Shown here piece by piece: positions 1 to 64,000 of a DNA stretch of 64,000 nt. The stretch lies in NCBI GenBank assembly GCA_006739055.1, contig AP019702.1:1488501-1552500 (forward strand), written 5' to 3'. Both the position numbers and the translations under genes were made by a program. This DNA comes from Allostella vacuolata (GTDB lineage: Bacteria; Pseudomonadota; Alphaproteobacteria; ATCC43930; Allostellaceae). Numbering within the stretch: position 1 is the first letter of the stretch; each line of letters opens with the position of its first letter. Under the pieces are notes generated by a model. That model worked only from the letters and a program-made list of their open reading frames with translations, had not been told where the DNA came from and made no database searches.

Positions 1-18
1 GCGGGACCGGCCCGCCCC

Positions 19-1371
19 ATGTTCGAAAAGATCCTGATCGCCAACCGCGGCGAGATCGCACTCCGCATCCTGCGCGCCTGCCGCGAGATGGGCATCCAGA
101 CGGTGGCGGTGCATTCCACGGTCGATGCGGATTCGATGCATGTCCGCCTGGCCGACGAATCGGTCTGCATCGGCCCGCCGTCGGCGCGCGAGAGCTACCT
201 CAACGTGCCGGCGATCCTGACCGCGGCCACCATCACCAACGCCGACGCGATCCATCCCGGCCTCGGCTTCCTGGCCGAGAACGCCGACTTCGCGGCGATG
301 GTCGAGGAGCACGGCTTCACCTTCATCGGCCCGACCGCCGACCATATCCGCCTGATGGGCGACAAGGTGCAGGCCAAGAACGCCGCCCGGCGCCTCGGCA
401 TCCCGACGGTGCCGGATTCGGACGGGGCGGTCGCGACCATCGAGGCGGCGACCGAGGCCGCGGCGCGCATCGGCTATCCGGTCCTGGTCAAGGCGGCGGG
501 CGGCGGCGGCGGCCGCGGCATGCGCGTGGCGCGCAGCCCCGAGCAGCTCCGCGACGCCTTCTCGGTCGCGCGCTCGGAGGCCAAGGCCTTCTTCAGCAAC
601 GACGCGGTCTACCTCGAGAAGTACCTGAGCCGGCCGCGCCACATCGAGGTGCAGGTGCTGGCGGACGGCATGGGCGGGGTGGTCCATCTGGGTGAGCGCG
701 ACTGCTCGATCCAGCGCAACCACCAGAAGATCCTGGAGGAGGCGCTGTCGCCCGCGCTCAACGCCGAACAGCGCGAGGAGATCGGGCGGCGCGTCACCGA
801 CGCGGTGCGCGAGATCGGCTATCGCGGGGTCGGCACGATCGAGTTCCTCTACGAGGACGGCGCCTTCTACTTCATCGAGATGAACACCCGCCTGCAGGTG
901 GAGCATCCGATCAGCGAGATGGTGACCGGCATCGACCTGGTGCGCGAGCAGATCCGCGTCGCCTCGGGTGCTGCGCTGGGTTACGGCCAGGACGCGGTGC
1001 GCCTGTCGGGCCACGCCATCGAGTGCCGGGTCAACGCCGAGCATCCGGAGACCTTCCTGCCGTCGCCCGGCCGCATCGTCGAGTACCACGCGCCGGGCGG
1101 GCCGGGCGTGCGGGTCGATTCGCACCTCTATTCGGGCTACGTGGTGCCGTCGCACTATGACAGCCTGGTCGCCAAGCTGATCGTCTACGGCAACACCCGC
1201 AACGAGTGCCTGATGCGGCTGCGCCGGGCGCTGGGGGAATATGTCGTGGGCGGGATCGAGACCAACCTGCCGCTGCACCGCCGGCTCCTGTCCAACCGCG
1301 ACTTCCTGGACGGCCATTACGACGTGACCTGGCTGGAGCGGTTCATGGCCTCCGAGCGCGGCGCGGCCTGA
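19..1371 (+). CDS. accC: Acetyl-CoA carboxylase, biotin carboxylase subunit
   Basis: This enzyme carboxylates the biotin on the carrier protein AccB using ATP and bicarbonate, the first half-reaction of malonyl-CoA synthesis in the cytoplasm. The 450 residues match the usual family length of about 450. Visible marks are the N-terminal start [14 protein letters not shown], the glycine-rich ATP-grasp loop [12 protein letters not shown] near residue 160, the [12 protein letters not shown] block near 230, and the metal-binding [11 protein letters not shown] near 288. Only 18 bases of the window lie upstream, so accB, which normally precedes accC, cannot be seen. The gene for Aat follows after 23 bases on the same strand, the usual alphaproteobacterial accC-aat pairing. 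The identification is secure. Confidence 0.97.
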
Positions 1372-1394
1372 ACCGGCCGGGGGGCGCGGCCGGG

Positions 1395-2063
1395 ATGGGC
1401 CAGCTCACGCCCGAGATCCTGCTCCGGGCCTACTCGGTCGGCCTGTTCCCGATGGCGGAATCGGCCGACGACCCGGACCTCTTCTGGGTCGACCCGGAGG
1501 AGCGCGGCGTGCTGCCGCTGGACGGCTTCCACCTGCCGCGCCGGCTGGCGCGCCGGGTCCGCAACAACCCCTTCACCGTCACCGTCGACACCGGCTTCGC
1601 CGCGGTGCTGGAGGGCTGCGCCGACCCGGCGCCGGGCCGCGAGAACACCTGGATCAACGCCCAGATCCACCGGCTCTATGGCGGCCTGTTCCAGCTGGGC
1701 CACGCCCACAGCGTCGAATGCTGGCGCGAAGGGCAGCTGGTCGGCGGCCTCTACGGCGTCCATATCGGCGCCGCCTTCTTCGGCGAGAGCATGTTCACGC
1801 GCGAGACCGACGCCAGCAAGGTGGCCCTGGTCCACCTCGTCGCCCGCCTGAGGAAGGGCCGCTTCCAGCTCCTCGACACCCAGTTCGTGACCGACCACCT
1901 GGCCGGCTTCGGCACCGTCGAGGTGCCGCGGGCCGAGTACCGCCGCCGCCTGGCCCGCGCCATCGCGGCACCGGCGACACTGCCGCTGGAGATGTCGGAC
2001 GCCGAGGCGCTGGAGGTCCTGAGGGCTACCGCCCGTGATACTCCGGCGGGCGCTTCCCCTTGA
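1395..2063 (+). CDS. aat: Leucyl/phenylalanyl-tRNA--protein transferase
   Basis: Aat transfers Leu or Phe from aminoacyl-tRNA to N-terminal Arg or Lys of proteins, marking them for ClpS/ClpAP degradation by the N-degron pathway. The 222-residue product begins [20 protein letters not shown], the conserved N-terminal block of the family, followed by [13 protein letters not shown] and the [17 protein letters not shown] core (about residues 117-133). The reading frame is open further upstream inside accC, but the family N-terminus places the start at this ATG. The 3' end overlaps the last 38 bases of the convergent enoyl-CoA hydratase gene. Location after accC suggests cotranscription. Confidence 0.95.
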
Positions 2064-2763
2064 ACGCCGCCAGGCCCTCGCGATAGTCGTCGCTGCCCCA
2101 CACCGCCTCGATCTCGGCCAGCGCGCGGCCGGCCTGCTCGGACGGGCCGCGGGGCATGACCTCGCCGACGAAGCGCTTCAGGGTGGTCAGCACCATCGGC
2201 GCCATGCCGGCCAGCTTGCGGGCCCAGGCCTCGGCTTCGACGAGGTGCTGGCCGGCCGGCACCACCTTGTTGACGAAGCCGACCTCGTAGGCGCGCTGGG
2301 CGGTCATCGGCTCGCCCATCAGGATGAACTCCATCGCCACCTTGTGGGGGATGCGCGCGGCGAGGCTGGTGATGAGGCCGCCGGTGAAGCCCAGCTTCGC
2401 CTCGGGGTAGGAGAAGCGGGCGGTCTCGCTGGCGATGCACAGGTCGCACATCTGCACCAGCACCACCGAGCCGCCGACGCACCAGCCCGACACGGCGGCG
2501 ATGATCGGCTTGTCGACGGCGATCCCCACGCCCGGCATGAAGCGGCGCAGCTCCGGCGGGGCGTCCAGGTCGGCGCCGCCCGAGAAGGCCTTCTCTCCCG
2601 CCCCGGTGACGATCGCCACCCGGTCGCCGCCGGCGTTGAAGCGCCGCCAGGCATCGGCCAGGCCGGCGGCGACGTCGGCGTTGATCGAGTTCGCCTTGGC
2701 CGGCCGGTTGATGGTGACGATGGCGACGCGATCGCGCGACTCGTAGAGAACGGCATCCGGCAT
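2026..2763 (-). CDS. Enoyl-CoA hydratase/isomerase family protein
   Basis: A crotonase-fold protein of 245 residues. It probably hydrates or isomerises an enoyl-CoA in fatty-acid or aromatic-acid breakdown; the exact substrate cannot be told from sequence. The oxyanion-hole segment [15 protein letters not shown] lies near residue 52, and the second signature [13 protein letters not shown] near 122 keeps the catalytic-type Glu. The last residues, [13 protein letters not shown], resemble the C-terminus common in this family. The start is supported by a strong ribosome binding site (AAGGAGGA, about 9 bases upstream). The gene is convergent with aat and their 3' ends overlap by 38 bases. The neighbouring 86-residue membrane protein lies upstream on the same strand and may be cotranscribed. 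Confidence 0.9.
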
Positions 2764-2796
2764 CGGGGCGCTTCCTCCTTTTGGGGGCGCGGCCGG

Positions 2797-3057
2797 TCAG
2801 CAACCGTTGCGCCGCTGCTCTTCGTCGATGTCGCGCTGGGTGGCGACCGTCTCGTCATAGCCGCGCCGGCTGGAGAAGAACACCAGCGCCATCAGCCCGC
2901 CGCCGATCGCCAGCGTGAAGAAGACGCCGAGGCCGAGCGCGATCCAGCCATGGACGCCGAGGCGGATGTCGTCCATCCCGCTCCAGATGGCGGCCGCGGC
3001 CAGGGCGGCGATGGCGAGCAGCCCCATGAGGAGGCTGGGGAGCAGCAGGCGATGCAT
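2797..3057 (-). CDS. Small two-segment membrane protein, function unknown
   Basis: An 86-residue protein with two hydrophobic segments (about residues 4-24 and 37-61) joined by a short polar loop, and a charged C-terminal tail (SSRRGYDETVATQRDIDEEQ). No catalytic motif or known family is recognised. A ribosome binding site (AAAGGA) stands just before the ATG. It lies 33 bases upstream of the enoyl-CoA hydratase on the same strand and diverges from the DUF1194 gene. Codon use (third positions almost all G or C) matches the neighbours, which supports it being a real gene. Function cannot be inferred. Confidence 0.7.
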   Translation of the reverse strand: MHRLLLPSLLMGLLAIAALAAAAIWSGMDDIRLGVHGWIALGLGVFFTLAIGGGLMALVFFSSRRGYDETVATQRDIDEEQRRNGC

Positions 3058-3132
3058 GGTCGGTCCTTTCTTCGGCCGCGGCCCCAGACATGGACGGCGC
3101 GGCCGGGCCGCACAAGGTGAAGCAGCGTCGCA

Positions 3133-3161
3133 TTGCCCTGGTTGCGGGGGACGGGTGTAGT
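3133..3161 (+). promoter_or_regulatory. Putative sigma-70 type promoter of the DUF1194 gene
   Basis: TTGCCC (3133-3138) and TGTAGT (3156-3161) are separated by 17 bases, the ideal spacing for a housekeeping promoter. Transcription would start around 3168, so the GTG at 3171 would be at or very near the 5' end and the message would be nearly leaderless. This supports the GTG start rather than upstream in-frame codons. It is a pattern match only. Confidence 0.45.
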
Positions 3162-3170
3162 CTCGATCCC

Positions 3171-4052
3171 GTGGACCAGCGACCCCCTTTCCGGCGTCTG
3201 CGGCCGGCGGCCCTCTGGCTGCCGGCCCTCCTGCTCGTGCCCTTCCTGCTCGTACCGGGGCCGGCGGCCGCGGCGGAGCCGGTCGACCTGGAGCTGGTCC
3301 TGGCGGTCGACGTCTCGGGCTCCGTCGACCAGGACGAGGCGCGGCTGCAGCGCGACGGCTATGTCGCCGCCATCACCGACCCGCAGGTGATCGACGCCGT
3401 CCGCGGCGGCCTGCACGGGCGGATCGCCGTCGCCTATGTGGAATGGGCGGGCTACCACCACCGCCGCCTGGTGGTCGACTGGCACCCGGTCCACGACCGG
3501 GCGAGTGCCGAGGCGTTCGCCCGCCGGCTGGCCGCCGCGCCCGTCGCGACCGGGGTCAGCACCTCGATCAGCGGGGCGATCGCATTCGCCCTGCCGCTGT
3601 TCGGCAGCGGCGGCTTCCAGGGCCTGCGGCGGGTGATCGACATTTCGGGCGACGGCCCCAACAATGACGGGCCCGAGGTGACCGGCGCCCGCGACAGGGC
3701 GCTGGCGCTGGGCGTCACCATCAACGGCCTGCCGATCCTGAACCAGCGCCCCAACGTCGCGGGCTTCCCCAACCTCGACGACCTCGACGCCTATTATGAC
3801 GGCTGCGTCATCGGCGGGCCCGGCGCCTTCATGGTGGTGGCCCAGGGCTTCGACACCTTCGCCGCCGCGATCCGGCGCAAGCTGATCCTGGAAATCGCCG
3901 CCCGCCCGCCGCCGGCGCAGGTCGTGCCCGTGCGGGCGACGCAAGGGGCCCGCCCCGCGGCGGATGCCCAGGGCGCCTACGCCCAGGGCTGCGACATCGG
4001 CGAGCGGCAGCTGCGCCAGTACCTGCGCGGCCGCGGCGGCATGGTGGATTAG
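3171..4052 (+). CDS. DUF1194 protein with von Willebrand factor A-like domain, secreted
   Basis: The 293-residue product has an N-terminal basic and hydrophobic stretch (about residues 8-35) that reads as a signal peptide ending AAAAEP, then a VWA-like domain. The metal-ion-dependent adhesion site is visible as LAVDVSGSVDQDE (DxSxS). This is the DUF1194 family of periplasmic VWA-like proteins; their ligand is unknown. The C-terminal half holds DDLDAYYDGCVIGGPGAFM, typical of the family. The frame is open upstream to 3090, but the GTG at 3171 is preferred because it starts the signal peptide and because a promoter-like sequence lies just before it. It diverges from the small membrane protein at 2797-3057. 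Confidence 0.88.
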   Translation: MDQRPPFRRLRPAALWLPALLLVPFLLVPGPAAAAEPVDLELVLAVDVSGSVDQDEARLQRDGYVAAITDPQVIDAVRGGLHGRIAVAYVEWAGYHHRRLVVDWHPVHDRASAEAFARRLAAAPVATGVSTSISGAIAFALPLFGSGGFQGLRRVIDISGDGPNNDGPEVTGARDRALALGVTINGLPILNQRPNVAGFPNLDDLDAYYDGCVIGGPGAFMVVAQGFDTFAAAIRRKLILEIAARPPPAQVVPVRATQGARPAADAQGAYAQGCDIGERQLRQYLRGRGGMVD

Positions 4053-4090
4053 GGCCGCAAAGCCAATCGACCGGCTGACCCTGGCCGGAG

Positions 4091-4439
4091 CTACCCTGGC
4101 AAAAAGGGCGTTCCAGCATCCCAAGCCGGGTTGGTCGACGACGCCGGCCCAAGCACGAACCGGGCGCGCTCACGTCGCAGCATCTCGTATGGACTGATGC
4201 AGGGCAGCTTCAAGCCGATGCAGGCATTGGGGGTCTTGATTTTCCGGGTGGATTCCGAGGGCACCTCGCGGGTGACGACGACAAAATCGTGCGCCATGGC
4301 ATGCGCAACCAGCCAATAGTCGGCGACCTGGAAGAAGGTTGAGACTGCGGATGGCTCATACGCCTGGTTCATTGCCCAAGCGCTGACCTGACCCAACGCG
4401 GGCACTACCCGCTCGTCAGGCGGCAGGAAGAAGCCCGCA
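4091..4439 (-). pseudogene. Remnant of DUF4411 PIN-like toxin, N-terminus deleted
   Basis: From about residue GFFLPPDERV onward, this frame reads as the C-terminal two thirds of a DUF4411 protein: AMAHDFVVVTREVP, KTPNACIGLKLPCISPYEMLRRERARFVLG. DUF4411 proteins are PIN-domain-like and usually sit immediately downstream of an XRE-ImmA gene, as here. The family N-terminus with the first catalytic Asp (normally LLDANVFI or similar) is missing. In its place the frame runs into the last codons of the XRE-ImmA gene read in another phase, so a deletion has fused the two genes. Codons further upstream in this frame (to 4540) are a shadow of the neighbour. The remnant cannot form a complete PIN active site. 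Confidence 0.75.
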
Positions 4440-5585
4440 CCCCACCTCTCGGCCGACTTGGTTGAAGGTCTCGGTCTTCGCCACGCCGAGCATGCGGAAG
4501 GCGTCGCGATAGAGCGTCTGGCCCTCCAGCGTGCTCTCAACCAGCGCGCGGGCGAACCGCCGGCTCACCCGCGAAAGCGTCGTGCGATAGAAGTCGCCAC
4601 CGCCGGACCTGGCCCGGGCAAATGTCGCCAAGCGCGCCCGCTCCATGGCCCAGGCGATCTCGAAGGCGGGCCGACCGATCGCACCGGCGTCGAGCAGGCG
4701 CCGCAGCACCACCAGCGTGCTGACCTTGAAGCGCCGCGCCAGTCGACGCAGGGCTTCTTCAAGTGGCTCGTCAGGCACGAGTGCGGCACGCACGGCCGCG
4801 AGCGGAACCAGCAGTTCGGCGGCCACGGCATTGCACCAGGCTTCCTCGCGCCTGCTGCCGTCCTGTGGCCCCCCGCCTGCGTCGGACACCGCCGACTGGC
4901 CGAGCCAGAGATGCGCCAGTTCGTGCGCCAGCGTGAACATCTGGCCGGCCCTTGTGTCGGCCCCGTTTACGAAGACGAGCGGCGCCAGCCGATCCGAAAT
5001 TGCCAAGCCGCGGAACTCGTCGGGATCGAGGAGGCGGTGGTTGTCGGAGCGCACCACGCCGCTCACCATCACCAGCACGCCGATCCGGTCCGCCTGCGCG
5101 GAGAAGTATCGCATCGCCTCTTCCCAGGCGCGGCAATCGGCCCGATCGGCGATGTCGAACCCCAGCGTGCGGGCCATGCCTGCCGCCACGTCCTCCGGCC
5201 GATTGGCGAGCGTGGCGCTGCCGACGAAGGTGGCCTCCGGCAGGCGCACCGTCCTGGCGAATTCGCGATACCAGCCCTGCCGCTCCTGGCAGGCATGGAG
5301 CATGTCGAGCAGGTCGGGGATGGGCCGGCGCACGCCGCGCCCGTCATGGGTGCGGAAGTCAGGGATCGGCAACCGTTCTTCGGGCGGTGCCGGCAGGAAC
5401 AGATAGCCGACGGGCACGTGCATCGCACGCGCGAACGCCTCCAACTGCTTCAGCGTAGGTTGTGCGGTACCGGCTTCCCAGTCGGCGAGCCGCGGGAAGC
5501 TGCCGACCAAATCCGCGACGTCACGTCGACCGGCCCGCTCCCGTGCCCATCGCAACAGCTCGGGGCGGACGGGCGCGCGCGTCAT
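4416..5585 (-). CDS. XRE-family HTH and ImmA/IrrE metallopeptidase-domain protein
   Basis: The 389 residues start with a helix-turn-helix of the XRE type (about residues 10-60; LADWEAGTAQPTLKQLEAFA) and a linker with the family phrase PVGYLFLPAPPEERLPIPDF. An ImmA/IrrE (COG2856) metallopeptidase domain follows with the zinc motif LAHELAHLWLG near residue 217. Such proteins act as repressor and antitoxin for a DUF4411 toxin encoded just downstream. Here that partner is truncated, and the C-terminus of this protein (ETFNQVGREVGCGLLPAA) runs past the expected family end by a few residues because of the same deletion. Whether the protein still regulates its own promoter is open. A ribosome binding site is present (GGAGAGAATG-like sequence upstream). 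Confidence 0.88.
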   Translation of the reverse strand: MTRAPVRPELLRWARERAGRRDVADLVGSFPRLADWEAGTAQPTLKQLEAFARAMHVPVGYLFLPAPPEERLPIPDFRTHDGRGVRRPIPDLLDMLHACQERQGWYREFARTVRLPEATFVGSATLANRPEDVAAGMARTLGFDIADRADCRAWEEAMRYFSAQADRIGVLVMVSGVVRSDNHRLLDPDEFRGLAISDRLAPLVFVNGADTRAGQMFTLAHELAHLWLGQSAVSDAGGGPQDGSRREEAWCNAVAAELLVPLAAVRAALVPDEPLEEALRRLARRFKVSTLVVLRRLLDAGAIGRPAFEIAWAMERARLATFARARSGGGDFYRTTLSRVSRRFARALVESTLEGQTLYRDAFRMLGVAKTETFNQVGREVGCGLLPAA

Positions 5586-5784
5586 ACCTCGGCCTGGGTC
5601 ATTCTCTCCACCTCGTCAGCCGGTGCGGAATCGGCCGCAAGACCAGGACGAAAGATTCCTCTCGGCCGTTCGGCGCAAGCGGGATCGTGGTGCCTCGCCA
5701 GCTTAGGGCGTCGTCGTTGCGTTGGGGCATTCGAGGGGAGCGGTTTGACGGCGCCGCACTGTCGTGCAGCGTCACCGCCCAGCC

Positions 5785-6768
5785 TCAGCCGAGCGGGACG
5801 CGGTCGACCAGGGGCTCGGTGCGGTAGAAGCGTTCGACGTTGGTGAAGATGTCGACCATCTTCATCGCCATGGCGTCGCGCGTGCCGGGGGCGTTGTGCG
5901 GCGTCAGCACGACGTTGCGGAACTCCGCGAAGGGTGTGGGGTGGGGCGGGGGCTCGACCTCGAAGGTGTCGAGACCGGCGCCCGACAGGTGGCCGCTCCG
6001 CAGCGCCTCGACCAGGGCGGCTTCCTCCACGATCGGTCCGCGGGCGCAGTTGATCAGCATCGCGCCCGGCTTCATGCGGCCGATCGTCTCGCGGTTCATC
6101 ATGTGGTGGGACAGCTCGGTCAGCGGCAGGTGCAGGGTCACCATGTCGCTGATCGCCAGCAGCTCGTCGAAGCCGACGCGGCGCACCTTCAGCTCGCGCT
6201 CCAGCTCCTCCGGCATGTCGACGATGTCGTGGTAGACCAGCGTCACGCCGAAGCCCTGGAGGTGGCGCGCCACCTCCTTGCCGATCCGGCCCAGCCCGAC
6301 GATGCCGACCGTCATGCCGAACAGCTGGCGCGACTCCGCGCGCATGTCGTTGGCGTGCCAGACGCCGCGCCGCAGCTCGGCGTCGAGATAGGCGAGGCGC
6401 TTGCACACCGCCAGCATCATCATCAGCGTGTGCTCGGCCACGCCGATGCTGGTGCCGCCCGGCGCCAGGGCCAGCGCCACCTGGCGCTCGCGCAGGGCAT
6501 CGACGTCGACCGTGTCGTGGTAGCCGACCCCCTGGTGATGGACCAGGCGCAGGCGCGGGGCGGCATCGATGTGGTGGCGGGACAGCCGCGTGCCGCCGAC
6601 GATCACCACCTCGGCCTCGCGCAGCTTCTCCAGCCGCTCGGCCTCGTCGCCGCGCTCCAGCGTCAGTAGCTCGAACCCGTCCGGCACCGCACCCTGCACC
6701 AGCTCGTAGAGCGGCGCATTGCCCTGGACGAAATAGAGCACCTTCGGGCGCGGGTCGGCCTCGGCCAT
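5785..6768 (-). CDS. D-isomer-specific 2-hydroxyacid dehydrogenase
   Basis: A 327-residue NAD-dependent dehydrogenase of the D-2-hydroxyacid family (phosphoglycerate, glyoxylate and hydroxypyruvate dehydrogenase relatives). The nucleotide-binding motif VGIVGLGRIGKEV is near residue 150. The catalytic residues are all present: Arg in NCARGPIVEE (about 233), Glu in DTFEVEPPPH (about 262) and His in LTPHNAPGT (about 283). The substrate cannot be assigned. It is flanked by 200 bases without a gene on the downstream side and by tRNA-Pro upstream, so it is probably transcribed alone. Confidence 0.9.
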   Translation of the reverse strand: MAEADPRPKVLYFVQGNAPLYELVQGAVPDGFELLTLERGDEAERLEKLREAEVVIVGGTRLSRHHIDAAPRLRLVHHQGVGYHDTVDVDALRERQVALALAPGGTSIGVAEHTLMMMLAVCKRLAYLDAELRRGVWHANDMRAESRQLFGMTVGIVGLGRIGKEVARHLQGFGVTLVYHDIVDMPEELERELKVRRVGFDELLAISDMVTLHLPLTELSHHMMNRETIGRMKPGAMLINCARGPIVEEAALVEALRSGHLSGAGLDTFEVEPPPHPTPFAEFRNVVLTPHNAPGTRDAMAMKMVDIFTNVERFYRTEPLVDRVPLG

Positions 6769-6850
6769 GCTGGCCTCCTGCAGGGCGGGGATGGAACGGG
6801 CGAGGATGGGGTATCGAGAAGGGCGGTAGAGCGGGGAAGGGGCGATACGC

Positions 6851-6927
6851 TGGTCGGAGTGAGAGGATTCGAACCTCCGGCCCCTGCCTCCCGAAAGCAG
6901 TGCTCTACCAGGCTGAGCTACACTCCG
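6851..6927 (-). tRNA. tRNA-Pro (anticodon CGG)
   Basis: The minus strand folds as a full cloverleaf of 77 bases including an encoded CCA end. The acceptor stem is CGGAGTG with CACTCCG, the D-arm contains AGCTCAGCCTGGTAGAGC, the anticodon stem CTGCT pairs with GGCAG around the loop TTCGGGA giving anticodon CGG, and the T-arm contains GGTTCGAATCC. It reads the proline codon CCG, frequent in this GC-rich genome. The gene stands between the polyprenyl synthase and the dehydrogenase on the same strand. Confidence 0.96.
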
Positions 6928-7022
6928 ACCGGCGGAGGCGGCTTATAGCCGCTCGGCCGGGGGACGGCAAGGCCAGAACGACGCCTCGTGCGAGAAACCG
7001 TGAAGGTCAGAAGCCGCGGATG

Positions 7023-8033
7023 TCAGAAACCGCGGGCGATGCAGAACGCCACCACCTCGTCGAGCGCGTCGCGCACCGGGCCGGCGGGGAAGGGGGCCAG
7101 CGCCGCGCGGGCGGCGGCACCATAGTCCCGCGCGCGCTCCATCGTCGCCTCCAGCGCGCCGTGGCGGCGCAGCAGCATCTGGGCATGGGCCAGGTCGTCG
7201 GGCCCGTGCTCCTGGTCCTCCAGCGTGCGGCGCCAGAAGGCCCGCTCCTCGGCGTCGCCGCGGGCAAAGGCGATGACGATCGGCAGGGTGATCTTGCCGT
7301 CGCGGAAGTCGTCGCCGACCGTCTTGCCGAGCTCGGCCTGCTTGGCCGAATAGTCGAGCATGTCGTCGACCAGCTGGAAGGCGATGCCGAGGTTGAGGCC
7401 GAACGCCTCCATCGCGTCCGCCTCGGCCGCCGGCCGGCCGGCCACCACCGGGCCGATGCGGCAGGCGGCGGCGAACAGCTGCGCGGTCTTGGCGCGGATC
7501 ACCTCGAGGTAGGATTCCTCGGTGGTGCCGGTGTCGTTGGAGGTGATGAGCTGCAGCACCTCGCCCTCGGCGATGACGGCCGAGGCGTGCGAGAGGATGC
7601 GCAGCACCTCCAGCGAGCCGTCGGCCACCATCAGCTGGAAGGCGCGGCTGAACAGGAAGTCGCCGACCAGCACGCTCGCCTTGTTGCCCCACACGGCGTT
7701 CGCCGTCGCGATGCCGCGGCGCAGGTCGCTCTCGTCGACCACGTCGTCATGCAGCAGGGTGGCGGTGTGGATGAACTCCACGCAGGCCGCGAGCGAGACA
7801 TGGCGGTCGCCCGCATAGCCGCACAGGCGGGCGGCCGCCAGGGTCAGCATCGGCCGCAGCCGCTTGCCGCCGGCGGCGACGATGTGGCCGGCCAGCTGCG
7901 GAATCAGCGCGACCGGGCTCTGCATGTATTCGATGATGCGCTGGTTGACCTGGGCCAGGTCGTCGCCGACCAGGCGGGTCAGGGGCTCCAGCGACGGCGT
8001 GTCTTTCCGGTCGACGGTGGCGGCGACGGCCAA
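7023..8033 (-). CDS. ispB: Polyprenyl (octaprenyl/decaprenyl) diphosphate synthase
   Basis: A trans-type long-chain polyprenyl synthase of 336 residues making the ubiquinone side chain. The first aspartate-rich motif LLHDDVVDESD lies near residue 102 and the second, FQLVDDMLDY, near 228; GGKRLRPML near 62 is the substrate-binding block. The TTG at 8033 is chosen as the start because GAGGAA precedes it at good spacing and the protein then begins LAVAATVDRK like its alphaproteobacterial relatives. An ATG at 8087 would add 18 residues. It diverges from the DUF2007 gene. The chain length made (C40, C45 or C50) is not readable, so the symbol is provisional. Confidence 0.9.
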   Translation of the reverse strand: MAVAATVDRKDTPSLEPLTRLVGDDLAQVNQRIIEYMQSPVALIPQLAGHIVAAGGKRLRPMLTLAAARLCGYAGDRHVSLAACVEFIHTATLLHDDVVDESDLRRGIATANAVWGNKASVLVGDFLFSRAFQLMVADGSLEVLRILSHASAVIAEGEVLQLITSNDTGTTEESYLEVIRAKTAQLFAAACRIGPVVAGRPAAEADAMEAFGLNLGIAFQLVDDMLDYSAKQAELGKTVGDDFRDGKITLPIVIAFARGDAEERAFWRRTLEDQEHGPDDLAHAQMLLRRHGALEATMERARDYGAAARAALAPFPAGPVRDALDEVVAFCIARGF

Positions 8034-8178
8034 AACGGTTCCTCGGCAATCTGGCTGGTCTGTTGGCGACCGAGCATAGAAGCCCATCCGGCTCGGTCAA
8101 GCCGCGCGCGCCGCGCCGTGCAAGCATGGCAACGCACGACTCCGTGATATCGCGCCGGCCGTGATAGAACCATCCCCC

Positions 8179-8397
8179 GTGGTAGAACTCCTGCGAACCA
8201 ACGACGTGGTGCGACTGTCCTGGCTGACGGCCCTGCTGGCCGATGCCGGGATCGTGGTCATCGTCCTCGACCATCATGCCAGCCTGATGGAAGGCAGCAT
8301 CGGCGCCATCCAGCGGCGGATGATGGTGGAAGCGGGGGATCTCCAGGCGGCCCGGCGCGTGCTCGCGTCGGCCGGGGAATCCCTGCCGCCGGCCTGA
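8179..8397 (+). CDS. DUF2007 domain protein (putative signal-transducing protein)
   Basis: A 72-residue protein beginning VVELLRTNDVVRLSWL from a GTG start, with the ferredoxin-like DUF2007 pattern: DAGIVVIVLDHHASLMEGSIG and a closing DLQAARRVLASAG. DUF2007 proteins are small soluble modules of unknown ligand. A GTG at 8161 would add six residues; the later GTG fits the family better. It lies head to head with the polyprenyl synthase and 38 bases before the methyltransferase gene, an arrangement common in alphaproteobacteria. Confidence 0.82.
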   Translation: MVELLRTNDVVRLSWLTALLADAGIVVIVLDHHASLMEGSIGAIQRRMMVEAGDLQAARRVLASAGESLPPA

Positions 8398-8435
8398 CGG
8401 GCGGCGGCGGTCGAAAACCAGCGAAGAGGCAAGGC

Positions 8436-9224
8436 ATGAGCGGTCCACCCCCCAACCCCCCTTCGGCGCACACTCCCCCGGCCACGCCGATGGCGGTGAC
8501 CGACGACACCCTGCTGAACGGACGGGTCAAGCTGCGCCAGCCGCGCGACGGCTACCGCGTGGCCATCGACCCGGTGTTGCTGGCCGCCGCCGTGCCGGCC
8601 GCGGCGGGCGACATGGTGCTGGACGTCGGTACCGGCGTCGGCGCGGCCGCGCTCTGCCTCGCCTGGCGGGTGCCGGGCTGCCGGGTGGTCGGGCTGGAGC
8701 TGCAGCGGGCGCTGGGCCAGCTCGCCAGCCGCAACATCGACACCAACCGCTTCGACGACCGCGCCTCGGTGGTGATCGGCGATCTGCAGCGGCCGCCGCC
8801 GCGCCTGGCGCCGACCAGCTTCACCCATGTCATGGCCAACCCGCCCTACATGGAGGCCGGCCGGGCCGACCCCGCGCCCCATGCCGGCAAGGCGACGGCG
8901 ACCGTCGAGGGCGAGGCGGACCTGGCCGCCTGGGTGCGCTTCTCGCTGCTGATGGCCAGGCAGCACGGCACCGTCACCTTCATCCACCGCGCCGACCGTC
9001 TCGACCAGCTGCTGGCGCTCCTGAGCGGGCGGGTCGGGGACATCGCGGTCCTGCCGCTGTGGCCGGGCGCCGACAAGCCCGCCAGCCGGGTGATCGTCCA
9101 GGCCCGGCGCGACTCCAACGCCCCCCTGCGCCTCCTCCCCGGCCTGCTGCTGCACCGGCCGGACGGCGGCTACACGCCGGCCGCCGACGCCATCCTGCGC
9201 GGCGGCGGGCCGCTCGTCCTCTGA
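8436..9224 (+). CDS. TrmN6-like (tRNA1(Val) adenine-N6-type) methyltransferase
   Basis: A 262-residue S-adenosylmethionine-dependent methyltransferase of the small-domain/TrmN6 type. The SAM-binding motif I is LDVGTGVGAAAL (about residue 64) and the amino-methyltransferase motif is ANPPYMEAG near 132, which points to adenine or glutamine N-methylation. The close relative TrmN6 methylates A37 of tRNA1(Val); that target is inferred. The first 20 residues are rich in Pro and Ser and probably disordered. The gene stands between DUF2007 and the S49 peptidase on the same strand with short gaps (38 and 34 bases), so the three are likely one operon. Confidence 0.87.
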   Translation: MSGPPPNPPSAHTPPATPMAVTDDTLLNGRVKLRQPRDGYRVAIDPVLLAAAVPAAAGDMVLDVGTGVGAAALCLAWRVPGCRVVGLELQRALGQLASRNIDTNRFDDRASVVIGDLQRPPPRLAPTSFTHVMANPPYMEAGRADPAPHAGKATATVEGEADLAAWVRFSLLMARQHGTVTFIHRADRLDQLLALLSGRVGDIAVLPLWPGADKPASRVIVQARRDSNAPLRLLPGLLLHRPDGGYTPAADAILRGGGPLVL

Positions 9225-9258
9225 CCGTCCACGCCGCAACCGGAAGCCCGCACATCCC

Positions 9259-10101
9259 ATGCTGATCGACAGGGTCTGCCGCCGCCTCGGCATCCCGCGC
9301 CCGCCACTGGTGCCGGTCGTCCGCCTCGACGGCGTCATCGGGCGGACCGGGCCCGGCCGTGGCAGCGGGTTGACGCTGGCCGGGCTCGCCCCGGTGCTCG
9401 ACCGTGCCTTCGCCATGCCGGGGGTGAAGGAGCTGGCGCTGGTCGTCAACTCGCCGGGCGGGTCGCCCGCGCAGTCCTCGCTGATCGCACGGCGCATCCG
9501 CGACCTGGCCGCCGCCAAGGACGTCCGCGTCACCGTCTTCGTCGAGGACGTGGCGGCGTCGGGCGGCTACTGGCTGGCGCTGGCGGGGGACGAGATCATC
9601 GTCGACCCGGCCAGCCTGGTCGGCTCGATCGGGGTGATCGCGGCCGGCTTCGGCTTTACCGACGCGATCCGCCGCCTGGGGGTGGAGCGCCGGGTGCACA
9701 CCGCCGGCCAGCAGAAGTCCCTGTGGGACCCGTTCCTGCCCGAGAAGCCGGAGGACGTGGCCCGCCTGACCGCGATCCAGGCCGACCTGCACCGGGTATT
9801 CCAGGACCAGGTGACGGCCCGCCGCGGCGACCGCCTGAAGGGCCCGCCCGAGCTGCTCTTCTCGGGCGAGGTGTGGGTGGGCGGCCGCGCCGTCGAGCTT
9901 GGCCTCGCCGACGGCATCGGCGAGATCCGCTCCACCATGCGCGCCCGCCACGGCCAGGATGTCCGCCTGCCGCTGGTCAATCCGCCCGCGCGGCGCCGCT
10001 TTCCGTTCCTGCCGCGCCTGTCCGCCGGCCCGGCCGACTGGGTGGGGGCAGCGGTCGACGCGGCCGAGGAGCGGGCGACGTGGGGGCGGCTGGGCCTGTG
10101 A
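9259..10101 (+). CDS. S49 family serine peptidase (signal peptide peptidase SppA/SohB-like)
   Basis: A 280-residue ClpP-fold peptidase of the short SppA class. The strand that positions the substrate is VVNSPGGSPAQSS (about residue 73). The catalytic Ser is in VAASGGYWLA (about 100) and the catalytic Lys is probably the one in TAGQQKSLWDPF (about 153). Unlike classical SppA there is no N-terminal membrane anchor, so it may be cytoplasmic. It likely degrades cleaved signal peptides or small membrane-associated peptides. It follows the methyltransferase by 34 bases. Confidence 0.88.
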   Translation: MLIDRVCRRLGIPRPPLVPVVRLDGVIGRTGPGRGSGLTLAGLAPVLDRAFAMPGVKELALVVNSPGGSPAQSSLIARRIRDLAAAKDVRVTVFVEDVAASGGYWLALAGDEIIVDPASLVGSIGVIAAGFGFTDAIRRLGVERRVHTAGQQKSLWDPFLPEKPEDVARLTAIQADLHRVFQDQVTARRGDRLKGPPELLFSGEVWVGGRAVELGLADGIGEIRSTMRARHGQDVRLPLVNPPARRRFPFLPRLSAGPADWVGAAVDAAEERATWGRLGL

Positions 10102-10166
10102 CGCCGGAGAGCGGCGAGGCGGCAGCCGCCTTGACCCCTGCCGGCCGCACCCCCTAGAACCGGACG

Positions 10167-10442
10167 ATGTTCGGTCTCAGCCTGTCCAAGCTGATCACGC
10201 TCATCGGCATCATCATCGCCGTGTGGACGCTGTTCCGCTGGTTCTCCCGCGTTTCCGCCGCACGCGACGCCGCGCCCGGCCGGGTCGACGCCAACCCGGG
10301 CCGCCGGCCGGAGCGGGCGCGGCGGCGGGAGCCGGACCCGGTGCCGGTCGAGGACCTGGTCGCCTGCGCCGGCTGCGGCGCCTATGTGGCGGCGCGCGGC
10401 GCCAAGGGCTGCGGCCGGCCGAACTGCCCCTACCCGGGGTAG
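10167..10442 (+). CDS. Small membrane-anchored zinc-ribbon protein (PP0621-like)
   Basis: A 91-residue protein with one N-terminal transmembrane helix (about residues 6-25), a basic and proline-rich linker, and a C-terminal cysteine cluster CAGCGAYV...CGRPNC. This layout matches PP0621-family proteins, in which the four cysteines probably bind zinc; no function is established. It ends 13 bases inside the 3' end of the convergent Fic gene. It may be the last gene of the DUF2007-methyltransferase-S49 run. Confidence 0.75.
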   Translation: MFGLSLSKLITLIGIIIAVWTLFRWFSRVSAARDAAPGRVDANPGRRPERARRREPDPVPVEDLVACAGCGAYVAARGAKGCGRPNCPYPG

Positions 10443-12001
10443 GGGCCGGGCGCTCCAGCGCGCCCCATGACCTCGGCATAGACGGCCTCGATCGTCGCCA
10501 CCTCTTCGTCGGCCAGCCGCGCGAACTCGCGCGTCCGTGCCCGCTGCGAGAGGCGGCCGCCGTTCTGGCTCAGGAAGCCCATCATCAGGTCGAACAGCGC
10601 GTCGGGCATCTCGACCAGGTCGGTGATGCGCCGCCTGGCCTGGTCGTAGCGCCGCAGGTGGTCGATCTCCTGTGGCAGGCTGCGGCGGATGGTCTCCACC
10701 ACGCACTCGGCCAGGAACTCCGCCTGGGCCGTCGCGTCGAAGAAGCGGAACAGGTCGCGGGTGTCGTTGCGCACACGGACGTTCCACTGCGGCGTCGTCT
10801 CCCAGTCGGTCAGCGCCAGCCGAGGTCTGGAGAAGTGCTCCAGCACCGCGCGGTAGTCCGCGACGCGTTCGAGGAAGACGGCCGAGACCGGGAAGACGAT
10901 TCCGGGCGGATTGAAGCCGTGCCGGCCGAGGACGTGATGCACCAGCCAGCGGTGGACGCGTCCGTTGCCATCCTCGAACGGGTGGATGAAGACGAAGCCG
11001 AAGGCGACGGCCGCGGCACCGACGACCGGATCGAGCGGGCGGTCGCCCTGCGTGCTGCGCTCGGCATAGGCGATGACGCCACGGATGAGGGACGGCAGGT
11101 CCTCGGCGCGCGCGCTGACATGGTCCGGCAACGGCGCGTTGGTCTCGCGGTCGCGGGGGCCGACGAAGCCGCCCTCGCGTCGCCAGCCGAGATGGGTGAA
11201 GCGGGCGCGGCCGATCACGATGCGTTGCAGGCGCTGCAGCTCCGCCTCGTCCAGCGGTCGCCGCCCAGCTTCGCCGATCGCCCGGCCCCAGCGCTGCAGG
11301 CGGTCCTCCCCCGGCCGCTCGCCCTCGATGACGTAGGACGCCCGGGAATCCTCCAGCAGCAGGAAGGCGGCCGCCCGCGCCACGAGGTCGGGCGCGGCGC
11401 GCTGCACGACGGCTCGCGCCTCGGCGGCCAGGTCGGGCGACAGCAACGTCGCAAGCCGTTCGGTGCACCGCACCAGCGGGCAGAACTCCGGCGTGCCCGG
11501 CAGGTTGTCGCGCACGCGGTGGCGCGAAACGGTCGATCCGCCGATGGCAAACTGCCGGTCGGGGTCGAGCACGCCGACATAGGGCCCGCGCGTCGCGTCG
11601 GGCAAGTCGAGCCGCCGCCCGGTCAGCCACTCGTAGAGGAACCAGGCGCGCCGGGCATGCTGCCCGGTCGGCTCGTCGCGGACCCAGCGTTCGACCATGG
11701 CCGGCGGCAGGGTCCGGAACAGGGCCGCCAGCACCGCGAGATCCACCCCTTCGTGCCGCAGCGCGAAGGCCAGATGGTCGAGGTCGCCGTCGCCCGGCCA
11801 GTAGCGTGGGGTCAGGACGCGCCAGCGGCCGTCCTGGCGATAGGTGTGACGGTCGCCGACCGCGACGAGTTCGTCCGGCGCCGGTGCCCGGAGGCCGTGG
11901 GCCAGGATGAGGGCTGCATATCCCGCCGGCCGGGCGCCGGGGGGAGGGGCCTCCATCCCGGCCACGGTCGGATCGTCGTGGTGCCCGCCCATGCCGGACA
12001 T
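10430..12001 (-). CDS. Fic family protein (AMPylase-type), class II
   Basis: A 523-residue Fic protein. The catalytic motif HPFEDGNGRVHR is complete (about residues 338-349), including the His needed for nucleotidyl transfer. An inhibitory-helix motif of the (S/T)xxxE(G/N) form is visible upstream as SYVIEG near residue 221, which makes this a class II Fic with its inhibitor in the same chain. Such proteins usually AMPylate a host-cell protein or themselves; the target is unknown. The first 130 residues are not recognised. The start codon lies inside the first of three operator-like repeats, so strong autoregulation is likely. It is 79 bases downstream of the dihydroorotase-like gene. Confidence 0.9.
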   Translation of the reverse strand: MSGMGGHHDDPTVAGMEAPPPGARPAGYAALILAHGLRAPAPDELVAVGDRHTYRQDGRWRVLTPRYWPGDGDLDHLAFALRHEGVDLAVLAALFRTLPPAMVERWVRDEPTGQHARRAWFLYEWLTGRRLDLPDATRGPYVGVLDPDRQFAIGGSTVSRHRVRDNLPGTPEFCPLVRCTERLATLLSPDLAAEARAVVQRAAPDLVARAAAFLLLEDSRASYVIEGERPGEDRLQRWGRAIGEAGRRPLDEAELQRLQRIVIGRARFTHLGWRREGGFVGPRDRETNAPLPDHVSARAEDLPSLIRGVIAYAERSTQGDRPLDPVVGAAAVAFGFVFIHPFEDGNGRVHRWLVHHVLGRHGFNPPGIVFPVSAVFLERVADYRAVLEHFSRPRLALTDWETTPQWNVRVRNDTRDLFRFFDATAQAEFLAECVVETIRRSLPQEIDHLRRYDQARRRITDLVEMPDALFDLMMGFLSQNGGRLSQRARTREFARLADEEVATIEAVYAEVMGRAGAPGPYPG

Positions 12002-12067
12002 CTGAAAAACGTTACCTCGTTCTGATTTTCGCTATCCTATGCCCGGAGTTTCTGAAAATCGATAACC
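12001..12067 (-). promoter_or_regulatory. Three operator-like repeats at the Fic gene start
   Basis: Read on the plus strand, three related sequences start at 12001 (TCTGAAAAACGTTACC), 12021 (TCTGATTTTCGCTATCC) and 12051 (TCTGAAAATCGATAACC). They share TCTGA, four A/T bases, CG and TA. Their starts are 20 and 30 bases apart, near whole turns of the helix, so a regulator could bind them on one face. The first copy covers the Fic start codon. No HTH gene is adjacent; the Fic protein or a distant regulator may bind here. Confidence 0.6.
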
Positions 12068-12080
12068 GGATCGGTTTCGC

Positions 12081-13442
12081 CTACGCCGGCAGGCAGTCCG
12101 CGAAGCGCACCGGCTGTCCCACCGGGGTGCCCAGCAGGGTGTCGTCGCGCATCACCGTGTGGCCGCGGACGATGGTGGCGATCGGCCAGCCGGTGACGGT
12201 CATGCCGTCGAAGGGCGTCCAGCCGCACTTGCTGGCGATCCAGGAATTCTCGATGCGGCGCCGGGCCTTCAGGTCGACGATGGTGAAGTCGGCGTCGTAG
12301 CCGAGCGCGATGCGGCCCTTGCCGGCGATGTCGTAGATGCGCTGCGGGCCGGAGCACATGAGGTCGACGAAGCGCGCGAGCGTCAGGCGGCCGGCGGCGA
12401 TGTGGTCCAGCATCAGCGGCACCAGGGTCTGCACGCCGGGCATGCCGGACGGGCTCTCGGGATAGGGCTTGTCCTTCTCGGCCCTGGTGTGCGGCGCGTG
12501 GTCCGACCCCAGCACGTCGACCACCCCGTCGGCGATCGCCCGCCACAGGCCCTCGCGGTGCCGCTCGCTGCGGATCGGCGGGTTCATCTGGGCATAGGTG
12601 CCGAGCCGCTCGTAGCATTCGGGCGCGGCCAGCGTCAGGTGCTGCGGCGTCGTCTCGACGGTGATCAGGTCCTTGTGCCGGGCCAGGAACGCCATCTCCT
12701 CGGCGGTGGTGATGTGCAGCACGTGGACCTTGCGCCGCGCCTTGCGGGCGAGGCCGACCAGGCGCTTCGTGGCCAGCAGGGCGGTCTCGGCGTCGCGCCA
12801 TTCCGGGTGCATGGTGACCGGCGCCCCGCCGTCGACCAGGTGCCGGCGTTCCTTCAGCCGCGCCTCGTCCTCGGCATGGACGGCCATGCGGCGCACGCCG
12901 TTGGCGAGGATGGTGGCCAGCGTCGCATCGTCCTCGACCAGCAGGTCGCCGGTCGAGCTGCCCATGAACACCTTGACCCCGCAGCAGCCCGGCACCCGCT
13001 CCAGCTGGCGCAGCCGGTCGGCGTTGGCGGCGCTGCCGCCCATGAAGAAGGCATGGTCGACATGGGCGCGGCCGGCGGCGCGGCGTAGCTTCTCCTCCAG
13101 GTCGGCCTCGGTCAGGGTCAGCGGCTTGGTGTTCGGCATCTCGAAGATCGCCGTCACCCCGCCCAGCGCCGCGGCGGCCGTGCCGGTCGCCAGGTCCTCC
13201 TTGTGCTCCGCGCCCGGCTCGCGGAAATGCACCTGGGTGTCGATCACCCCGGGCAGGACGGTCAGCCCGTCGGCCGCCATGCGCTCGGCCGCCGACGCGC
13301 CGGCGAGCGCGCCGATCGCGGCGATGCGCCCGCCGCGGACGCCGACATCGGTCTCCAGCAGCCCCATCGGGGTGAACACCTGGCCGCCGGTGATGACGAG
13401 ATCGAACGGTTGCGACATGGCTTGCGACATGGCTTGAGACAT
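12081..13442 (-). CDS. Dihydroorotase-like amidohydrolase with a changed metal-binding site
   Basis: A 453-residue protein of the class I dihydroorotase/allantoinase family. Visible sites are the carboxy-Lys region GVKVFMGSSTGD, HAEDEARL, VHVLHITTAEE and the catalytic Asp in VLGSDHAPHT. The N-terminal metal motif, normally HxHxRE, reads DTQVHFREPG, so the first His is Gln (Q70). Similar Gln-bearing homologues occur in other alphaproteobacteria as I recall, so this may be a subfamily rather than a mutation. It may not make dihydroorotate. The N-terminus is three repeats of MSQA, so any of three ATGs (13442, 13430, 13418) could be used. It begins 21 bases after asnB on the same strand. Confidence 0.85.
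   Translation of the reverse strand: MSQAMSQAMSQPFDLVITGGQVFTPMGLLETDVGVRGGRIAAIGALAGASAAERMAADGLTVLPGVIDTQVHFREPGAEHKEDLATGTAAAALGGVTAIFEMPNTKPLTLTEADLEEKLRRAAGRAHVDHAFFMGGSAANADRLRQLERVPGCCGVKVFMGSSTGDLLVEDDATLATILANGVRRMAVHAEDEARLKERRHLVDGGAPVTMHPEWRDAETALLATKRLVGLARKARRKVHVLHITTAEEMAFLARHKDLITVETTPQHLTLAAPECYERLGTYAQMNPPIRSERHREGLWRAIADGVVDVLGSDHAPHTRAEKDKPYPESPSGMPGVQTLVPLMLDHIAAGRLTLARFVDLMCSGPQRIYDIAGKGRIALGYDADFTIVDLKARRRIENSWIASKCGWTPFDGMTVTGWPIATIVRGHTVMRDDTLLGTPVGQPVRFADCLPA
13407..13442 (-). repeat. Three tandem 12-bp units at the dihydroorotase-like start
   Basis: On the minus strand the gene opens with ATGTCTCAAGCC, ATGTCGCAAGCC and ATGTCGCAACCG. Each unit carries an in-frame ATG and encodes Met-Ser-Gln-Ala/Pro. 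GGGAGG lies about 6 bases before the first ATG. Gain or loss of a unit keeps the frame and moves the distance between the ribosome binding site and the remaining starts. Confidence 0.8.
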
Positions 13443-13463
13443 GGGGGGCCTCCCGTATGTGTG

Positions 13464-15221
13464 TCAGGCCGCGAGCGCGGCGAAGGTATCGTCCACCACC
13501 GGCCGGCCGAGAATATGGCGGCCGAACCACAGGGCATAGAACAGCAGCGTCCAGGCGGCGAAGCCCTCATGCTTGCCCTGGGCGCGGAAGAGCCGGGTGA
13601 CGGCATCGGCATCGGCGATCGGCGCGATCGCCGGATGGGCCGCCACCAGCGGGCCCAGGGCCGCACCCCGGCCATGGATCCATTCCGCCACCGGCACCGT
13701 GAAGCCGCGCTTGGGGGCGAACGGCTCGGCCGCCGGCTGGGCGTCGGCGAGCCAGCGCCGTAGCAGGTACTTGCCGCGCCCGTCGCGCAGCTTCAGCGCG
13801 TCCGGCAGGCGGAAGGCGAAGGCGGCCAGCACCGGGTCGACGAAGGGCGTGCGCCCCTCGACGCCATGGGCCATCAGGCAGCGGTCGAGCTTGGTCAGCA
13901 GGTCGTTCGGCAGCCAGTCGGCGCAGTCGGCCGCCTGGGCCGCCTGCAGCCGGGTCCGGCCGCCGCCGCGGGCCGCCATCTCGGCCGTGGCGATGCCATC
14001 GCGCCAGCCGCTGATGTCGGCCTTGAGGCCGCCGATGCGGTCGAAGATGCCGTGCGCGTGGGGCAGGCGGCCGCCCAGCCACCAGGGCTTCACCGCGCTG
14101 CGATAGCGGCCGTAGCCGGCGAACAGCTCGTCGCCGCCCTCGCCCGACAGCACCACCTTCAGCTCCTGGCCCGCGACCTGGGCCAGCTTGTAGGTCGGCA
14201 GCGTGGCATAGTCGGCCGCGGGGTCGTCCATGGCCGCCGCGACGGCGGGCAGCAGGCTCCAGAAATCCGCCTCGGAGAACTCCACCTCGACATGCTCGGC
14301 GCCGACGGCGCGCGCCAGGCGGCGGGCGGCGGCGCGCTCGTCGGCGACGCCGGTGCCGGAAAAGCCGGCGGTGAAGGCGCGCACCGGCCGCTCCGCCAGC
14401 CGCGCCATCATCGTCAGCACTGCGGCGGAATCGATGCCGCCCGACAGGAACAGGCCATAGGGCACGTCGGCCCGCTGGTGCAGGCGCACGCTGTCCTCGA
14501 GCGCCGCGTCGAGCGCGCGGAGTGCGGCGGCCTCGTCGGTCGGCACCGGGGGGCCGGCCGGCAGGGCCTGTTCCTGGTGGCGCTCGACGATGCGGCCGCC
14601 GGCGATCGCCAGGGTCTCGCCCGGGCGCAGCCGCTGGATGCCGCGGAAGATGGTCCCGGTGCCGGTCGAGAACTGCAGCTGCAGCAGCTCGGCCCGCACC
14701 CCGGAATCGACCTCCGGCACGACCAGCCCGGCCGCGACCAGGACATGGGGCTCGGACGCGAAGGCGAAGCCCTGCGCGGTCTCGGCATAGTAGAGCGGCT
14801 TGATGCCGAACGGGTCGCGCGCCAGCACCAGGCGGCGCGCCTGCGGGTCGTGGATGGCGATCGCGTACATGCCGCGCAGGTGGCGGGCGAAGGCCAGGCC
14901 GTGGCGGCGATAGAGGTGCAGCGGCGGCTCGCAGTCCGAGCCGGTGGAGAAGCGCGTCCCGGCCATCGCCTGGCGCAGCTCCAGGTAGTTGTAGATCTCG
15001 CCGTTGGCGACCAGCGCGCCGCCGCCCGGCTCGTAGATCGGCTGGTCGCCGGTCGCCAGGTCGATGATGGCGAGCCGGGTCTGCACCATGCCGAGGTCGC
15101 CCGCGACATGGCGCCCGTCGCCGTCCGGCCCGCGATGGGCGAGTGCCGCCAGGAACGCCGACAGCACGGTTTCCGCCGGCGGGCTGCCGTCCAGGGTCAT
15201 CAGCCCGGCGATGCCGCACAT
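13464..15221 (-). CDS. asnB: Asparagine synthase (glutamine-hydrolysing), envelope-cluster type
   Basis: A 585-residue two-domain amidotransferase. The N-terminal Ntn glutaminase starts MCGIAGLM with the catalytic Cys2, followed by HRGPDGDG and NGEIYNYLEL. The C-terminal synthetase domain carries the ATP-pyrophosphatase motif LSGGIDSAAV (about residue 256) and GEGGDELFAGYGRYR. In glycan clusters such proteins often amidate a sugar or uronic acid instead of making free asparagine. The start is set by Cys2; its ATG shares one base with the stop of the upstream glycosyltransferase (TGATG). It is the last of four coupled genes and is followed by the dihydroorotase-like gene. Confidence 0.93.
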   Translation of the reverse strand: MCGIAGLMTLDGSPPAETVLSAFLAALAHRGPDGDGRHVAGDLGMVQTRLAIIDLATGDQPIYEPGGGALVANGEIYNYLELRQAMAGTRFSTGSDCEPPLHLYRRHGLAFARHLRGMYAIAIHDPQARRLVLARDPFGIKPLYYAETAQGFAFASEPHVLVAAGLVVPEVDSGVRAELLQLQFSTGTGTIFRGIQRLRPGETLAIAGGRIVERHQEQALPAGPPVPTDEAAALRALDAALEDSVRLHQRADVPYGLFLSGGIDSAAVLTMMARLAERPVRAFTAGFSGTGVADERAAARRLARAVGAEHVEVEFSEADFWSLLPAVAAAMDDPAADYATLPTYKLAQVAGQELKVVLSGEGGDELFAGYGRYRSAVKPWWLGGRLPHAHGIFDRIGGLKADISGWRDGIATAEMAARGGGRTRLQAAQAADCADWLPNDLLTKLDRCLMAHGVEGRTPFVDPVLAAFAFRLPDALKLRDGRGKYLLRRWLADAQPAAEPFAPKRGFTVPVAEWIHGRGAALGPLVAAHPAIAPIADADAVTRLFRAQGKHEGFAAWTLLFYALWFGRHILGRPVVDDTFAALAA

Positions 15222-16252
15222 CAGGCGGCGATCCGGCGGAAGAAGTCGAGATACTGGCCGACCACCGCGGCCTCGGAGAATTCCCGGTCGTGGGCCGCGC
15301 GCCCGGCTTCCGCCAGCCGTCCGGCGAGCGCCGGGTCCTCCAGCACCCGGGCCAGCGCGCCGGCCAGGGCAGGGGCGTCGTCGACCGGCACCAGCAGGCC
15401 GGTGACTCCGTCCTCGACCAGGGCCGCCGGCCCGGCCGCCCGGGCGGCCACCACGGGGACCCCACGGGCCCAGGCCTCGATCACCACGTTGCCGAGCGGC
15501 TCGTGCCGGGACGGGCAGACGAACAGGTCGGCCGCGGCGTAGAGCCGGGGGACGTCGTCGCGCCAGCCGAGGAAGCGGACGCGGGCGGCGATCCCCAGTC
15601 GCTCCGCCCGCTGCGTCAGCGCCGCGCGCTCCGGGCCCTCGCCGGCCAGCCACAGCACCGCGCCCGGCACCAGGGGCAGGGCGTCGAGCAGCACGTCGAA
15701 GGCCTTGTTGCGGTGCAGGCGCCCGGCCGCCAGCAGGACGGTGGCGTCGGCCGGCGTGTCCAGCGTGGCGCGGTCGATGGCGGCGGCCGGCCGGTCGTCG
15801 ACGAAGTTCGGCAGGTAGTGGGCCCGCTCCGCCGGCCAGCCCGACCGCACGATATGGGCGACGATGTCGCGCGTGTTGCCGACCAGGTGATGGCAGCGGC
15901 GATAATACTTGAGGTCGTAGTAGCCGCCCATGCGGGCGGCATGGACGAACGGCCCGGGCGGCATCGCCCGGGTGGCACGGTTCATCCAGGTCAGCACTAC
16001 CGCCGGCCGCCATTCGGCGACCAGCCGGCGCAGGGCGGGGCGGGTCGAGAAGTCGAACCAGGTGCCGAACGGCAGTTCCACCGGCTCCACCCCCTCGGCG
16101 CGCAGCGCTGCCGCCCGGGCGGGGTTGCGGCGGATGGCGACCCGCTGGGCGACGCCGGCGCGCGCCAGCCCGCCCGCCAGGCGGACGAAGAAATTTTCCG
16201 CCCCGCCCTGGGCGGCGCCGGCCATGGCCTGGAGAATGCGCGGTCCCGTCAC
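15221..16252 (-). CDS. Glycosyltransferase family 4
   Basis: A 343-residue GT-B retaining glycosyltransferase. The N-terminal glycine loop AGAAQGGAENFFVRL and the C-terminal donor site PSRHEPLGNVVIEAW with its E-x7-E pattern (about residue 265) define family GT4. It probably adds a sugar to lipopolysaccharide core or a capsule-like glycan; donor and acceptor are unknown. It starts at a GTG that overlaps the stop of the GT2 gene (GTGA), and its own stop overlaps asnB. The arrangement means that all four proteins are made from one message. Confidence 0.92.
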   Translation of the reverse strand: MTGPRILQAMAGAAQGGAENFFVRLAGGLARAGVAQRVAIRRNPARAAALRAEGVEPVELPFGTWFDFSTRPALRRLVAEWRPAVVLTWMNRATRAMPPGPFVHAARMGGYYDLKYYRRCHHLVGNTRDIVAHIVRSGWPAERAHYLPNFVDDRPAAAIDRATLDTPADATVLLAAGRLHRNKAFDVLLDALPLVPGAVLWLAGEGPERAALTQRAERLGIAARVRFLGWRDDVPRLYAAADLFVCPSRHEPLGNVVIEAWARGVPVVAARAAGPAALVEDGVTGLLVPVDDAPALAGALARVLEDPALAGRLAEAGRAAHDREFSEAAVVGQYLDFFRRIAA

Positions 16253-17016
16253 TCGTCCTCCAGGGTGGCCTTCAGGTACGACAGCAGCGGATAGAGCGCC
16301 GCGCAGATCGCGATCGCCAGCCCGTACCCGCCCTCGCGCCAGCCGCGGCGGCCGACATAGCAGTGCCAGAAGCGGGTGAAGACGCGGCGGACGTTGCTGC
16401 GCAGGGTGCCGGGGTCGGCCTTCTCGCGCAGGTCGGCGGCGCGCAGCGTGGTGTAGCGGTCGAGCCGCTGCAGCATGTCGGACAGGTTGCGGTCGACCAG
16501 GTGCTCGATCGGGTTCTCCAGCCGGGGCCCCTTGTGGGCGTCCAGCGTCAGGCGCGGGTGCACCCGCTCCGGCCCCCAGACCTTGGCCCCCTTGCGGAAC
16601 AGGCCCGGATAGGCCGGCTTGCCGAACGAGCCGCCCCAGCCGTGGCGGATCAGCCTGCCGCCGACGAAGTTGTCGACCGGGATCTCGTGCCAGGCGAAGG
16701 GCGAGATGGCGGTCAGGTAGCGCAGCTCGGCCGCCAGCTCCTCGGTGACCCGCTCGTCGGCGTCAACTTCCAGGATCCAGGGCCCGGTGCAGGCCTCGAT
16801 GCCGGCGTTGCGCCGGGCGCCCTCGCGCTCCCACGCCCCTTCCAGGATGTAGGCGCCGAAGTGCCGGGCGATCCGCGCCGACTGGTCGGTGGTGCGGTCG
16901 AGTACGACCACGATCTCGTCGGCGAAGACGAGGCGCGCCAGGCAGTCGGCCAGCTGCCCCCCCTCGTTGCGGGCGACGACGAGTGCGGTGATCCGGGGGG
17001 CGGGGACTGCGGTCAT
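16249..17016 (-). CDS. Glycosyltransferase family 2 (WaaE/KdtX-like)
   Basis: A 255-residue GT-A glycosyltransferase. It begins ITALVVARNEGGQLADCLARL, has the nucleotide-sugar DxD-type site EVDADERV (about residue 90) and ends with a hydrophobic segment (GLAIAICAALYPLLSYL) that should dock to the inner membrane. It resembles the WaaE/KdtX group, which adds glucose to the lipopolysaccharide inner core; the exact linkage is inferred. The ATG overlaps the stop of the GT9 gene by four bases (ATGA). Confidence 0.9.
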   Translation of the reverse strand: MTAVPAPRITALVVARNEGGQLADCLARLVFADEIVVVLDRTTDQSARIARHFGAYILEGAWEREGARRNAGIEACTGPWILEVDADERVTEELAAELRYLTAISPFAWHEIPVDNFVGGRLIRHGWGGSFGKPAYPGLFRKGAKVWGPERVHPRLTLDAHKGPRLENPIEHLVDRNLSDMLQRLDRYTTLRAADLREKADPGTLRSNVRRVFTRFWHCYVGRRGWREGGYGLAIAICAALYPLLSYLKATLEDE

Positions 17017-17978
17017 CGCTCGCGGCCCTCGCGCTCCAGCAGGGCGCGGGCCGCCGCCGCGACGGTCGCGGGGGCGAGCCCGTCCATCAGGGTGCCGGTG
17101 GTGCGGTGGTCGAAGCCCGGGCCGCCGGTCAGCTCGGCGTGGCTCTGCGGGGTGCGCACGAAGGCGCAGCGCGGCCCCCAGGGGGCGTAGTGGCGGGCGT
17201 CGCTCGGCCCGAACAGGCCGAGCGTCGGCGTGCCGGTCGCAGCCGAGATATGCATGAGTCCGGTGTCGTTGCCGATGAAGAGGGATGCACGCTCCAGGCA
17301 GGCGGCTGCCTCGAGCAGGGAATGGCCGACCAGGTCGACCCGGCGCTCGGGCGGCAGTGCCTCCAGGACCGGCCGGGCCCGTTCGCGCTCCGACCCGGCG
17401 GCGATGATGGCGATGCGGGCGCCGGGCAGCGGCCCGCCGGGCGCGGTCAGGTCGCGGGCCAGGGTGGCGAAGCGGTCCGCGCGCCACTCCTTCCCGGCCC
17501 AGTTGGCGGTCGGGCCGATGGCCAGGATCGGGCCGCCCGGCGGCAGCAGCCGCAGCGCCAGCGCGCGCTCCGCCTCGCCGATCCACAGCCGCGGGGCGGG
17601 CGGCGGGGCAAACCCGAACGCGGCCCCCAGCTCGACCACCCGGTGCCGGCTGTCCTCCAGCCGCCAGCGCCGGCGCACGAAGCGGCGGCGGGCGGACAGC
17701 AGCCAGCCGATCGCCGACCCGCGCAGGTCGATCACCGCGTCCCAGCGGCGGCCGACGGTTGCCCGCCACAGGTCGAGCCAATGGCCGCCGCGCCGGCGCT
17801 TGGCCATGGCATGGACCCGCTCCAGCCGCGGCAGGTGCAGGAAGAGCGGGGCGGCGGCCGGCCCGCAGGCGACCGTCACCGGGGCGCGCGGCAGCATCTG
17901 CATGAACTGGTCGAGCACGCCCGTCGACAGCACCGTGTCGCCGATCCGGGTCGACGTGATGAAGAGGAGGCCGCTCAT
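17013..17978 (-). CDS. Glycosyltransferase family 9 (heptosyltransferase-like)
   Basis: A 321-residue GT9 protein. It starts MSGLLFITSTRIGDTVLST, the typical heptosyltransferase opening, and carries IGPTANWAGKEWRADRF (about 154-170) and the donor-binding block SLFIGNDTGLMHISAATG (about 238). It likely transfers heptose to lipopolysaccharide core on the cytoplasmic face of the inner membrane. It is the first gene of the GT9-GT2-GT4-asnB operon and diverges from ygfZ, so the operon promoter must lie between 17979 and 18144. Confidence 0.91.
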   Translation of the reverse strand: MSGLLFITSTRIGDTVLSTGVLDQFMQMLPRAPVTVACGPAAAPLFLHLPRLERVHAMAKRRRGGHWLDLWRATVGRRWDAVIDLRGSAIGWLLSARRRFVRRRWRLEDSRHRVVELGAAFGFAPPPAPRLWIGEAERALALRLLPPGGPILAIGPTANWAGKEWRADRFATLARDLTAPGGPLPGARIAIIAAGSERERARPVLEALPPERRVDLVGHSLLEAAACLERASLFIGNDTGLMHISAATGTPTLGLFGPSDARHYAPWGPRCAFVRTPQSHAELTGGPGFDHRTTGTLMDGLAPATVAAAARALLEREGRER

Positions 17979-18144
17979 GGCGGCCGGCGTTCGGCCCGGG
18001 GCATGGACCGAGGCTTATACGCCGACCGGGTGCCGCGCCACCAGCCGAACCCGCAGCCGATCGTGCGCGACTTGCTGCCGGGCCCGGCGATTCCTAGATA
18101 GAGGCATCGGCGCTGGTGCCGATTGCCGCCTGATTCGCCCGGTG

Positions 18145-19050
18145 ATGCCGATGACCCCGCTTTCTTCCGTCGTCCTCGACCAGCGCGCGGTGCTGACCGT
18201 CGGCGGCGCCGACCGCCGCGCCTTCCTGCAGGGGCTGGTCTCCAACGATGTCGAGCGGGCCGGCCCGGGGCAGGCCATCCATGCCGCCCTGCTGACGCCG
18301 CAGGGCAAGTTCCTGCACGATCTCTTCATCGTCGAGCTGGGCGACACGCTGCTGCTCGACGTGGAAGCGTCGCGGCGGACCGAACTGCTGAAGCGCCTGT
18401 CCATGTACCGCCTGCGCTCCAAGGTGTCGCTGGCCGACGGCGGGGACGACTGGTCGGTGGTGGCCTTCTTCGGCGCCGGCGCCGGGGTGCCCTTCGGCCT
18501 GGACGAGGAGGCCGGCCATGCCATGCCGACCGCGGGCGGCGTCGTCTTCGTCGATCCGCGCCTGCCGGCGCTCGGCCTGCGGGCGATCCTGCCGCGCGGC
18601 GAGGCGGAGAAGATCGCGGTCGCCCGCGGCTTCGCCCAGGCCCCCTTCGCCACCTACGACCGCCTGCGGCTGGCCCAGGGCGTACCGGACGGCAGCCGTG
18701 ACCTGCCGATCGAAAAGGCGATCCTCCTCGAATCGGGCTTCGACGAGCTGAACGGGGTCGACTGGAAGAAGGGCTGCTACATGGGGCAGGAGCTGACCGC
18801 CCGCACCAAGTATCGCGGCCTCGTGCGCAAGCGGCTGATGCCGGTGGAGATCGAGGGGCCGGTGCCGGCACCCGGGACGCCGCTCTTCTTCGACGGCAAG
18901 GACGCGGGCGAGATGCGCTCGGGCGTCGACGGGCTGGGCCTGGCCCTGGTCCGGCTGGAGGCGGCCGCGGCCTCGGCGGCGGCCGGCCGGCCGATCGAGG
19001 CGGGTGCCTCGCGGCTGGTGGCGAAGCGGCCGGACTGGGCGCGCTTCTGA
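18145..19050 (+). CDS. ygfZ: YgfZ/GcvT-like folate-binding protein
   Basis: A 301-residue protein of the aminomethyltransferase fold, involved in iron-sulfur cluster assembly or repair through folate. The family signature KGCYMGQELTARTKYRG is intact (about residues 208-224), with the conserved Cys. The N-terminal phrase FLQGLVSNDVE (about 26) and LLTPQGKFLHDLFI are also typical. Two ATGs (18145 and 18151) are close together, and no clear ribosome binding site separates them. The frame is open far upstream but that region is antisense to the GT9 gene. It is convergent with ynfA. Confidence 0.92.
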   Translation: MPMTPLSSVVLDQRAVLTVGGADRRAFLQGLVSNDVERAGPGQAIHAALLTPQGKFLHDLFIVELGDTLLLDVEASRRTELLKRLSMYRLRSKVSLADGGDDWSVVAFFGAGAGVPFGLDEEAGHAMPTAGGVVFVDPRLPALGLRAILPRGEAEKIAVARGFAQAPFATYDRLRLAQGVPDGSRDLPIEKAILLESGFDELNGVDWKKGCYMGQELTARTKYRGLVRKRLMPVEIEGPVPAPGTPLFFDGKDAGEMRSGVDGLGLALVRLEAAAASAAAGRPIEAGASRLVAKRPDWARF

Positions 19051-19138
19051 GCCCGGCGCCTGCCGGGACATGGGAAATTTCTGACTTTCGCGTATTTCAG
19101 ATGCGGGAAGGTCAGGGCTGGCCTGGGCATATCGACCC

Positions 19139-19483
19139 TCACGCCGCCCGGGGACCGAGCAGGATGACGAGGGCGCCGGCGAGACAGAGCCCAGCGCCCG
19201 TCGCGTCCCAGCGGTCGGGGCGAATGCCCTCCACCAGCCACAGCCAGCCGAGCGAGGCGGCGATGTAGACGCCGCCATAGGCGGCAAAGGCGCGGCCTGC
19301 CGCGGCCGCATCGACCAGCGTCAGCAGCCAGGCGAACAGGAAGAGGGACAGGGTGCCCGGCACCAGCCACCAGGCGGAGTGGCCGAGCCGCAGCCACGCC
19401 CAGAAGGCGAAGCAGCCGGCGATCTCGGCCAGCGCCGCCCCCAGATAGACGAGCGCCGTCGTCATCGGCGGCGACGCGCGCAT
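19139..19483 (-). CDS. YnfA/UPF0060 family membrane protein
   Basis: A 114-residue protein with four hydrophobic helices and the UPF0060 phrases [23 protein letters not shown] and RPDRWD. The family resembles small multidrug-resistance proteins, but transport has not been shown for most members. An alternative ATG at 19465 (MTTALVYLG) fits the family length of about 108 better. It is convergent with ygfZ; the 88 bases between them hold a weak hairpin (19052-19067). A repetitive element lies upstream. Confidence 0.9.
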
Positions 19484-19548
19484 GGCGGGCGCGCCGACGC
19501 GCAGGGGGAACGTCCTCGCCCGGGGAGGGTGCGTTGGCCGATAGTCAT

Positions 19549-19757
19549 GGCGTCCCTCGACCAGGCTCGGGATGAGGGATTTATTCCTTTTTCCACAAGT
19601 GCTTGTGCAGGGCGAGCCCCCCTAGATAGAAACTGGGCCTCGCCCGTCGGTCGTAGCGTCCCTCGACGGGGCTCGGGATGAGGGGACTTCTCCATCGGCA
19701 CAAACGCTTGTGGATAAAGGAAAAAGTTCCTCATCCCGAGCCTGGTCGAGGGACGCT
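19549..19757. repeat. Imperfect inverted-repeat element with a third internal copy
   Basis: The 331 bases between ynfA and ppdK contain no gene. They hold a 59-base left arm (19549-19607) and an inverted right arm (19699-19757) that agree at most positions. The outer core of each arm is CGTCCCTCGACCAGGCTCGG followed by GATGAGG; the inner part is a T-rich run and CCACAAG. A third copy of the outer core, in left-arm orientation, is at 19656-19686. A GC-rich hairpin (GGGCGAGCCCC, 19610-19620, with GGGCCTCGCCC, 19635-19645) lies in the middle. The layout suggests a dispersed repeat unit like those found between genes in many proteobacteria. It encodes nothing visible. Confidence 0.8.
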
Positions 19758-19814
19758 TTGACCGGTGGCCCGCGCTCTGCTTCCCAGGCGGAAGCCCGGC
19801 CGGCCCGCCACGGG

Positions 19815-22496
<2,682 letters not shown>

Positions 22497-22504
22497 GATC
22501 GCTC

Positions 22505-24592
22505 TTATCCCTCGATGCGTGAGAAGTCCGCGACGCTGTCCAGCGTCCGGCGGATTTCCGACAGGAGACGCAGCCGGTTGGCCCGGAGCGCGCTGTCCGC
22601 TGCGTTGACGGTCACCCGGTCGAAGAACGCATCGACCGGGCCGCGTAGTCCGGCGACCAAACGCATGGCCTCGCCATATTGTTCCCTTTCCACCGCCTCT
22701 GCCACCCCGGGGGTGGCGGCGGCGAGTGCCCGGGCCAGGGCGCGCTCCTCGGCCTCGGCCAGGGCCGCCGGGTCGACCGGCCCGTCATGGGGCCCGTCCT
22801 TCTTTTCCTCGATGCGCACGATGTTGGAGGCCCGGCGATAGGCGACCAGCAGGTTGGCGCCGTCGTCGCTGGCGAGGAACTGGCCCAGTGCTGCCACCCG
22901 CGCCAGCAGGCGGACGATGTCGTCCTCGCCGCCGGTGCCGAACACGGCCGCGACCAGATCGTGCCGGGCCCCTTCGCCGCGCAGATGGACCTTGAGGCGG
23001 TCGCCGAGGAAGTCGAGCAGGGCGGCCGCCACCGAACGCGGGGCGGCCTCGCCGAGCGTCGGCCGGTAGAGCGCGAGCGCCGCATCGAACGTCGCCGCCA
23101 GCGGCAGGCGCAGCCCATTCTCGACGATCAGGCGGATGATGCCGAGGGCGGCGCGGCGGAGCGCGAACGGGTCCTTGGAGCCGGTCGGCTTCTCGTCGAT
23201 GGCGAAGAAGCCGACCAGCGCGTCGATCTTGTCGGCCAGCGCCACGGCGACCGCCAGCGGCTGGGTCGGGCAGCGGTCGGCCGGCCCCAGCGGCGAATAA
23301 TGCTGGGCGATCGCCTCGGCCACGTCGTCCCGCTCGCCGTCATGGCGGGCGTAGTAGCGGCCCATGATCCCCTGCAGCTCGGGAAATTCGCCGACCATGC
23401 CCGACGTCAGGTCGGCCTTGGCGAGGGCGGCCGCCGACCGGGCGAGGTCGCGGTCGCAGCCCGGGATGGAGGGGGCAAGCTCGGCCGCCAGCGCCTGGAG
23501 GCGGGCGACCCGCTCGCCCATGGTGCCGAGCCGGGCGTGGAACACCACCTTGTCCAGCGCCGGCACCCGGTCGCCGAGGCGTGTCTTGCGGTCCTGGTCC
23601 CAGAAGAACTTGGCGTCGGACAGGCGGGCACGCAGCACCCGCTCGTTGCCGGCGACGATGGCCCGGCCGTGGTCGGCGGTGTCGATGTTGGCCACCACCA
23701 CGAAGCGCGGCGCCAGCGCGCCGTCCGCCCGGTCGAGGGCGAAGTACTTCTGGTGCGTGCGCATGGAGGTGACCAGGACCTCGGCCGGCACGTCCATGAA
23801 GGCGTCGTCGATGCGGCCGACCAGCGGCACCGGCCACTCGACCAGGCCCGCCACCTCGGCGAGCAGGCCGGCATCCTCGCGCAGGACCAGCCCCTCGGCG
23901 GCGGCGAGCGCCGTCGCGCCCTCGGTGATCCGCGCCGCGCGCGCGGCCGGGTTGAGCACGACGCGGGCCTCGAGCAGCTTCGCCTCCAGGTCGGCGAAGC
24001 CGGTGACGGCGAACTCCTCCGGCGCCAGGAAGCGGTGGCCGCTGGAGCGGTCGGTGAAGGGCAGGGCGGTGTGCTCGTCGAGCGCCACCTGCCCGTCGAG
24101 CGGGCGGCCGTCGAACAGGCACAGGATGCGGTGCAACGGCCGCACCCAGCGGAACTGGGAATGGCCGAAGCGCATCGACTTGGGCCAGGACAGGCCGGTG
24201 ATGGCCGCGGTCACGATGCCGGGCAGCACGGCGCGCGCCGGCTGGCCGCTCTTGCGGATGATGGCGAACCAGAACTCGCCCTTGTCGGTCGCGCGCTTCT
24301 CGCACTGGCCGATGTCGGCGACGCCGGCCGCGCGCAGGAAGCCGTCGATCGCCGGCTGGGCAGCACCCACCCGCGGGCCCTTGCGCTCCTCGGCCAGGTC
24401 GGGCTGGGCGTCGGGCACGCCGTCGACCACCACCACCAGGCGGCGCGGCGTGGCGTAGGCGCGGCCGCCCGCATGGGCCAGCCCGGCCTTGGCCAGGCCA
24501 TCGGTCACCAGGCGCAGCAGGTCGTCGGCGGCGCGCGCCTGCATGCGCGCCGGGATCTCTTCGGAGAAGAGTTCGAGAAGAAGCTCGGCCAT
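22505..24592 (-). CDS. glyS: Glycine--tRNA ligase, beta subunit
   Basis: A 695-residue beta subunit of the bacterial alpha2-beta2 glycyl-tRNA synthetase, which binds tRNA-Gly. It begins [20 protein letters not shown], the conserved family start, and has [18 protein letters not shown] (about 137-154), [12 protein letters not shown] (about 277) and [13 protein letters not shown] (about 480). The C-terminal DALR anticodon-binding domain ends [11 protein letters not shown]. It follows glyQ after only 4 bases and precedes ppdK by 8, so the three are one operon. Confidence 0.97.
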
Positions 24593-24596
24593 CGGA

Positions 24597-25532
24597 TCAG
24601 GCCCCCGCCGCCGGCATGCCCGACACCGGCTCGGCGGCGCGCAGCTCGCCCGCCAGCCACGCCTCGCAGCAGCCCTTCGCCAGCGCCCGCACCCGGCCGA
24701 TATAGGCCGCGCGCTCGGTCACGCTGATGACGCCGCGGGCGTCCAGCAGGTTGAAGGTGTGGCTCGCCTTGATGCACTGGTCGTAGGCGGGCAGGGCCAG
24801 CTTCGCGTCCAGCAGGCTGGCGCATTCCCGCTCGGCATCGACGAAGTGGCGCAGCAGCAGGCCGGTGTCCGCGCGCTCGAAGTTGAAGGCCGAGAACTCC
24901 TGCTCGTTGCGCAGGAAGACGTCGCCATAGGTGATGCGCCCCGGGCCCTCGACGCCGTTGAACTCCAGGTCGTAGATGCTGTCGGCGCCCTGGATGTACA
25001 TGGCCAGCCGCTCCAGCCCGTAGGTCAGCTCGGTCGAGACCGGGTTGCACTCGATCCCGCCCACCTGCTGGAAATAGGTGAACTGGCTGACCTCCATCCC
25101 GTCGCACCATACCTCCCAGCCGAGGCCCCAGGCGCCGAGCGTCGGGCTTTCCCAGTCGTCCTCGACGAAGCGGATGTCATGGGCCAGCGGATCGATGCCG
25201 AGGCGCTTCAGGCTCTCCAGGTAGAGCGCCTGGCTGTCGGCCGGCGACGGCTTCAGGATCACCTGGAACTGGTAGTAGTGCTGCAACCGGTTCGGGTTCT
25301 CCCCGTACCGCCCGTCGGTCGGCCGGCGGGACGGCTGGACGTAGGCGGCGCGCCACGCCCGGGGCCCGAGCGCGCGCAGGGTGGTCGCCGGATGGAAGGT
25401 GCCCGCGCCCACTTCCACGTCGTGCGGCTGCAGGATGACGCAGCCCTGCTCGGCCCAGAAGGCCTGGAGCGTCAGGATCATCGACTGGAAGCTGAGGCCG
25501 GTTCCCCGACCGCGAGCGGCGTTGGCAGCCAT
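24597..25532 (-). CDS. glyQ: Glycine--tRNA ligase, alpha subunit
   Basis: A 311-residue class II synthetase subunit that activates glycine. It is recognised by [18 protein letters not shown] at the N-terminus, the [19 protein letters not shown] block (about 97) and [20 protein letters not shown] (about 148-167). The family is usually about 300 residues. It leads the glyQ-glyS-ppdK operon. The divergent HTH-only LysR gene lies upstream, so any promoter is in the 180 bases from 25533 to 25711. Confidence 0.97.
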
Positions 25533-25711
25533 GTAATCGGGTTCCCGTGGCGATTGTGCGCCGCAACCTAGCCATGGGCCCCCGGAGGGTCAAGGCAGGC
25601 GGCCACTGGCCGCGCGAAGGTGGAGCGAAAGGGCCTCGGAGGATCGTGGAACGCGAGTGCCGGCTGAACCGTTATTACTCTCGCTGTGCAAAGGCGCCGG
25701 GAGAGAGGATC

Positions 25712-26074
25712 TTGAGTGAACTGAACATCAAGCCGTTGCTGCGCTACCGCACGATGGCGGCGTTTCGCCTGACGGTTGAAACCCGTAGTGCGACGCGGGC
25801 TGCGGAAGAACTCGGCATCTCGCAGCCGGCCGTCAGCCAGTTGCTGGCCGCGCTGGAGCGCGCGGTGGGCTTTTCCCTGTTCAACCGCGGGGCGGGCCGC
25901 CGCATGGACCCGACCGACCAGGCACGACAATTATTGAGCGAAGTCCGCGAGATACTGGACGCCATGGCGGCACTGGAACGGCGCGTCCGGGAACTGGCCG
26001 GCGACGAGGGCGGCCAGGACGGAGCGGATGGCGGGCGAGGCCGCCGGTGGCAGGAGTCGATGGTGGAGCGATAA
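25712..26074 (+). CDS. HTH-only LysR-type protein (no effector domain), copy 1
   Basis: From the TTG at 25712, preceded by GAGAGGA, the product has 120 residues. Residues 10-70 are a LysR winged HTH (FRLTVETRSATRAAEELG, ISQPAVSQLLAALERAVG), then FSLFNRGAGRRMDPT and a linker helix to about residue 95. There is no ligand-binding domain; the rest is a charged, glycine-rich tail. Only 119 bases separate it from the next LysR gene, too few to hold a lost effector domain. An ATG at 25547 would add 55 residues of unlike sequence and is unlikely. Its best relative in the window is the short gene at 27294. It may bind DNA or form mixed dimers with the full-length neighbour; that is inference. Confidence 0.75.
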   Translation: MSELNIKPLLRYRTMAAFRLTVETRSATRAAEELGISQPAVSQLLAALERAVGFSLFNRGAGRRMDPTDQARQLLSEVREILDAMAALERRVRELAGDEGGQDGADGGRGRRWQESMVER

Positions 26075-26193
26075 GAGATTGGATTTCATCAAAACCCTGG
26101 GTTATCACTTCCACGCTCGCAACAGCCGTGGTCCAGGGGGTTCGGTCGGTCCCGTCTGCGCCCCGCACCCGACCGGTTCAGAACAGGCGCCTC

Positions 26194-27156
26194 TTGCAAG
26201 AGCTTCGGAATCTCACGCGGATGCGGTCCCTCGAGGCGTTCCGGCATGTCTTCGAGACAGGCAGCGTCACCCGTGCGGCCGAACGGCTGGGCGTATCCCA
26301 GCCGGCGATCAGCCAGACGATCTTCGCCCTGGAAAAGGCGGTGGGCGCCAAGCTGTTCGAGCGTGCCGGCGCCCGCCGGCTGACGCCGACCCCCGAGGCG
26401 CGCCTGGTCTACCCGGCCTGCCGCGGGGTTCTGGAGGCGCTGGAGCGGTTCGAACTGGCCGCGCGGGATGTCGGCAGTGGCGGCCGGGTGACGATCGGGG
26501 CGATCCCGACGGTCGCCATGGGGTTCGCCCAGGATGCCATCGACCGGCTGCGCGGCGCCTTTCCGATGATCCATGTCCACCTCGATCCGCGCTACTCCGA
26601 GAACATGGAGTCGATGCTGGTCTCGGGTGAACTGGACATCGCCATTTCCTCCGCAATCGGGGCGAGCGAACGGGTCGAGACCGAGAGTCTGGCAACCCTC
26701 CCGGCGGTGGTCGTCCTGCCCCCCGGGCACCGTCTGGCCGGACGCGACCATGTCGCCCCGGCGGACCTGGACGGCGAGCCGGTGGCGGTCGTGCGCCGCG
26801 GCTCGCAGTACCGCGGCGCGATCGACGCCGTCTTCGCGGCCGCCGGCCGCCCCCTGGTCCCGACGGTCGAGGCTCCGGGCTTCACCTTGTGCGAGTTCGT
26901 CGAGCGCGGACAGGCGGTCGGCATCATGAGCGCGATTTCCGCCTGGCGCTTCCGGCACCGCGGTCTGGCCCTGGTGCGGCTGTCCCCCGCTGTCGGCTGC
27001 CCCCTGCATCTGCTGCGCCGGCGCGGCGTGCAGATGCACCCGTTCTGCGCGGCCTTCCGCGACGAGATGGTGGGGCTGTGCGCGGAAGTGCTGCAGGTGC
27101 TGCCGACGCCCCGGGCCGGCGCACGCCCAAGCAGGAGGCGGATCGGACCCGTCTGA
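26194..27156 (+). CDS. LysR-type transcriptional regulator, full length
   Basis: A complete LysR regulator of about 320 residues. The HTH (FRHVFETGSVTRAAERLG, VSQPAISQTIFALEKAVG) lies in residues 15-55. The effector domain begins at GRVTIGAIPTVAMGFAQDA (about 98) with later VVVLPPGHRLAGRD and VAVVRRGSQYR. The start is uncertain: TTG at 26194 gives a 10-residue lead like the two short paralogues, ATG at 26221 gives 311 residues. The open frame to 26047 overlaps the preceding gene and is unlikely to be translated. It is enclosed by two HTH-only paralogues on the same strand and may share targets with them. Confidence 0.87.
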   Translation: MQELRNLTRMRSLEAFRHVFETGSVTRAAERLGVSQPAISQTIFALEKAVGAKLFERAGARRLTPTPEARLVYPACRGVLEALERFELAARDVGSGGRVTIGAIPTVAMGFAQDAIDRLRGAFPMIHVHLDPRYSENMESMLVSGELDIAISSAIGASERVETESLATLPAVVVLPPGHRLAGRDHVAPADLDGEPVAVVRRGSQYRGAIDAVFAAAGRPLVPTVEAPGFTLCEFVERGQAVGIMSAISAWRFRHRGLALVRLSPAVGCPLHLLRRRGVQMHPFCAAFRDEMVGLCAEVLQVLPTPRAGARPSRRRIGPV

Positions 27157-27293
27157 GGACCACCGGCCGCGCCGTCCGGCGGGCGAATGAACGCCTGAAC
27201 CTGTAGTTATCAAATTTCTTTCCGGAAGGGTGCATCCGCCGGCTCACCCGGGCTGTACAGACCCTGTAAGCAACAGCGGGGGGGCAGTTCCAG

Positions 27294-27650
27294 ATGGACG
27301 AGGAATCGATCCGGCAGCAGCTTCGGTATCGCAGTCTCGAAGCGTTCCGGATCGTCTACGAGACCGGCAGCGTGACGCGGGCCGCCGAACGTCTCGACCT
27401 GTCGCAGCCGGCGGTGAGCCAGCTGATCGCGCGCATCGAGCGCTCGTTCGGGTTCAGTCTGTTCGACCGCGGGCTGGGCCGCCGGCTGGAGCCGACCGCG
27501 GCCGCGCGCGCCCTGCATGCCGACGTATGCCGCACGCTGGAGGCGATGGCGCGGATGGAGGCAACGGTCATGACGCTGGCTGCGCCACGATCGGTGCCCG
27601 ACATCGGCGGGACCTACCGGGGCGACCGGGTGCTGATGAGCGAGCGATAG
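27294..27650 (+). CDS. HTH-only LysR-type protein (no effector domain), copy 2
   Basis: A 118-residue protein with a LysR HTH (FRIVYETGSVTRAAERLD, LSQPAVSQLIARIERSFG) followed by FSLFDRGLGRRLEPT and a linker helix. It stops about 35 residues later, with a tail (APRSVPDIGGTYRGD) that is not a ligand-binding domain. The cut is at the same place as in the copy at 25712, and the segment after the HTH is more alike between these two than to the full-length gene between them. That argues for a real short form rather than independent decay. AGTTCCAG precedes the ATG without a strong ribosome binding site. Confidence 0.75.
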   Translation: MDEESIRQQLRYRSLEAFRIVYETGSVTRAAERLDLSQPAVSQLIARIERSFGFSLFDRGLGRRLEPTAAARALHADVCRTLEAMARMEATVMTLAAPRSVPDIGGTYRGDRVLMSER

Positions 27651-27798
27651 AAGCCGCCGCCGCATCGTTCGGCCCCCCTTCCGCGGCGGTCCGCTGATCC
27701 CCGGCCGGGCCGGGCCGGTGGACGTGCGGGCCGGTATCCCTTCGGCGGGCTTATGCGGCTATACTGAGCGCCATTCCTCCCCCGATCGGAGTTTCCCC

Positions 27799-28965
27799 AT
27801 GACCGCCTGCATCGTCGGCTGGGCCCACAGCAAGTTCGGCAAGCTGGAAGGCGAGACCCTGGAATCCCTCATCGTCCGGGTCGCGACCGATGCGCTGGCC
27901 GATTCCGGCCTCGCGCCGGGCGATATCGACGCGATCTATGTCGGCCACCTCAATGCGGGCTTCGTCCGCCAGGAGTTTCCCTCCTCGCTGGTGATGCAGG
28001 CATCTGACCAGTTCCGGTTCAAGCCGGCGACCCGGGTCGAGAATGCCTGCGCCACGGGCTCCGCCGCGATCCATCAGGGGCTCAACGCCATCGCCGCCCG
28101 CAAGGCGCGCCGCGTGCTGGTGGTCGGCGTGGAGAAGATGACGGAGATTTCCGGCCCCGCGGTCGGCGACATCCTGATCCGCGCCAGCTACCTGCCCGAG
28201 GAGGGCGAGGTCGAGGGCGGCTTCGCCGGGGTCTTCGGCCGCATCACCCAGGCCTATTTCCAGAAGCATGGCGACCAGTCGGACGCGCTGGCGCGCATCG
28301 CCGCCAAGAACCACCGCAACGGGGCGGTCAACCCGCTGGCGCAGATGCAGAAGGACCTCGGCTACGAGTTCTGCCGCACGATCTCGGACAAGAACCCCCT
28401 GGTCGCCGGCCCGTTGAAGCGCACCGACTGCTCGCTCGTCTCCGACGGGGCGGCGGCCGTGGTCCTGGCCGACCTCGACACCGCGCTCGGCCTGTCGAAG
28501 GCCGTGGTGTTCCGGGCGGCCGAGCACGTCAACGACTTCCTGCCCATGTCCAAGCGCGACATCACGCTGTTCGAGGGCTGCGAGGTCGCCTGGAAGAAGG
28601 CGCTCGGCGCCTCCGGGCTGACGCTGCAGGATCTCGACCTGGTGGAGACGCATGACTGCTTCACCTCGGCCGAGTTGCTGGAGTACGAGGCGATGGGCCT
28701 GACCGCGCGCGGCGACGGCGCCCGCGCCATCCTCGAAGGCTGGACCGAGAAGGACGGCAAGCTGCCGGTCAACCCCTCGGGCGGCCTGAAGTCGAAGGGG
28801 CACCCGATCGGGGCGACCGGCGTTTCCATGCATGTCCTGGCCGCCCAGCAGGTGACCGGCACGGCGGGCGGGATCCAGGTCCCGGGCGCCAAGATGGCCG
28901 GCATCTTCAACATGGGCGGCGCCTGCGTCGCCAACTATGTCAGCATCCTGGAGCCGCTGCGGTAG
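27799..28965 (+). CDS. Thiolase family protein (acetyl-CoA acyltransferase, SCP2-type)
   Basis: A 388-residue thiolase of the SCP2/acetyl-CoA acetyltransferase-like group. The nucleophile Cys is in RVENACATGSAAIHQG (about 85). The C-terminal His is in GGLKSKGHPIGATGVSMH (about 332-349), and a late Cys in MGGACVANY. It cleaves or forms acyl-CoA carbon-carbon bonds; the chain is not readable. The start ATG follows CGGAG; a TATACT sequence at 27760-27765 may be the -10 element. The longer open frame (27718) lacks support. The gene follows the LysR group but nothing shows they control it. Confidence 0.9.
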   Translation: MTACIVGWAHSKFGKLEGETLESLIVRVATDALADSGLAPGDIDAIYVGHLNAGFVRQEFPSSLVMQASDQFRFKPATRVENACATGSAAIHQGLNAIAARKARRVLVVGVEKMTEISGPAVGDILIRASYLPEEGEVEGGFAGVFGRITQAYFQKHGDQSDALARIAAKNHRNGAVNPLAQMQKDLGYEFCRTISDKNPLVAGPLKRTDCSLVSDGAAAVVLADLDTALGLSKAVVFRAAEHVNDFLPMSKRDITLFEGCEVAWKKALGASGLTLQDLDLVETHDCFTSAELLEYEAMGLTARGDGARAILEGWTEKDGKLPVNPSGGLKSKGHPIGATGVSMHVLAAQQVTGTAGGIQVPGAKMAGIFNMGGACVANYVSILEPLR

Positions 28966-29389
28966 GCGTGGTGCCTGGACCGGTCGCCCCCTTTTGATTT
29001 CAAGGGGCGTACTGGCGCAAGAATTCTCTGGGGAATCCGGGCGGTGTCTCTATCGCATCGCCCTGGAACGGAGGGGGCAGCGGCAGGTTGACGGGAATGT
29101 GTAGGCGACGCTGCGACCGCTCGGCTGGCGCAGCGTCGATGCGATGCCCACCTGTCGGCCGAAGGGGGTGACCATGTCGAGCTCGAAGCCATGATTACGA
29201 TGAACGATGCCTTCAAGAAGGAGAACGAGGAGCGCATCGGTCAGCTCCTGGCGGAGATCCGGCGGATAGCCGAGACGGCCGCGACGGGAAAGACGGATGC
29301 GGCACAGGCTTCGGCCGATGCTCGGAAGGCCCCGGCAAGACAAGCCAAGCGCGCCTAAGGCGATCGAAGCCGGCCTCTCCGGCGCGAGG
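28966..29389. other. 424-base stretch with no confident gene
   Basis: Between the thiolase and the nitrilase-like gene no long convincing frame exists. Third-position G/C preference, strong elsewhere, is weaker in every frame. Two candidates compete: a 55-residue plus-strand frame (29191-29358), listed separately, and a minus-strand frame (29050-29427) that overlaps the neighbour and has no family resemblance. No tRNA, terminator or mobile-element end is visible. Confidence 0.6.
29191..29358 (+). CDS. Candidate 55-residue helical protein, unknown
   Basis: The frame begins MITMNDAFKKENEERIGQLL and continues as a charged helix likely to form a coiled coil (to about residue 28), then an Ala/Lys-rich tail ending ARQAKRA. 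Amino-acid composition is protein-like and most third bases are G or C, but no good ribosome binding site precedes the ATG and no homologue is recognised. It could equally be chance in a non-coding gap. Confidence 0.3.
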   Translation: MITMNDAFKKENEERIGQLLAEIRRIAETAATGKTDAAQASADARKAPARQAKRA

Positions 29390-31276
29390 CTATGAACGCC
29401 AGACCGGCGCGGCGATGCCCGCTGCAAGAGGCACCACCCCGGTCAATCGCCAAGCCTGCGAATTGGCGTCACCCGTCCGTCCGTCGAGCGTTGCCTGGCG
29501 CGTCTGGATCGGCGTCAACGTGATGCACAGCGCATCCGAGCCGTGCGGGAGATGCAGTTCCCGAAGCTCCCGATCATCCCGCCAGAGGGCGACGCAACGG
29601 CTCTTCGGATGATACCCGGTGCGATTGACGCGCTCGATCAGGCGGAGCGATGTCAGGGTCAGCACCGAGGAGCCCGGATCCTCCGCCAGCACCGTCGCAT
29701 ATCGGCCCGGCCACCGGGCGATGAGCTGGGCGCTGTCCATCAGCAGGGCGATCACGATGTTCGGCCCGATCGCACGCAGCAGTTCCTGCGCGGGGTCGAC
29801 CCGGGCAAGGTCCTCGCAGATGAGCGTGGTCACCGTGGTTTCGCCGCGCAGGACGCCGATCGTCAGGCTGCGGCTGAGGACGTCCAGTTTCTCCCACCAG
29901 GTCCGGGACGGGTCCAGGGATGCTCCCAGCGCATAGCTGGCGATCTGGCCGTGATCGAGCTTCCAGCGATGGTGCTTCTGGCGGATGTCCCGCACCATCG
30001 CGGCCTGCTTCTCCATCGGTCCCGGCAGGCTGGATCGCGGCGGGGCGATGATCGCGGCCGCGAAGTTGCCGGGCCTGCCGTGCTCGTCGGAATGCAGGCC
30101 GGATATGATCAGCTCCAGGCTCGGAAAGGCGCGGATCAACTCCTCGACCAGGTGGTCGAAGCATGGTCTCGACAGGGCGAGTTCGGGAAAGACGATGCCG
30201 TGCACGTCGCTCAGGTCCCGCTCCGCATCCTTGATCAGGGCGCAGACGAACTGTGTCAGCTCGTCGTAGGGATGACGGTCGTCGGCGGGGCACGCCTCCG
30301 GCAGCGGCGCGACCTTGAACCAGCCCCACGCACCGACGGTGCCGGGCGGGGACAGGCCGTCGGCGCGAAAGGCCCGCGCGGGGATCTCGTAGGGATAGGG
30401 GATCAGGATCAGGTTGAGCGGCGCCGGGGCGTGGGTCGGCTCCCGCGCCGAGCCGAGCGGCGCATTCCATCGCGCCCGCGCCAGCCCGCGCGGCGGCAAC
30501 AGGGCCAGATTGTGGGAGAGGGAACGCAGCGTGCAACCCAATGCCGGCGTGCGCGACTTGGGCAGGACGCAGGCGATGTCCGGTGCTGCGGCGGAGATCG
30601 TGTAGGCGCCCGAGCCCTCGCCATCGGCCTGCTCGATCAGGGCGTTCCGCATGCGGAATTCCACCGCGACCATCAGAACCTGGCTCTGGCCATTCGGTGC
30701 GGGGAGTTCGGCCGCAAAGCCGACGTTTCGACAGGCCTCGTCCGCAATGGCCATCAGGGCAAGCGCGGCCTTCCACCAGACGGGCGCCGCTTCGCTCGGG
30801 CCCAATGGCTCGAACAGGGATCGCGACCAGGCGGCACGCACTTTCTTCCATTCGCGCACCACCGCCGGCGGCGGGCGCAGGGTGACGGACGCGATGCCTC
30901 GCGGATCTTTCAAGGAAACCACGGAGTCTGCCCACGCCGCAGCGGTGTCCGTCCAGGACGTTCGGTCGAGGTCCGTGACCAGAACCCGCCGCACACCGTC
31001 CACGTCGGGGGTGACCGTCGTCGCTTGGATATGATGGTACGCACCGCTTCGCGCGAGGAGGCAGGCTGCTGCCGCAAACACGTCGATCGGGTCGCCGGGC
31101 ATTTTCGCCCATGGGTCGCCCTTGCCGCCGGCGGCAAGGGCGACCCATGGCCGCTTGATCTCGCCGCGCTTGCGGTCGGCGAATACGATCCAGTTCGGGG
31201 TTCCGCTGGGGAACAGCGCCTCGACGAGGTCGCCCACGGTCATGTCGGGAAGGTCGGCCGAGTAGTCGCGCTGCAT
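29390..31276 (-). CDS. Nitrilase-like domain protein, 628 residues, function unknown
   Basis: The C-terminal half reads as a carbon-nitrogen hydrolase (nitrilase) fold. A Glu is in GIVFPELALS (about residue 360), a Lys in the RQKHHRWKLD region (about 436) and a Cys in TTLICEDLAR (about 484), the order and spacing of the Glu-Lys-Cys triad. The first 290 residues match no family I know and carry no signal peptide. Nitrilase-like domains of this divergent kind are also found in bacterial conflict proteins, for example fused to reverse transcriptase in DRT type 1; no reverse transcriptase is present here. The ATG at 31276 is the only NTG start after an upstream stop. It stands alone, 69 bases downstream of the DUF411 gene. 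Confidence 0.72.
   Translation of the reverse strand: MQRDYSADLPDMTVGDLVEALFPSGTPNWIVFADRKRGEIKRPWVALAAGGKGDPWAKMPGDPIDVFAAAACLLARSGAYHHIQATTVTPDVDGVRRVLVTDLDRTSWTDTAAAWADSVVSLKDPRGIASVTLRPPPAVVREWKKVRAAWSRSLFEPLGPSEAAPVWWKAALALMAIADEACRNVGFAAELPAPNGQSQVLMVAVEFRMRNALIEQADGEGSGAYTISAAAPDIACVLPKSRTPALGCTLRSLSHNLALLPPRGLARARWNAPLGSAREPTHAPAPLNLILIPYPYEIPARAFRADGLSPPGTVGAWGWFKVAPLPEACPADDRHPYDELTQFVCALIKDAERDLSDVHGIVFPELALSRPCFDHLVEELIRAFPSLELIISGLHSDEHGRPGNFAAAIIAPPRSSLPGPMEKQAAMVRDIRQKHHRWKLDHGQIASYALGASLDPSRTWWEKLDVLSRSLTIGVLRGETTVTTLICEDLARVDPAQELLRAIGPNIVIALLMDSAQLIARWPGRYATVLAEDPGSSVLTLTSLRLIERVNRTGYHPKSRCVALWRDDRELRELHLPHGSDALCITLTPIQTRQATLDGRTGDANSQAWRLTGVVPLAAGIAAPVWRS
31109..31150. repeat. 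Perfect 42-bp palindrome inside the nitrilase-like gene
   Basis: Two 21-base arms meet with no spacer: CCATGGGTCGCCCTTGCCGC (31109-31128) plus C is mirrored exactly through 31130-31150. With one mismatch the symmetry extends to 31106-31153. It falls in codons for about residues 43-56 of the nitrilase-like protein (PWVALAAGGKGDPW). On RNA it would form a very stable hairpin about 125 bases into the coding region. No U-run follows on either strand, so it is not an intrinsic terminator. Confidence 0.92.
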
Positions 31277-31345
31277 GCGGTCGACGATCCCGGATCGGCA
31301 GAAATAGGTCCAGGATATTCTTTCTGTTGTCGCGCCAGGCCGGCG

Positions 31346-31807
31346 TCACGCCGGCTGGGCCTCCCTGTACCAGCCGAAGGTGGAGCGGGTACCCGGGCCG
31401 AAGGCGACGACGTCGTAGGTCTCGGGCGTCCCGCCCTCCATGCCGGGCGAGCCGGCCGGCATGCCGGGCACCGCCAGGCCGATGACGGCCGGCCGCTCGG
31501 CCAGCAGGCGGCGGATGGCGTGGGCCGGCACGTGGCCCTCGATCGTGTAGCCGCCGATGGTGGCCGTATGGCAGGAGGTGAGCTCCTCCGGCACGCCCAG
31601 CCGGTACTTCACGGCCCCGATGTCGCGGGCCTCGGCGACGGCCACCCGGAAGCCGGCCAACCGCAGGTGCTGCACCCAGCCGTCGCAGCAGCCGCAGGAC
31701 GGATCCTTGTGGACCTGGATGGCCGGCCCGTCGGCAATGGCCACGCGCGCGGCCACGGTGCAGAGCAGGGCGGCGCCGGCGGCGAGCAGGGTGCGTCGTC
31801 GGATCAT
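31346..31807 (-). CDS. DUF411 domain protein, exported, copper-linked
   Basis: A 153-residue protein with a Tat-like or Sec leader (MIRRRTLLAAGAALL) and a DUF411 domain: KDPSCGCCDGWVQHL (about 33-47) with clustered Cys, then TSCHTATIGGYTIEGHVPA. DUF411 proteins are periplasmic and usually encoded in copper or silver resistance loci; a metal-binding role through the Cys motif is inferred. Its start overlaps the cueR stop by four bases (ATGA), making it the third gene of copA-cueR-DUF411. Confidence 0.88.
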   Translation of the reverse strand: MIRRRTLLAAGAALLCTVAARVAIADGPAIQVHKDPSCGCCDGWVQHLRLAGFRVAVAEARDIGAVKYRLGVPEELTSCHTATIGGYTIEGHVPAHAIRRLLAERPAVIGLAVPGMPAGSPGMEGGTPETYDVVAFGPGTRSTFGWYREAQPA

Positions 31808-32274
31808 GGCATTTCCTTCGGGCTGGGGCGGTGCGGCCGGCCGGTGCTGCCGAAGCGGGCGTCCGGTGCGGCGTGGCACTCGCCCGCGGTGGCGGCGAGG
31901 TCGTCGAGGATCGGGCAGTCCGGCCGGGCATCGCCATGGCAATGCTCGGCCAGATGCTCCAGCGTGCGCACCATCGACTGGAGCTCGTCGATGCGGCGGC
32001 GCAGCAGCGCCGCCTGGTCGACCGCCAGCCGCCGCACGTCGGCGCTGGCCCGCGACCGGTCGCGCCACAGGGCGAGCAGGGCCGCGATCCGGTCCACCGC
32101 GAAGCCGAGGTCGCGGGCGCGGCGCACGAAGCGCAGGGTGTGCACGTCGTGCGGGCCATAGACGCGATATCCGGCGGCGGTGCGGCCGGCGGCCGGGACC
32201 AGGCCGATCTCCTCGTAGTAGCGGATCATCTTGGCCGAGACGCCCGTGGCGGCGGCCGCCTCGCCGATCGTCAT
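31804..32274 (-). CDS. cueR: CueR-type MerR-family copper-responsive regulator
   Basis: A 156-residue MerR-family activator. The N-terminal HTH is MTIGEAAAATGVSAKMIRYY, followed by the MerR turn EEIGLVPAAGRTAAGYRVY. The metal site is C-x7-C (CHGDARPDC, about residues 112-120), which is the copper/silver loop of CueR. A strong ribosome binding site (GGAGGGG) lies before the ATG. It should activate the operon promoter at 34679-34709 when Cu(I) rises. It starts 8 bases after copA and overlaps the DUF411 gene. Confidence 0.92.
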   Translation of the reverse strand: MTIGEAAAATGVSAKMIRYYEEIGLVPAAGRTAAGYRVYGPHDVHTLRFVRRARDLGFAVDRIAALLALWRDRSRASADVRRLAVDQAALLRRRIDELQSMVRTLEHLAEHCHGDARPDCPILDDLAATAGECHAAPDARFGSTGRPHRPSPKEMP

Positions 32275-32282
32275 CCCCTCCG

Positions 32283-34640
<2,358 letters not shown>

Positions 34641-34678
34641 GGCCGCCTCTCGCGCTCAACTCGGGTCCGTCGCCCCTG

Positions 34679-34709
34679 GATGTAGGGCTTCCCATCATGG
34701 GAAGGTCAA
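34679..34709 (-). promoter_or_regulatory. CueR-type promoter/operator of the copA operon
   Basis: On the minus strand, TTGACC (34704-34709) and TACATC (34679-34684) are separated by exactly 19 bases. Between them is a perfect 8-1-8 palindrome, CTTCCCATCATGGGAAG (34688-34704 on the plus strand). The overlong 19-base spacer with a central dyad is the hallmark of MerR/CueR promoters, where the activator untwists DNA to align the two boxes. The site lies 38 bases before the copA start and also faces the divergent His-rich gene. Confidence 0.85.
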
Positions 34710-34767
34710 GCCGCACCTGGCAGGGCATTGCCAAATCCGCCGCTTGCGACAAGATTGCTGCCCGCGA

Positions 34768-35193
34768 ATGGACATGATCCGCACCCTGCGCCGCCTGCTC
34801 CTGGCCCTGGCCGCCCTGTTGGCGGCCGGCATGCCCGCCGCCGCCCATCAGGGCCACGGTCACGGGCATCCGATGCAGGCGGAACGGACCCAGGCCGATT
34901 CCGGCAGCGTGCCGGCCGCACGCGATGTCGGCCCGGTCCCCTGCCACGGGCACGCGATGCCCGCTCCGGATCCGGCGGGCACCCCGGCCCCCGAGCGGGA
35001 CCAGGCGCCGACCGGCGCCGATGGCCACGGATGCGCCGGCGCCTGGGGGTGCTGCCTGGCCCTCCGGCGCGAGGTCGACCCCGGCCGGATGGCGCCACCG
35101 CGCCATGCTGCGCTGGGCCTGCCGCCGAGCGACACCCGGGCCGGGCGGATTCCCCTCGTCGAATCCCGACCTCCGATCCGCGACCGCGACTGA
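34768..35193 (+). CDS. Secreted His-rich small protein, copper-linked
   Basis: The 141-residue product has a signal peptide (MIRTLRRLLLALAALLAAG, cleavage near AAAH) and a His cluster HQGHGHGHPMQ straight after it. The middle is Pro/Ala-rich and the C-terminal part has HGCAGAWGCCLALRR, so several Cys and His could bind metal. No family is recognised, but small His-rich periplasmic proteins often open copper-resistance operons. It is divergent from copA, 127 bases away, and about 90 bases before the lipoprotein gene. The frame is open further upstream, but the signal peptide fixes the start. Confidence 0.7.
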   Translation: MDMIRTLRRLLLALAALLAAGMPAAAHQGHGHGHPMQAERTQADSGSVPAARDVGPVPCHGHAMPAPDPAGTPAPERDQAPTGADGHGCAGAWGCCLALRREVDPGRMAPPRHAALGLPPSDTRAGRIPLVESRPPIRDRD

Positions 35194-35282
35194 CGCTGCC
35201 CCGCGATCCGCCGGCGGGCGCCTCGGCGCCCGGCCCGTGCGGACCCCCGCGTCCCGTCCGTTCGGTTCATCGAGGTTCGAAG

Positions 35283-35546
35283 ATGCTTCGTCTCGCCCAT
35301 TGGCTGGCGGTCTTGCCGCTCGCCGCCTGCGTGCCCGCGCCTGCCCTGGTCGGCGGCGACCCGGCCGACCCGCGCGCCGTCGTCCCGGTCCAGGCCCATG
35401 TTCCCTTCCTTCGTGCCGACGGCCGGTTCCGTCCCGTCGAACCCGCCGACTGGCGCGAGCTCAATGACCGCGCCGGCCGGATCGGCGGCGGCGCCGGACA
35501 GATGCGCGGCGCCTCCGACGCCGACCCGGTTCCGACCCGGCCATGA
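35283..35546 (+). CDS. Small lipoprotein, copper-linked
   Basis: An 87-residue lipoprotein: MLRLAHWLAVLPLAACVP has a lipobox LAAC with the lipidated Cys at residue 16. The rest, with FLRADGRFRPVEPADWRELNDR, has no known domain. Its stop overlaps the start of the TolC-like gene by four bases (ATGA). A short lipoprotein at this position before a TolC-type gene is seen in other copper clusters, from memory; its role is unknown. Confidence 0.75.
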   Translation: MLRLAHWLAVLPLAACVPAPALVGGDPADPRAVVPVQAHVPFLRADGRFRPVEPADWRELNDRAGRIGGGAGQMRGASDADPVPTRP

Positions 35547-36925
35547 CCAGATCCGGATGGCAGGGCAGGGCCATGGCCTTCCCCTGTCTCCTCCTGCTGG
35601 GCGGCTGCGCCTCCCTGCTGGAAGATCGCGGCGTCGCCGACGCGACCGCGGCGGCCTCGGAACGGCTCGGCGTCGAGGTCCGCCGGGTGCGCACCGAGGC
35701 GGACGCGGTCGAGGTGGGGGCGCGCCTGAAGGAACTGATGGCCGAGCCCCTGTCGGTGGAGGCCGCCGTCCAGGTGGCGGTCCTCAACAATCGCGGGCTC
35801 CAGGCGGCCTATGACGAGCTCGGCCTGTCGGCCGCGGCGTTGGCGCGGGCGGCGACGCCGCCCAATCCCGGCCTGCGCTACGCGCGCACGGAGCGAGGCG
35901 GGCGGGTCGAGGTCGAGCGCGCCCTGACCGTCGACGTGCTGGGGCTGGTGCTGCTGCCGCTCGCCGCCATGATCGAGGAGCGGCATTGGGAAGGGGCGAA
36001 GCTTCGCGCCGCCGACCGCGTCGTGGCATTGGCCCTCGATACGCGCCGGGCCTGGTTCCGCGCCGTCGCGGCCGGGCAGGCGGCCCGCTACATGGAGGAG
36101 GTCCGCGCCTCGTCCGCGGCGTCGGCGGAGCTGGCGCGCCGGCTCGGCCAGACCGGCGCCTTCGGCCGCCTCGACCAGGGGCGGCACTACCTCTTCCATG
36201 CCGAGACGGCGGCGCGCGCGGCCCGCGCGCGGCTGGCGGCGACCCGGGCGCGCGAGCGCCTGCTGCGCCTGCTCGGCCTGTGGGGGGCGGGGACGGAGAT
36301 CCGCCTGCCCGAGCGCCTGCCCGAGCTGCCGGAGTCGCTGCCGGAGCGGCCGGAGATCGAGGCCGCCGCCATCGCCGGGCGGGCGGACCTGCGCATCGCC
36401 CGGCTGGAGCTGGAAGGGCTGGCCCGCGCCCACGGGCTCACCCAGGCGACGCGCTTCGTCTCGATCCTCGAGGCCGGCGCCTTGCGCACGACCGAGACCG
36501 GCGAGCCGGTCCGCCGCGGCTACGAGATCGAGCTGTCGCTGCCGATCTTCGACGGCGGCACGACGCGGGCGGCGGAGGCGGAGAACAGCTTCCGCGCGGC
36601 GGCGAACCGGCTGGCCGCGCGGGCGGTCGAGGCCCGGTCGGAAGTGCGCGAGGCCGAGCAGGCCTGGCGCGCCGGCCATGAGATCGCCTGGCACCACCGG
36701 CGCGAGATCGTGCCGGCGCTCCAGGCGATCTCGGAGGAGAGCGTGCTGCGCTACAACGGCATGCTGGCCGGCGTCTTCGAGATGCTGGCGGACGCCCGCG
36801 AACAGGCGGAGGGCGTCGTCGCCGCGATCGAGGCGGAGCGCGACTTCTGGCTCGCGGACACCGAATTGCAGGCCGCCATGGCGGGCACCGCCGCGGCCGC
36901 CCCATCGGCAGGAGAAGAGCGATGA
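35543..36925 (+). CDS. TolC-family outer membrane factor (CusC-like)
   Basis: A 460-residue outer-membrane efflux protein. It has a lipobox LLLGGCAS near residue 20, and TolC-type repeats with AVLNNRGLQAAYDELGLS (about 75), ATPPNPGLRYARTERGG and a second half from ELEGLARAHGLTQ. The long helices are rich in Ala, Glu and Arg. It should form the outer-membrane duct for copper or copper-bound protein, yet no RND pump or adaptor is in this cluster. It overlaps the upstream lipoprotein gene and the downstream oxidase gene by four bases each. Confidence 0.88.
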   Translation: MTRSGWQGRAMAFPCLLLLGGCASLLEDRGVADATAAASERLGVEVRRVRTEADAVEVGARLKELMAEPLSVEAAVQVAVLNNRGLQAAYDELGLSAAALARAATPPNPGLRYARTERGGRVEVERALTVDVLGLVLLPLAAMIEERHWEGAKLRAADRVVALALDTRRAWFRAVAAGQAARYMEEVRASSAASAELARRLGQTGAFGRLDQGRHYLFHAETAARAARARLAATRARERLLRLLGLWGAGTEIRLPERLPELPESLPERPEIEAAAIAGRADLRIARLELEGLARAHGLTQATRFVSILEAGALRTTETGEPVRRGYEIELSLPIFDGGTTRAAEAENSFRAAANRLAARAVEARSEVREAEQAWRAGHEIAWHHRREIVPALQAISEESVLRYNGMLAGVFEMLADAREQAEGVVAAIEAERDFWLADTELQAAMAGTAAAAPSAGEER

Positions 36926-38205
36926 TCGATCGTCGGGTATTCCTCGGCGGGGCCGGGGTGCTGCTGACCGGCGGCGGGCTGGTGGGCTCGGCCGCGGCGG
37001 CCGGCCTGCCGGAGGCGCCGAGCCAGCCGTCGGCCGCGACGCAGGCGCCGCTGCCGCCGCCGGACGGCCGTCCCTACAACCCGGTGGTGACGCTGAACGG
37101 CTGGACCCTGCCGTGGCGGATGCGCAACGGCTGGAAGGAGTTCCACCTGACCGCCGAACCGGTCGTGCGCGAGCTGGCGCCCGGCATGCAGGCCCGGCTG
37201 TGGGGCTACAACGGGCAGAGCCCGGGCCCGACCATCGAATGCGTCGAGGGCGACCGGCTGCGCATCTTCGTCACCAACCGCCTGCCCGAGCACACCACGG
37301 TCCACTGGCACGGGCAGGTGCTGCCGAACGGCATGGACGGGGTGGGCGGCCTGACCCAGCCGCACATCCCGGTCGGCAAGACTTTCGTCTACGAGTTTAC
37401 CGCCCGGCGCGCCGGCACCTTCATGTACCACCCCCATTCCGACGAGATGGTGCAGATGGCGATGGGAATGATGGGCTTCTTCGTCGTCCATCCCCGCAAC
37501 CCGGCGCTGCACCGCGTCGACCGCGACTTCGTCTTCCTGCTGGGCGCCTACGACATCCCGCCCGGCGCCCATGTGCCGAAGGTCGCGACCATGACCGACT
37601 TCAACCTGTGGACCTGGAACAGCCGGGTCTTCCCCGGCATCGCCGCCCTGCCGGTCCGGCGCGGCGACCGGGTGCGCATCCGCATCGGCAACCTGACCAT
37701 GACCAGCCACCCGATCCACCTGCATGGCCACGAGTTCGAGGTGACGGGCACCGACGGCGGCTGGGTCCCGCCGTCGGCACGCTGGCCGGAGGTGACGGTC
37801 GACGTGCCGGTGGGGGCGATGCGGGCGATCGAGTTCGTGGCCGAGCATCCGGGCGACTGGGCCTTCCACTGCCACAAGTCGCACCATGCCATGAACGCCA
37901 TGGGCCACGACGTGCCGACCATGATCGGCGCCGACCATCGCGGCGTCGCCCGGTCGATCGCCCGCCTGGTGCCGGACTACATGGTGATGGGCGAGCGCGG
38001 CATGGCCGACATGGGCTCGATGCAGATGCCGCTGCCCGACAACACCCTGCCGATGATGAGCGGCAACGGCCCGTTCGGGCCGATCGAGATGGGCGGGATG
38101 TTCACGACCGTGAAGGTGCGCGACGACCTGGCCCGCGGCGACTACCGCGATCCGGGCTGGTACCGCCACCCGGCCGGCACCGTCGCCTACGAATGGAAGC
38201 CCTGA
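36922..38205 (+). CDS. Multicopper oxidase (CopA/CumA type), Tat-exported
   Basis: A 427-residue periplasmic oxidase that probably oxidises Cu(I) to the less toxic Cu(II). The leader MIDRRVFLGGAGVL has a twin-arginine motif. Copper ligands are all present: HWHG (about 131), HPHSDE (about 171), HPIHLHGHEFE (about 266) and HCHKSHHAMNAM (about 314). A Met-rich tail (MADMGSMQMPLPDNTLPMMSG) may bind Cu(I). The start overlaps the stop of the TolC-like gene (ATGA). Confidence 0.93.
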   Translation: MIDRRVFLGGAGVLLTGGGLVGSAAAAGLPEAPSQPSAATQAPLPPPDGRPYNPVVTLNGWTLPWRMRNGWKEFHLTAEPVVRELAPGMQARLWGYNGQSPGPTIECVEGDRLRIFVTNRLPEHTTVHWHGQVLPNGMDGVGGLTQPHIPVGKTFVYEFTARRAGTFMYHPHSDEMVQMAMGMMGFFVVHPRNPALHRVDRDFVFLLGAYDIPPGAHVPKVATMTDFNLWTWNSRVFPGIAALPVRRGDRVRIRIGNLTMTSHPIHLHGHEFEVTGTDGGWVPPSARWPEVTVDVPVGAMRAIEFVAEHPGDWAFHCHKSHHAMNAMGHDVPTMIGADHRGVARSIARLVPDYMVMGERGMADMGSMQMPLPDNTLPMMSGNGPFGPIEMGGMFTTVKVRDDLARGDYRDPGWYRHPAGTVAYEWKP

Positions 38206-38237
38206 TGTTCCCCACCGACGCAAAGAGGAGATCCGCC

Positions 38238-38585
38238 ATGCGCCCCGTCATCCTGGCCGTCATCCTGGCCGTCCTGCCGGCCGCGATCGGACCGGCCTTC
38301 ACTCCCGCGCTGGCCACCAGCCACGACCGCCACCAGGGCCATGGGGCGGGTGCGGTCGTCACCGCGGAAGCCGACGGCGAGGTCCGCCGGGTCGATGTCG
38401 CCGCCGGCAAGGTCACGCTGCGCCACGGGCCGATCGACAAGCTCGACATGGCCGGCATGTCGATGGTCTTCCCGGTGCGCGATCCCGCCAGCCTGCGCGG
38501 CCTGGCGGCCGGCGACCGGGTGCGGTTCGAGCTGGAGAGCAACCACGGCGCGCTGACCGTGATCGCCATCCGCAAACTGCCGTAA
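38238..38585 (+). CDS. CusF-like periplasmic copper-binding protein
   Basis: A 115-residue exported protein. A signal peptide (MRPVILAVILAVLPAAIG) is followed by a short His-rich stretch and a CusF-like OB-fold domain with KVTLRHGPIDKLDMAGMSM, which holds the Met/His copper ligands. It likely ferries Cu(I) to the oxidase or the outer-membrane factor. GAGGAGAT stands 7 bases before this ATG; an ATG at 38204, overlapping the oxidase stop, would add 11 residues. It is the last gene of the operon and is followed by a hairpin. Confidence 0.85.
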   Translation: MRPVILAVILAVLPAAIGPAFTPALATSHDRHQGHGAGAVVTAEADGEVRRVDVAAGKVTLRHGPIDKLDMAGMSMVFPVRDPASLRGLAAGDRVRFELESNHGALTVIAIRKLP

Positions 38586-38590
38586 CAGCA

Positions 38591-38620
38591 GGTGGCGGCC
38601 GGCCTGCGGCGGCCGCCACC
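38591..38620. terminator. GC-rich hairpin between convergent genes
   Basis: GGTGGCGGCC (38591-38600) pairs perfectly with GGCCGCCACC (38611-38620) across a 10-base loop. It starts 6 bases after the CusF-like stop and ends 6 bases before the stop of the convergent Bug gene. There is no T-run, so the terminator call is tentative. Confidence 0.45.
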
Positions 38621-38625
38621 GGACC

Positions 38626-39597
38626 TCACTCCGGCTTCACGCCCGCCGTGGTGATGACCTTGGCCCATTTGGCGATCTCGTCGGACAGGAACCTGCCGGT
38701 CGCCTCGGGCGTCCCGCCGACCGCCTCGATGCCCCACTGGGTCATGCGTTCCTTGACGTCGGGCTGGGCCAGGGCCTTCGCCGTCTCGTCCGACAGGCGC
38801 TGCACGATCGCCTTGGGGGTACCGGCCGGGGCCAGGAACATGACCCAGGTCGAGGCCTCGATCGCCGGCCCGCCGCTCTCGACGATGGTCGGGATCTCGT
38901 CGACCCCGGTCACGCGCTTGCCCGAGAACATGGCGACGCCGCGGATCTTGCCGCCGCGGACATGCGGCATCATCGAGGACGGCGTGTCGACCAGGATCTG
39001 GATCTGCCCGGCGATCAGGTCCTGCACCGCAGGCGCGGTGCCCTTGTAGGGCACGTGCAGCATGTCGATGCCGGCGGTCTGCTTCAGCAGCTCGGTGGTC
39101 AGGTGGGCGGCAGCACCGATGCCCGACGAGCCGAACGCCGCCTTGCCGGGGTTCTGCTTGGCATAGGCGATCAGCTCCTTCATGTCCTTGGGCGGGAAGG
39201 CGAGGTTGGTGGTCAGGATCAAGGGCGCGATCGCCGGCAGGGAGATCGGCTCGAAGCTCTTCACCGCGTCGAACGGCATCTTGCCGGCATAGAGGGTCGG
39301 GTTGGCGGCGTGGGCCGCGATCACCGTCAGGATGTGGTAGCCGTCGGCCGGCGAGGTGGCGACGTTCTGCGCCCCGATCAGGGAATTGCCGCCCGGCTTG
39401 TTCTCGACCACGATCGACTGGCCGAGCGCCGCCTGGATCTTCTGGGCGATGAGCCGGGTCACCGCGTCGGTGATGCCGCCCGGCGTGTAGGGCACGACCC
39501 AGCGGATCGGCTTGGTCGGATAGTCCTGGGCGGCGGCGGGGGCCGCCGCCAGGAACAGGCCGGCCGCAAGCGCGGCCATGGCGCGTCTGGTCTTCAC
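38626..39597 (-). CDS. Bug/TctC-type solute-binding protein
   Basis: A 323-residue periplasmic receptor with a signal peptide (MKTRRAMAALAAGLFLAAA) and the Bug-family pattern YPTKPIRWVVPYTPGGITD (about 27), VVENKPGGNSLIGAQ, GKAAFGSSGIGAAAHL. Such proteins bind carboxylates, nicotinate or amino acids. Bug proteins often lack a linked TctAB permease and this one has none; instead it follows the Liv-type operon on the same strand after 85 bases. The ligand is unknown. Confidence 0.92.
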   Translation of the reverse strand: MKTRRAMAALAAGLFLAAAPAAAQDYPTKPIRWVVPYTPGGITDAVTRLIAQKIQAALGQSIVVENKPGGNSLIGAQNVATSPADGYHILTVIAAHAANPTLYAGKMPFDAVKSFEPISLPAIAPLILTTNLAFPPKDMKELIAYAKQNPGKAAFGSSGIGAAAHLTTELLKQTAGIDMLHVPYKGTAPAVQDLIAGQIQILVDTPSSMMPHVRGGKIRGVAMFSGKRVTGVDEIPTIVESGGPAIEASTWVMFLAPAGTPKAIVQRLSDETAKALAQPDVKERMTQWGIEAVGGTPEATGRFLSDEIAKWAKVITTAGVKPE

Positions 39598-39682
39598 CGT
39601 TTCGTCTCCCGATCGATTCTCGTTGACGTCGATGTAACCCGGCCGGGGCCCGGCGCGCCAGGGTTGTGCCGCGGGATATCCT

Positions 39683-40885
39683 TCAGCCGCCGATCGGGGT
39701 GCCGAACAGCTCCCAGGTCTTGCCGTTGAAGCGCATGAGCTGCATCTGCTCGATCGGGTAGAAATCGTCCGGCCCGGTGTTGATCTTCACACCCGGCAGC
39801 AGCATCGGCTGCGACAGGCCCTTCAGGCTGGCCGCCTGCTTCATCACGTTCTCGCGGGTCAGGTCGTCGCCGCACTGCTTCAGCACCTGGACCAGGGTCT
39901 GGGCGGCGCTGTAGCCGAAGACGTTGAAGGTGTCGGTCAGGTTGCCGTCGGGGTTGTACTTCTTCATCCAGGCGAGCCAGTCCTTGTAGCCGGGGTCGTC
40001 CGCCCATTGCGGGTCGGTCGGGTCCTTCAGGTAGTAGGAGCTGACCAGCCCGACGGCCTTGTCGAGCCCGGCCGGGGTCAGCACCGAGCCGACCGAGTTG
40101 GAGACGTTGTTGAGGAAGTGCAGCGGCTTCCAGTCGATGTCGTGCGCCTTGCGGATCGCCTGGGCGGCGAATTTGGGCGTGGTGATGTTGAAGAAGGTGT
40201 CCGCGCCCGACGCCTTCAGCGTCACCATCTGCGAATCGATGGTCGGGTCGGTCACCTCGTAGGAGGCCTCGGCGACGATCATCGAGGCCTTGGCGCCGAG
40301 CCCGTCCTTGAAACCCTTCAGGTAGTCCTTGCCGTAGTCGTCGTTCTGGTAGAGCAGGGCGACCTTGGCGTCCGGCTTGTTTTCCAGCAGGTAGCGGGCA
40401 TAGATCCGGGCCTCGGTCTGGTAGTTGGGCTGCCAGCCCATGGTCCAGGGATGGCCCTTGGGGTCGCCCCACTTGGTGGCGCCGGTGGCGACGAAGAGCT
40501 GCGGCACCTTGCGGCCGTTCAGGTACTTCTGGATGGCCGTGTTGGACGGCGTGCCGAGCGACTGGAACACCAGCAGGACCTGGTCCTGCTCGACCAGGCG
40601 GCGGGTCTGCTCGACGGCCTTGGGCGGGCTGTAGCCGTCGTCGAGCGTGATGTAGGTGATCTTGCGGCCGTTGATCCCGCCCTCGTCGTTGATCTTGGCG
40701 AAGTAGGCGCCGATCGCCTTGCCGATCGCGCCATAGGCCGAGGCCGGGCCGCTGTAGGGGTTGATGTTGCCGACCTTGATCTCGCTGTCGCTGGCGCCGG
40801 GGCTGTACTTCTTCTGGGCCGCCGCCGGCGCGGCCGCCAGGGCGAGGCCGAGGGCGAGCGGGGCGGCGAGGTGCAGGATACGCAT
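39683..40885 (-). CDS. Liv-type ABC transporter substrate-binding protein
   Basis: A 400-residue periplasmic binding protein (type I fold, Leu/Ile/Val-binding family). The signal peptide MRILHLAAPLALGLALAAA is followed by ASDSEIKVGNINPYSGPAS and YITLDDGYSPPKAVEQTRRL. Ligands of this family include branched-chain amino acids, amides, urea and aromatic acids, and cannot be chosen here. It is the fifth gene of the livG-livF-livH-livM-SBP operon. Confidence 0.92.
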   Translation of the reverse strand: MRILHLAAPLALGLALAAAPAAAQKKYSPGASDSEIKVGNINPYSGPASAYGAIGKAIGAYFAKINDEGGINGRKITYITLDDGYSPPKAVEQTRRLVEQDQVLLVFQSLGTPSNTAIQKYLNGRKVPQLFVATGATKWGDPKGHPWTMGWQPNYQTEARIYARYLLENKPDAKVALLYQNDDYGKDYLKGFKDGLGAKASMIVAEASYEVTDPTIDSQMVTLKASGADTFFNITTPKFAAQAIRKAHDIDWKPLHFLNNVSNSVGSVLTPAGLDKAVGLVSSYYLKDPTDPQWADDPGYKDWLAWMKKYNPDGNLTDTFNVFGYSAAQTLVQVLKQCGDDLTRENVMKQAASLKGLSQPMLLPGVKINTGPDDFYPIEQMQLMRFNGKTWELFGTPIGG

Positions 40886-40914
40886 GAGACGTCTCCTCGG
40901 GGTTGCGCGGGGGC

Positions 40915-41889
40915 TCAGGGTCGGCGGGGTGACCTCGCCAGGCGGGCGGCCGTCGCGCGCACGAGGCCCGCCACTCCGGTCGGCATCAGGTACATGCAGG
41001 CGATGAGGAAGAGGCCGTAGATCGCCCAGGGGGCGGCCTTGGAGATCTGGTCGGCGACGTTGGGAATGAACTGGATGAAGAGCGCACCCCAGACCGCACC
41101 CGACAGCGAGGCGAGGCCGCCGACCACGATGCCCACCAGCAGCGTGATCGACAGGAACAGCGTGAAGCTGTCGGGGGCCACGAACTGGATGACGATGGCC
41201 CCGAGCGCGCCGGCGATGCCCGTGAACATGGCGCTGACGCCGAAGGTGGCCGACTTGTAGAAGGCGATGTCGATGCCCATCGCCTCGGCCGCGGTCGGGT
41301 GCTCGCGGATCGCCACCAGCGCCCGGCCGATGCGGCCCGCCAGCAGGTTGCGGGCGAGCCAGAACATGGCGAGCGCGACGGCCAGCGCGAAGAAGTAGAG
41401 CCACTGGTCCTGGTCGAGCGGCAGGCCGAACGGCGGGTCCGGCTTCATGATGACGATGCCCTGCACCCCGCCCGTCCATTGCTCGAGGTGCTTGGACTTG
41501 AGGAGCTGGGGTGTCGCCAGGGCGAGCGCGAAGGTGGCCAGCGCCAGGTACAGCCCCTCCAGCCGCAGGGCCGGCAGGCCGAAGAGGAAGCCCGCGCCGA
41601 GGCAGACCAGGCCCGCGGCCGGGATCGTCGCCCAGTAGGGCACGTCCCAGCGGTCCATCAGGATTGCCGCGACGTAGGCGCCGATCGCATAGAAGGCGCC
41701 GTGGCCGAGCGAGATCTGCCCGTTCCAGCCGGTCAGGATGTTGAGGCCGAGCAGGGCGATTGCATAGGACAGGGCCGAGGTCAGCTGGAAGGTGCGGTAG
41801 CTGGAGACGAGGAAGGGCAGGGCGCAGGCGAAGAGCAGCAGCAGGGCCAGCCCCGCCACCTTCCATTGCCGCGCGGACGGGGCGGTCAT
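40915..41889 (-). CDS. livM: Branched-chain amino acid-type ABC permease (LivM-like)
   Basis: A 324-residue inner-membrane permease with eight or more hydrophobic segments and the family motif VAIREHPTAAEAMGIDIAFYK (about 193-213), the loop that contacts the ATPase. ILTGWNGQISLGHGAFYAIG near 50 is the second signature. It pairs with LivH, four bases upstream. Confidence 0.93.
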   Translation of the reverse strand: MTAPSARQWKVAGLALLLLFACALPFLVSSYRTFQLTSALSYAIALLGLNILTGWNGQISLGHGAFYAIGAYVAAILMDRWDVPYWATIPAAGLVCLGAGFLFGLPALRLEGLYLALATFALALATPQLLKSKHLEQWTGGVQGIVIMKPDPPFGLPLDQDQWLYFFALAVALAMFWLARNLLAGRIGRALVAIREHPTAAEAMGIDIAFYKSATFGVSAMFTGIAGALGAIVIQFVAPDSFTLFLSITLLVGIVVGGLASLSGAVWGALFIQFIPNVADQISKAAPWAIYGLFLIACMYLMPTGVAGLVRATAARLARSPRRP

Positions 41890-41893
41890 CGCC

Positions 41894-42763
41894 CTAGACC
41901 CGGTTGACCAGGACCCGGCCGAACAGGCCGGACGGGCGGACGACGAGGACGCCGACGATCAGCACCAGGGCGACGGTCAGCTTCAGCTCGGTGCCGACCA
42001 GGTAGGCGCCGGACAGGTTCTCCAGCACGCCGACCGCCAGACCGCCGGCGACTGCCCCGGCCGGGTTGTCGATCCCGCCCAGGAGCGCGCCGGCGAAGCC
42101 GTAGAGCAGGATGCCGGCCATCATGTTGGGGTCGAGGAAGACGATCGGCGCTACCATCATGCCGGCGACGGCGCCGATCGCGGCCGCCAGGCCCCAGCCC
42201 AGCGCCAGCATCCAGCCGACGCGGATGCCGACCAGCCGGCTCGACACCGGGTTCTGCGCGGCCGCCCGCATCGCCAGGCCGAGCGGGGTGAAGCGGAAGA
42301 AGAGGAACAGCAGCAGCAGCACGCCCAGCGTCACCCCCATCACCCCCAGCTCGTGCCGGGACAGGTAGCCGCCCAGGACCGAGCCGCCCGGGAAGGGGCT
42401 GGGGAAGCTCTTGATGGTGTAGGTGTAGATCCAGCCGGCGACGCTGTTGAGGATGACCAGCAGGCCGATGAAGACGATGACGACCGCCAGCACCGGCGCG
42501 TTGCCGACCGGGCGGATGACGATCCGCTCGATAGCGATGCCGAGCGCGAAGGACAGCGCCACCGTGCCGGCGAAGGCGCCCCAGTACGGCAGGCCGGCGT
42601 CGATCATCGTCCAGGCGAGGTAGGTCGAGAACATTGCCATCTCGCCCTGGGCGAAGTTCACGAGGTGCGTCGCCTGGTAGATCATGACCAGCGCCAGCGC
42701 GACGATCGCGTAGATGCCGCCGGTGGCGAGCCCCGACAGGACCTGGTGCAGGAAGGCTTCCAT
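41894..42763 (-). CDS. livH: Branched-chain amino acid-type ABC permease (LivH-like)
   Basis: A 289-residue inner-membrane permease. GLATGGIYAIVALALVMIYQ near the N-terminus and NFAQGEMAMFSTYLAW (about 37) are LivH signatures, and the ATPase-contact loop is LAMRAAAQNPVSSRLVGIRV. It lies between livF and livM with gaps of 11 and 4 bases. Confidence 0.94.
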   Translation of the reverse strand: MEAFLHQVLSGLATGGIYAIVALALVMIYQATHLVNFAQGEMAMFSTYLAWTMIDAGLPYWGAFAGTVALSFALGIAIERIVIRPVGNAPVLAVVIVFIGLLVILNSVAGWIYTYTIKSFPSPFPGGSVLGGYLSRHELGVMGVTLGVLLLLFLFFRFTPLGLAMRAAAQNPVSSRLVGIRVGWMLALGWGLAAAIGAVAGMMVAPIVFLDPNMMAGILLYGFAGALLGGIDNPAGAVAGGLAVGVLENLSGAYLVGTELKLTVALVLIVGVLVVRPSGLFGRVLVNRV

Positions 42764-42774
42764 CGGCCGCCCCT

Positions 42775-43484
<710 letters not shown>

Positions 43485-43488
<4 letters not shown>

Positions 43489-44267
43489 GCCGCGGGTGTC
43501 CCCAGGTAGGCGCGGACGACGGCGGCGTCGCCCTGCACCTCGGCCGGCGTGCCGTCGGCGATGATGCGCCCGAAGTCGAGCGCCACCACCTGGTCCGACA
43601 CCGTCATCACCAGGTTCATGTGGTGCTCGACCAGCAGCACGGTGACGCCGAGCCGGTCGCGGATGTCGCGGATCCGGGTGCGGAGCTGGTCCACCTCCTC
43701 GTGGTTGAGGCCGCCCGCCGGCTCGTCGAGCAGCAGCAGCCTGGGGCGGGTGACGAGCGCGCGGGCGAGTTCGACCCGCTTCTGGGTCCCGAAGGGCAGC
43801 GCGCCCACCGGCCGCTCCGCGACGGGGCCGAGGTCCAGCAGGTCGATCAGCAGCCGGACCTGTTCCAGCAGGGCCGCTTCCTCGCGTTCTGCCCGCGGCA
43901 GGGCGAGCGCATGGGCGAGGAAGCCCGCGCGCATGCGGCAATGGCCGCCGATCCGGACGTTGTCGAGCACCGACATGGACCGGAACAGCGCGAGGTTCTG
44001 GAAGGTGCGGCCGATGCCGAGCGCGGCGATGCGATGGCGCGGCGCGGCCAGGAGCGGCCGGCCGTCGAACAGGATGGTGCCCTCGCTCGGGCGGTAGAGC
44101 CGGCTCAGGCAGTTGAAGAGGGTGGTCTTGCCGGCGCCGTTCGGGCCGATCAGCCCGGCGATGGCGCCCTCCGGCACGGAGAAGCTGACCCGGTCGAGGG
44201 CGACGATGCCCCCGAAGCGGATCGACAGGTCGCGCACGTTGAGAAGGGCCCCGCCCCTCAGCGCCAT
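43485..44267 (-). CDS. livG: ABC transporter ATP-binding protein (LivG-like)
   Basis: A 260-residue ATPase with Walker A GPNGAGKTTLFN (about 41), LivG-type signature LPFGTQKRVELARAL, Walker B RLLLLDEPAGGLNHEE and switch LLVEHHMNLVM. It is the first gene of the operon; the promoter should lie in the 194 bases between it and the EamA gene, where no clear boxes were found. Confidence 0.94.
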
Positions 44268-44461
44268 CGTGCCGTTCCCCCCATGTCCGCCGGTTGTCCC
44301 GGCGGCGGGCCCCGCGATTCGTCGCGTGCCTTATGGAAAGAATAGTGCCTGAGCCGGCGGCCGGCGGCAATGACCCGCGGCACGCGGCTCGGTTCGCTCC
44401 GTCACCGGGGTCCGTGCCGCGGCAGACCCCCCCCCGGGATGGAAACCGGGCAGTGCCGCCC

Positions 44462-45376
44462 CTACCGCCGCCCGGTGGTCCGCGTCCCGATGTTGGGGCG
44501 CGGCAGCCGCAGGCGGGTCTCGCGATAGACGATGTAGAGGCCGCTGGCGGCGACGATGGCGGCGCCGACCCACAGCAGGGCGTCCGGGATCTCGCCCCAC
44601 ACCATGTAGCCGAGTGCCGTGCCCCACAGCATGGCCGTGTAGTCGAAGGGGGCGATGACGGCGACCGGGGTCAGCCGGAACGCCTGGGTCATCAGCAGCT
44701 GGGCGACGCCGCCGATCAGGCCGACCAGGATCAGGAGCGCCCAGTCGAGGCCGACCGGCTGCACCCAGCTGAAGGGCATGGCGAGCCCGGCGACGATCGT
44801 GCCGGACATGGTGAAGTAGAAGGTGATGGCGGCGGTGCTGTCGGTCCGGCCCAGGTCGCGCATCAGGATCATGGCCAGCGAGTAGAGGACGGTGCCGAGC
44901 AGGGCGATGCCGGCCCCGACCTCGAAGATGTCGACGCCCGGCCGCACCATGATCAGCACGCCGGCGAAGCCGACGACGACCGCCGACCAGCGGCGGATGC
45001 CGACCTTCTCCTTGAGGAGCGGCACCGACAGCGCGGTGACGAACAAGGGCGCGGCGAAGCCGATGGCGATGACGTCGGCCAGCGGCATCACCCGGAAGGC
45101 GTGGAAGAAGCACAGCATCGAGCCGAAGCCGACGAGGCAGCGCAGCGCGTGCAGGCCGGGGCGCTCGGTCCGGAGGCGGGCAATCCCGCCCTGCTGGGCG
45201 ATCAGGACCGCGATCGGCACCAGGGCGAAGAGGCTGCGGAAGAAGACCACCTGCAGGGTGGGGTAGGTGGCGCTCAGCCACTTGATGAGCGCGTCCATGA
45301 CGACGAAGCAGGCGACCGCGGCCAGCATGAGGACGATGCCGCGGCCCGGCTGGTCGTGGCTGGTGACGACGCTCAC
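44462..45376 (-). CDS. EamA/DMT-superfamily transporter
   Basis: A 304-residue membrane protein with about ten hydrophobic helices and two EamA repeats (VACFVVMDALIKWLS at the start; LYSLAMILMRDLGRT mid-protein; YTAMLWGTALGYMVWGEIP near the end). Members export metabolites such as amino acids or S-adenosylmethionine. The start is a GTG that overlaps the stop of the deacetylase gene (GTGA), so the two are coupled. The substrate may relate to the deacetylase product, but this is a guess. Confidence 0.88.
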   Translation of the reverse strand: MSVVTSHDQPGRGIVLMLAAVACFVVMDALIKWLSATYPTLQVVFFRSLFALVPIAVLIAQQGGIARLRTERPGLHALRCLVGFGSMLCFFHAFRVMPLADVIAIGFAAPLFVTALSVPLLKEKVGIRRWSAVVVGFAGVLIMVRPGVDIFEVGAGIALLGTVLYSLAMILMRDLGRTDSTAAITFYFTMSGTIVAGLAMPFSWVQPVGLDWALLILVGLIGGVAQLLMTQAFRLTPVAVIAPFDYTAMLWGTALGYMVWGEIPDALLWVGAAIVAASGLYIVYRETRLRLPRPNIGTRTTGRR

Positions 45377-46335
45377 GGGCCGGTCTCCCTCGAAGACGGA
45401 CTGCTCGAAAACGGCCTGCTCGAAGATGACCCGCCCCAGGAGGGTGCCTCGGCCAGGGTGCCCCTCGGCAGGCGCTCCGCATGGGCGGCGATGGCCCCCG
45501 GGCGGGTCAGCCAGATGTCGGCCGCATGGCCGGCGACATGGGCCAGCGCCCGGCGCAGGTGGCGGAGCCGGTAGGGCTGGCCGACCAGGTAGGCATGGAG
45601 GGCTATTCCCATGACGAGCGGGGCGTCGGCCGACTGGCGCAGCATCTCGTCGAACTGGTCGACGATCATGTCGGCGAAGGCGTCGGCGTCCATCCGCCGG
45701 CCGACGATGGCCGGGATGTCGTTCAGCTCCTGGGGATAGGGCACCGAAAGGATCGGCCCGGCCCGGGTCGCCATCCATACCGGCTGGTCGTCCATCGCCC
45801 AGTCGAGCAGGTAGCGGTAGCCGGCCTCCTTCAGCAGGCAGGGGGTGGCATGGCTCTGCGAGATCCAGGGGCCGAGCCAGCCGGCCGGCAGGCGGCCCTC
45901 GTGGCGGACCATCGCCGCCGTCGCCTCGGCGATCAGGGCCCGTTCGTCCTCCTCGGACAGGGTGCCCTGGCGCTCCGAGTTGGTCCGGCCATGGCCGACG
46001 ATCTCGTCGCCGCGGTCGCGGAAGGCGGTCACCAGCTCGGGGCAGTAATGGTAGAGGCTGCTGTTGAGAACGATGGCGGACGGCAGGGACAGCTGCTCGA
46101 ACAGCTCCAGCAGCCGCCAGGCGCCGACCCGGTTGCCATAGTCGCGCCAGGCGAAGTTGAGCACGTCCGGTTGCGGCCCGCCCGGCGCCAGCTCGGCGCC
46201 CAGCCCCTCGCCGAAGGCGAAATGCTCCAGGTTGAGGCCGAGATAGACCGCCAGGCGGCGCCCGTTCGGCCAGTCATAGACCGGGCGCCGGGGCAGCCCG
46301 CTGTAGGAATAGCGGCCATGGGTGAGCAGGTGCAT
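45373..46335 (-). CDS. Polysaccharide deacetylase-fold protein (PuuE-like)
   Basis: A 320-residue NodB-fold protein of the kind also found in allantoinase PuuE: PNGRRLAVYLGLNLEHFAFG (about 24-43), GHGRTNSERQG (about 121) and IALHAYLVGQPYRLRHLR. The metal-binding His and acidic residues differ from classical chitin deacetylases, so it may act on an amide ring rather than a polysaccharide. The last 18 residues (SSSSRPFSSSPSSRETGP) are low-complexity and come from a tandem repeat. The frame is open to 46584, but the conserved N-terminus MHLLTHGRYSYSG sets the start at 46335. Confidence 0.85.
   Translation of the reverse strand: MHLLTHGRYSYSGLPRRPVYDWPNGRRLAVYLGLNLEHFAFGEGLGAELAPGGPQPDVLNFAWRDYGNRVGAWRLLELFEQLSLPSAIVLNSSLYHYCPELVTAFRDRGDEIVGHGRTNSERQGTLSEEDERALIAEATAAMVRHEGRLPAGWLGPWISQSHATPCLLKEAGYRYLLDWAMDDQPVWMATRAGPILSVPYPQELNDIPAIVGRRMDADAFADMIVDQFDEMLRQSADAPLVMGIALHAYLVGQPYRLRHLRRALAHVAGHAADIWLTRPGAIAAHAERLPRGTLAEAPSWGGSSSSRPFSSSPSSRETGP
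45389..45433. repeat. Three tandem 15-bp units at the deacetylase C-terminus
   Basis: CTCGAAGACGGACTG, CTCGAAAACGGCCTG and the more diverged CTCGAAGATGACCCG follow one another on the plus strand. In the minus-strand gene they encode the Ser-rich tail with a five-residue period. Changes in unit number keep the frame and would only lengthen or shorten the tail. Confidence 0.75.
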
Positions 46336-46459
46336 GATAGTGGCGGTCTCCGGGTGGCCGCCGCATACTGGTTTGCCGCCCGCCCCCGGTCCAGCCCCGA
46401 GCAGGGCGGCGCCCGGCCGGCTGCGGCGCGATGTCCAATTTCGATGCTTGCAGCGTCTA

Positions 46460-46475
46460 TTGAGAATGACTATCA
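46460..46475 (+). promoter_or_regulatory. Fur-box-like sequence before the exbB-exbD-tonB operon
   Basis: TTGAGAATGACTATCA resembles half to two thirds of a Fur box (hexamers of the GATAAT/TGAGAA type around a partial dyad). It lies 35 bases before the first gene of the TonB operon, where iron repression would be expected. The match is imperfect; Irr or another regulator could use it. Confidence 0.5.
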
Positions 46476-46510
46476 CTCTGCTGCACCGCGACAAGCTTGG
46501 ACGGTTTCTG

Positions 46511-46954
46511 ATGACGGGGCGGGCTATTTCCATGGCAGCGGGGCGCCTTGCGGGTGTCCTCGCGGCAGGCATTGCGCTGACCACGGCGGCGGCACCCTCG
46601 GCCCGGGCCGACGAGGCGCCGGTCGTCGTCGAGCTGAACCGGCTGGAAGAGCGGGGCGGCGACTGCCGCGCCTACCTGCTGCTCGACAACCGGGGCAAGG
46701 TCGCCTTCGAGGCGTTCAAGCTCGATCTGGTGATCTTCGACAAGGGCGGCGTCATCGCCCGTCGCCTCGCCCTCGACGTCGGGCCGATGCGGTCCGAGAA
46801 GAAGGGCGTGAAGGTCTTCGATCTGTCCGGCATCGGCTGCCCGGACGTATCCTCGATCCTGGTCAACGACGTGATCGAGTGCGGCGGGGCGGATCGCGAT
46901 TGCGTCGGCCTGATGGAAGTGCGCAGCCGCGGCGCCGTGAAGCTGACGAAGTAG
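46511..46954 (+). CDS. Exported protein of the exbB-exbD-tonB operon, function unknown
   Basis: A 147-residue protein with a signal peptide (MAAGRLAGVLAAGIALTTA, cleavage after ARA) and a compact domain: VELNRLEERGGDCRAYLLLD, FEAFKLDLVIFDKGGVI, KVFDLSGIGCPDVSSILVND, ECGGADRDCVGLMEV. Four Cys could form disulfides. Similar exported proteins precede exbB in other alphaproteobacteria as I recall, often annotated only as Tat-pathway signal proteins. The start could be 46511 or 46532. It stands 68 bases before exbB and probably assists TonB-dependent uptake. Confidence 0.75.
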   Translation: MTGRAISMAAGRLAGVLAAGIALTTAAAPSARADEAPVVVELNRLEERGGDCRAYLLLDNRGKVAFEAFKLDLVIFDKGGVIARRLALDVGPMRSEKKGVKVFDLSGIGCPDVSSILVNDVIECGGADRDCVGLMEVRSRGAVKLTK

Positions 46955-47022
46955 CGGCAAGTTGACGAAGTAGCCGGCAAGCCGGCGACCCGGCACGCCG
47001 ACGAAGCAGAAGGTTCGAACCC

Positions 47023-47736
47023 ATGGATTCCACCATCCCCGCCGCCGGGGCGGCTGCGGCCGAGCAGATCGGGCACGCCGCCGGCCACCTGTCGTTCGTC
47101 GACTTCTTCATGATGGCCGATCCCGTCGTGAAGGCGGTGATGATCGTGCTGATCCTGGGCTCGATCGGCGTGTGGGCGGTGGTGGTGGAGAAGATGGCCC
47201 GCGGCCGCAGCCTGCGCCGGGCGGTGGCGAGCTTCGGCGATGCGCTGAGCGCCGGCCGCGGCGTCGACCCGGCCCAGAGCCCGTTCGCCAAGGCGGTGCT
47301 GTCGGCCGCCGCCCGCGAACTCTCTCTCGACCCGGCCGGCGAGAGCCTGGGCGAGCGCCGCGGCCGCGTCGAGCGGGCCGCGCGGCGCGCCGGCTTCGAG
47401 GCGCTGAAGCCGTTCGAGACCGGCCTTCCGTTCCTGGCGACGGTGTCCTCGGCCGGGCCGTTCATCGGCCTGTTCGGCACCGTCTGGGGCATCATGAACA
47501 GCTTCTCGGCGATCGCGGCCTCGCACGACACCAGCCTGGCGGTGGTCGCCCCGGGCATCGCCGAGGCCCTGTTCGCGACCGCGCTCGGCCTGGTCGCGGC
47601 CGTGCCGGCGGTCATCGCCTACAACCGCTATGCCGCGACGCTGCGCCGCCTCCAGGGCGAGGTGACGGCGGCGGTCGAGCGCCTCGGCGCGGAACTGGTG
47701 CATCGCCGCGCCGCCGCCCACCGCATGGCGGCGTAG
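47023..47736 (+). CDS. exbB: ExbB/TolQ-family proton channel protein
   Basis: A 237-residue inner-membrane protein with three transmembrane segments. The first spans about 26-56 (VKAVMIVLILGSIGVWAVVV) and the last two contain LPFLATVSSAGPFIGLFGTV and ALFATALGLVAAVPAVIAYN, the conserved pore helices. With ExbD it uses the proton gradient to energise TonB. The start ATG follows AGAAGG. A 10-base gap separates it from exbD. Confidence 0.94.
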   Translation: MDSTIPAAGAAAAEQIGHAAGHLSFVDFFMMADPVVKAVMIVLILGSIGVWAVVVEKMARGRSLRRAVASFGDALSAGRGVDPAQSPFAKAVLSAAARELSLDPAGESLGERRGRVERAARRAGFEALKPFETGLPFLATVSSAGPFIGLFGTVWGIMNSFSAIAASHDTSLAVVAPGIAEALFATALGLVAAVPAVIAYNRYAATLRRLQGEVTAAVERLGAELVHRRAAAHRMAA

Positions 47737-47746
47737 GGGCTTCGTC

Positions 47747-48193
47747 ATGGCCGGGATGATCGACATGGGCGGGGGCGGCGACGAGGGGCCGCCGCTCGCC
47801 GGAGAGATCAACGTGACGCCGTTCGTCGACGTCATGCTGGTGCTGCTGATCGTCTTCATGGTCGCAGCGCCGCTGATGATGGCGGGCGTGCCGGTGCAGC
47901 TGCCGAAGAGCGAGGCGTCGCGGGTGAGCGCGCCGCGCGAGCCGCTGGTCGTCAGCATCGACCGCGAGGGCAAGATCTTCCTGCGCCAGGAGGCCGTCGA
48001 GCCGGACGGCCTGCGCAGCAGCCTGGCGACGCTGGCCGAGACGGAGAAGGACGCGGTCGTCTATGTCCGCGCCGACCGCTCGATCCCCTATGGCCGGGCG
48101 ATGGAGGTGCTGGGCATCGTTTCCGCCTCCGGCTTCGGCCGCGTGTCGCTGCTGTCCGAGGCCTCGGCGGCGTCCGCACCGCCTCCGCGCTGA
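47747..48193 (+). CDS. exbD: ExbD/TolR-family protein
   Basis: A 148-residue protein with one N-terminal membrane helix. INVTPFVDVMLVLLIVFMVA holds the essential Asp (in FVDVML, about residue 27), and the periplasmic domain ends FGRVSLLSEA. It partners ExbB. The sequence starts with a Gly-rich stretch (MAGMIDMGGGGDEGPPL). Confidence 0.94.
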   Translation: MAGMIDMGGGGDEGPPLAGEINVTPFVDVMLVLLIVFMVAAPLMMAGVPVQLPKSEASRVSAPREPLVVSIDREGKIFLRQEAVEPDGLRSSLATLAETEKDAVVYVRADRSIPYGRAMEVLGIVSASGFGRVSLLSEASAASAPPPR

Positions 48194-48208
48194 CGGAGGG
48201 CCGTTTTC

Positions 48209-49165
48209 TTGGCAGCCGAGCGTTTCCTGCGCTGGCCGATCATGGCGTCGGTCGCGGCCCACGCCGCGGTCGTCGGCGCGATGATGGCGTTCGACGCCAT
48301 GCAGCCGGAACCGCCGCCCAAGCCGGTCGAGATCGTCATGGCGGCGGTGCCGACCAGCATGGACGCCCTGTCCATGAAGGCCGACGACACTGCGCCCGCG
48401 CCGCCCGACGCGGCCCAGTTGGCCCAGCCGGTGGAAACCGCGCCGCCGGTCCCGGTGGAGGCGACCCGGCCGGTACCGGTCGAGACCGTGAAGCCCGTCG
48501 ACACCACCACCGCGCCGCCCCCGCCGCCGCCCGACGAGGTCAAGACCGCCAAGGCCGAGGAACTGCCGGTCGAGAAGCCGGTCGAGCAGGTGGCCGAGAT
48601 CGAGCCGCTGGAAGCCAAGCCGGTCGAGGACATGGTCGAGGCAAAGGCCCGGGACGTGACCCCGCCGCCGCCCAAGCCGCGCCGCCCGACCCCGCCCCGT
48701 CCGCCGACCCCGGTGGTGGCCCAGGCGCGGCCGACGCCCAACCCGGCGCCGTCGCCGACGCCGTCCCCGCCGTCGCCCGCCCCGGTCGCCGATTCGGCCC
48801 CCGCGCCCAGCCCGGCGCCGCCCGCGCAGACCGCCATGGTGTCGGCGCCGGCGCCGCGCCCGTCGCGCCCGGCCGGCCCCTCGCAATCCTACCTGGCCGC
48901 GCTCCGCGCCCAGCTGGAGCGGCACAAGACCTATCCCGCGGTCGCCCAGCGGCGCCGCATGGAGGGCACCACCACCGTCCGCTTCACCATCGCCCGCAGC
49001 GGCCAGATCCTGTCGCACCGCATCGTCAACAGCTCGGGCCACTCGGCGCTCGATCGCGAGGTCGAGGAACTGCTGCAGCGCGCCTCGCCCCTGCCGGCCC
49101 TGCCGGCCGACGTGGACGGGGAGCAGCTGGAGATCGTGGTTCCGATCAGCTTCTACCTGCGCTGA
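48209..49165 (+). CDS. tonB: TonB-family energy transducer
   Basis: A 318-residue TonB protein starting at a TTG preceded by GGAGGG. One N-terminal anchor (about 8-28) is followed by a long Pro-rich spacer (about 40-225, many PPPP and KPV runs) that crosses the periplasm. The C-terminal domain begins SYLAALRAQLERHKTYPAVA (about 230) and includes GTTTVRFTIARSGQI, which contacts TonB-box receptors. It ends the operon. No TonB-dependent receptor gene is in the window. Confidence 0.92.
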   Translation: MAAERFLRWPIMASVAAHAAVVGAMMAFDAMQPEPPPKPVEIVMAAVPTSMDALSMKADDTAPAPPDAAQLAQPVETAPPVPVEATRPVPVETVKPVDTTTAPPPPPPDEVKTAKAEELPVEKPVEQVAEIEPLEAKPVEDMVEAKARDVTPPPPKPRRPTPPRPPTPVVAQARPTPNPAPSPTPSPPSPAPVADSAPAPSPAPPAQTAMVSAPAPRPSRPAGPSQSYLAALRAQLERHKTYPAVAQRRRMEGTTTVRFTIARSGQILSHRIVNSSGHSALDREVEELLQRASPLPALPADVDGEQLEIVVPISFYLR

Positions 49166-49192
49166 GCCCTCCCCTGGCGCGCCCGCCGGCCT

Positions 49193-49996
49193 CTATCGCA
49201 GCGACAGCAGAAGGATCATGGCCAGCCCGACCGCGATCCGGTACCAGGCGAACGGCATGAAGCCGTGGCGGGCGACGAAGCCGACCACCGCGCGCACCAC
49301 CACCAATGCTGCGGCGAACGCCGCCAGGAAGCCGATGGCGATCACCGCGCCCGCCGACAGGTCGAGCGAGGACCAGTTCTTCATCAGGTCGTAGGCGGTG
49401 GCCGCCGCCATCGTCGGCACCGCCAGGTGGAACGAGAACTCGGTCGCCGCGCGCCGGTCGACGCCCAGCAGCACCGCGCCCAGGATGGTCGCGCCGGAGC
49501 GGGATACGCCCGGGATCATCGCGACCACCTGGCACAGGCCGATCTTGAGCGCCAGGCGGAAGCGAATGTCGTCGACCGTGGCGACGGTCGGCCGCGGCTT
49601 CACGCGCTCGATCGCCAGGATGGCGATCCCGCCCACGACCAGCGCCACCGACACCACCCAGGGCGAGAAGAGAACCTCCTTGATGAAGCGGTGGGCCACG
49701 ACTCCGACCGCCAGGGCGGGCAGCACGCCGAAGAACAGGTTGCCGTAGAAGCGCTGCGCGTCCGGGGCATGGCCGATGCGCAGCAGGCTGCCGAACAGGC
49801 GCTCGCGATAGAGCCAGCAGACGGCGAGGATCGCCCCCAGCTGGATCGCGATCTCGAACACCTTGCCGGGCGGGCCGCGGAAGCCGATCAGGTCGATCGC
49901 CAGCAGGAGGTGGCCGGTCGACGAGACCGGAATGAATTCCGTCAGCCCTTCGAGCAGTCCGAGAAGGGCGGCCTGGAACGCCGTCGAGATGTCCAT
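49193..49996 (-). CDS. uppP: Undecaprenyl-diphosphatase
   Basis: A 267-residue membrane enzyme (BacA family) that dephosphorylates undecaprenyl diphosphate for reuse in peptidoglycan and glycan synthesis. The catalytic loops are GLTEFIPVSSTGHLLL (about 17-32) with the essential Glu and Ser, and MIPGVSRSGATI (about 161) with the Arg. It has about eight hydrophobic helices. It converges with tonB and lies upstream of tRNA-Val on the same strand. Confidence 0.95.
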   Translation of the reverse strand: MDISTAFQAALLGLLEGLTEFIPVSSTGHLLLAIDLIGFRGPPGKVFEIAIQLGAILAVCWLYRERLFGSLLRIGHAPDAQRFYGNLFFGVLPALAVGVVAHRFIKEVLFSPWVVSVALVVGGIAILAIERVKPRPTVATVDDIRFRLALKIGLCQVVAMIPGVSRSGATILGAVLLGVDRRAATEFSFHLAVPTMAAATAYDLMKNWSSLDLSAGAVIAIGFLAAFAAALVVVRAVVGFVARHGFMPFAWYRIAVGLAMILLLSLR

Positions 49997-50041
49997 GAAG
50001 GCCCCGATCGCGGAGCAAGGAAGGAATTGGCCGGGAGGGCA

Positions 50042-50116
50042 TGGTGGGCGCGGTAGGGATTGAACCTACGACCCCCGCGGTGTGAACACGGTGCTCTCCC
50101 ACTGAGCTACGCGCCC
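50042..50116 (-). tRNA. tRNA-Val (anticodon CAC)
   Basis: On the minus strand a 75-base cloverleaf with encoded CCA. The acceptor stem is GGGCGCG with CGCGCCC, the D-arm is AGCTCAGTGGGAGAGC, the anticodon stem CCGTG pairs with CGCGG around TTCACAC to give CAC, and the T-arm contains GGTTCAATCC. It reads GUG. Confidence 0.96.
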
Positions 50117-50182
50117 GCCCGGCGGATGGCTTATAGTGGGGGGCGTCCGGCCAAGTCAACCGCTGGCTGGCAGGGAGCGACA

Positions 50183-51052
50183 ATGCATCCACCGCGCCGC
50201 ATCGGACTGTCGGGACTGCTTCTGGTCGGCCTCCTCCTCCCTGCTGCCGCGGCTGCCGCCGCCGCGGGGCCGCGTTCGCTGGAACTGCGCTACGACGTCT
50301 ATACTGCCGGCCTGCCGACGCTCAGCCTCCGGCTCGACATCGCCTTCACGGGCGAACGCTACCGGATCGTCTCGCACATGGAGACGCAAGGGGTGATCGG
50401 CTTTCTCTTTCCCTGGCGCCACCGCGGCGAGACCGAGGGGACGGTGGTCGACGGCGAGCTGCGGCCCGGCCACTATCGGGCGACCAGCGATGCGTCCGGC
50501 ACGGTCAGGTCGGCGCGCCTGGCCTATCGCGGCGACGGCACCGTCACGGCCACCGCGGAGCCGGCCCGGGAGGAGGGGCGGGACCCGGTCCCCGTCGCCA
50601 TGACCCGGGGCGCGGTCGACATCCTGACCGCGGTCCTGCGCGTGACCCGGCAGATCGAGGCGAGCGGTCGTTGCGAGGGGGAGATCCCCGTGTTCGACGG
50701 GCTGCGCCGCTACGACCTGGTCTTCAGCGACGGCGGGGCCGACCGCTCGAACGCCATGACCGTCTCTGCCGTGCGCCGCTGCCAGGCCTCGATGCGGCGC
50801 CTGGCCGGGTTCCTGAAGACCTTGTCGCCGTGGGACGACGGCGACGACGCCAGAGCCGCCGCCATCGCCGTCGCGCCGCTTGGCGTCGGCCTGCCGCAGG
50901 TGCCGGTCCGGCTCGACCTGGCAACGCCGATCGGCATGGCCTATGCCGAGCTGGCCGGCGTCACCGTCGACGGCCGCGCGCTGCCGGCCCCGGGCGACGA
51001 GACCGCGGTCGCCGGGGCCCGCTCGGCGGGGCCGACGCTGCCCAGGCGGTAG
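50183..51052 (+). CDS. DUF3108 domain protein, exported
   Basis: A 289-residue protein. After a signal peptide (SGLLLVGLLLPAAAAAAAAG) it reads LELRYDVYTAGLPTLSLRLD and YRIVSHMETQGVIGFLFPWR, the DUF3108 pattern of predicted periplasmic beta-rich proteins of unknown function. GGGAG lies before the ATG, which is used in preference to the earlier frame start inside the tRNA. It is convergent with the aldehyde dehydrogenase gene and a terminator separates them. Confidence 0.82.
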   Translation: MHPPRRIGLSGLLLVGLLLPAAAAAAAAGPRSLELRYDVYTAGLPTLSLRLDIAFTGERYRIVSHMETQGVIGFLFPWRHRGETEGTVVDGELRPGHYRATSDASGTVRSARLAYRGDGTVTATAEPAREEGRDPVPVAMTRGAVDILTAVLRVTRQIEASGRCEGEIPVFDGLRRYDLVFSDGGADRSNAMTVSAVRRCQASMRRLAGFLKTLSPWDDGDDARAAAIAVAPLGVGLPQVPVRLDLATPIGMAYAELAGVTVDGRALPAPGDETAVAGARSAGPTLPRR

Positions 51053-51059
51053 ACCCTCG

Positions 51060-51099
51060 CAAATAAAGAAAACGGGATGCCGCTGGCGCGGCATCCCGT
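51060..51099 (-). terminator. Intrinsic terminator of the aldehyde dehydrogenase gene
   Basis: ACGGGATGCCGC (51072-51083) pairs perfectly with GCGGCATCCCGT (51088-51099) around a 4-base loop. Read on the minus strand, the stem is followed by TTTTCTTTATTTG, a good U-run. It lies 27 bases after the dehydrogenase stop. Confidence 0.88.
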
Positions 51100-51125
51100 C
51101 GGAAGGCACCCGGAAGACGGCGGGT

Positions 51126-52556
51126 TCAGGCGGCTTCGTAGCCGATGACCGCCTTGACCTCGAGGAATTCCTCCAGGCCGAACTCGGCATATTCGCGCCC
51201 GTTGCCGGACTGCTTGTAGCCGCCGAACGGCGCGCCCAGGTCACCCATCGGGTAGTTGATGTGGACGTTGCCCGCCCGCATCTTCGCCGCGATGTCGCGG
51301 GCCTTGGCGAGGTCGGCCGACTGGACGTAGGCGGCCAGGCCGTAGACCGTGTCGTTGGCGAGGCGGACGACCTCGTCCTCGCTCTCGTACTTGTGGATCG
51401 CCAGCACCGGGCCGAAGATCTCCTCGCGCGAGATGGTCATGTCCGGGGTGACGTTGCCGAAGATGGTCGGGCGGACGTAGTAGCCGCGGTTGAGGCCCTC
51501 GGGCCGGCCGGGGCCGCCGGTGACGAGCGTCGCGCCCTCGTCGATGCCGGCCTGGATCAGGCGCTGGATCTTGTCGAACTGGGCCTGGCTGACGACCGGG
51601 CCGAGCTGCACGCCCTCGGCCTGCGGATGCCCGACCTTGTGCGATTCGGCCACCTTCTTCGCGACGGCCAGCGCCTCGTCATGGCGATCGGCCGGGACGA
51701 ACATGCGGGTCGGCGCGTTGCAGGACTGGCCGCTGTTGCGGAAGCAGTTGACGACGCCCTTGGTCACCGCCTTCTCGATGTCGACGTCGGGCAGCAGGAT
51801 GTTGGCGGACTTGCCGCCCAGCTCCTGGGCGACGCGCTTGACCGTGTCGGCGGCCGCCTTGGCGACCAGGATGCCGGCCCGGGTCGAGCCGGTGAAGGAC
51901 ACCATGTCGACGTCGGGATGGGCGGCGATCGCCTGGCCGACCGTCGGGCCGTCGCCGTTCACCAGGTTGAACACGCCCTTGGGCACGCCCGCCTCGTGCA
52001 GCACCTCGGCGAAGATGATGGCGTTGATGGGCGCGATCTCGCTCGGCTTCAGGACCATGGTGCAGCCGGCGGCGATCGCCGGGGCGACCTTGCAGGCGAT
52101 CTGGTTGAGGGGCCAGTTCCACGGCGTGATCATGCCGCACACGCCGATCGGCTCGCGGGCGATCAGGGTCGACCCGCGCACTTCGGAAAACTCGTAGCCT
52201 TCCAGCGTGTCGGCCATCTTCGCGATGTGGCGCCAGCCGATCGCCGCCTGGGCGTTGGTGGCGAGGTCCATCGGCGCGCCCATCTCCTGCGAGATGGCGG
52301 CGGCGATCTCGGGCAGGCGGGTCTTGTAGACCTCGACGATGCGGCGCAGCAGGGCGACGCGCTCGGCCTTGCTGGTGCGCGAGAAGGCCGGGAAGGCGGC
52401 CTTGGCCGCGGCGACCGCGCGGTCGACGTCGGCGGCCGAGCCGACCGAGATCCGGGTGAACGCTTCCTCGCTGGAGGGGTCGATCACGTCGAGCGTGGCG
52501 GGAACGATGGGGTCGACCCACTGGCCGTCGATGTAGAACTGCTGGGCATGGGACAT
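51126..52556 (-). CDS. Aldehyde dehydrogenase family protein
   Basis: A 476-residue NAD(P)-dependent dehydrogenase. The catalytic Cys is in NSGQSCNAPTRMFV (about 277) and the general-base Glu in AQELGGKSANILL (about 243); the cofactor loop is SFTGSTRAGILVAKA (about 219). The substrate is not assignable. The frame is open to 52730, but the ATG at 52556 (MSHAQQFYIDGQW) starts the family N-terminus. It ends at a strong intrinsic terminator. Confidence 0.93.
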   Translation of the reverse strand: MSHAQQFYIDGQWVDPIVPATLDVIDPSSEEAFTRISVGSAADVDRAVAAAKAAFPAFSRTSKAERVALLRRIVEVYKTRLPEIAAAISQEMGAPMDLATNAQAAIGWRHIAKMADTLEGYEFSEVRGSTLIAREPIGVCGMITPWNWPLNQIACKVAPAIAAGCTMVLKPSEIAPINAIIFAEVLHEAGVPKGVFNLVNGDGPTVGQAIAAHPDVDMVSFTGSTRAGILVAKAAADTVKRVAQELGGKSANILLPDVDIEKAVTKGVVNCFRNSGQSCNAPTRMFVPADRHDEALAVAKKVAESHKVGHPQAEGVQLGPVVSQAQFDKIQRLIQAGIDEGATLVTGGPGRPEGLNRGYYVRPTIFGNVTPDMTISREEIFGPVLAIHKYESEDEVVRLANDTVYGLAAYVQSADLAKARDIAAKMRAGNVHINYPMGDLGAPFGGYKQSGNGREYAEFGLEEFLEVKAVIGYEAA

Positions 52557-52728
52557 GGCGTTCGTCCTCCGGTTGGGGGCAGAAGGGGGCTCTGTCGCGG
52601 CAGGGGGCGGCACCGGCTGGTGCGTGGCGCTATATATCATGAGATATGACGGGTGCGTCCAGACCCGGCCCGGCGCTTTTGCGGCCGATCCGGGAACAGA
52701 TCCCGCGCGGCATGCGTTGGCAGGGGCC

Positions 52729-53793
52729 ATGAAACTCTTCGAATGCCAGAACTGCGGCCAGCCGCTCTATTTCGAGAACACCCGCTGCATCAGCTGCGGG
52801 CTGATCCTGGGCTACCTGCCGGACATCGGCGAGATGTCGGCGCTGGAGCCGGAGCAGGACGACGACTGGCGCGCGCTGGCGGCACCCGACCGGCCCTACC
52901 GCTTCTGCGCCAACGTCGCCCACGGCACCTGCAACTGGCTGGTGCCGGCCGACCAGGAAGAGCCGTTGTGCCGCGCCTGCCGGCACAACCGCACCATCCC
53001 CGACCTGGGCCCGCCCGAGAACCTGGACCGCTGGTACCGGATGGAGGTCGCCAAGCACCGCCTGTTCTACACCCTGCTGGCGCTGGGCCTGCCGCTCGCC
53101 AACCGAACCGACGACCCGGAGAACGGGCTCGCCTTCGACTTCCTGGCCGATCCCGGGCCGCCGCATGCGCCCAGGATCCTCACCGGGCACGACAACGGGC
53201 TGGTCACGATCAACCTGGCCGAGGCCGACGACGCCCAGCGCGAGCGCATCCGCGCCGAGATGGGCGAGCCCTACCGCACCCTGCTCGGCCATTTCCGCCA
53301 CGAGGTCGGGCACTGGTTCTGGGATCGCATGGTGGCGACCGGGCCGGAGCTGGAGGCGTTCCGCACGCTCTTCGGCGACGAGCGCCAGGACTATGCCGAG
53401 GCCCTGGCGCGCCACTATGCCAACGGCCCGCCCGCAGACTGGCAGGAGCGCTTCATCAGCGCCTATGCCAGCTGCCACCCGTGGGAAGACTTCGCCGAGA
53501 CCTGGGCCCACTACCTGCATATCGTCGACACGCTGGAGACGGCGCGCGCCTTCGGGTTGCGGATCCGGCCGCGCATCGAGCGTGGGGCGGAGATGGCCGC
53601 CCGCATCGACTTCGACCCCAATGACTCGGTCGGGGCGGAGCGCCTGGTCGATGCCTGGCTGCCGCTCACCTTCGCGGTCAACAGCCTCAACCGCAGCATG
53701 GGCCTGCCGGATCTCTATCCCTTCGTCCTGCCGCGCCCGGTGATCGAGAAGCTGGATTTCATCGACCGCCTGGTCCACCCGCCGGAGCGGTAG
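52729..53793 (+). CDS. Zinc-ribbon putative metallopeptidase
   Basis: A 354-residue protein. The N-terminus is a zinc ribbon ([21 protein letters not shown], about 4-23), and a second Cys group is CANVAHGTC...CRAC (about 62-90). A metallopeptidase-like core has [12 protein letters not shown] (about 189-200) with HExxH-type ligands and a downstream acidic helix [17 protein letters not shown]-like segment (about 246). It belongs to the family often annotated as putative zinc-binding metallopeptidase (DUF2248-like). Substrate unknown; cytoplasmic. It overlaps the convergent GNAT gene by 35 bases. Confidence 0.82.
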
Positions 53794-54238
53794 CGGGCCG
53801 GTCGCGGTCCGCGGTGCCGCCGGCCCCCAGCGCAAGGCGGAACTCGACCGATCCGGCGTCGCGCGCCGTCTGCTGCCAGCCGGCCGCGCGATAGAAGCCC
53901 TCGGCCCGGCTGCCGGCCGCGACCGACAGGGTGGCACTGTCCAGGCCGCGTGCCCGCAGCGTCCGGCAGGCGGCCTCGAGCAGGGTCCGGCCGATGCCGC
54001 GGCCGTCCTGGCCGGGTGCCACGACGAGGGCGCGGATGCGGCCGTCGCGCGGGTCGGATGCGGCGAAGCCGCCGATCGCCCCGTCCGCGTCCCACACCCA
54101 GAGGTCGGAATGGTCGGCAAGCCACGCGGCGTCGGCGACCGAGAGGCGGAAGGGGGCGAGCAGCGGGGTGTCGGTCGCCGCCTGCGCCAACTCGACGAGG
54201 CGGGGGATCTCCGCGGCGGCGGCGCGGCGAAGGGTCAC
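53759..54238 (-). CDS. GNAT-family N-acetyltransferase
   Basis: A 159-residue acetyltransferase. Motif [20 protein letters not shown] (about 77-95), binds acetyl-CoA, and [15 protein letters not shown] (about 118) is motif B. The acceptor is unknown. It starts at a GTG that overlaps the RND pump stop (GTGA), so it is translated from the efflux operon. Its 3' end overlaps the zinc-ribbon peptidase gene. Confidence 0.85.
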
Positions 54239-57200
54239 CCGCGCCCGCCGAACCGGGCGTGGAAGCGCTCGCGCATTCCTTGCAGCAGGACGAACAGCGA
54301 GGGGATGAGGAAGATGCCGAGCACCGAGGCCGCCAGCATGCCGCCGAACACGGCGGTGCCGACGGCCCGCCGGCTGGCCGCACCCGCGCCGGTCGCGATC
54401 ACCAGGGGCACCAGGCTGAGGATGAAGGCGAAGCTGGTCATCATCACCGCCCGGAAGCGCAGGCGCGCCCCGGATACGGCGGCGTCCGTCAGGGAGGCGC
54501 CGCCCTCGCGCTCCTCCTTGGCGAACTCGACGATCAGGATGGCGTTCTTGGCGGCGAGCGCGATCAGCACGACGATGCCGATCTGGGCGTAGACGTCGTT
54601 GGCGAGCCCGGCCAGCACCAGCGCCACCATGGCCCCGGCCAGCCCGACGATCACCGACAGCAGGACGCCGATCGGGATCGTCCAGCTCTCGTAGAGCGCC
54701 ACCAGGAAGAGATAGGCGAACAGCACGGCCAGGCCGAGGATGACCATGGTCTGGCCGCCGGCCTGCTTCTCCTGCAGCGACGAGCCGGTCCAGGCGAAGG
54801 CGTAGCCCCGGGGCAGGGTGGCGGCCGAGACGCGCTCCATCGCCGCGATCGCCGCCCCCGAGCTGTAGCCGGGCGCGGCACTGCCCGACACCGAGGCGCT
54901 GCGGGCATTGTCGTAGCGCACCAGGAACTGCGGGCCGAGGATGATGCGGGCGTCGGCGATGGAGGACAGGGCCACCATCTCGCCGGTGGTCCGGCTGCGC
55001 ACATGGATGCGGTAGATGTCCGGCACCTGGTCGCGGTCGGCCGCCTCGCCCTGCACGGTGACGGTCCAGGTGCGGCCGAACAGGTTGAAGTCGTTGACGT
55101 AGAGGCCGCCCAGGGTCGCCTGCAGCGCCTGGAAGATGTCGGCTATGTCGAGGCCGAGCTGCTGGGCCTTCTCGCGGTCGATGTCGAGGAAGACCTGCGG
55201 GGTCGCCGCGCTGAAGCCGCTGTAGACCCGGGTCAGCTCCGGCTGCTGGTTGGCCTGGAACAGCAGGCCGCGGGTCACCGCCGCCAGGTCCTCGGGCGTG
55301 CTGCCTCCGATGTCCTGCAGCTGGTATTCGAAGCCGCCCGCGGTGCCGAGGCCGATGATCGGCGGCAGGTTGAAGGCCAGCACGTTGGCCCCGGGGATGG
55401 ACTGGGCAGCCTGCTGGATGCGGCCGATGATCGCCTGGGCGGACAGGTCGGCGCGGGTGCGCCGGGCGAACGGCTCCAGCGTCACCACGAAGAAGCCGGA
55501 GTTGGACTGGGCCAGCGAGTTCATGAAGCTGTAGCCGACGACCGCGGTGACGAGGCTCACCCCCTCGGTCTGGCGCAGGATGCCCTCGACCTGCTCCACC
55601 ACCGCCTGGGTGCGGTTGCTGGATGCGCCGTCCGGCAGCTGGGCCTCGATGAAGAACAGGCCCTGGTCCTCTTCCGGCAGGAAGCTCGACGGGGTCTTGG
55701 CGAAGAGCCAGCCGGTCAGGAGCGCCGCCACCAGCAGCCCCGCCAGCGCGAACGCCGACCGCCGCACCAGCCGGCCGACGACCGCGGCATAGCCGTCGCG
55801 CGCCCGGTCGATGCCGCCCAGGATGGCGCGGATCGCCCGTGGCCGGTGGTGGGTCGGCTTCATGATCAGGGCGCAGAGCGCCGGCGACAGGGTGAGCGCG
55901 TTGACGGCGGAAATCACCATGGCGACCGACACGGTGACCGCGAACTGCTGGTAGAGCTGGCCGACGATGCCGGGCACGAAGCCGACCGGCACGAACACCG
56001 ACAGCAGGACCATGGTGATGGCGATGATCGGGCCGGTGATCTGGCCCATCGCCTTCTTGGCCGCCTCCCGGGGCGGCGACCCGTCTTCCTCCATCACCCG
56101 CTCGACGTTCTCGACCACCACGATCGCGTCGTCGACGACGATGCCGATCGCCAGCACCAGCGCGAACAGCGAGATGGTGTTGGCGGTGTAGCCCATCGCC
56201 AGCAGCACCGCGAAGGTGCCGATCAGCGCCACCGGCACGGCCAGCATGGGAATCAGCGTGGCGCGCAGCTGGCCCAGGAACAGGAAGACGACCAGCACCA
56301 CCAGGACGAAGGCCTCGACCAGCGTCTTCACCACCTCGCCGATCGTGTCCTGCACGAACACCGTGGTGTCGTAGACGACGGAGTAGGCGAGGTCGTCGGG
56401 GAAGCGCTGGGCCAGGTCGGCGAGCGCCTTCTGCACCCCCTCGGTGACGGCGATGGCGTTGGCGCCGGGCGCCTGGAAGATGCCGATGACCGAGGCCGGC
56501 TTGCCGTTGAGGCGTCCATAGGCGTCCGCCGAGCGCGCGCCCAGCTCGACCCGGCCGATATCCTTGATGCGCAGGAAGCCGCCGTCCGGCTCCGCCCGGA
56601 CGATGATGTTCTCGAACGCGGGCACGCTGTCGAGCCGGCCCCTGGTCTGGATGCTGAGCTGGAACTGGGTGTCGTCGCTGAACGGGGCGGCGCCGATGCG
56701 GCCGGCCGCCGCCTGCACGTTCTGGCTGGCGAGTGCGGAGACGACGTCCTGCACCGTCAGCCCCAGCACCGCCATGCGCTCGACGCCGAGCCAGATGCGC
56801 ATGGAATAGTCGAGCGGCCCGAACATCATCGCCTGGCCCACGCCCGGCACCCGGGCCAGCGTGTCGATGATGTTGATGGTGGCGTAGTTGGACAGGAACA
56901 GGGCGTCGTGGGTGCCGCGCGGCGAGTGCAGGTTGACCACCTGCAGCAGCGCCGAGGACCGCTTGGCGACGTTGACCCCGGCCCGCGTCACCTCCTCCGG
57001 CAGCTTCGCCTGGGCGAGCTGGACCCGGTTCAGCACGTTGACCGCGTTGAGGTCGGGGTCGGAGCCGACCTCGAAGGCGATCGAGAGCGTGTAGCTGCCG
57101 TCGTTGCCGCTGGTCGACTTCATGTAGAGCATGCGGTCGACGCCGTTGACCTGGGATTCGATCGGCTGGGCGACCGTGGTCTCGACCACCCCGGCCGCGG

Positions 57201-57357
57201 CTCCCGGATAGCTCGCCGTGATCGTCACCTGCGGCGGCACGATGTCGGGGAACTGCGCCACCGGGATCGCCCGCATGGCGATCAGGCCGGCCAGCGTGAT
57301 GATGATCGAGATGACCGCGGCCAGGCGCGGGCGGTCGATGAAGACGGCGGAGATCAT
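54235..57357 (-). CDS. RND efflux pump inner-membrane permease (HAE1/AcrB family)
   Basis: A 1040-residue trimeric proton-driven pump. The TM4 proton-relay Asp pair is in [18 protein letters not shown] (about 398), the TM10 Lys is in [17 protein letters not shown] (about 927). The length and the duplicated layout are standard. Drugs or lipophilic compounds are likely substrates. It follows the adaptor gene by 15 bases. No outer-membrane factor gene is in this operon; the TolC-like protein at 35543 belongs to the copper cluster. Confidence 0.95.
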
Positions 57358-57372
57358 CGGGCGGGCCGCCGG

Positions 57373-58521
57373 TCAGGTGCGGGGCGCCGGGGGCGCGGCG
57401 GTCGGCGCCACTACCTGGCCCGGCCGGACCCGCTGCACGCCCTGGACGATGACGCGGTCGCCGGCCGTCACGCCGGATTCGACCGCGGTCCAGCCGGCAT
57501 CCACGGTGCCGGTGCGCACGCGGCGCACCTCCACCCGGTCGCCCGCGCCGACGACCAGGACGAAGGCGCCGCTCTGGTCCTGCTGGATCGCCGCCTGCGG
57601 GATCATCACCGCCTCCTCGGGGGTCGAGGTCTCGGCGGTGACGCGGACCGCCTGGCCGTCGACCAGCATCCGGTCGGGGTTGGGGAAGCGGGCGCGGATG
57701 GCGATGCTGTCGGTGCGCTGGTCGACCTGCACGTCGACGAAGTCGATGCGGCCGGGATGGGCGTAGGGCTTGCCGTCGGCCAGGATGGCGCGGACGACGA
57801 AGGTCTCGTTGGCGAGGCCGGAGCGCTGCGCCTCGACCATCATGCGCTGCGGCACGTTGAAGGTGATGGTCATCGGGTCCTCGCGGACGATGACCGCGAG
57901 CGCGCCCGAATCCGGGCCGAGGAAGGCGCCGACCGTGAAGTTCGAGCGGCCGATGCGGCCGGCCAGCGGCGCCTTGATGTCGGTGTAGCCGAGATTGATC
58001 TCGGCCTCGCGCAGGCCGGCCTGGGCCTCCAGCACCCGGGCGCGGGCCTGGGCGTCCTCGGCCGCGCGCTGGTCGACGGTCGCCTGCGGGATGTTCTGGG
58101 TGCGGGCCAGCTCGCGGGCACGGGCGAGCTGGGTGCCGGCGTTCTGGGCGCCGGCCTGGGCGACCGCCAGGCCGGCCTGCTGCTGGGCGACGGTCGCCTG
58201 GAACGGCGCCTTCTCGATCACGAACAGCAGGTCCCCTTCCTTGACCTGCGCGCCCTCCTCGAACAGGCGCTGCTGCAGGAAGCCCTGGATGCGTGCCCGG
58301 AGCTCCACCTTGTCGAGTGCCTGGACCCGGCCGACGAAGGGGAAGGACCGGGTCAGCGGGCGCTTCTCGGCCGCGACGACGATGACGGCGGGCGGCGGGG
58401 AGCCGGCGGGCGCGCCTTGTGCGAACGCCGGCTGCGCGGGGGCGGCCAGGATCCCGGCCATGGCCAGCAGGATGGCGGCGGCGCGCGGCCGGCCGGTCGG
58501 CCTTTGCGGAAGTGCGATCAT
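57373..58521 (-). CDS. RND efflux periplasmic adaptor (membrane-fusion protein)
   Basis: A 382-residue adaptor. After a signal peptide ([19 protein letters not shown]) come the lipoyl half [20 protein letters not shown] (about 72), a coiled hairpin ([19 protein letters not shown]), the second lipoyl half [17 protein letters not shown] (about 174), and a beta-barrel and membrane-proximal domain. It links the RND pump to an outer-membrane duct. The ATG at 58521 is the start; a further 418 codons open upstream are antisense to another gene. Confidence 0.93.
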
Positions 58522-58656
58522 GCCATTCTCCCCCTGCCGTTGCCGGCCAGTCTTGCCCCGAATTGCCGGCGGCGGCCAGCCCCCGATTGCACCGATGGGC
58601 AGCGGCGGGCCATCGTTGCGGGCCGAACGTCCAACCTGGACCCAGGAGATCCGCCC

Positions 58657-59523
58657 TTGACCACCCCCGGAGCCGGCACTGCCCCCGGCGCCTCCCGCGC
58701 CTGGCCCCTGCTGCTGGCGGCGCTCGTGGGCGCGGCCATCGGTGCCGCCGGGGTCCTGGCGCTCGACTCGCGCACGGCGCGCCTCGGGCCGGCGGCGCCG
58801 GCCGACGAGTGCCGCCAGGCCGGTGACCGCCTGGCGGAAGTCGACCTGCTGCTGCTGGACGCCGCCGCGCCGACACTGACGACCTGGGAGGCCGGGCGTC
58901 TGTTGTCGGCGGCATCCGGCACCCTGTCGGCGCTGGAGGCGCGGCTGCACCGCCACGGCGCCTGCCGCGGGCCGGAGATCGCGGGCCTGCGCGGCCGGAT
59001 CGCGGGCGCCCGCGGGGCCGCCCGGGCGACCGCGCTGGTGCCGGTGCTGGAGGCGCTCGAAGCCTACCATGGGGTCGCTGCCGGAATCGCGGCGCGCCAG
59101 GCGATGGCCGACCTGGCCGCGGCACGGGTGGCGCTGGCCCGCGCCCAGGGCGAGGCCGGCGATGCCGACACCGACGGCGAACTGCGCCGGCTGCAGCGGC
59201 GGCTGGAGGATGCCTATGGCGCGTGGGGCCGCGAGCAGCAGCGGCGCTACGACCTCTGGGCGCTGGAGCGGGCCCGCGGGCTCGACGCCTGGGCGCGGTC
59301 GAATCTCAGCGACATCCCGCTGCGCGGCGCCGGGCGGCCGGAGGTGGAGGCGCGCATGGTGGAGGCGCTGGGGCCGGTCGAGGTCCGCCTGCTGGGTCCG
59401 GCCGTGCAGGCGGTGCATGGCGAGCTGTTCCAGCGGCTGTGGCAGGAGCTGGGGCCGGAGGGGCGCATCCGCGTCGTCGCCGACCTGGTCGCCGCCCCGA
59501 AGCGCCAGCCGGCGGAGATGTAG
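58657..59523 (+). CDS. Membrane-anchored helical protein, function unknown
   Basis: A 288-residue product from a TTG preceded by AGGAG. One N-terminal membrane helix ([20 protein letters not shown], about 15-34) is followed by a periplasmic, nearly all-helical, Ala/Arg/Leu-rich region with likely coiled coils ([20 protein letters not shown], about 177). No catalytic motif is visible and no family is recognised. It diverges from the RND adaptor and is followed after one base by the next unknown gene, so the two probably act together. Confidence 0.7.
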
Positions 59524-59524
59524 G

Positions 59525-60289
59525 GTGCGGCGGTTCCGGGCGGCGCTGACGTTCCTGGCCGCGCTGTCCCTGGCGGGCCGGCCGGCGGCGGCCGAGCCTG
59601 GCCGGTTGGCCCTCGACATGGCGAGCCGCGCGCTGGCGGAGGGGGAGGCGGCCCTGAGCGCGGCCGATCTGGAGCGGACGGCGGGCGGGGCGGCCCCGGT
59701 GGCGTCCTGGGGCGTGCCGCCGGCGCGCGACGGCATCGCCGCCATCTTCCTGGTCAGCAGCCTGCAGGTCGCCAAGAGCCGGCTGCCGTTGCCCTCCGGC
59801 CTCGGCCTGGCATTGACCGCCTACGATGTGCTCGACGGCCGCACCTCGCCGGCCCAGGCGGCAGCGGGCATGCTCGAGAACGAGGCGATCGACGCGGTCT
59901 TCGTCGGGGTGCAGGCGGCGACCTTGTGGCTGGCGGCCAAGGCGCTGGCCGGCGGCTCGACGGTCGCCGTGTCCGGCATGGCCGCGTCGGCCACCACCGG
60001 GGCCGCGGCGGCGGTGCCGGCCGTGGCGCCCGCGGCCGGGGTCAAGCTGGGCGGGATCGCCGCCGCGGGCCCCCTCAACGACTTCGTCACCTTCGGCGCG
60101 GCCGGCGTGGCCGGCGTGGCGGCCGCCCTGGCGACGACGGCGCTGACCTGGGGATACCGCCGCTACGAGGCGGCGGCGATCGCCGCATCGCGGTGGGAGG
60201 GGCTGGTGCGCGGGGCCGAGCGCAGCCTCGATCCCGGCCCCAGCCTGACCCCGGCCCTGCAGGAAGACGCGCCGTTACCTGCCAGATAA
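59525..60289 (+). CDS. Exported hydrophobic protein, function unknown
   Basis: A 254-residue protein from a GTG one base after the previous stop. It has a signal peptide (ALTFLAALSLAGRPAAA) and three or four Gly/Ala-rich hydrophobic stretches (AATLWLAAKALAGGSTVAVS, about 138; FGAAGVAGVAAALATTALTW, about 195). No family is recognised. Coupling to the membrane-anchored helical protein suggests a shared envelope function, possibly a membrane complex. Confidence 0.65.
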   Translation: MRRFRAALTFLAALSLAGRPAAAEPGRLALDMASRALAEGEAALSAADLERTAGGAAPVASWGVPPARDGIAAIFLVSSLQVAKSRLPLPSGLGLALTAYDVLDGRTSPAQAAAGMLENEAIDAVFVGVQAATLWLAAKALAGGSTVAVSGMAASATTGAAAAVPAVAPAAGVKLGGIAAAGPLNDFVTFGAAGVAGVAAALATTALTWGYRRYEAAAIAASRWEGLVRGAERSLDPGPSLTPALQEDAPLPAR

Positions 60290-60371
60290 TCGACCGGGCG
60301 CCGGCCGGACGCCATCTTCGCGGCCAGTTGCGGGCCTCGACCGCATCGGAACCCGGAGAAGGAGCCTTGCC

Positions 60372-60785
60372 ATGTCCCAGACCCGTTCGATCCCGTCCGC
60401 CGCCCCGGCCCGCCCGCTGCTGTGGTGGGCCCTGGCGGGCGACGCCGCGGCAAGCGGCGCCTGCGGCCTGCTGATGGCGCTGGCCGCCGACCCGCTGTCG
60501 GGCCTGCTCGGCCTGCCGGTAACGCTGCTGCGCTATGCCGGGCTGGCGCTGCTGCCCTACGCGCTGTTCCTCGCCTGGCTGGCCCGCCGTCCCGTGCCGC
60601 CGCGGGGCCTGGTGTGGGCGGTCATCGCCGCCAACGTGCTGTGGGCCGCCGACTGCATCCTCGTCCTGGCCGCGGGGGCCTTCACCCCGACCGGCCTCGG
60701 CGTCGCCTTCGTCCTGGTCCAGGCCGTCACCGCGCTGGCCTTCGCCGAGCTGCAGCTCATCGGCCTGCGCCGGGCCGGGCGGTGA
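60372..60785 (+). CDS. Small four-helix integral membrane protein, unknown
   Basis: A 137-residue protein with four hydrophobic helices (about 15-35, 47-67, 77-97 and 103-123) and short loops. GGAG precedes the ATG. No known family is recognised, though the layout resembles small uncharacterised membrane proteins of proteobacteria. It follows the two unknown genes on the same strand after 82 bases and precedes the broken toxin-antitoxin pair. Confidence 0.7.
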   Translation: MSQTRSIPSAAPARPLLWWALAGDAAASGACGLLMALAADPLSGLLGLPVTLLRYAGLALLPYALFLAWLARRPVPPRGLVWAVIAANVLWAADCILVLAAGAFTPTGLGVAFVLVQAVTALAFAELQLIGLRRAGR

Positions 60786-60871
60786 CCGGCGCGCGGATCC
60801 GGCCCGCTATCGGCAGGGCCAGCCACTTGCCCTATCTATTGTCCTGAAACTTGGATGATGATTGGGACACC

Positions 60872-61251
60872 ATGCCTGCTGTCCTCCGGAGCCCGACCCC
60901 CCTGATTTCGTCCTTCATGGATGCCGAAGGCATGGTCGCCATCGATCGGGTGGCGGCCAGCTTCGGGATGTCCAAGGTGCAACTGGCCGAGACGGTCGGC
61001 CTGCGCCGCGAGACGCTCTACAAGTCCGACCGCGCGCGGTCGGCCAGGACCAGATGCGGATCCGGGAGATGCTGGAGATCGTCGCCCTCGTGACCGAATG
61101 GGCCGGCGGGCGGAAGCAGGCGATGGCCTGGTATCGTGCCCAGGCGATCCCCGCGTTCGGTGGCCGGACGCCCGAAGCCCTGGTCAAGACGGGCAAGGCC
61201 TCGGCGGTCGGGGATTATATCGACCACATGGTCCTCGGCGGCTTCGCCTGA
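60872..61251 (+). pseudogene. Frameshifted MbcA/ParS/Xre-type antitoxin
   Basis: The first frame gives VAASFGMSKVQLAETVGLRR and ETLYKSDRARSART; from about 61051 the homology continues in another frame as MRIREMLEIVALVTEWAGGR, PIPAFGGRTPEALVKTG and YIDHMVLGGFA. Together they make a normal Xre-like DUF2384 antitoxin of the RES family of toxin-antitoxin systems. One C appears to be missing near 61050-61051 (ACC-AG in place of ACC-CAG). This may be a true mutation or a sequencing error. The RES toxin follows after 9 bases and is itself truncated, which favours true decay. Confidence 0.82.
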
Positions 61252-61260
61252 GCCGGTCCG

Positions 61261-61427
61261 GTGCGGTTCCGGGCGACCTGCTACCGCGCCCATGATCCCC
61301 GCTGGGCATTCCAGCCGACTTCCGGCGAGGGAGCCGCCATTCGTGGCGGGCGCTTCAACCCGAAGGGGCAACCGGCCCTCTATCTCGGCCTGTCGATCCT
61401 CGGGGCGGTGAAGGCGGTGGTCCGACC
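61261..61427 (+). pseudogene. Truncated RES-domain toxin
   Basis: The frame starts GTG with FRATCYRAHDPRWAFQPTSG, GGRFNPKGQPALYLGLSILGA, the N-terminus of an RES toxin (NAD-degrading ADP-ribosyl-type family). Homology ends after about VKAVV (near 61420). The next 80 bases do not continue the toxin, and the convergent allantoinase gene begins at 61508. About two thirds of the domain is missing, so the product cannot be active. Confidence 0.8.
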
Positions 61428-61507
61428 GGCCGCCCCATCAGGTTCGCGTTCACGACCCGGCGGGACGGCTGCCGCGAAGCCCGGCATCCTGGGAGTAGGT
61501 CCGACCC

Positions 61508-62416
61508 TCACCCCGCGAACGGATGCACCTTGCGCCAATGGTCGGCGATCTCGATGCGGCGGGTGACCCAGACGCCATCCAGTGCGGCGACATGGTCGAG
61601 CAGGCGCTCCAGGCCCACGGCGCGGGCCGGGTGGCCGATCAGGCGCATGTGGAGGCCGATCGACATCATCTTCGGCGCCGTGGCGCCCTCCCGCCACAGC
61701 ATGTCGACGGCGTCGCGGACGAAGGAGAACCATTGCTCCGACGTGCCCATCCAGCCGGCATACTTGCCGTCGTTGTTGGTGAGCGAGTAGGGCATGACCA
61801 GGTGCGGCTTGCCCTCGACCGTCTGCCAGAAAGGCAGCTCGTCGGCATAGCTGTCGGAATCATAGGTGAAGCCGCCCTCCTCGACGACCAGGCGGCGGGT
61901 GTTCACGCTCGGCCCATAGCGGCAGTACCAGCCGTAGGGACGCTCGCCGACCGTCTTCTGCAGCGAGGCGACGGCCAGGCGGATATGCTCGCGCTCCTCG
62001 TCCTCCGACAGCTCGAAATGCTTGATCCAGCGCCAGCCGTGGCAGCAGACGTCATAGCCGGCGGCACGGATGGCGGCGGCCGCCTCGGGGTTGCGCTCCA
62101 GCGCGAGCGCGCAGCCGAACACGGTCATCGGGATGCCGCGCTCCTGGAACAGGCGCAGCAGGCGCCAGAAGCCGACCCGGCTGCCATACTCGAACATGCT
62201 CTCCCCGGCCAGGTCGCGGCCCTTCACGCCCTGGTTCAGCCCGTGCGCCTCGGTCAGGCCGAGCTCGGTGTGGCCCTCGCCGTCCTGCACCGACGGCTCC
62301 GACCCCTCCTCGTAGTTCATGACGAAGTTGATCGCCAGCCGCGCCCCGTTCGGCCATTTCGGGTCGGGCGGGGTGCGGCCGTAGCCGACGAAGTCGCGGG
62401 TGGGCTGCCAGGGCAT
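61508..62416 (-). CDS. puuE: PuuE-type allantoinase (polysaccharide deacetylase fold)
   Basis: A 302-residue NodB-fold hydrolase of the cofactor-independent allantoinase group. It begins DFVGYGRTPPDPKWPNGARL and has NYEEGSEPSVQDGEG (about 34-48), CCHGWRWIKHFE (about 125) and IGLHMRLIGHPARA near the end. It opens allantoin to allantoate in purine breakdown. Ureidoglycolate lyase follows upstream on the operon, which fits. The frame extends to 62509, but the family start is at 62416. Confidence 0.9.
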   Translation of the reverse strand: MPWQPTRDFVGYGRTPPDPKWPNGARLAINFVMNYEEGSEPSVQDGEGHTELGLTEAHGLNQGVKGRDLAGESMFEYGSRVGFWRLLRLFQERGIPMTVFGCALALERNPEAAAAIRAAGYDVCCHGWRWIKHFELSEDEEREHIRLAVASLQKTVGERPYGWYCRYGPSVNTRRLVVEEGGFTYDSDSYADELPFWQTVEGKPHLVMPYSLTNNDGKYAGWMGTSEQWFSFVRDAVDMLWREGATAPKMMSIGLHMRLIGHPARAVGLERLLDHVAALDGVWVTRRIEIADHWRKVHPFAG

Positions 62417-62436
62417 GGGGGATCTCCGGCTTCGGC

Positions 62437-62913
62437 TCAGGCGGGAACGTGGACGGTGAAGGGGGCGACCGGCACGAACTCCTCGTCGCCCTTGGTGCCG
62501 TCGCGCCACATGAAGACGGCGAACTTGCCCGGCCGGTCGAGCACGGTCAGTCCATGGTGCCAGGTGTTCGGCCGGTAGGTGACGCCCTGCCCGGGGCCGG
62601 CGACGAAGGCGATGGCGCGGGCGACGTCGGGGCCGCCGTCGGCGGCGTGCGGGCAGACGATGACGATCCAGCGGGAGGCGTCGATGGCGACGAAGCTCTG
62701 GGAGGAGAACTCGTGCCGCTCCAGCAGGTTCGCCTGCAGCGGCAGCGCTTCCAGCGGCGCGCGCACCGACATCGACAGGCTCGGCCGCGCCTCGGGCCGC
62801 AGGTTTCCGAGCGCGTCCTCGAAATAGCTGCGGCCGGCGCCGTCGGGCAGGGTCAGGACCTCGCCATAGGGGGCGAAGGCGTCCTGGGTCAGGGGCAGGG
62901 CGGTCAGTTCCAT
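62437..62913 (-). CDS. allA: Ureidoglycolate lyase
   Basis: A 158-residue cupin-fold enzyme that splits ureidoglycolate to glyoxylate and urea. The family signatures are TQDAFAPYGEVL (about 9-20), RHEFSSQSFVAID (about 66) and GVTYRPNTWHHGLTVLDRPG (about 108-127), with the His residues of the active site. It lies 20 bases upstream of puuE and 8 bases after the ABC permease gene, so all are one operon. Confidence 0.92.
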   Translation of the reverse strand: MELTALPLTQDAFAPYGEVLTLPDGAGRSYFEDALGNLRPEARPSLSMSVRAPLEALPLQANLLERHEFSSQSFVAIDASRWIVIVCPHAADGGPDVARAIAFVAGPGQGVTYRPNTWHHGLTVLDRPGKFAVFMWRDGTKGDEEFVPVAPFTVHVPA

Positions 62914-62921
62914 GGGGTCCT

Positions 62922-63743
62922 CTAGCTCGACATGCGACGGGTGAGGCCGGTCAGGCGCTCCATCAGCAGCATCAGCGCCAGCACCGCCGCGATCAAGACG
63001 CCGGAGACGGCGGCGACCCGCACGTCGAGCGTGCTCTCCATCATCCCCCACATGCGGATCGGCAGCATGTCGCTGCGCGGGCCGGCCAGGAACAGCGACA
63101 CCGGCACGTTGTCGAGCGAGGCGATGAAGGCGAGGAAGGCGCCGGCCGCGATGCCGGGGGCGATGGTCGGCAGCGTCACCCGGCGGAAGGTGTAGAGCCA
63201 GCTCGCGCCCAGGCTGGCCGAGCTCTCGAGCAGCGCCTGGTCGAGCTGCGTCAGGCTGGCCGAGGTGGTGCGCAGCACGAAGGGCACGATGACGATGACG
63301 TGGCCGAGCGCGATCAGGTCGAGGGACGGCCGCAGCCCGATCAGGGTGAAGTACATCAGCGCCGCCAGGCCGAAGGCGATGCCGGGCAGGATCAGGGGCG
63401 ACATGAAGAGGGTGTCGAGCGCCCGCGCCCAGCCGCGGCCGCGCCGGGCGATGCCGACCGCGGCCAGGGTGCCCAGCACCGCCGCGGCGGCGGTCGCCAC
63501 GCCGGCGACATAGAGGCTGTTGCCGGCGGCACGGTGGATCGCCCGCGATCGGGCCGGGTCGAACAGCATCTCGTACCATTGGGTCGACAGGCCGGCCGGC
63601 GGGAACTTCAGCGAGCGCCCCTCGGTGAAGGAGGTGAGCAGGACGATCACCACCGGCCCGACCAGGATCAGCAGCGCCAGGGCGGCCAGACCGCCGATGA
63701 CCAGCGCATAGGACAGGTCGGCCGGGCTGCGGCGCCTAGCCAT
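62922..63743 (-). CDS. ABC transporter permease (PotC-like)
   Basis: A 273-residue inner-membrane permease with six hydrophobic helices. The ATPase-contact loop is LLESSASLGASWLYTFRRVT (about 174-193; EAA-type). It belongs to the spermidine/putrescine-type importer class, but its position before allA and puuE suggests import of a purine breakdown product such as allantoin; that is inference. Its start overlaps the stop of the next permease by 8 bases. Confidence 0.9.
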   Translation of the reverse strand: MARRRSPADLSYALVIGGLAALALLILVGPVVIVLLTSFTEGRSLKFPPAGLSTQWYEMLFDPARSRAIHRAAGNSLYVAGVATAAAAVLGTLAAVGIARRGRGWARALDTLFMSPLILPGIAFGLAALMYFTLIGLRPSLDLIALGHVIVIVPFVLRTTSASLTQLDQALLESSASLGASWLYTFRRVTLPTIAPGIAAGAFLAFIASLDNVPVSLFLAGPRSDMLPIRMWGMMESTLDVRVAAVSGVLIAAVLALMLLMERLTGLTRRMSS

Positions 63744-64000
63744 GGGCGGCCTCCGGGCGGGCGGCCTCCAGGCGGGCGGCGCCGGGACGGCCGCCGGCGA
63801 CGTGGCGGCCGAGCGCGGAGATGGCGACCACGCAGGCGGAGACCGAGACCAGCAGGGTGAGCGCGGCCACCGACGCCAGCGGCCAGTTGTAGACCACCAG
63901 CGACTGCTGCCAGATGACCAGCGGCAGGTAGACCAGCCGGTTGCCGCCGATCACCGACTGCGAGATGAAGGCGGTGGTGCTGGACGCGAAGACGAGCAGG
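63736..64000 (-). CDS. ABC transporter permease (PotB-like), cut by the window edge
   Basis: Only the C-terminal part is visible: the frame runs without a stop from the window end down to 63736. It includes AFISQSV, NRLVYLPLVIWQQSLVVYNW and a last membrane helix (ASVAALTLLVSVSACVVAIS), typical of a PotB-like permease. The tail (GRHVAGGRPGAARLEAARPE) is unusual. The start, the ATPase and the binding protein must lie beyond the window. Confidence 0.8.
   Translation of the reverse strand, partial: LLVFASSTTAFISQSVIGGNRLVYLPLVIWQQSLVVYNWPLASVAALTLLVSVSACVVAISALGRHVAGGRPGAARLEAARPEAAHG

Follow-up and report, generated by a model that had tools for sequence, protein, structure and literature searches.

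A nitrilase-fusion gene and a small convergent reading frame in Allostella vacuolata as a possible reverse transcriptase-free conflict module

Nitrilases joined to reverse transcriptases (RTs) are known from phage defence, and these RT-nitrilases are the described systems closest to the locus reported here. DRT1 (class 3 DRT, PDB 9YFD) carries, according to excerpts of PMC13275509, a C-terminal nitrilase with a catalytic Cys in a large protein; the nitrilase is an effector that the system cannot do without (C1116A removes immunity), protection takes the form of abortive infection, and the task of restraining the enzyme and sensing the trigger is done by DNA adducts and filaments. In the same excerpts, the authors propose that this nitrilase cleaves an amide or nitrile bond, the target being a small molecule or protein that is essential, ask what its substrate is, and call nitrilases uncommon in defence systems. 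A UG5 system (RT-nitrilase + 1TM), described as validated in extracts of PMC9122126, has a second gene, a transmembrane effector. A further paper contains text on nitrilase (PMC8934634). We found no description of an RT-free nitrilase defence family in the openly licensed PMC literature.

Here, we describe a nitrilase gene of Allostella vacuolata in a window of 64,000 nucleotides (the whole stretch of DNA that was analysed; contig AP019702.1, positions 1,488,501 to 1,552,500). Its product resembles DRT1 in placing a C-terminal nitrilase with a catalytic Cys in a large protein, and both genes are accessory; it differs from DRT1 in having no RT domain, an N-terminal domain of another kind and a small partner ORF. 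A second gene also accompanies the nitrilase in the window family, as in the UG5 system of PMC9122126 (again from the extracts), but in place of a transmembrane effector the family has small charged proteins of several families, and no RT. Since relatives are often accompanied by a tiny neighbour gene, the locus is probably an undescribed two-gene conflict module; that it is an RT-less, mobile module of a nitrilase and a small protein is a reading to which we give about even odds.

The nitrilase domain and the N-terminal domain

A preliminary description had placed a 628-residue protein with a divergent nitrilase domain at 29390-31276; its boundaries and length proved exact, and the reading frame lies on the minus strand, which had been left unstated. 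The features of the locus are as follows (window coordinates).

29390..31276, minus strand: 628-aa nitrilase-fusion protein (P0001), from an ORF with an ATG start, relatives and a model
29429..30439, minus strand: nitrilase domain, about residues 280-616 with E365, K434 and C487, from model, profiles and alignment
30425..31276, minus strand: N-terminal domain, residues 1-284, mixed alpha/beta, with conserved D179, K240, G247 and R251, from the model
29191..29358, plus strand: predicted 55-aa small ORF (MITMNDAFKK...), convergent with the nitrilase gene, probable partner
31106..31153, no strand: 48-bp near-perfect palindrome in the nitrilase gene, residues about 42-57 (low-confidence loop)
28967..31333, no strand: about 2.37-kb segment with the nitrilase gene and the small ORF, absent at the site in three congeners
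28935-29237 and 29050-29427, minus strand: examples of further mechanical ORFs within the segment

The Glu, Lys and Cys of the nitrilase triad had been assigned correctly: VFPELA holds E365, KHHRWK holds K434 and LICEDL holds C487, and we found all three identical in 86 of 86 aligned rows (85 relatives and the window). H436, W438, E462, D179 and K240 are likewise invariant in all 86 rows. Because the search patterns that gathered the loci were built around ICEDLA plus LLMD (genome contigs) or KHHRW plus LLMD (three viral loci), selection accounts for part of the invariance of C487 and D514 and, in three rows, of K434; E365, D179, K240 and E462 lie outside the patterns. The alignment indicates that the Glu-Lys-Cys residues stand in order and that the nitrilase domain is apparently intact.

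By sequence searches the domain is indeed divergent. Pfam and NCBIfam returned nothing for the window protein at E ≤1, and the PDB, searched by sequence, returned two chance matches and no more. In the HMM comparison that had been proposed, PADLOC produced one weak match (RTasNitrilase, E 0.015, residues 317-414) and Pfam CN_hydrolase did not match the window protein. P0001 does not reach the CN_hydrolase gathering score, and a Pfam match was seen in 1 of 75 members at E ≤0.05. The sole link of the P0001 family to Pfam CN_hydrolase is an Azospirillum protein (L015), which matches that model at E 2.2e-9 and aligns with the nitrilase family in hhalign at probability 97.8 and E 1.2e-12; the E, K and C residues line up. 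The motifs of the window family and L015 pair as QKHHRW/TKLHCW, ICEDLAR/ICEDLGR and LMDSAQ..RW/VMDSGL..RW. Relative to the nitrilase superfamily that L015 represents (PF00795, CN_hydrolase), the window family would have the same fold in the model, but it falls below the Pfam thresholds and has an extra 280-residue N-terminal domain that was undetected in L015. At L015 itself (7709-10307), tightly packed genes for 179-aa and 182-aa proteins lie on either side, another possible partner arrangement.

We modelled the full protein with AlphaFold2 from 75 rows (pLDDT 88.7, pTM 0.92) and found a nitrilase fold spanning about residues 280-615 by Foldseek and VIA-align. The best structural match was 3p8k (Z 17.0, rmsd 3.9, 238 residues, range 280-600), and 77 PDB chains matched the model at E ≤0.001 in Foldseek; the structural neighbours among the matches listed (best 50 of 77) are amidases, formamidases, Nit2 and the glutaminase part of NAD synthetase. 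The predicted model therefore contains the alpha-beta-beta-alpha nitrilase fold whose absence would have spoken against the original assignment. With this fold and the profile matches of L015, we hold the nitrilase identity of the protein to be practically certain.

The first 290 or so residues had been said to match nothing recognisable, and they still do not. Modelled alone from 73 rows, residues 1-284 gave pLDDT 83.4 and pTM 0.86. Foldseek of this domain against PDB and BFVD found no match with E ≤0.001, VIA-align found no chain with Z ≥2 among 699 aligned, Pfam placed nothing over the first 284 residues in 75 members, and the N-terminal profile detected neither the RT-nitrilases nor L015. 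The domain is a candidate for a new or unrecognised fold, judged from the model and from fold searches that covered PDB and BFVD.

The 48-bp palindrome lies within the part of the gene that encodes this domain and reads RPWVALAAGGKGDPW on either strand. We rejected it as a dispersed element, the 17-base half-site having no other exact copy in the genome. With 1-2 mismatches, the half-site occurs at 51 or more further places, versus 5 and 4 for the reversed-pattern control; among the mismatch matches listed, none formed a second palindrome.

Relation to RT-nitrilases and spread of the family

The preliminary description had pointed to the nitrilases of DRT systems as kin, and profile comparison agrees. 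Three UG5 RT-nitrilases (L102, L104, L105), which match the PADLOC model RT_UG5-nitrilase over the model's length, aligned with the family at probability 90.2 and E 1.5e-6; E and C are in register and K434 is one column from the Lys there. By profile, the UG5 RT-nitrilase is the closest defence nitrilase among those compared. Four RT-nitrilases of about 1290 aa (L107-L110), taken to be DRT1-like by their size, gave probability 44 and E 2.3e-4. Conversely, RT_UG5-nitrilase matches 17 of 75 family sequences at E ≤0.01 (best 1.3e-7) and RTasNitrilase matches 2 of 75 at the same threshold, the window protein being in neither set. The likeness to DRT nitrilases is weak and confined to the nitrilase domain; the window nitrilase is a distant relative of the nitrilases of RT-nitrilase phage-defence proteins.

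We found no RT family with Pfam in the window protein or in 75 members, and the sole PADLOC match of the window protein covers nitrilase residues. A profile of 24 RT sequences, run without a held-out positive control, gave no match in a six-frame translation of the window. Across the family, an RT partner was rejected: the same profile matched in 1 of 86 sources alone, about 6.7 kb from the nitrilase, with some loci having little flanking DNA.

Relatives were gathered in several ways. With a single protein as query, the class search at E ≤0.001 matched 6 of 385 genomes, of which two were weak and were not recovered by profile, and a class-wide profile search matched 4 of 372 genomes at E ≤1e-15 (the window's own and three of one other genus). 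Genome contigs queried with a single protein led nowhere; queried with an alignment, they yielded 173 relatives among 214 candidate stretches, 80 of which were kept, and viral contigs yielded 3 relatives among 59 candidates. By tblastn, plasmids gave 18 records, six weak ones from Azospirillum and 12 clear ones at E ≤1e-38 with some near-copies among them, and phages gave zero matches. The 91 loci were reduced to 85 by removing L015, fragments, copies that were truncated, frameshifted or listed on the minus strand of their locus, and near-copies above 85%. Row set A2 is these 85 minus L014, A3 is also minus L005 and nine plasmid-record rows, and A4 is minus L059 and L084.

In the 86-row set, 67 loci belong to Pseudomonadota (by class, 55 Alpha-, 9 Beta- and 2 Gammaproteobacteria), and Actinomycetota, Verrucomicrobiota, Planctomycetota and Acidobacteriota have one locus each, all MAGs by title; this count excludes 14 loci and the window, including plasmid records, one of them from Deinococcus aetherius. 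The nitrilase family looks widespread, sporadic and uncommon. Two loci are unusual. In Methylorubrum extorquens CM4 (L011, 8719-13123), an IS21 element interrupts the family gene and a C-terminal piece lies beyond it, and in D. aetherius (L014, 8380-13852), an 808-aa version with a C-terminal extension is followed by an AAA_16-TPR protein.

The small reading frame beside the nitrilase gene

The gene had been regarded as an isolated orphan beside a poorly coding gap, and here the preliminary description has to be corrected. Besides having relatives, the gene is adjoined by a convergent 55-aa ORF, its probable partner, which occupies the supposed gap (29191-29358, plus strand); the two genes stand tail to tail with their stops 31 bp apart.

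To look for such ORFs across the family, we clustered 282 candidate small ORFs lying beside the nitrilase gene in 86 loci and found that cross-locus clusters cover 33 of the 86. The clusters of L031 and L051 are probable artefacts; curation and profile extension took these two out and brought L028 and L099 in, leaving eight groups in 33 loci.

Convergent with the nitrilase gene: group A (7 loci), group B (6 loci), group H (2 loci)
Downstream: group C (7 loci), group D (3 loci), group E (3 loci), group G (2 loci)
Upstream: group F (3 loci)

The same clustering around random other genes covered 0, 5, 0, 4 and 11 of 78 loci, a control that leaves likeness by descent uncontrolled because its anchors are unrelated to each other. 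Codon position 3 varies most within groups A, B and E (0.66, 0.65 and 0.68, respectively), the differences at positions 1 and 2 being 0.39-0.55 and 0.38-0.44, a pattern as in real genes to judge by the codons. The codon figures of group C were set aside because its L075 row is a wrong ORF.

On a nitrilase tree of the 86 rows (a quick build in which long branches were flagged), each small-ORF group forms one side of a branch. The group labels require 7 changes on this tree versus a shuffled mean of 22.4, and 0 of 200 shuffles came as low. Within a group the hosts vary; the members of group A come from Mesorhizobium, Azospirillum, Bradyrhizobium, Sphingomonas, Devosia, Rhizobium and a Hyphomicrobiaceae MAG. 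Co-inheritance is seen in about one third of the loci, and from these sequences we infer that nitrilase and small ORF move together as a unit.

The window belongs to the 53 of 86 tree rows with no small partner assigned to a group. Its nitrilase shares an open fork of support 89 with five further rows and the clade of group B. In the open set, its small ORF reaches E 0.052 with group B. No labelled clade is nearer, and the small ORF scores 8.2 bits with this group, a value reached by 3 of 2000 shuffles; with L021 added, which is on the window's own branch and was chosen afterwards, it scores 19.3 bits, reached by 0 of 2000. L021 and L020 themselves score -0.6 and -0.5 bits against group B. Pfam found nothing above its curated scores in ten small proteins, and the annotation of several plasmid records lists small partners as hypothetical proteins. 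We regard a two-gene unit as very likely for the family and as likely, with somewhat less assurance, for the window.

Two adjacent co-inherited genes, one of them small and clade-specific, could also be a toxin-antitoxin or addiction module that has no phage role, in which the small protein would neutralise a toxic nitrilase and the pair would stabilise plasmids or islands. The tree-congruent partners (33 of 86 loci, weaker for the window) fit this, as do the plasmid relatives (12 clear among 18 records, some near-copies). The order and strand of the partner vary, however, among convergent, downstream and upstream, and most type II toxin-antitoxin pairs show no such variation. We consider this explanation unlikely, though it is the strongest rival to a conflict module.

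Chromosomal site, neighbours and possible role

The behaviour of a cargo gene, which had been suggested, is borne out by the site as well as by the relatives on plasmids. The congener genome G744 has the sequences that match the window up to 28966 and from 31334 only 7 bp apart, and in G182 the flanks of the segment are 355 bp apart. A third congener (G745, a draft of 570 contigs) has 1551 bp of other sequence between window positions 28965 and 31393; this insert (L146, 1417-2967) carries ORFs whose products resemble, by eye, a SnoaL-type protein, a HAD-type hydrolase and a transposase fragment. The site in G745 is filled with other ORFs and is therefore variable. P0001 is absent from all three congener genomes, and the 55-aa ORF has weak chance-level matches alone there (E 0.03 or worse). 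Since the segment is missing at this site from 3 of 3 congeners, this is the one strain that carries it; its site is variable, and the sequences are most simply explained by gain.

By eye, the genes that flank the segment look like a thiolase and copper-resistance genes, and in a congener both adjoin, the nitrilase gene missing between them. We saw no recombinase in the 2.37-kb segment. A promoter or terminator was rejected: no sigma-70-type site was found, and one terminator-like site was found versus 1.0 expected.

Neighbours were clustered as ORFs of at least 90 aa, called with a simple gene caller, around 91 loci, and no large partner was found at a fixed place. A conserved metabolic operon, the other outcome that would have spoken against the preliminary description, was rejected: the largest clusters, by eye ABC-type (15 loci), LysR-type (12 loci) and resolvase-type (7 loci), lie at scattered distances. 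A large directly upstream gene as general partner was also rejected, no single family recurring; upstream genes include patatin-family genes of different size in L031 and L064 and a GTPase-like P-loop protein in L008. Three neighbours lie very close to the nitrilase gene: in Bradyrhizobium (L064, 7909-10002) the gene for a 697-aa patatin-family protein ends 11 bp before it; at L069 (1259-3535) the distance to the upstream gene is 28 bp, and the product of that gene, of 758 aa, has a weak match of nucleoside deoxyribosyltransferase type; and at L047 (11735-12232) a gap of 16 bp separates the nitrilase gene from a following gene for a nucleoside 2-deoxyribosyltransferase (Pfam E 2.5e-31).

These neighbourhoods bear on whether the protein is an accessory metabolic amidase or nitrilase that acts on an environmental nitrile or amide, the small gene encoding a chaperone, a regulator or something unrelated. 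The intact catalytic residues agree with such an enzyme, and the best structural neighbours among the matches listed are metabolic amidases, formamidases and NAD synthetase glutaminase domains. Against it are the lack of a metabolic neighbour at a fixed place in the 91 loci and the sporadic occurrence in the class (4 of 372 genomes at E ≤1e-15), and we think it has a low probability, below that of an addiction module. Less probable again is a protein- or peptide-modifying pair, in which the small protein would be the substrate of the nitrilase (deamidated or condensed, for example), a signal or a peptide product. Enzyme and small protein do co-diverge by clade, but we saw no recurring fixed-place transporter, nor protease, in the 91 loci and, by eye, no obvious modified residue common to the partner groups. 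A degenerate or split class 3 DRT, with an RT acting from elsewhere in the genome, would account for the kinship with RT-nitrilases but is very improbable given the single RT, about 6.7 kb away, in the DNA covered for 86 sources, which is short at some loci, and an N-terminal profile that does not detect RT-nitrilases.

For the conflict module, we also looked at defence genes nearby. Within 1.5 kb of the nitrilase gene are GajB (L098), a CBASS cyclase (L077), ThsB (L079), a patatin effector (L031), JAB (L046) and type II restriction-modification enzymes (L091, L055). Ten defence-like neighbour proteins were picked by eye and 8 of the 10 match PADLOC, each at E <1e-38; those of L030 and L069 gave no PADLOC match (L069 at E ≤1e-8). 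Near genes (within 1.5 kb; 130 of 202 genes) matched 160 PADLOC models and far genes (beyond 6.5 kb; 130 of 244 genes) matched 17, but this contrast does not establish enrichment because the model counts are redundant, eight defence proteins alone accounting for up to 113 of the 160 near models. The far set also includes Qat, SoFic and candidate genes. By eye, other loci have integrase- or resolvase-like neighbours. Two observations weigh against a conflict module: many relatives, the window's copy too, stand by eye beside housekeeping-looking genes, and 53 of the 86 tree rows have no assigned small partner.

We judge a conflict role of the module, by analogy with the RT-nitrilases, to be roughly a coin-toss; if it has one, phage defence by abortive infection is the most likely form. 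The first gene would supply an amidohydrolase of the nitrilase superfamily that keeps its catalytic residues and lies behind a domain of new or unrecognised fold. The second would supply a small, charged, clade-specific protein kept with the nitrilase through transfer between hosts. By analogy with DRT1, the nitrilase would be the effector and may act by hydrolysis of an amide or nitrile bond, with an essential small molecule or protein as its target, and the N-terminal domain, the small protein or both may restrain it and sense the trigger.

The enzyme domain is already known and its use in defence has precedent; the RT-free architecture, the N-terminal domain and the small co-inherited partner are what we did not find described in the literature searched. 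Tentatively, and with some doubt, these may mark an undescribed family that combines an RT-independent nitrilase effector with a sensory or regulatory domain whose fold is new, under the control of small proteins of at least eight families. It is equally tentative that this undescribed family is found mainly in Pseudomonadota, with a Deinococcus plasmid and single records in four further phyla. Its N-terminal domain has a confident model for which no structural match was found in PDB or BFVD, and the small partners may be an overlooked component of the system. As a smaller, RT-free relative in a two-gene unit, the nitrilase would be a simpler protein for finding the substrate of nitrilase effectors, and it could reveal how such an enzyme is restrained.
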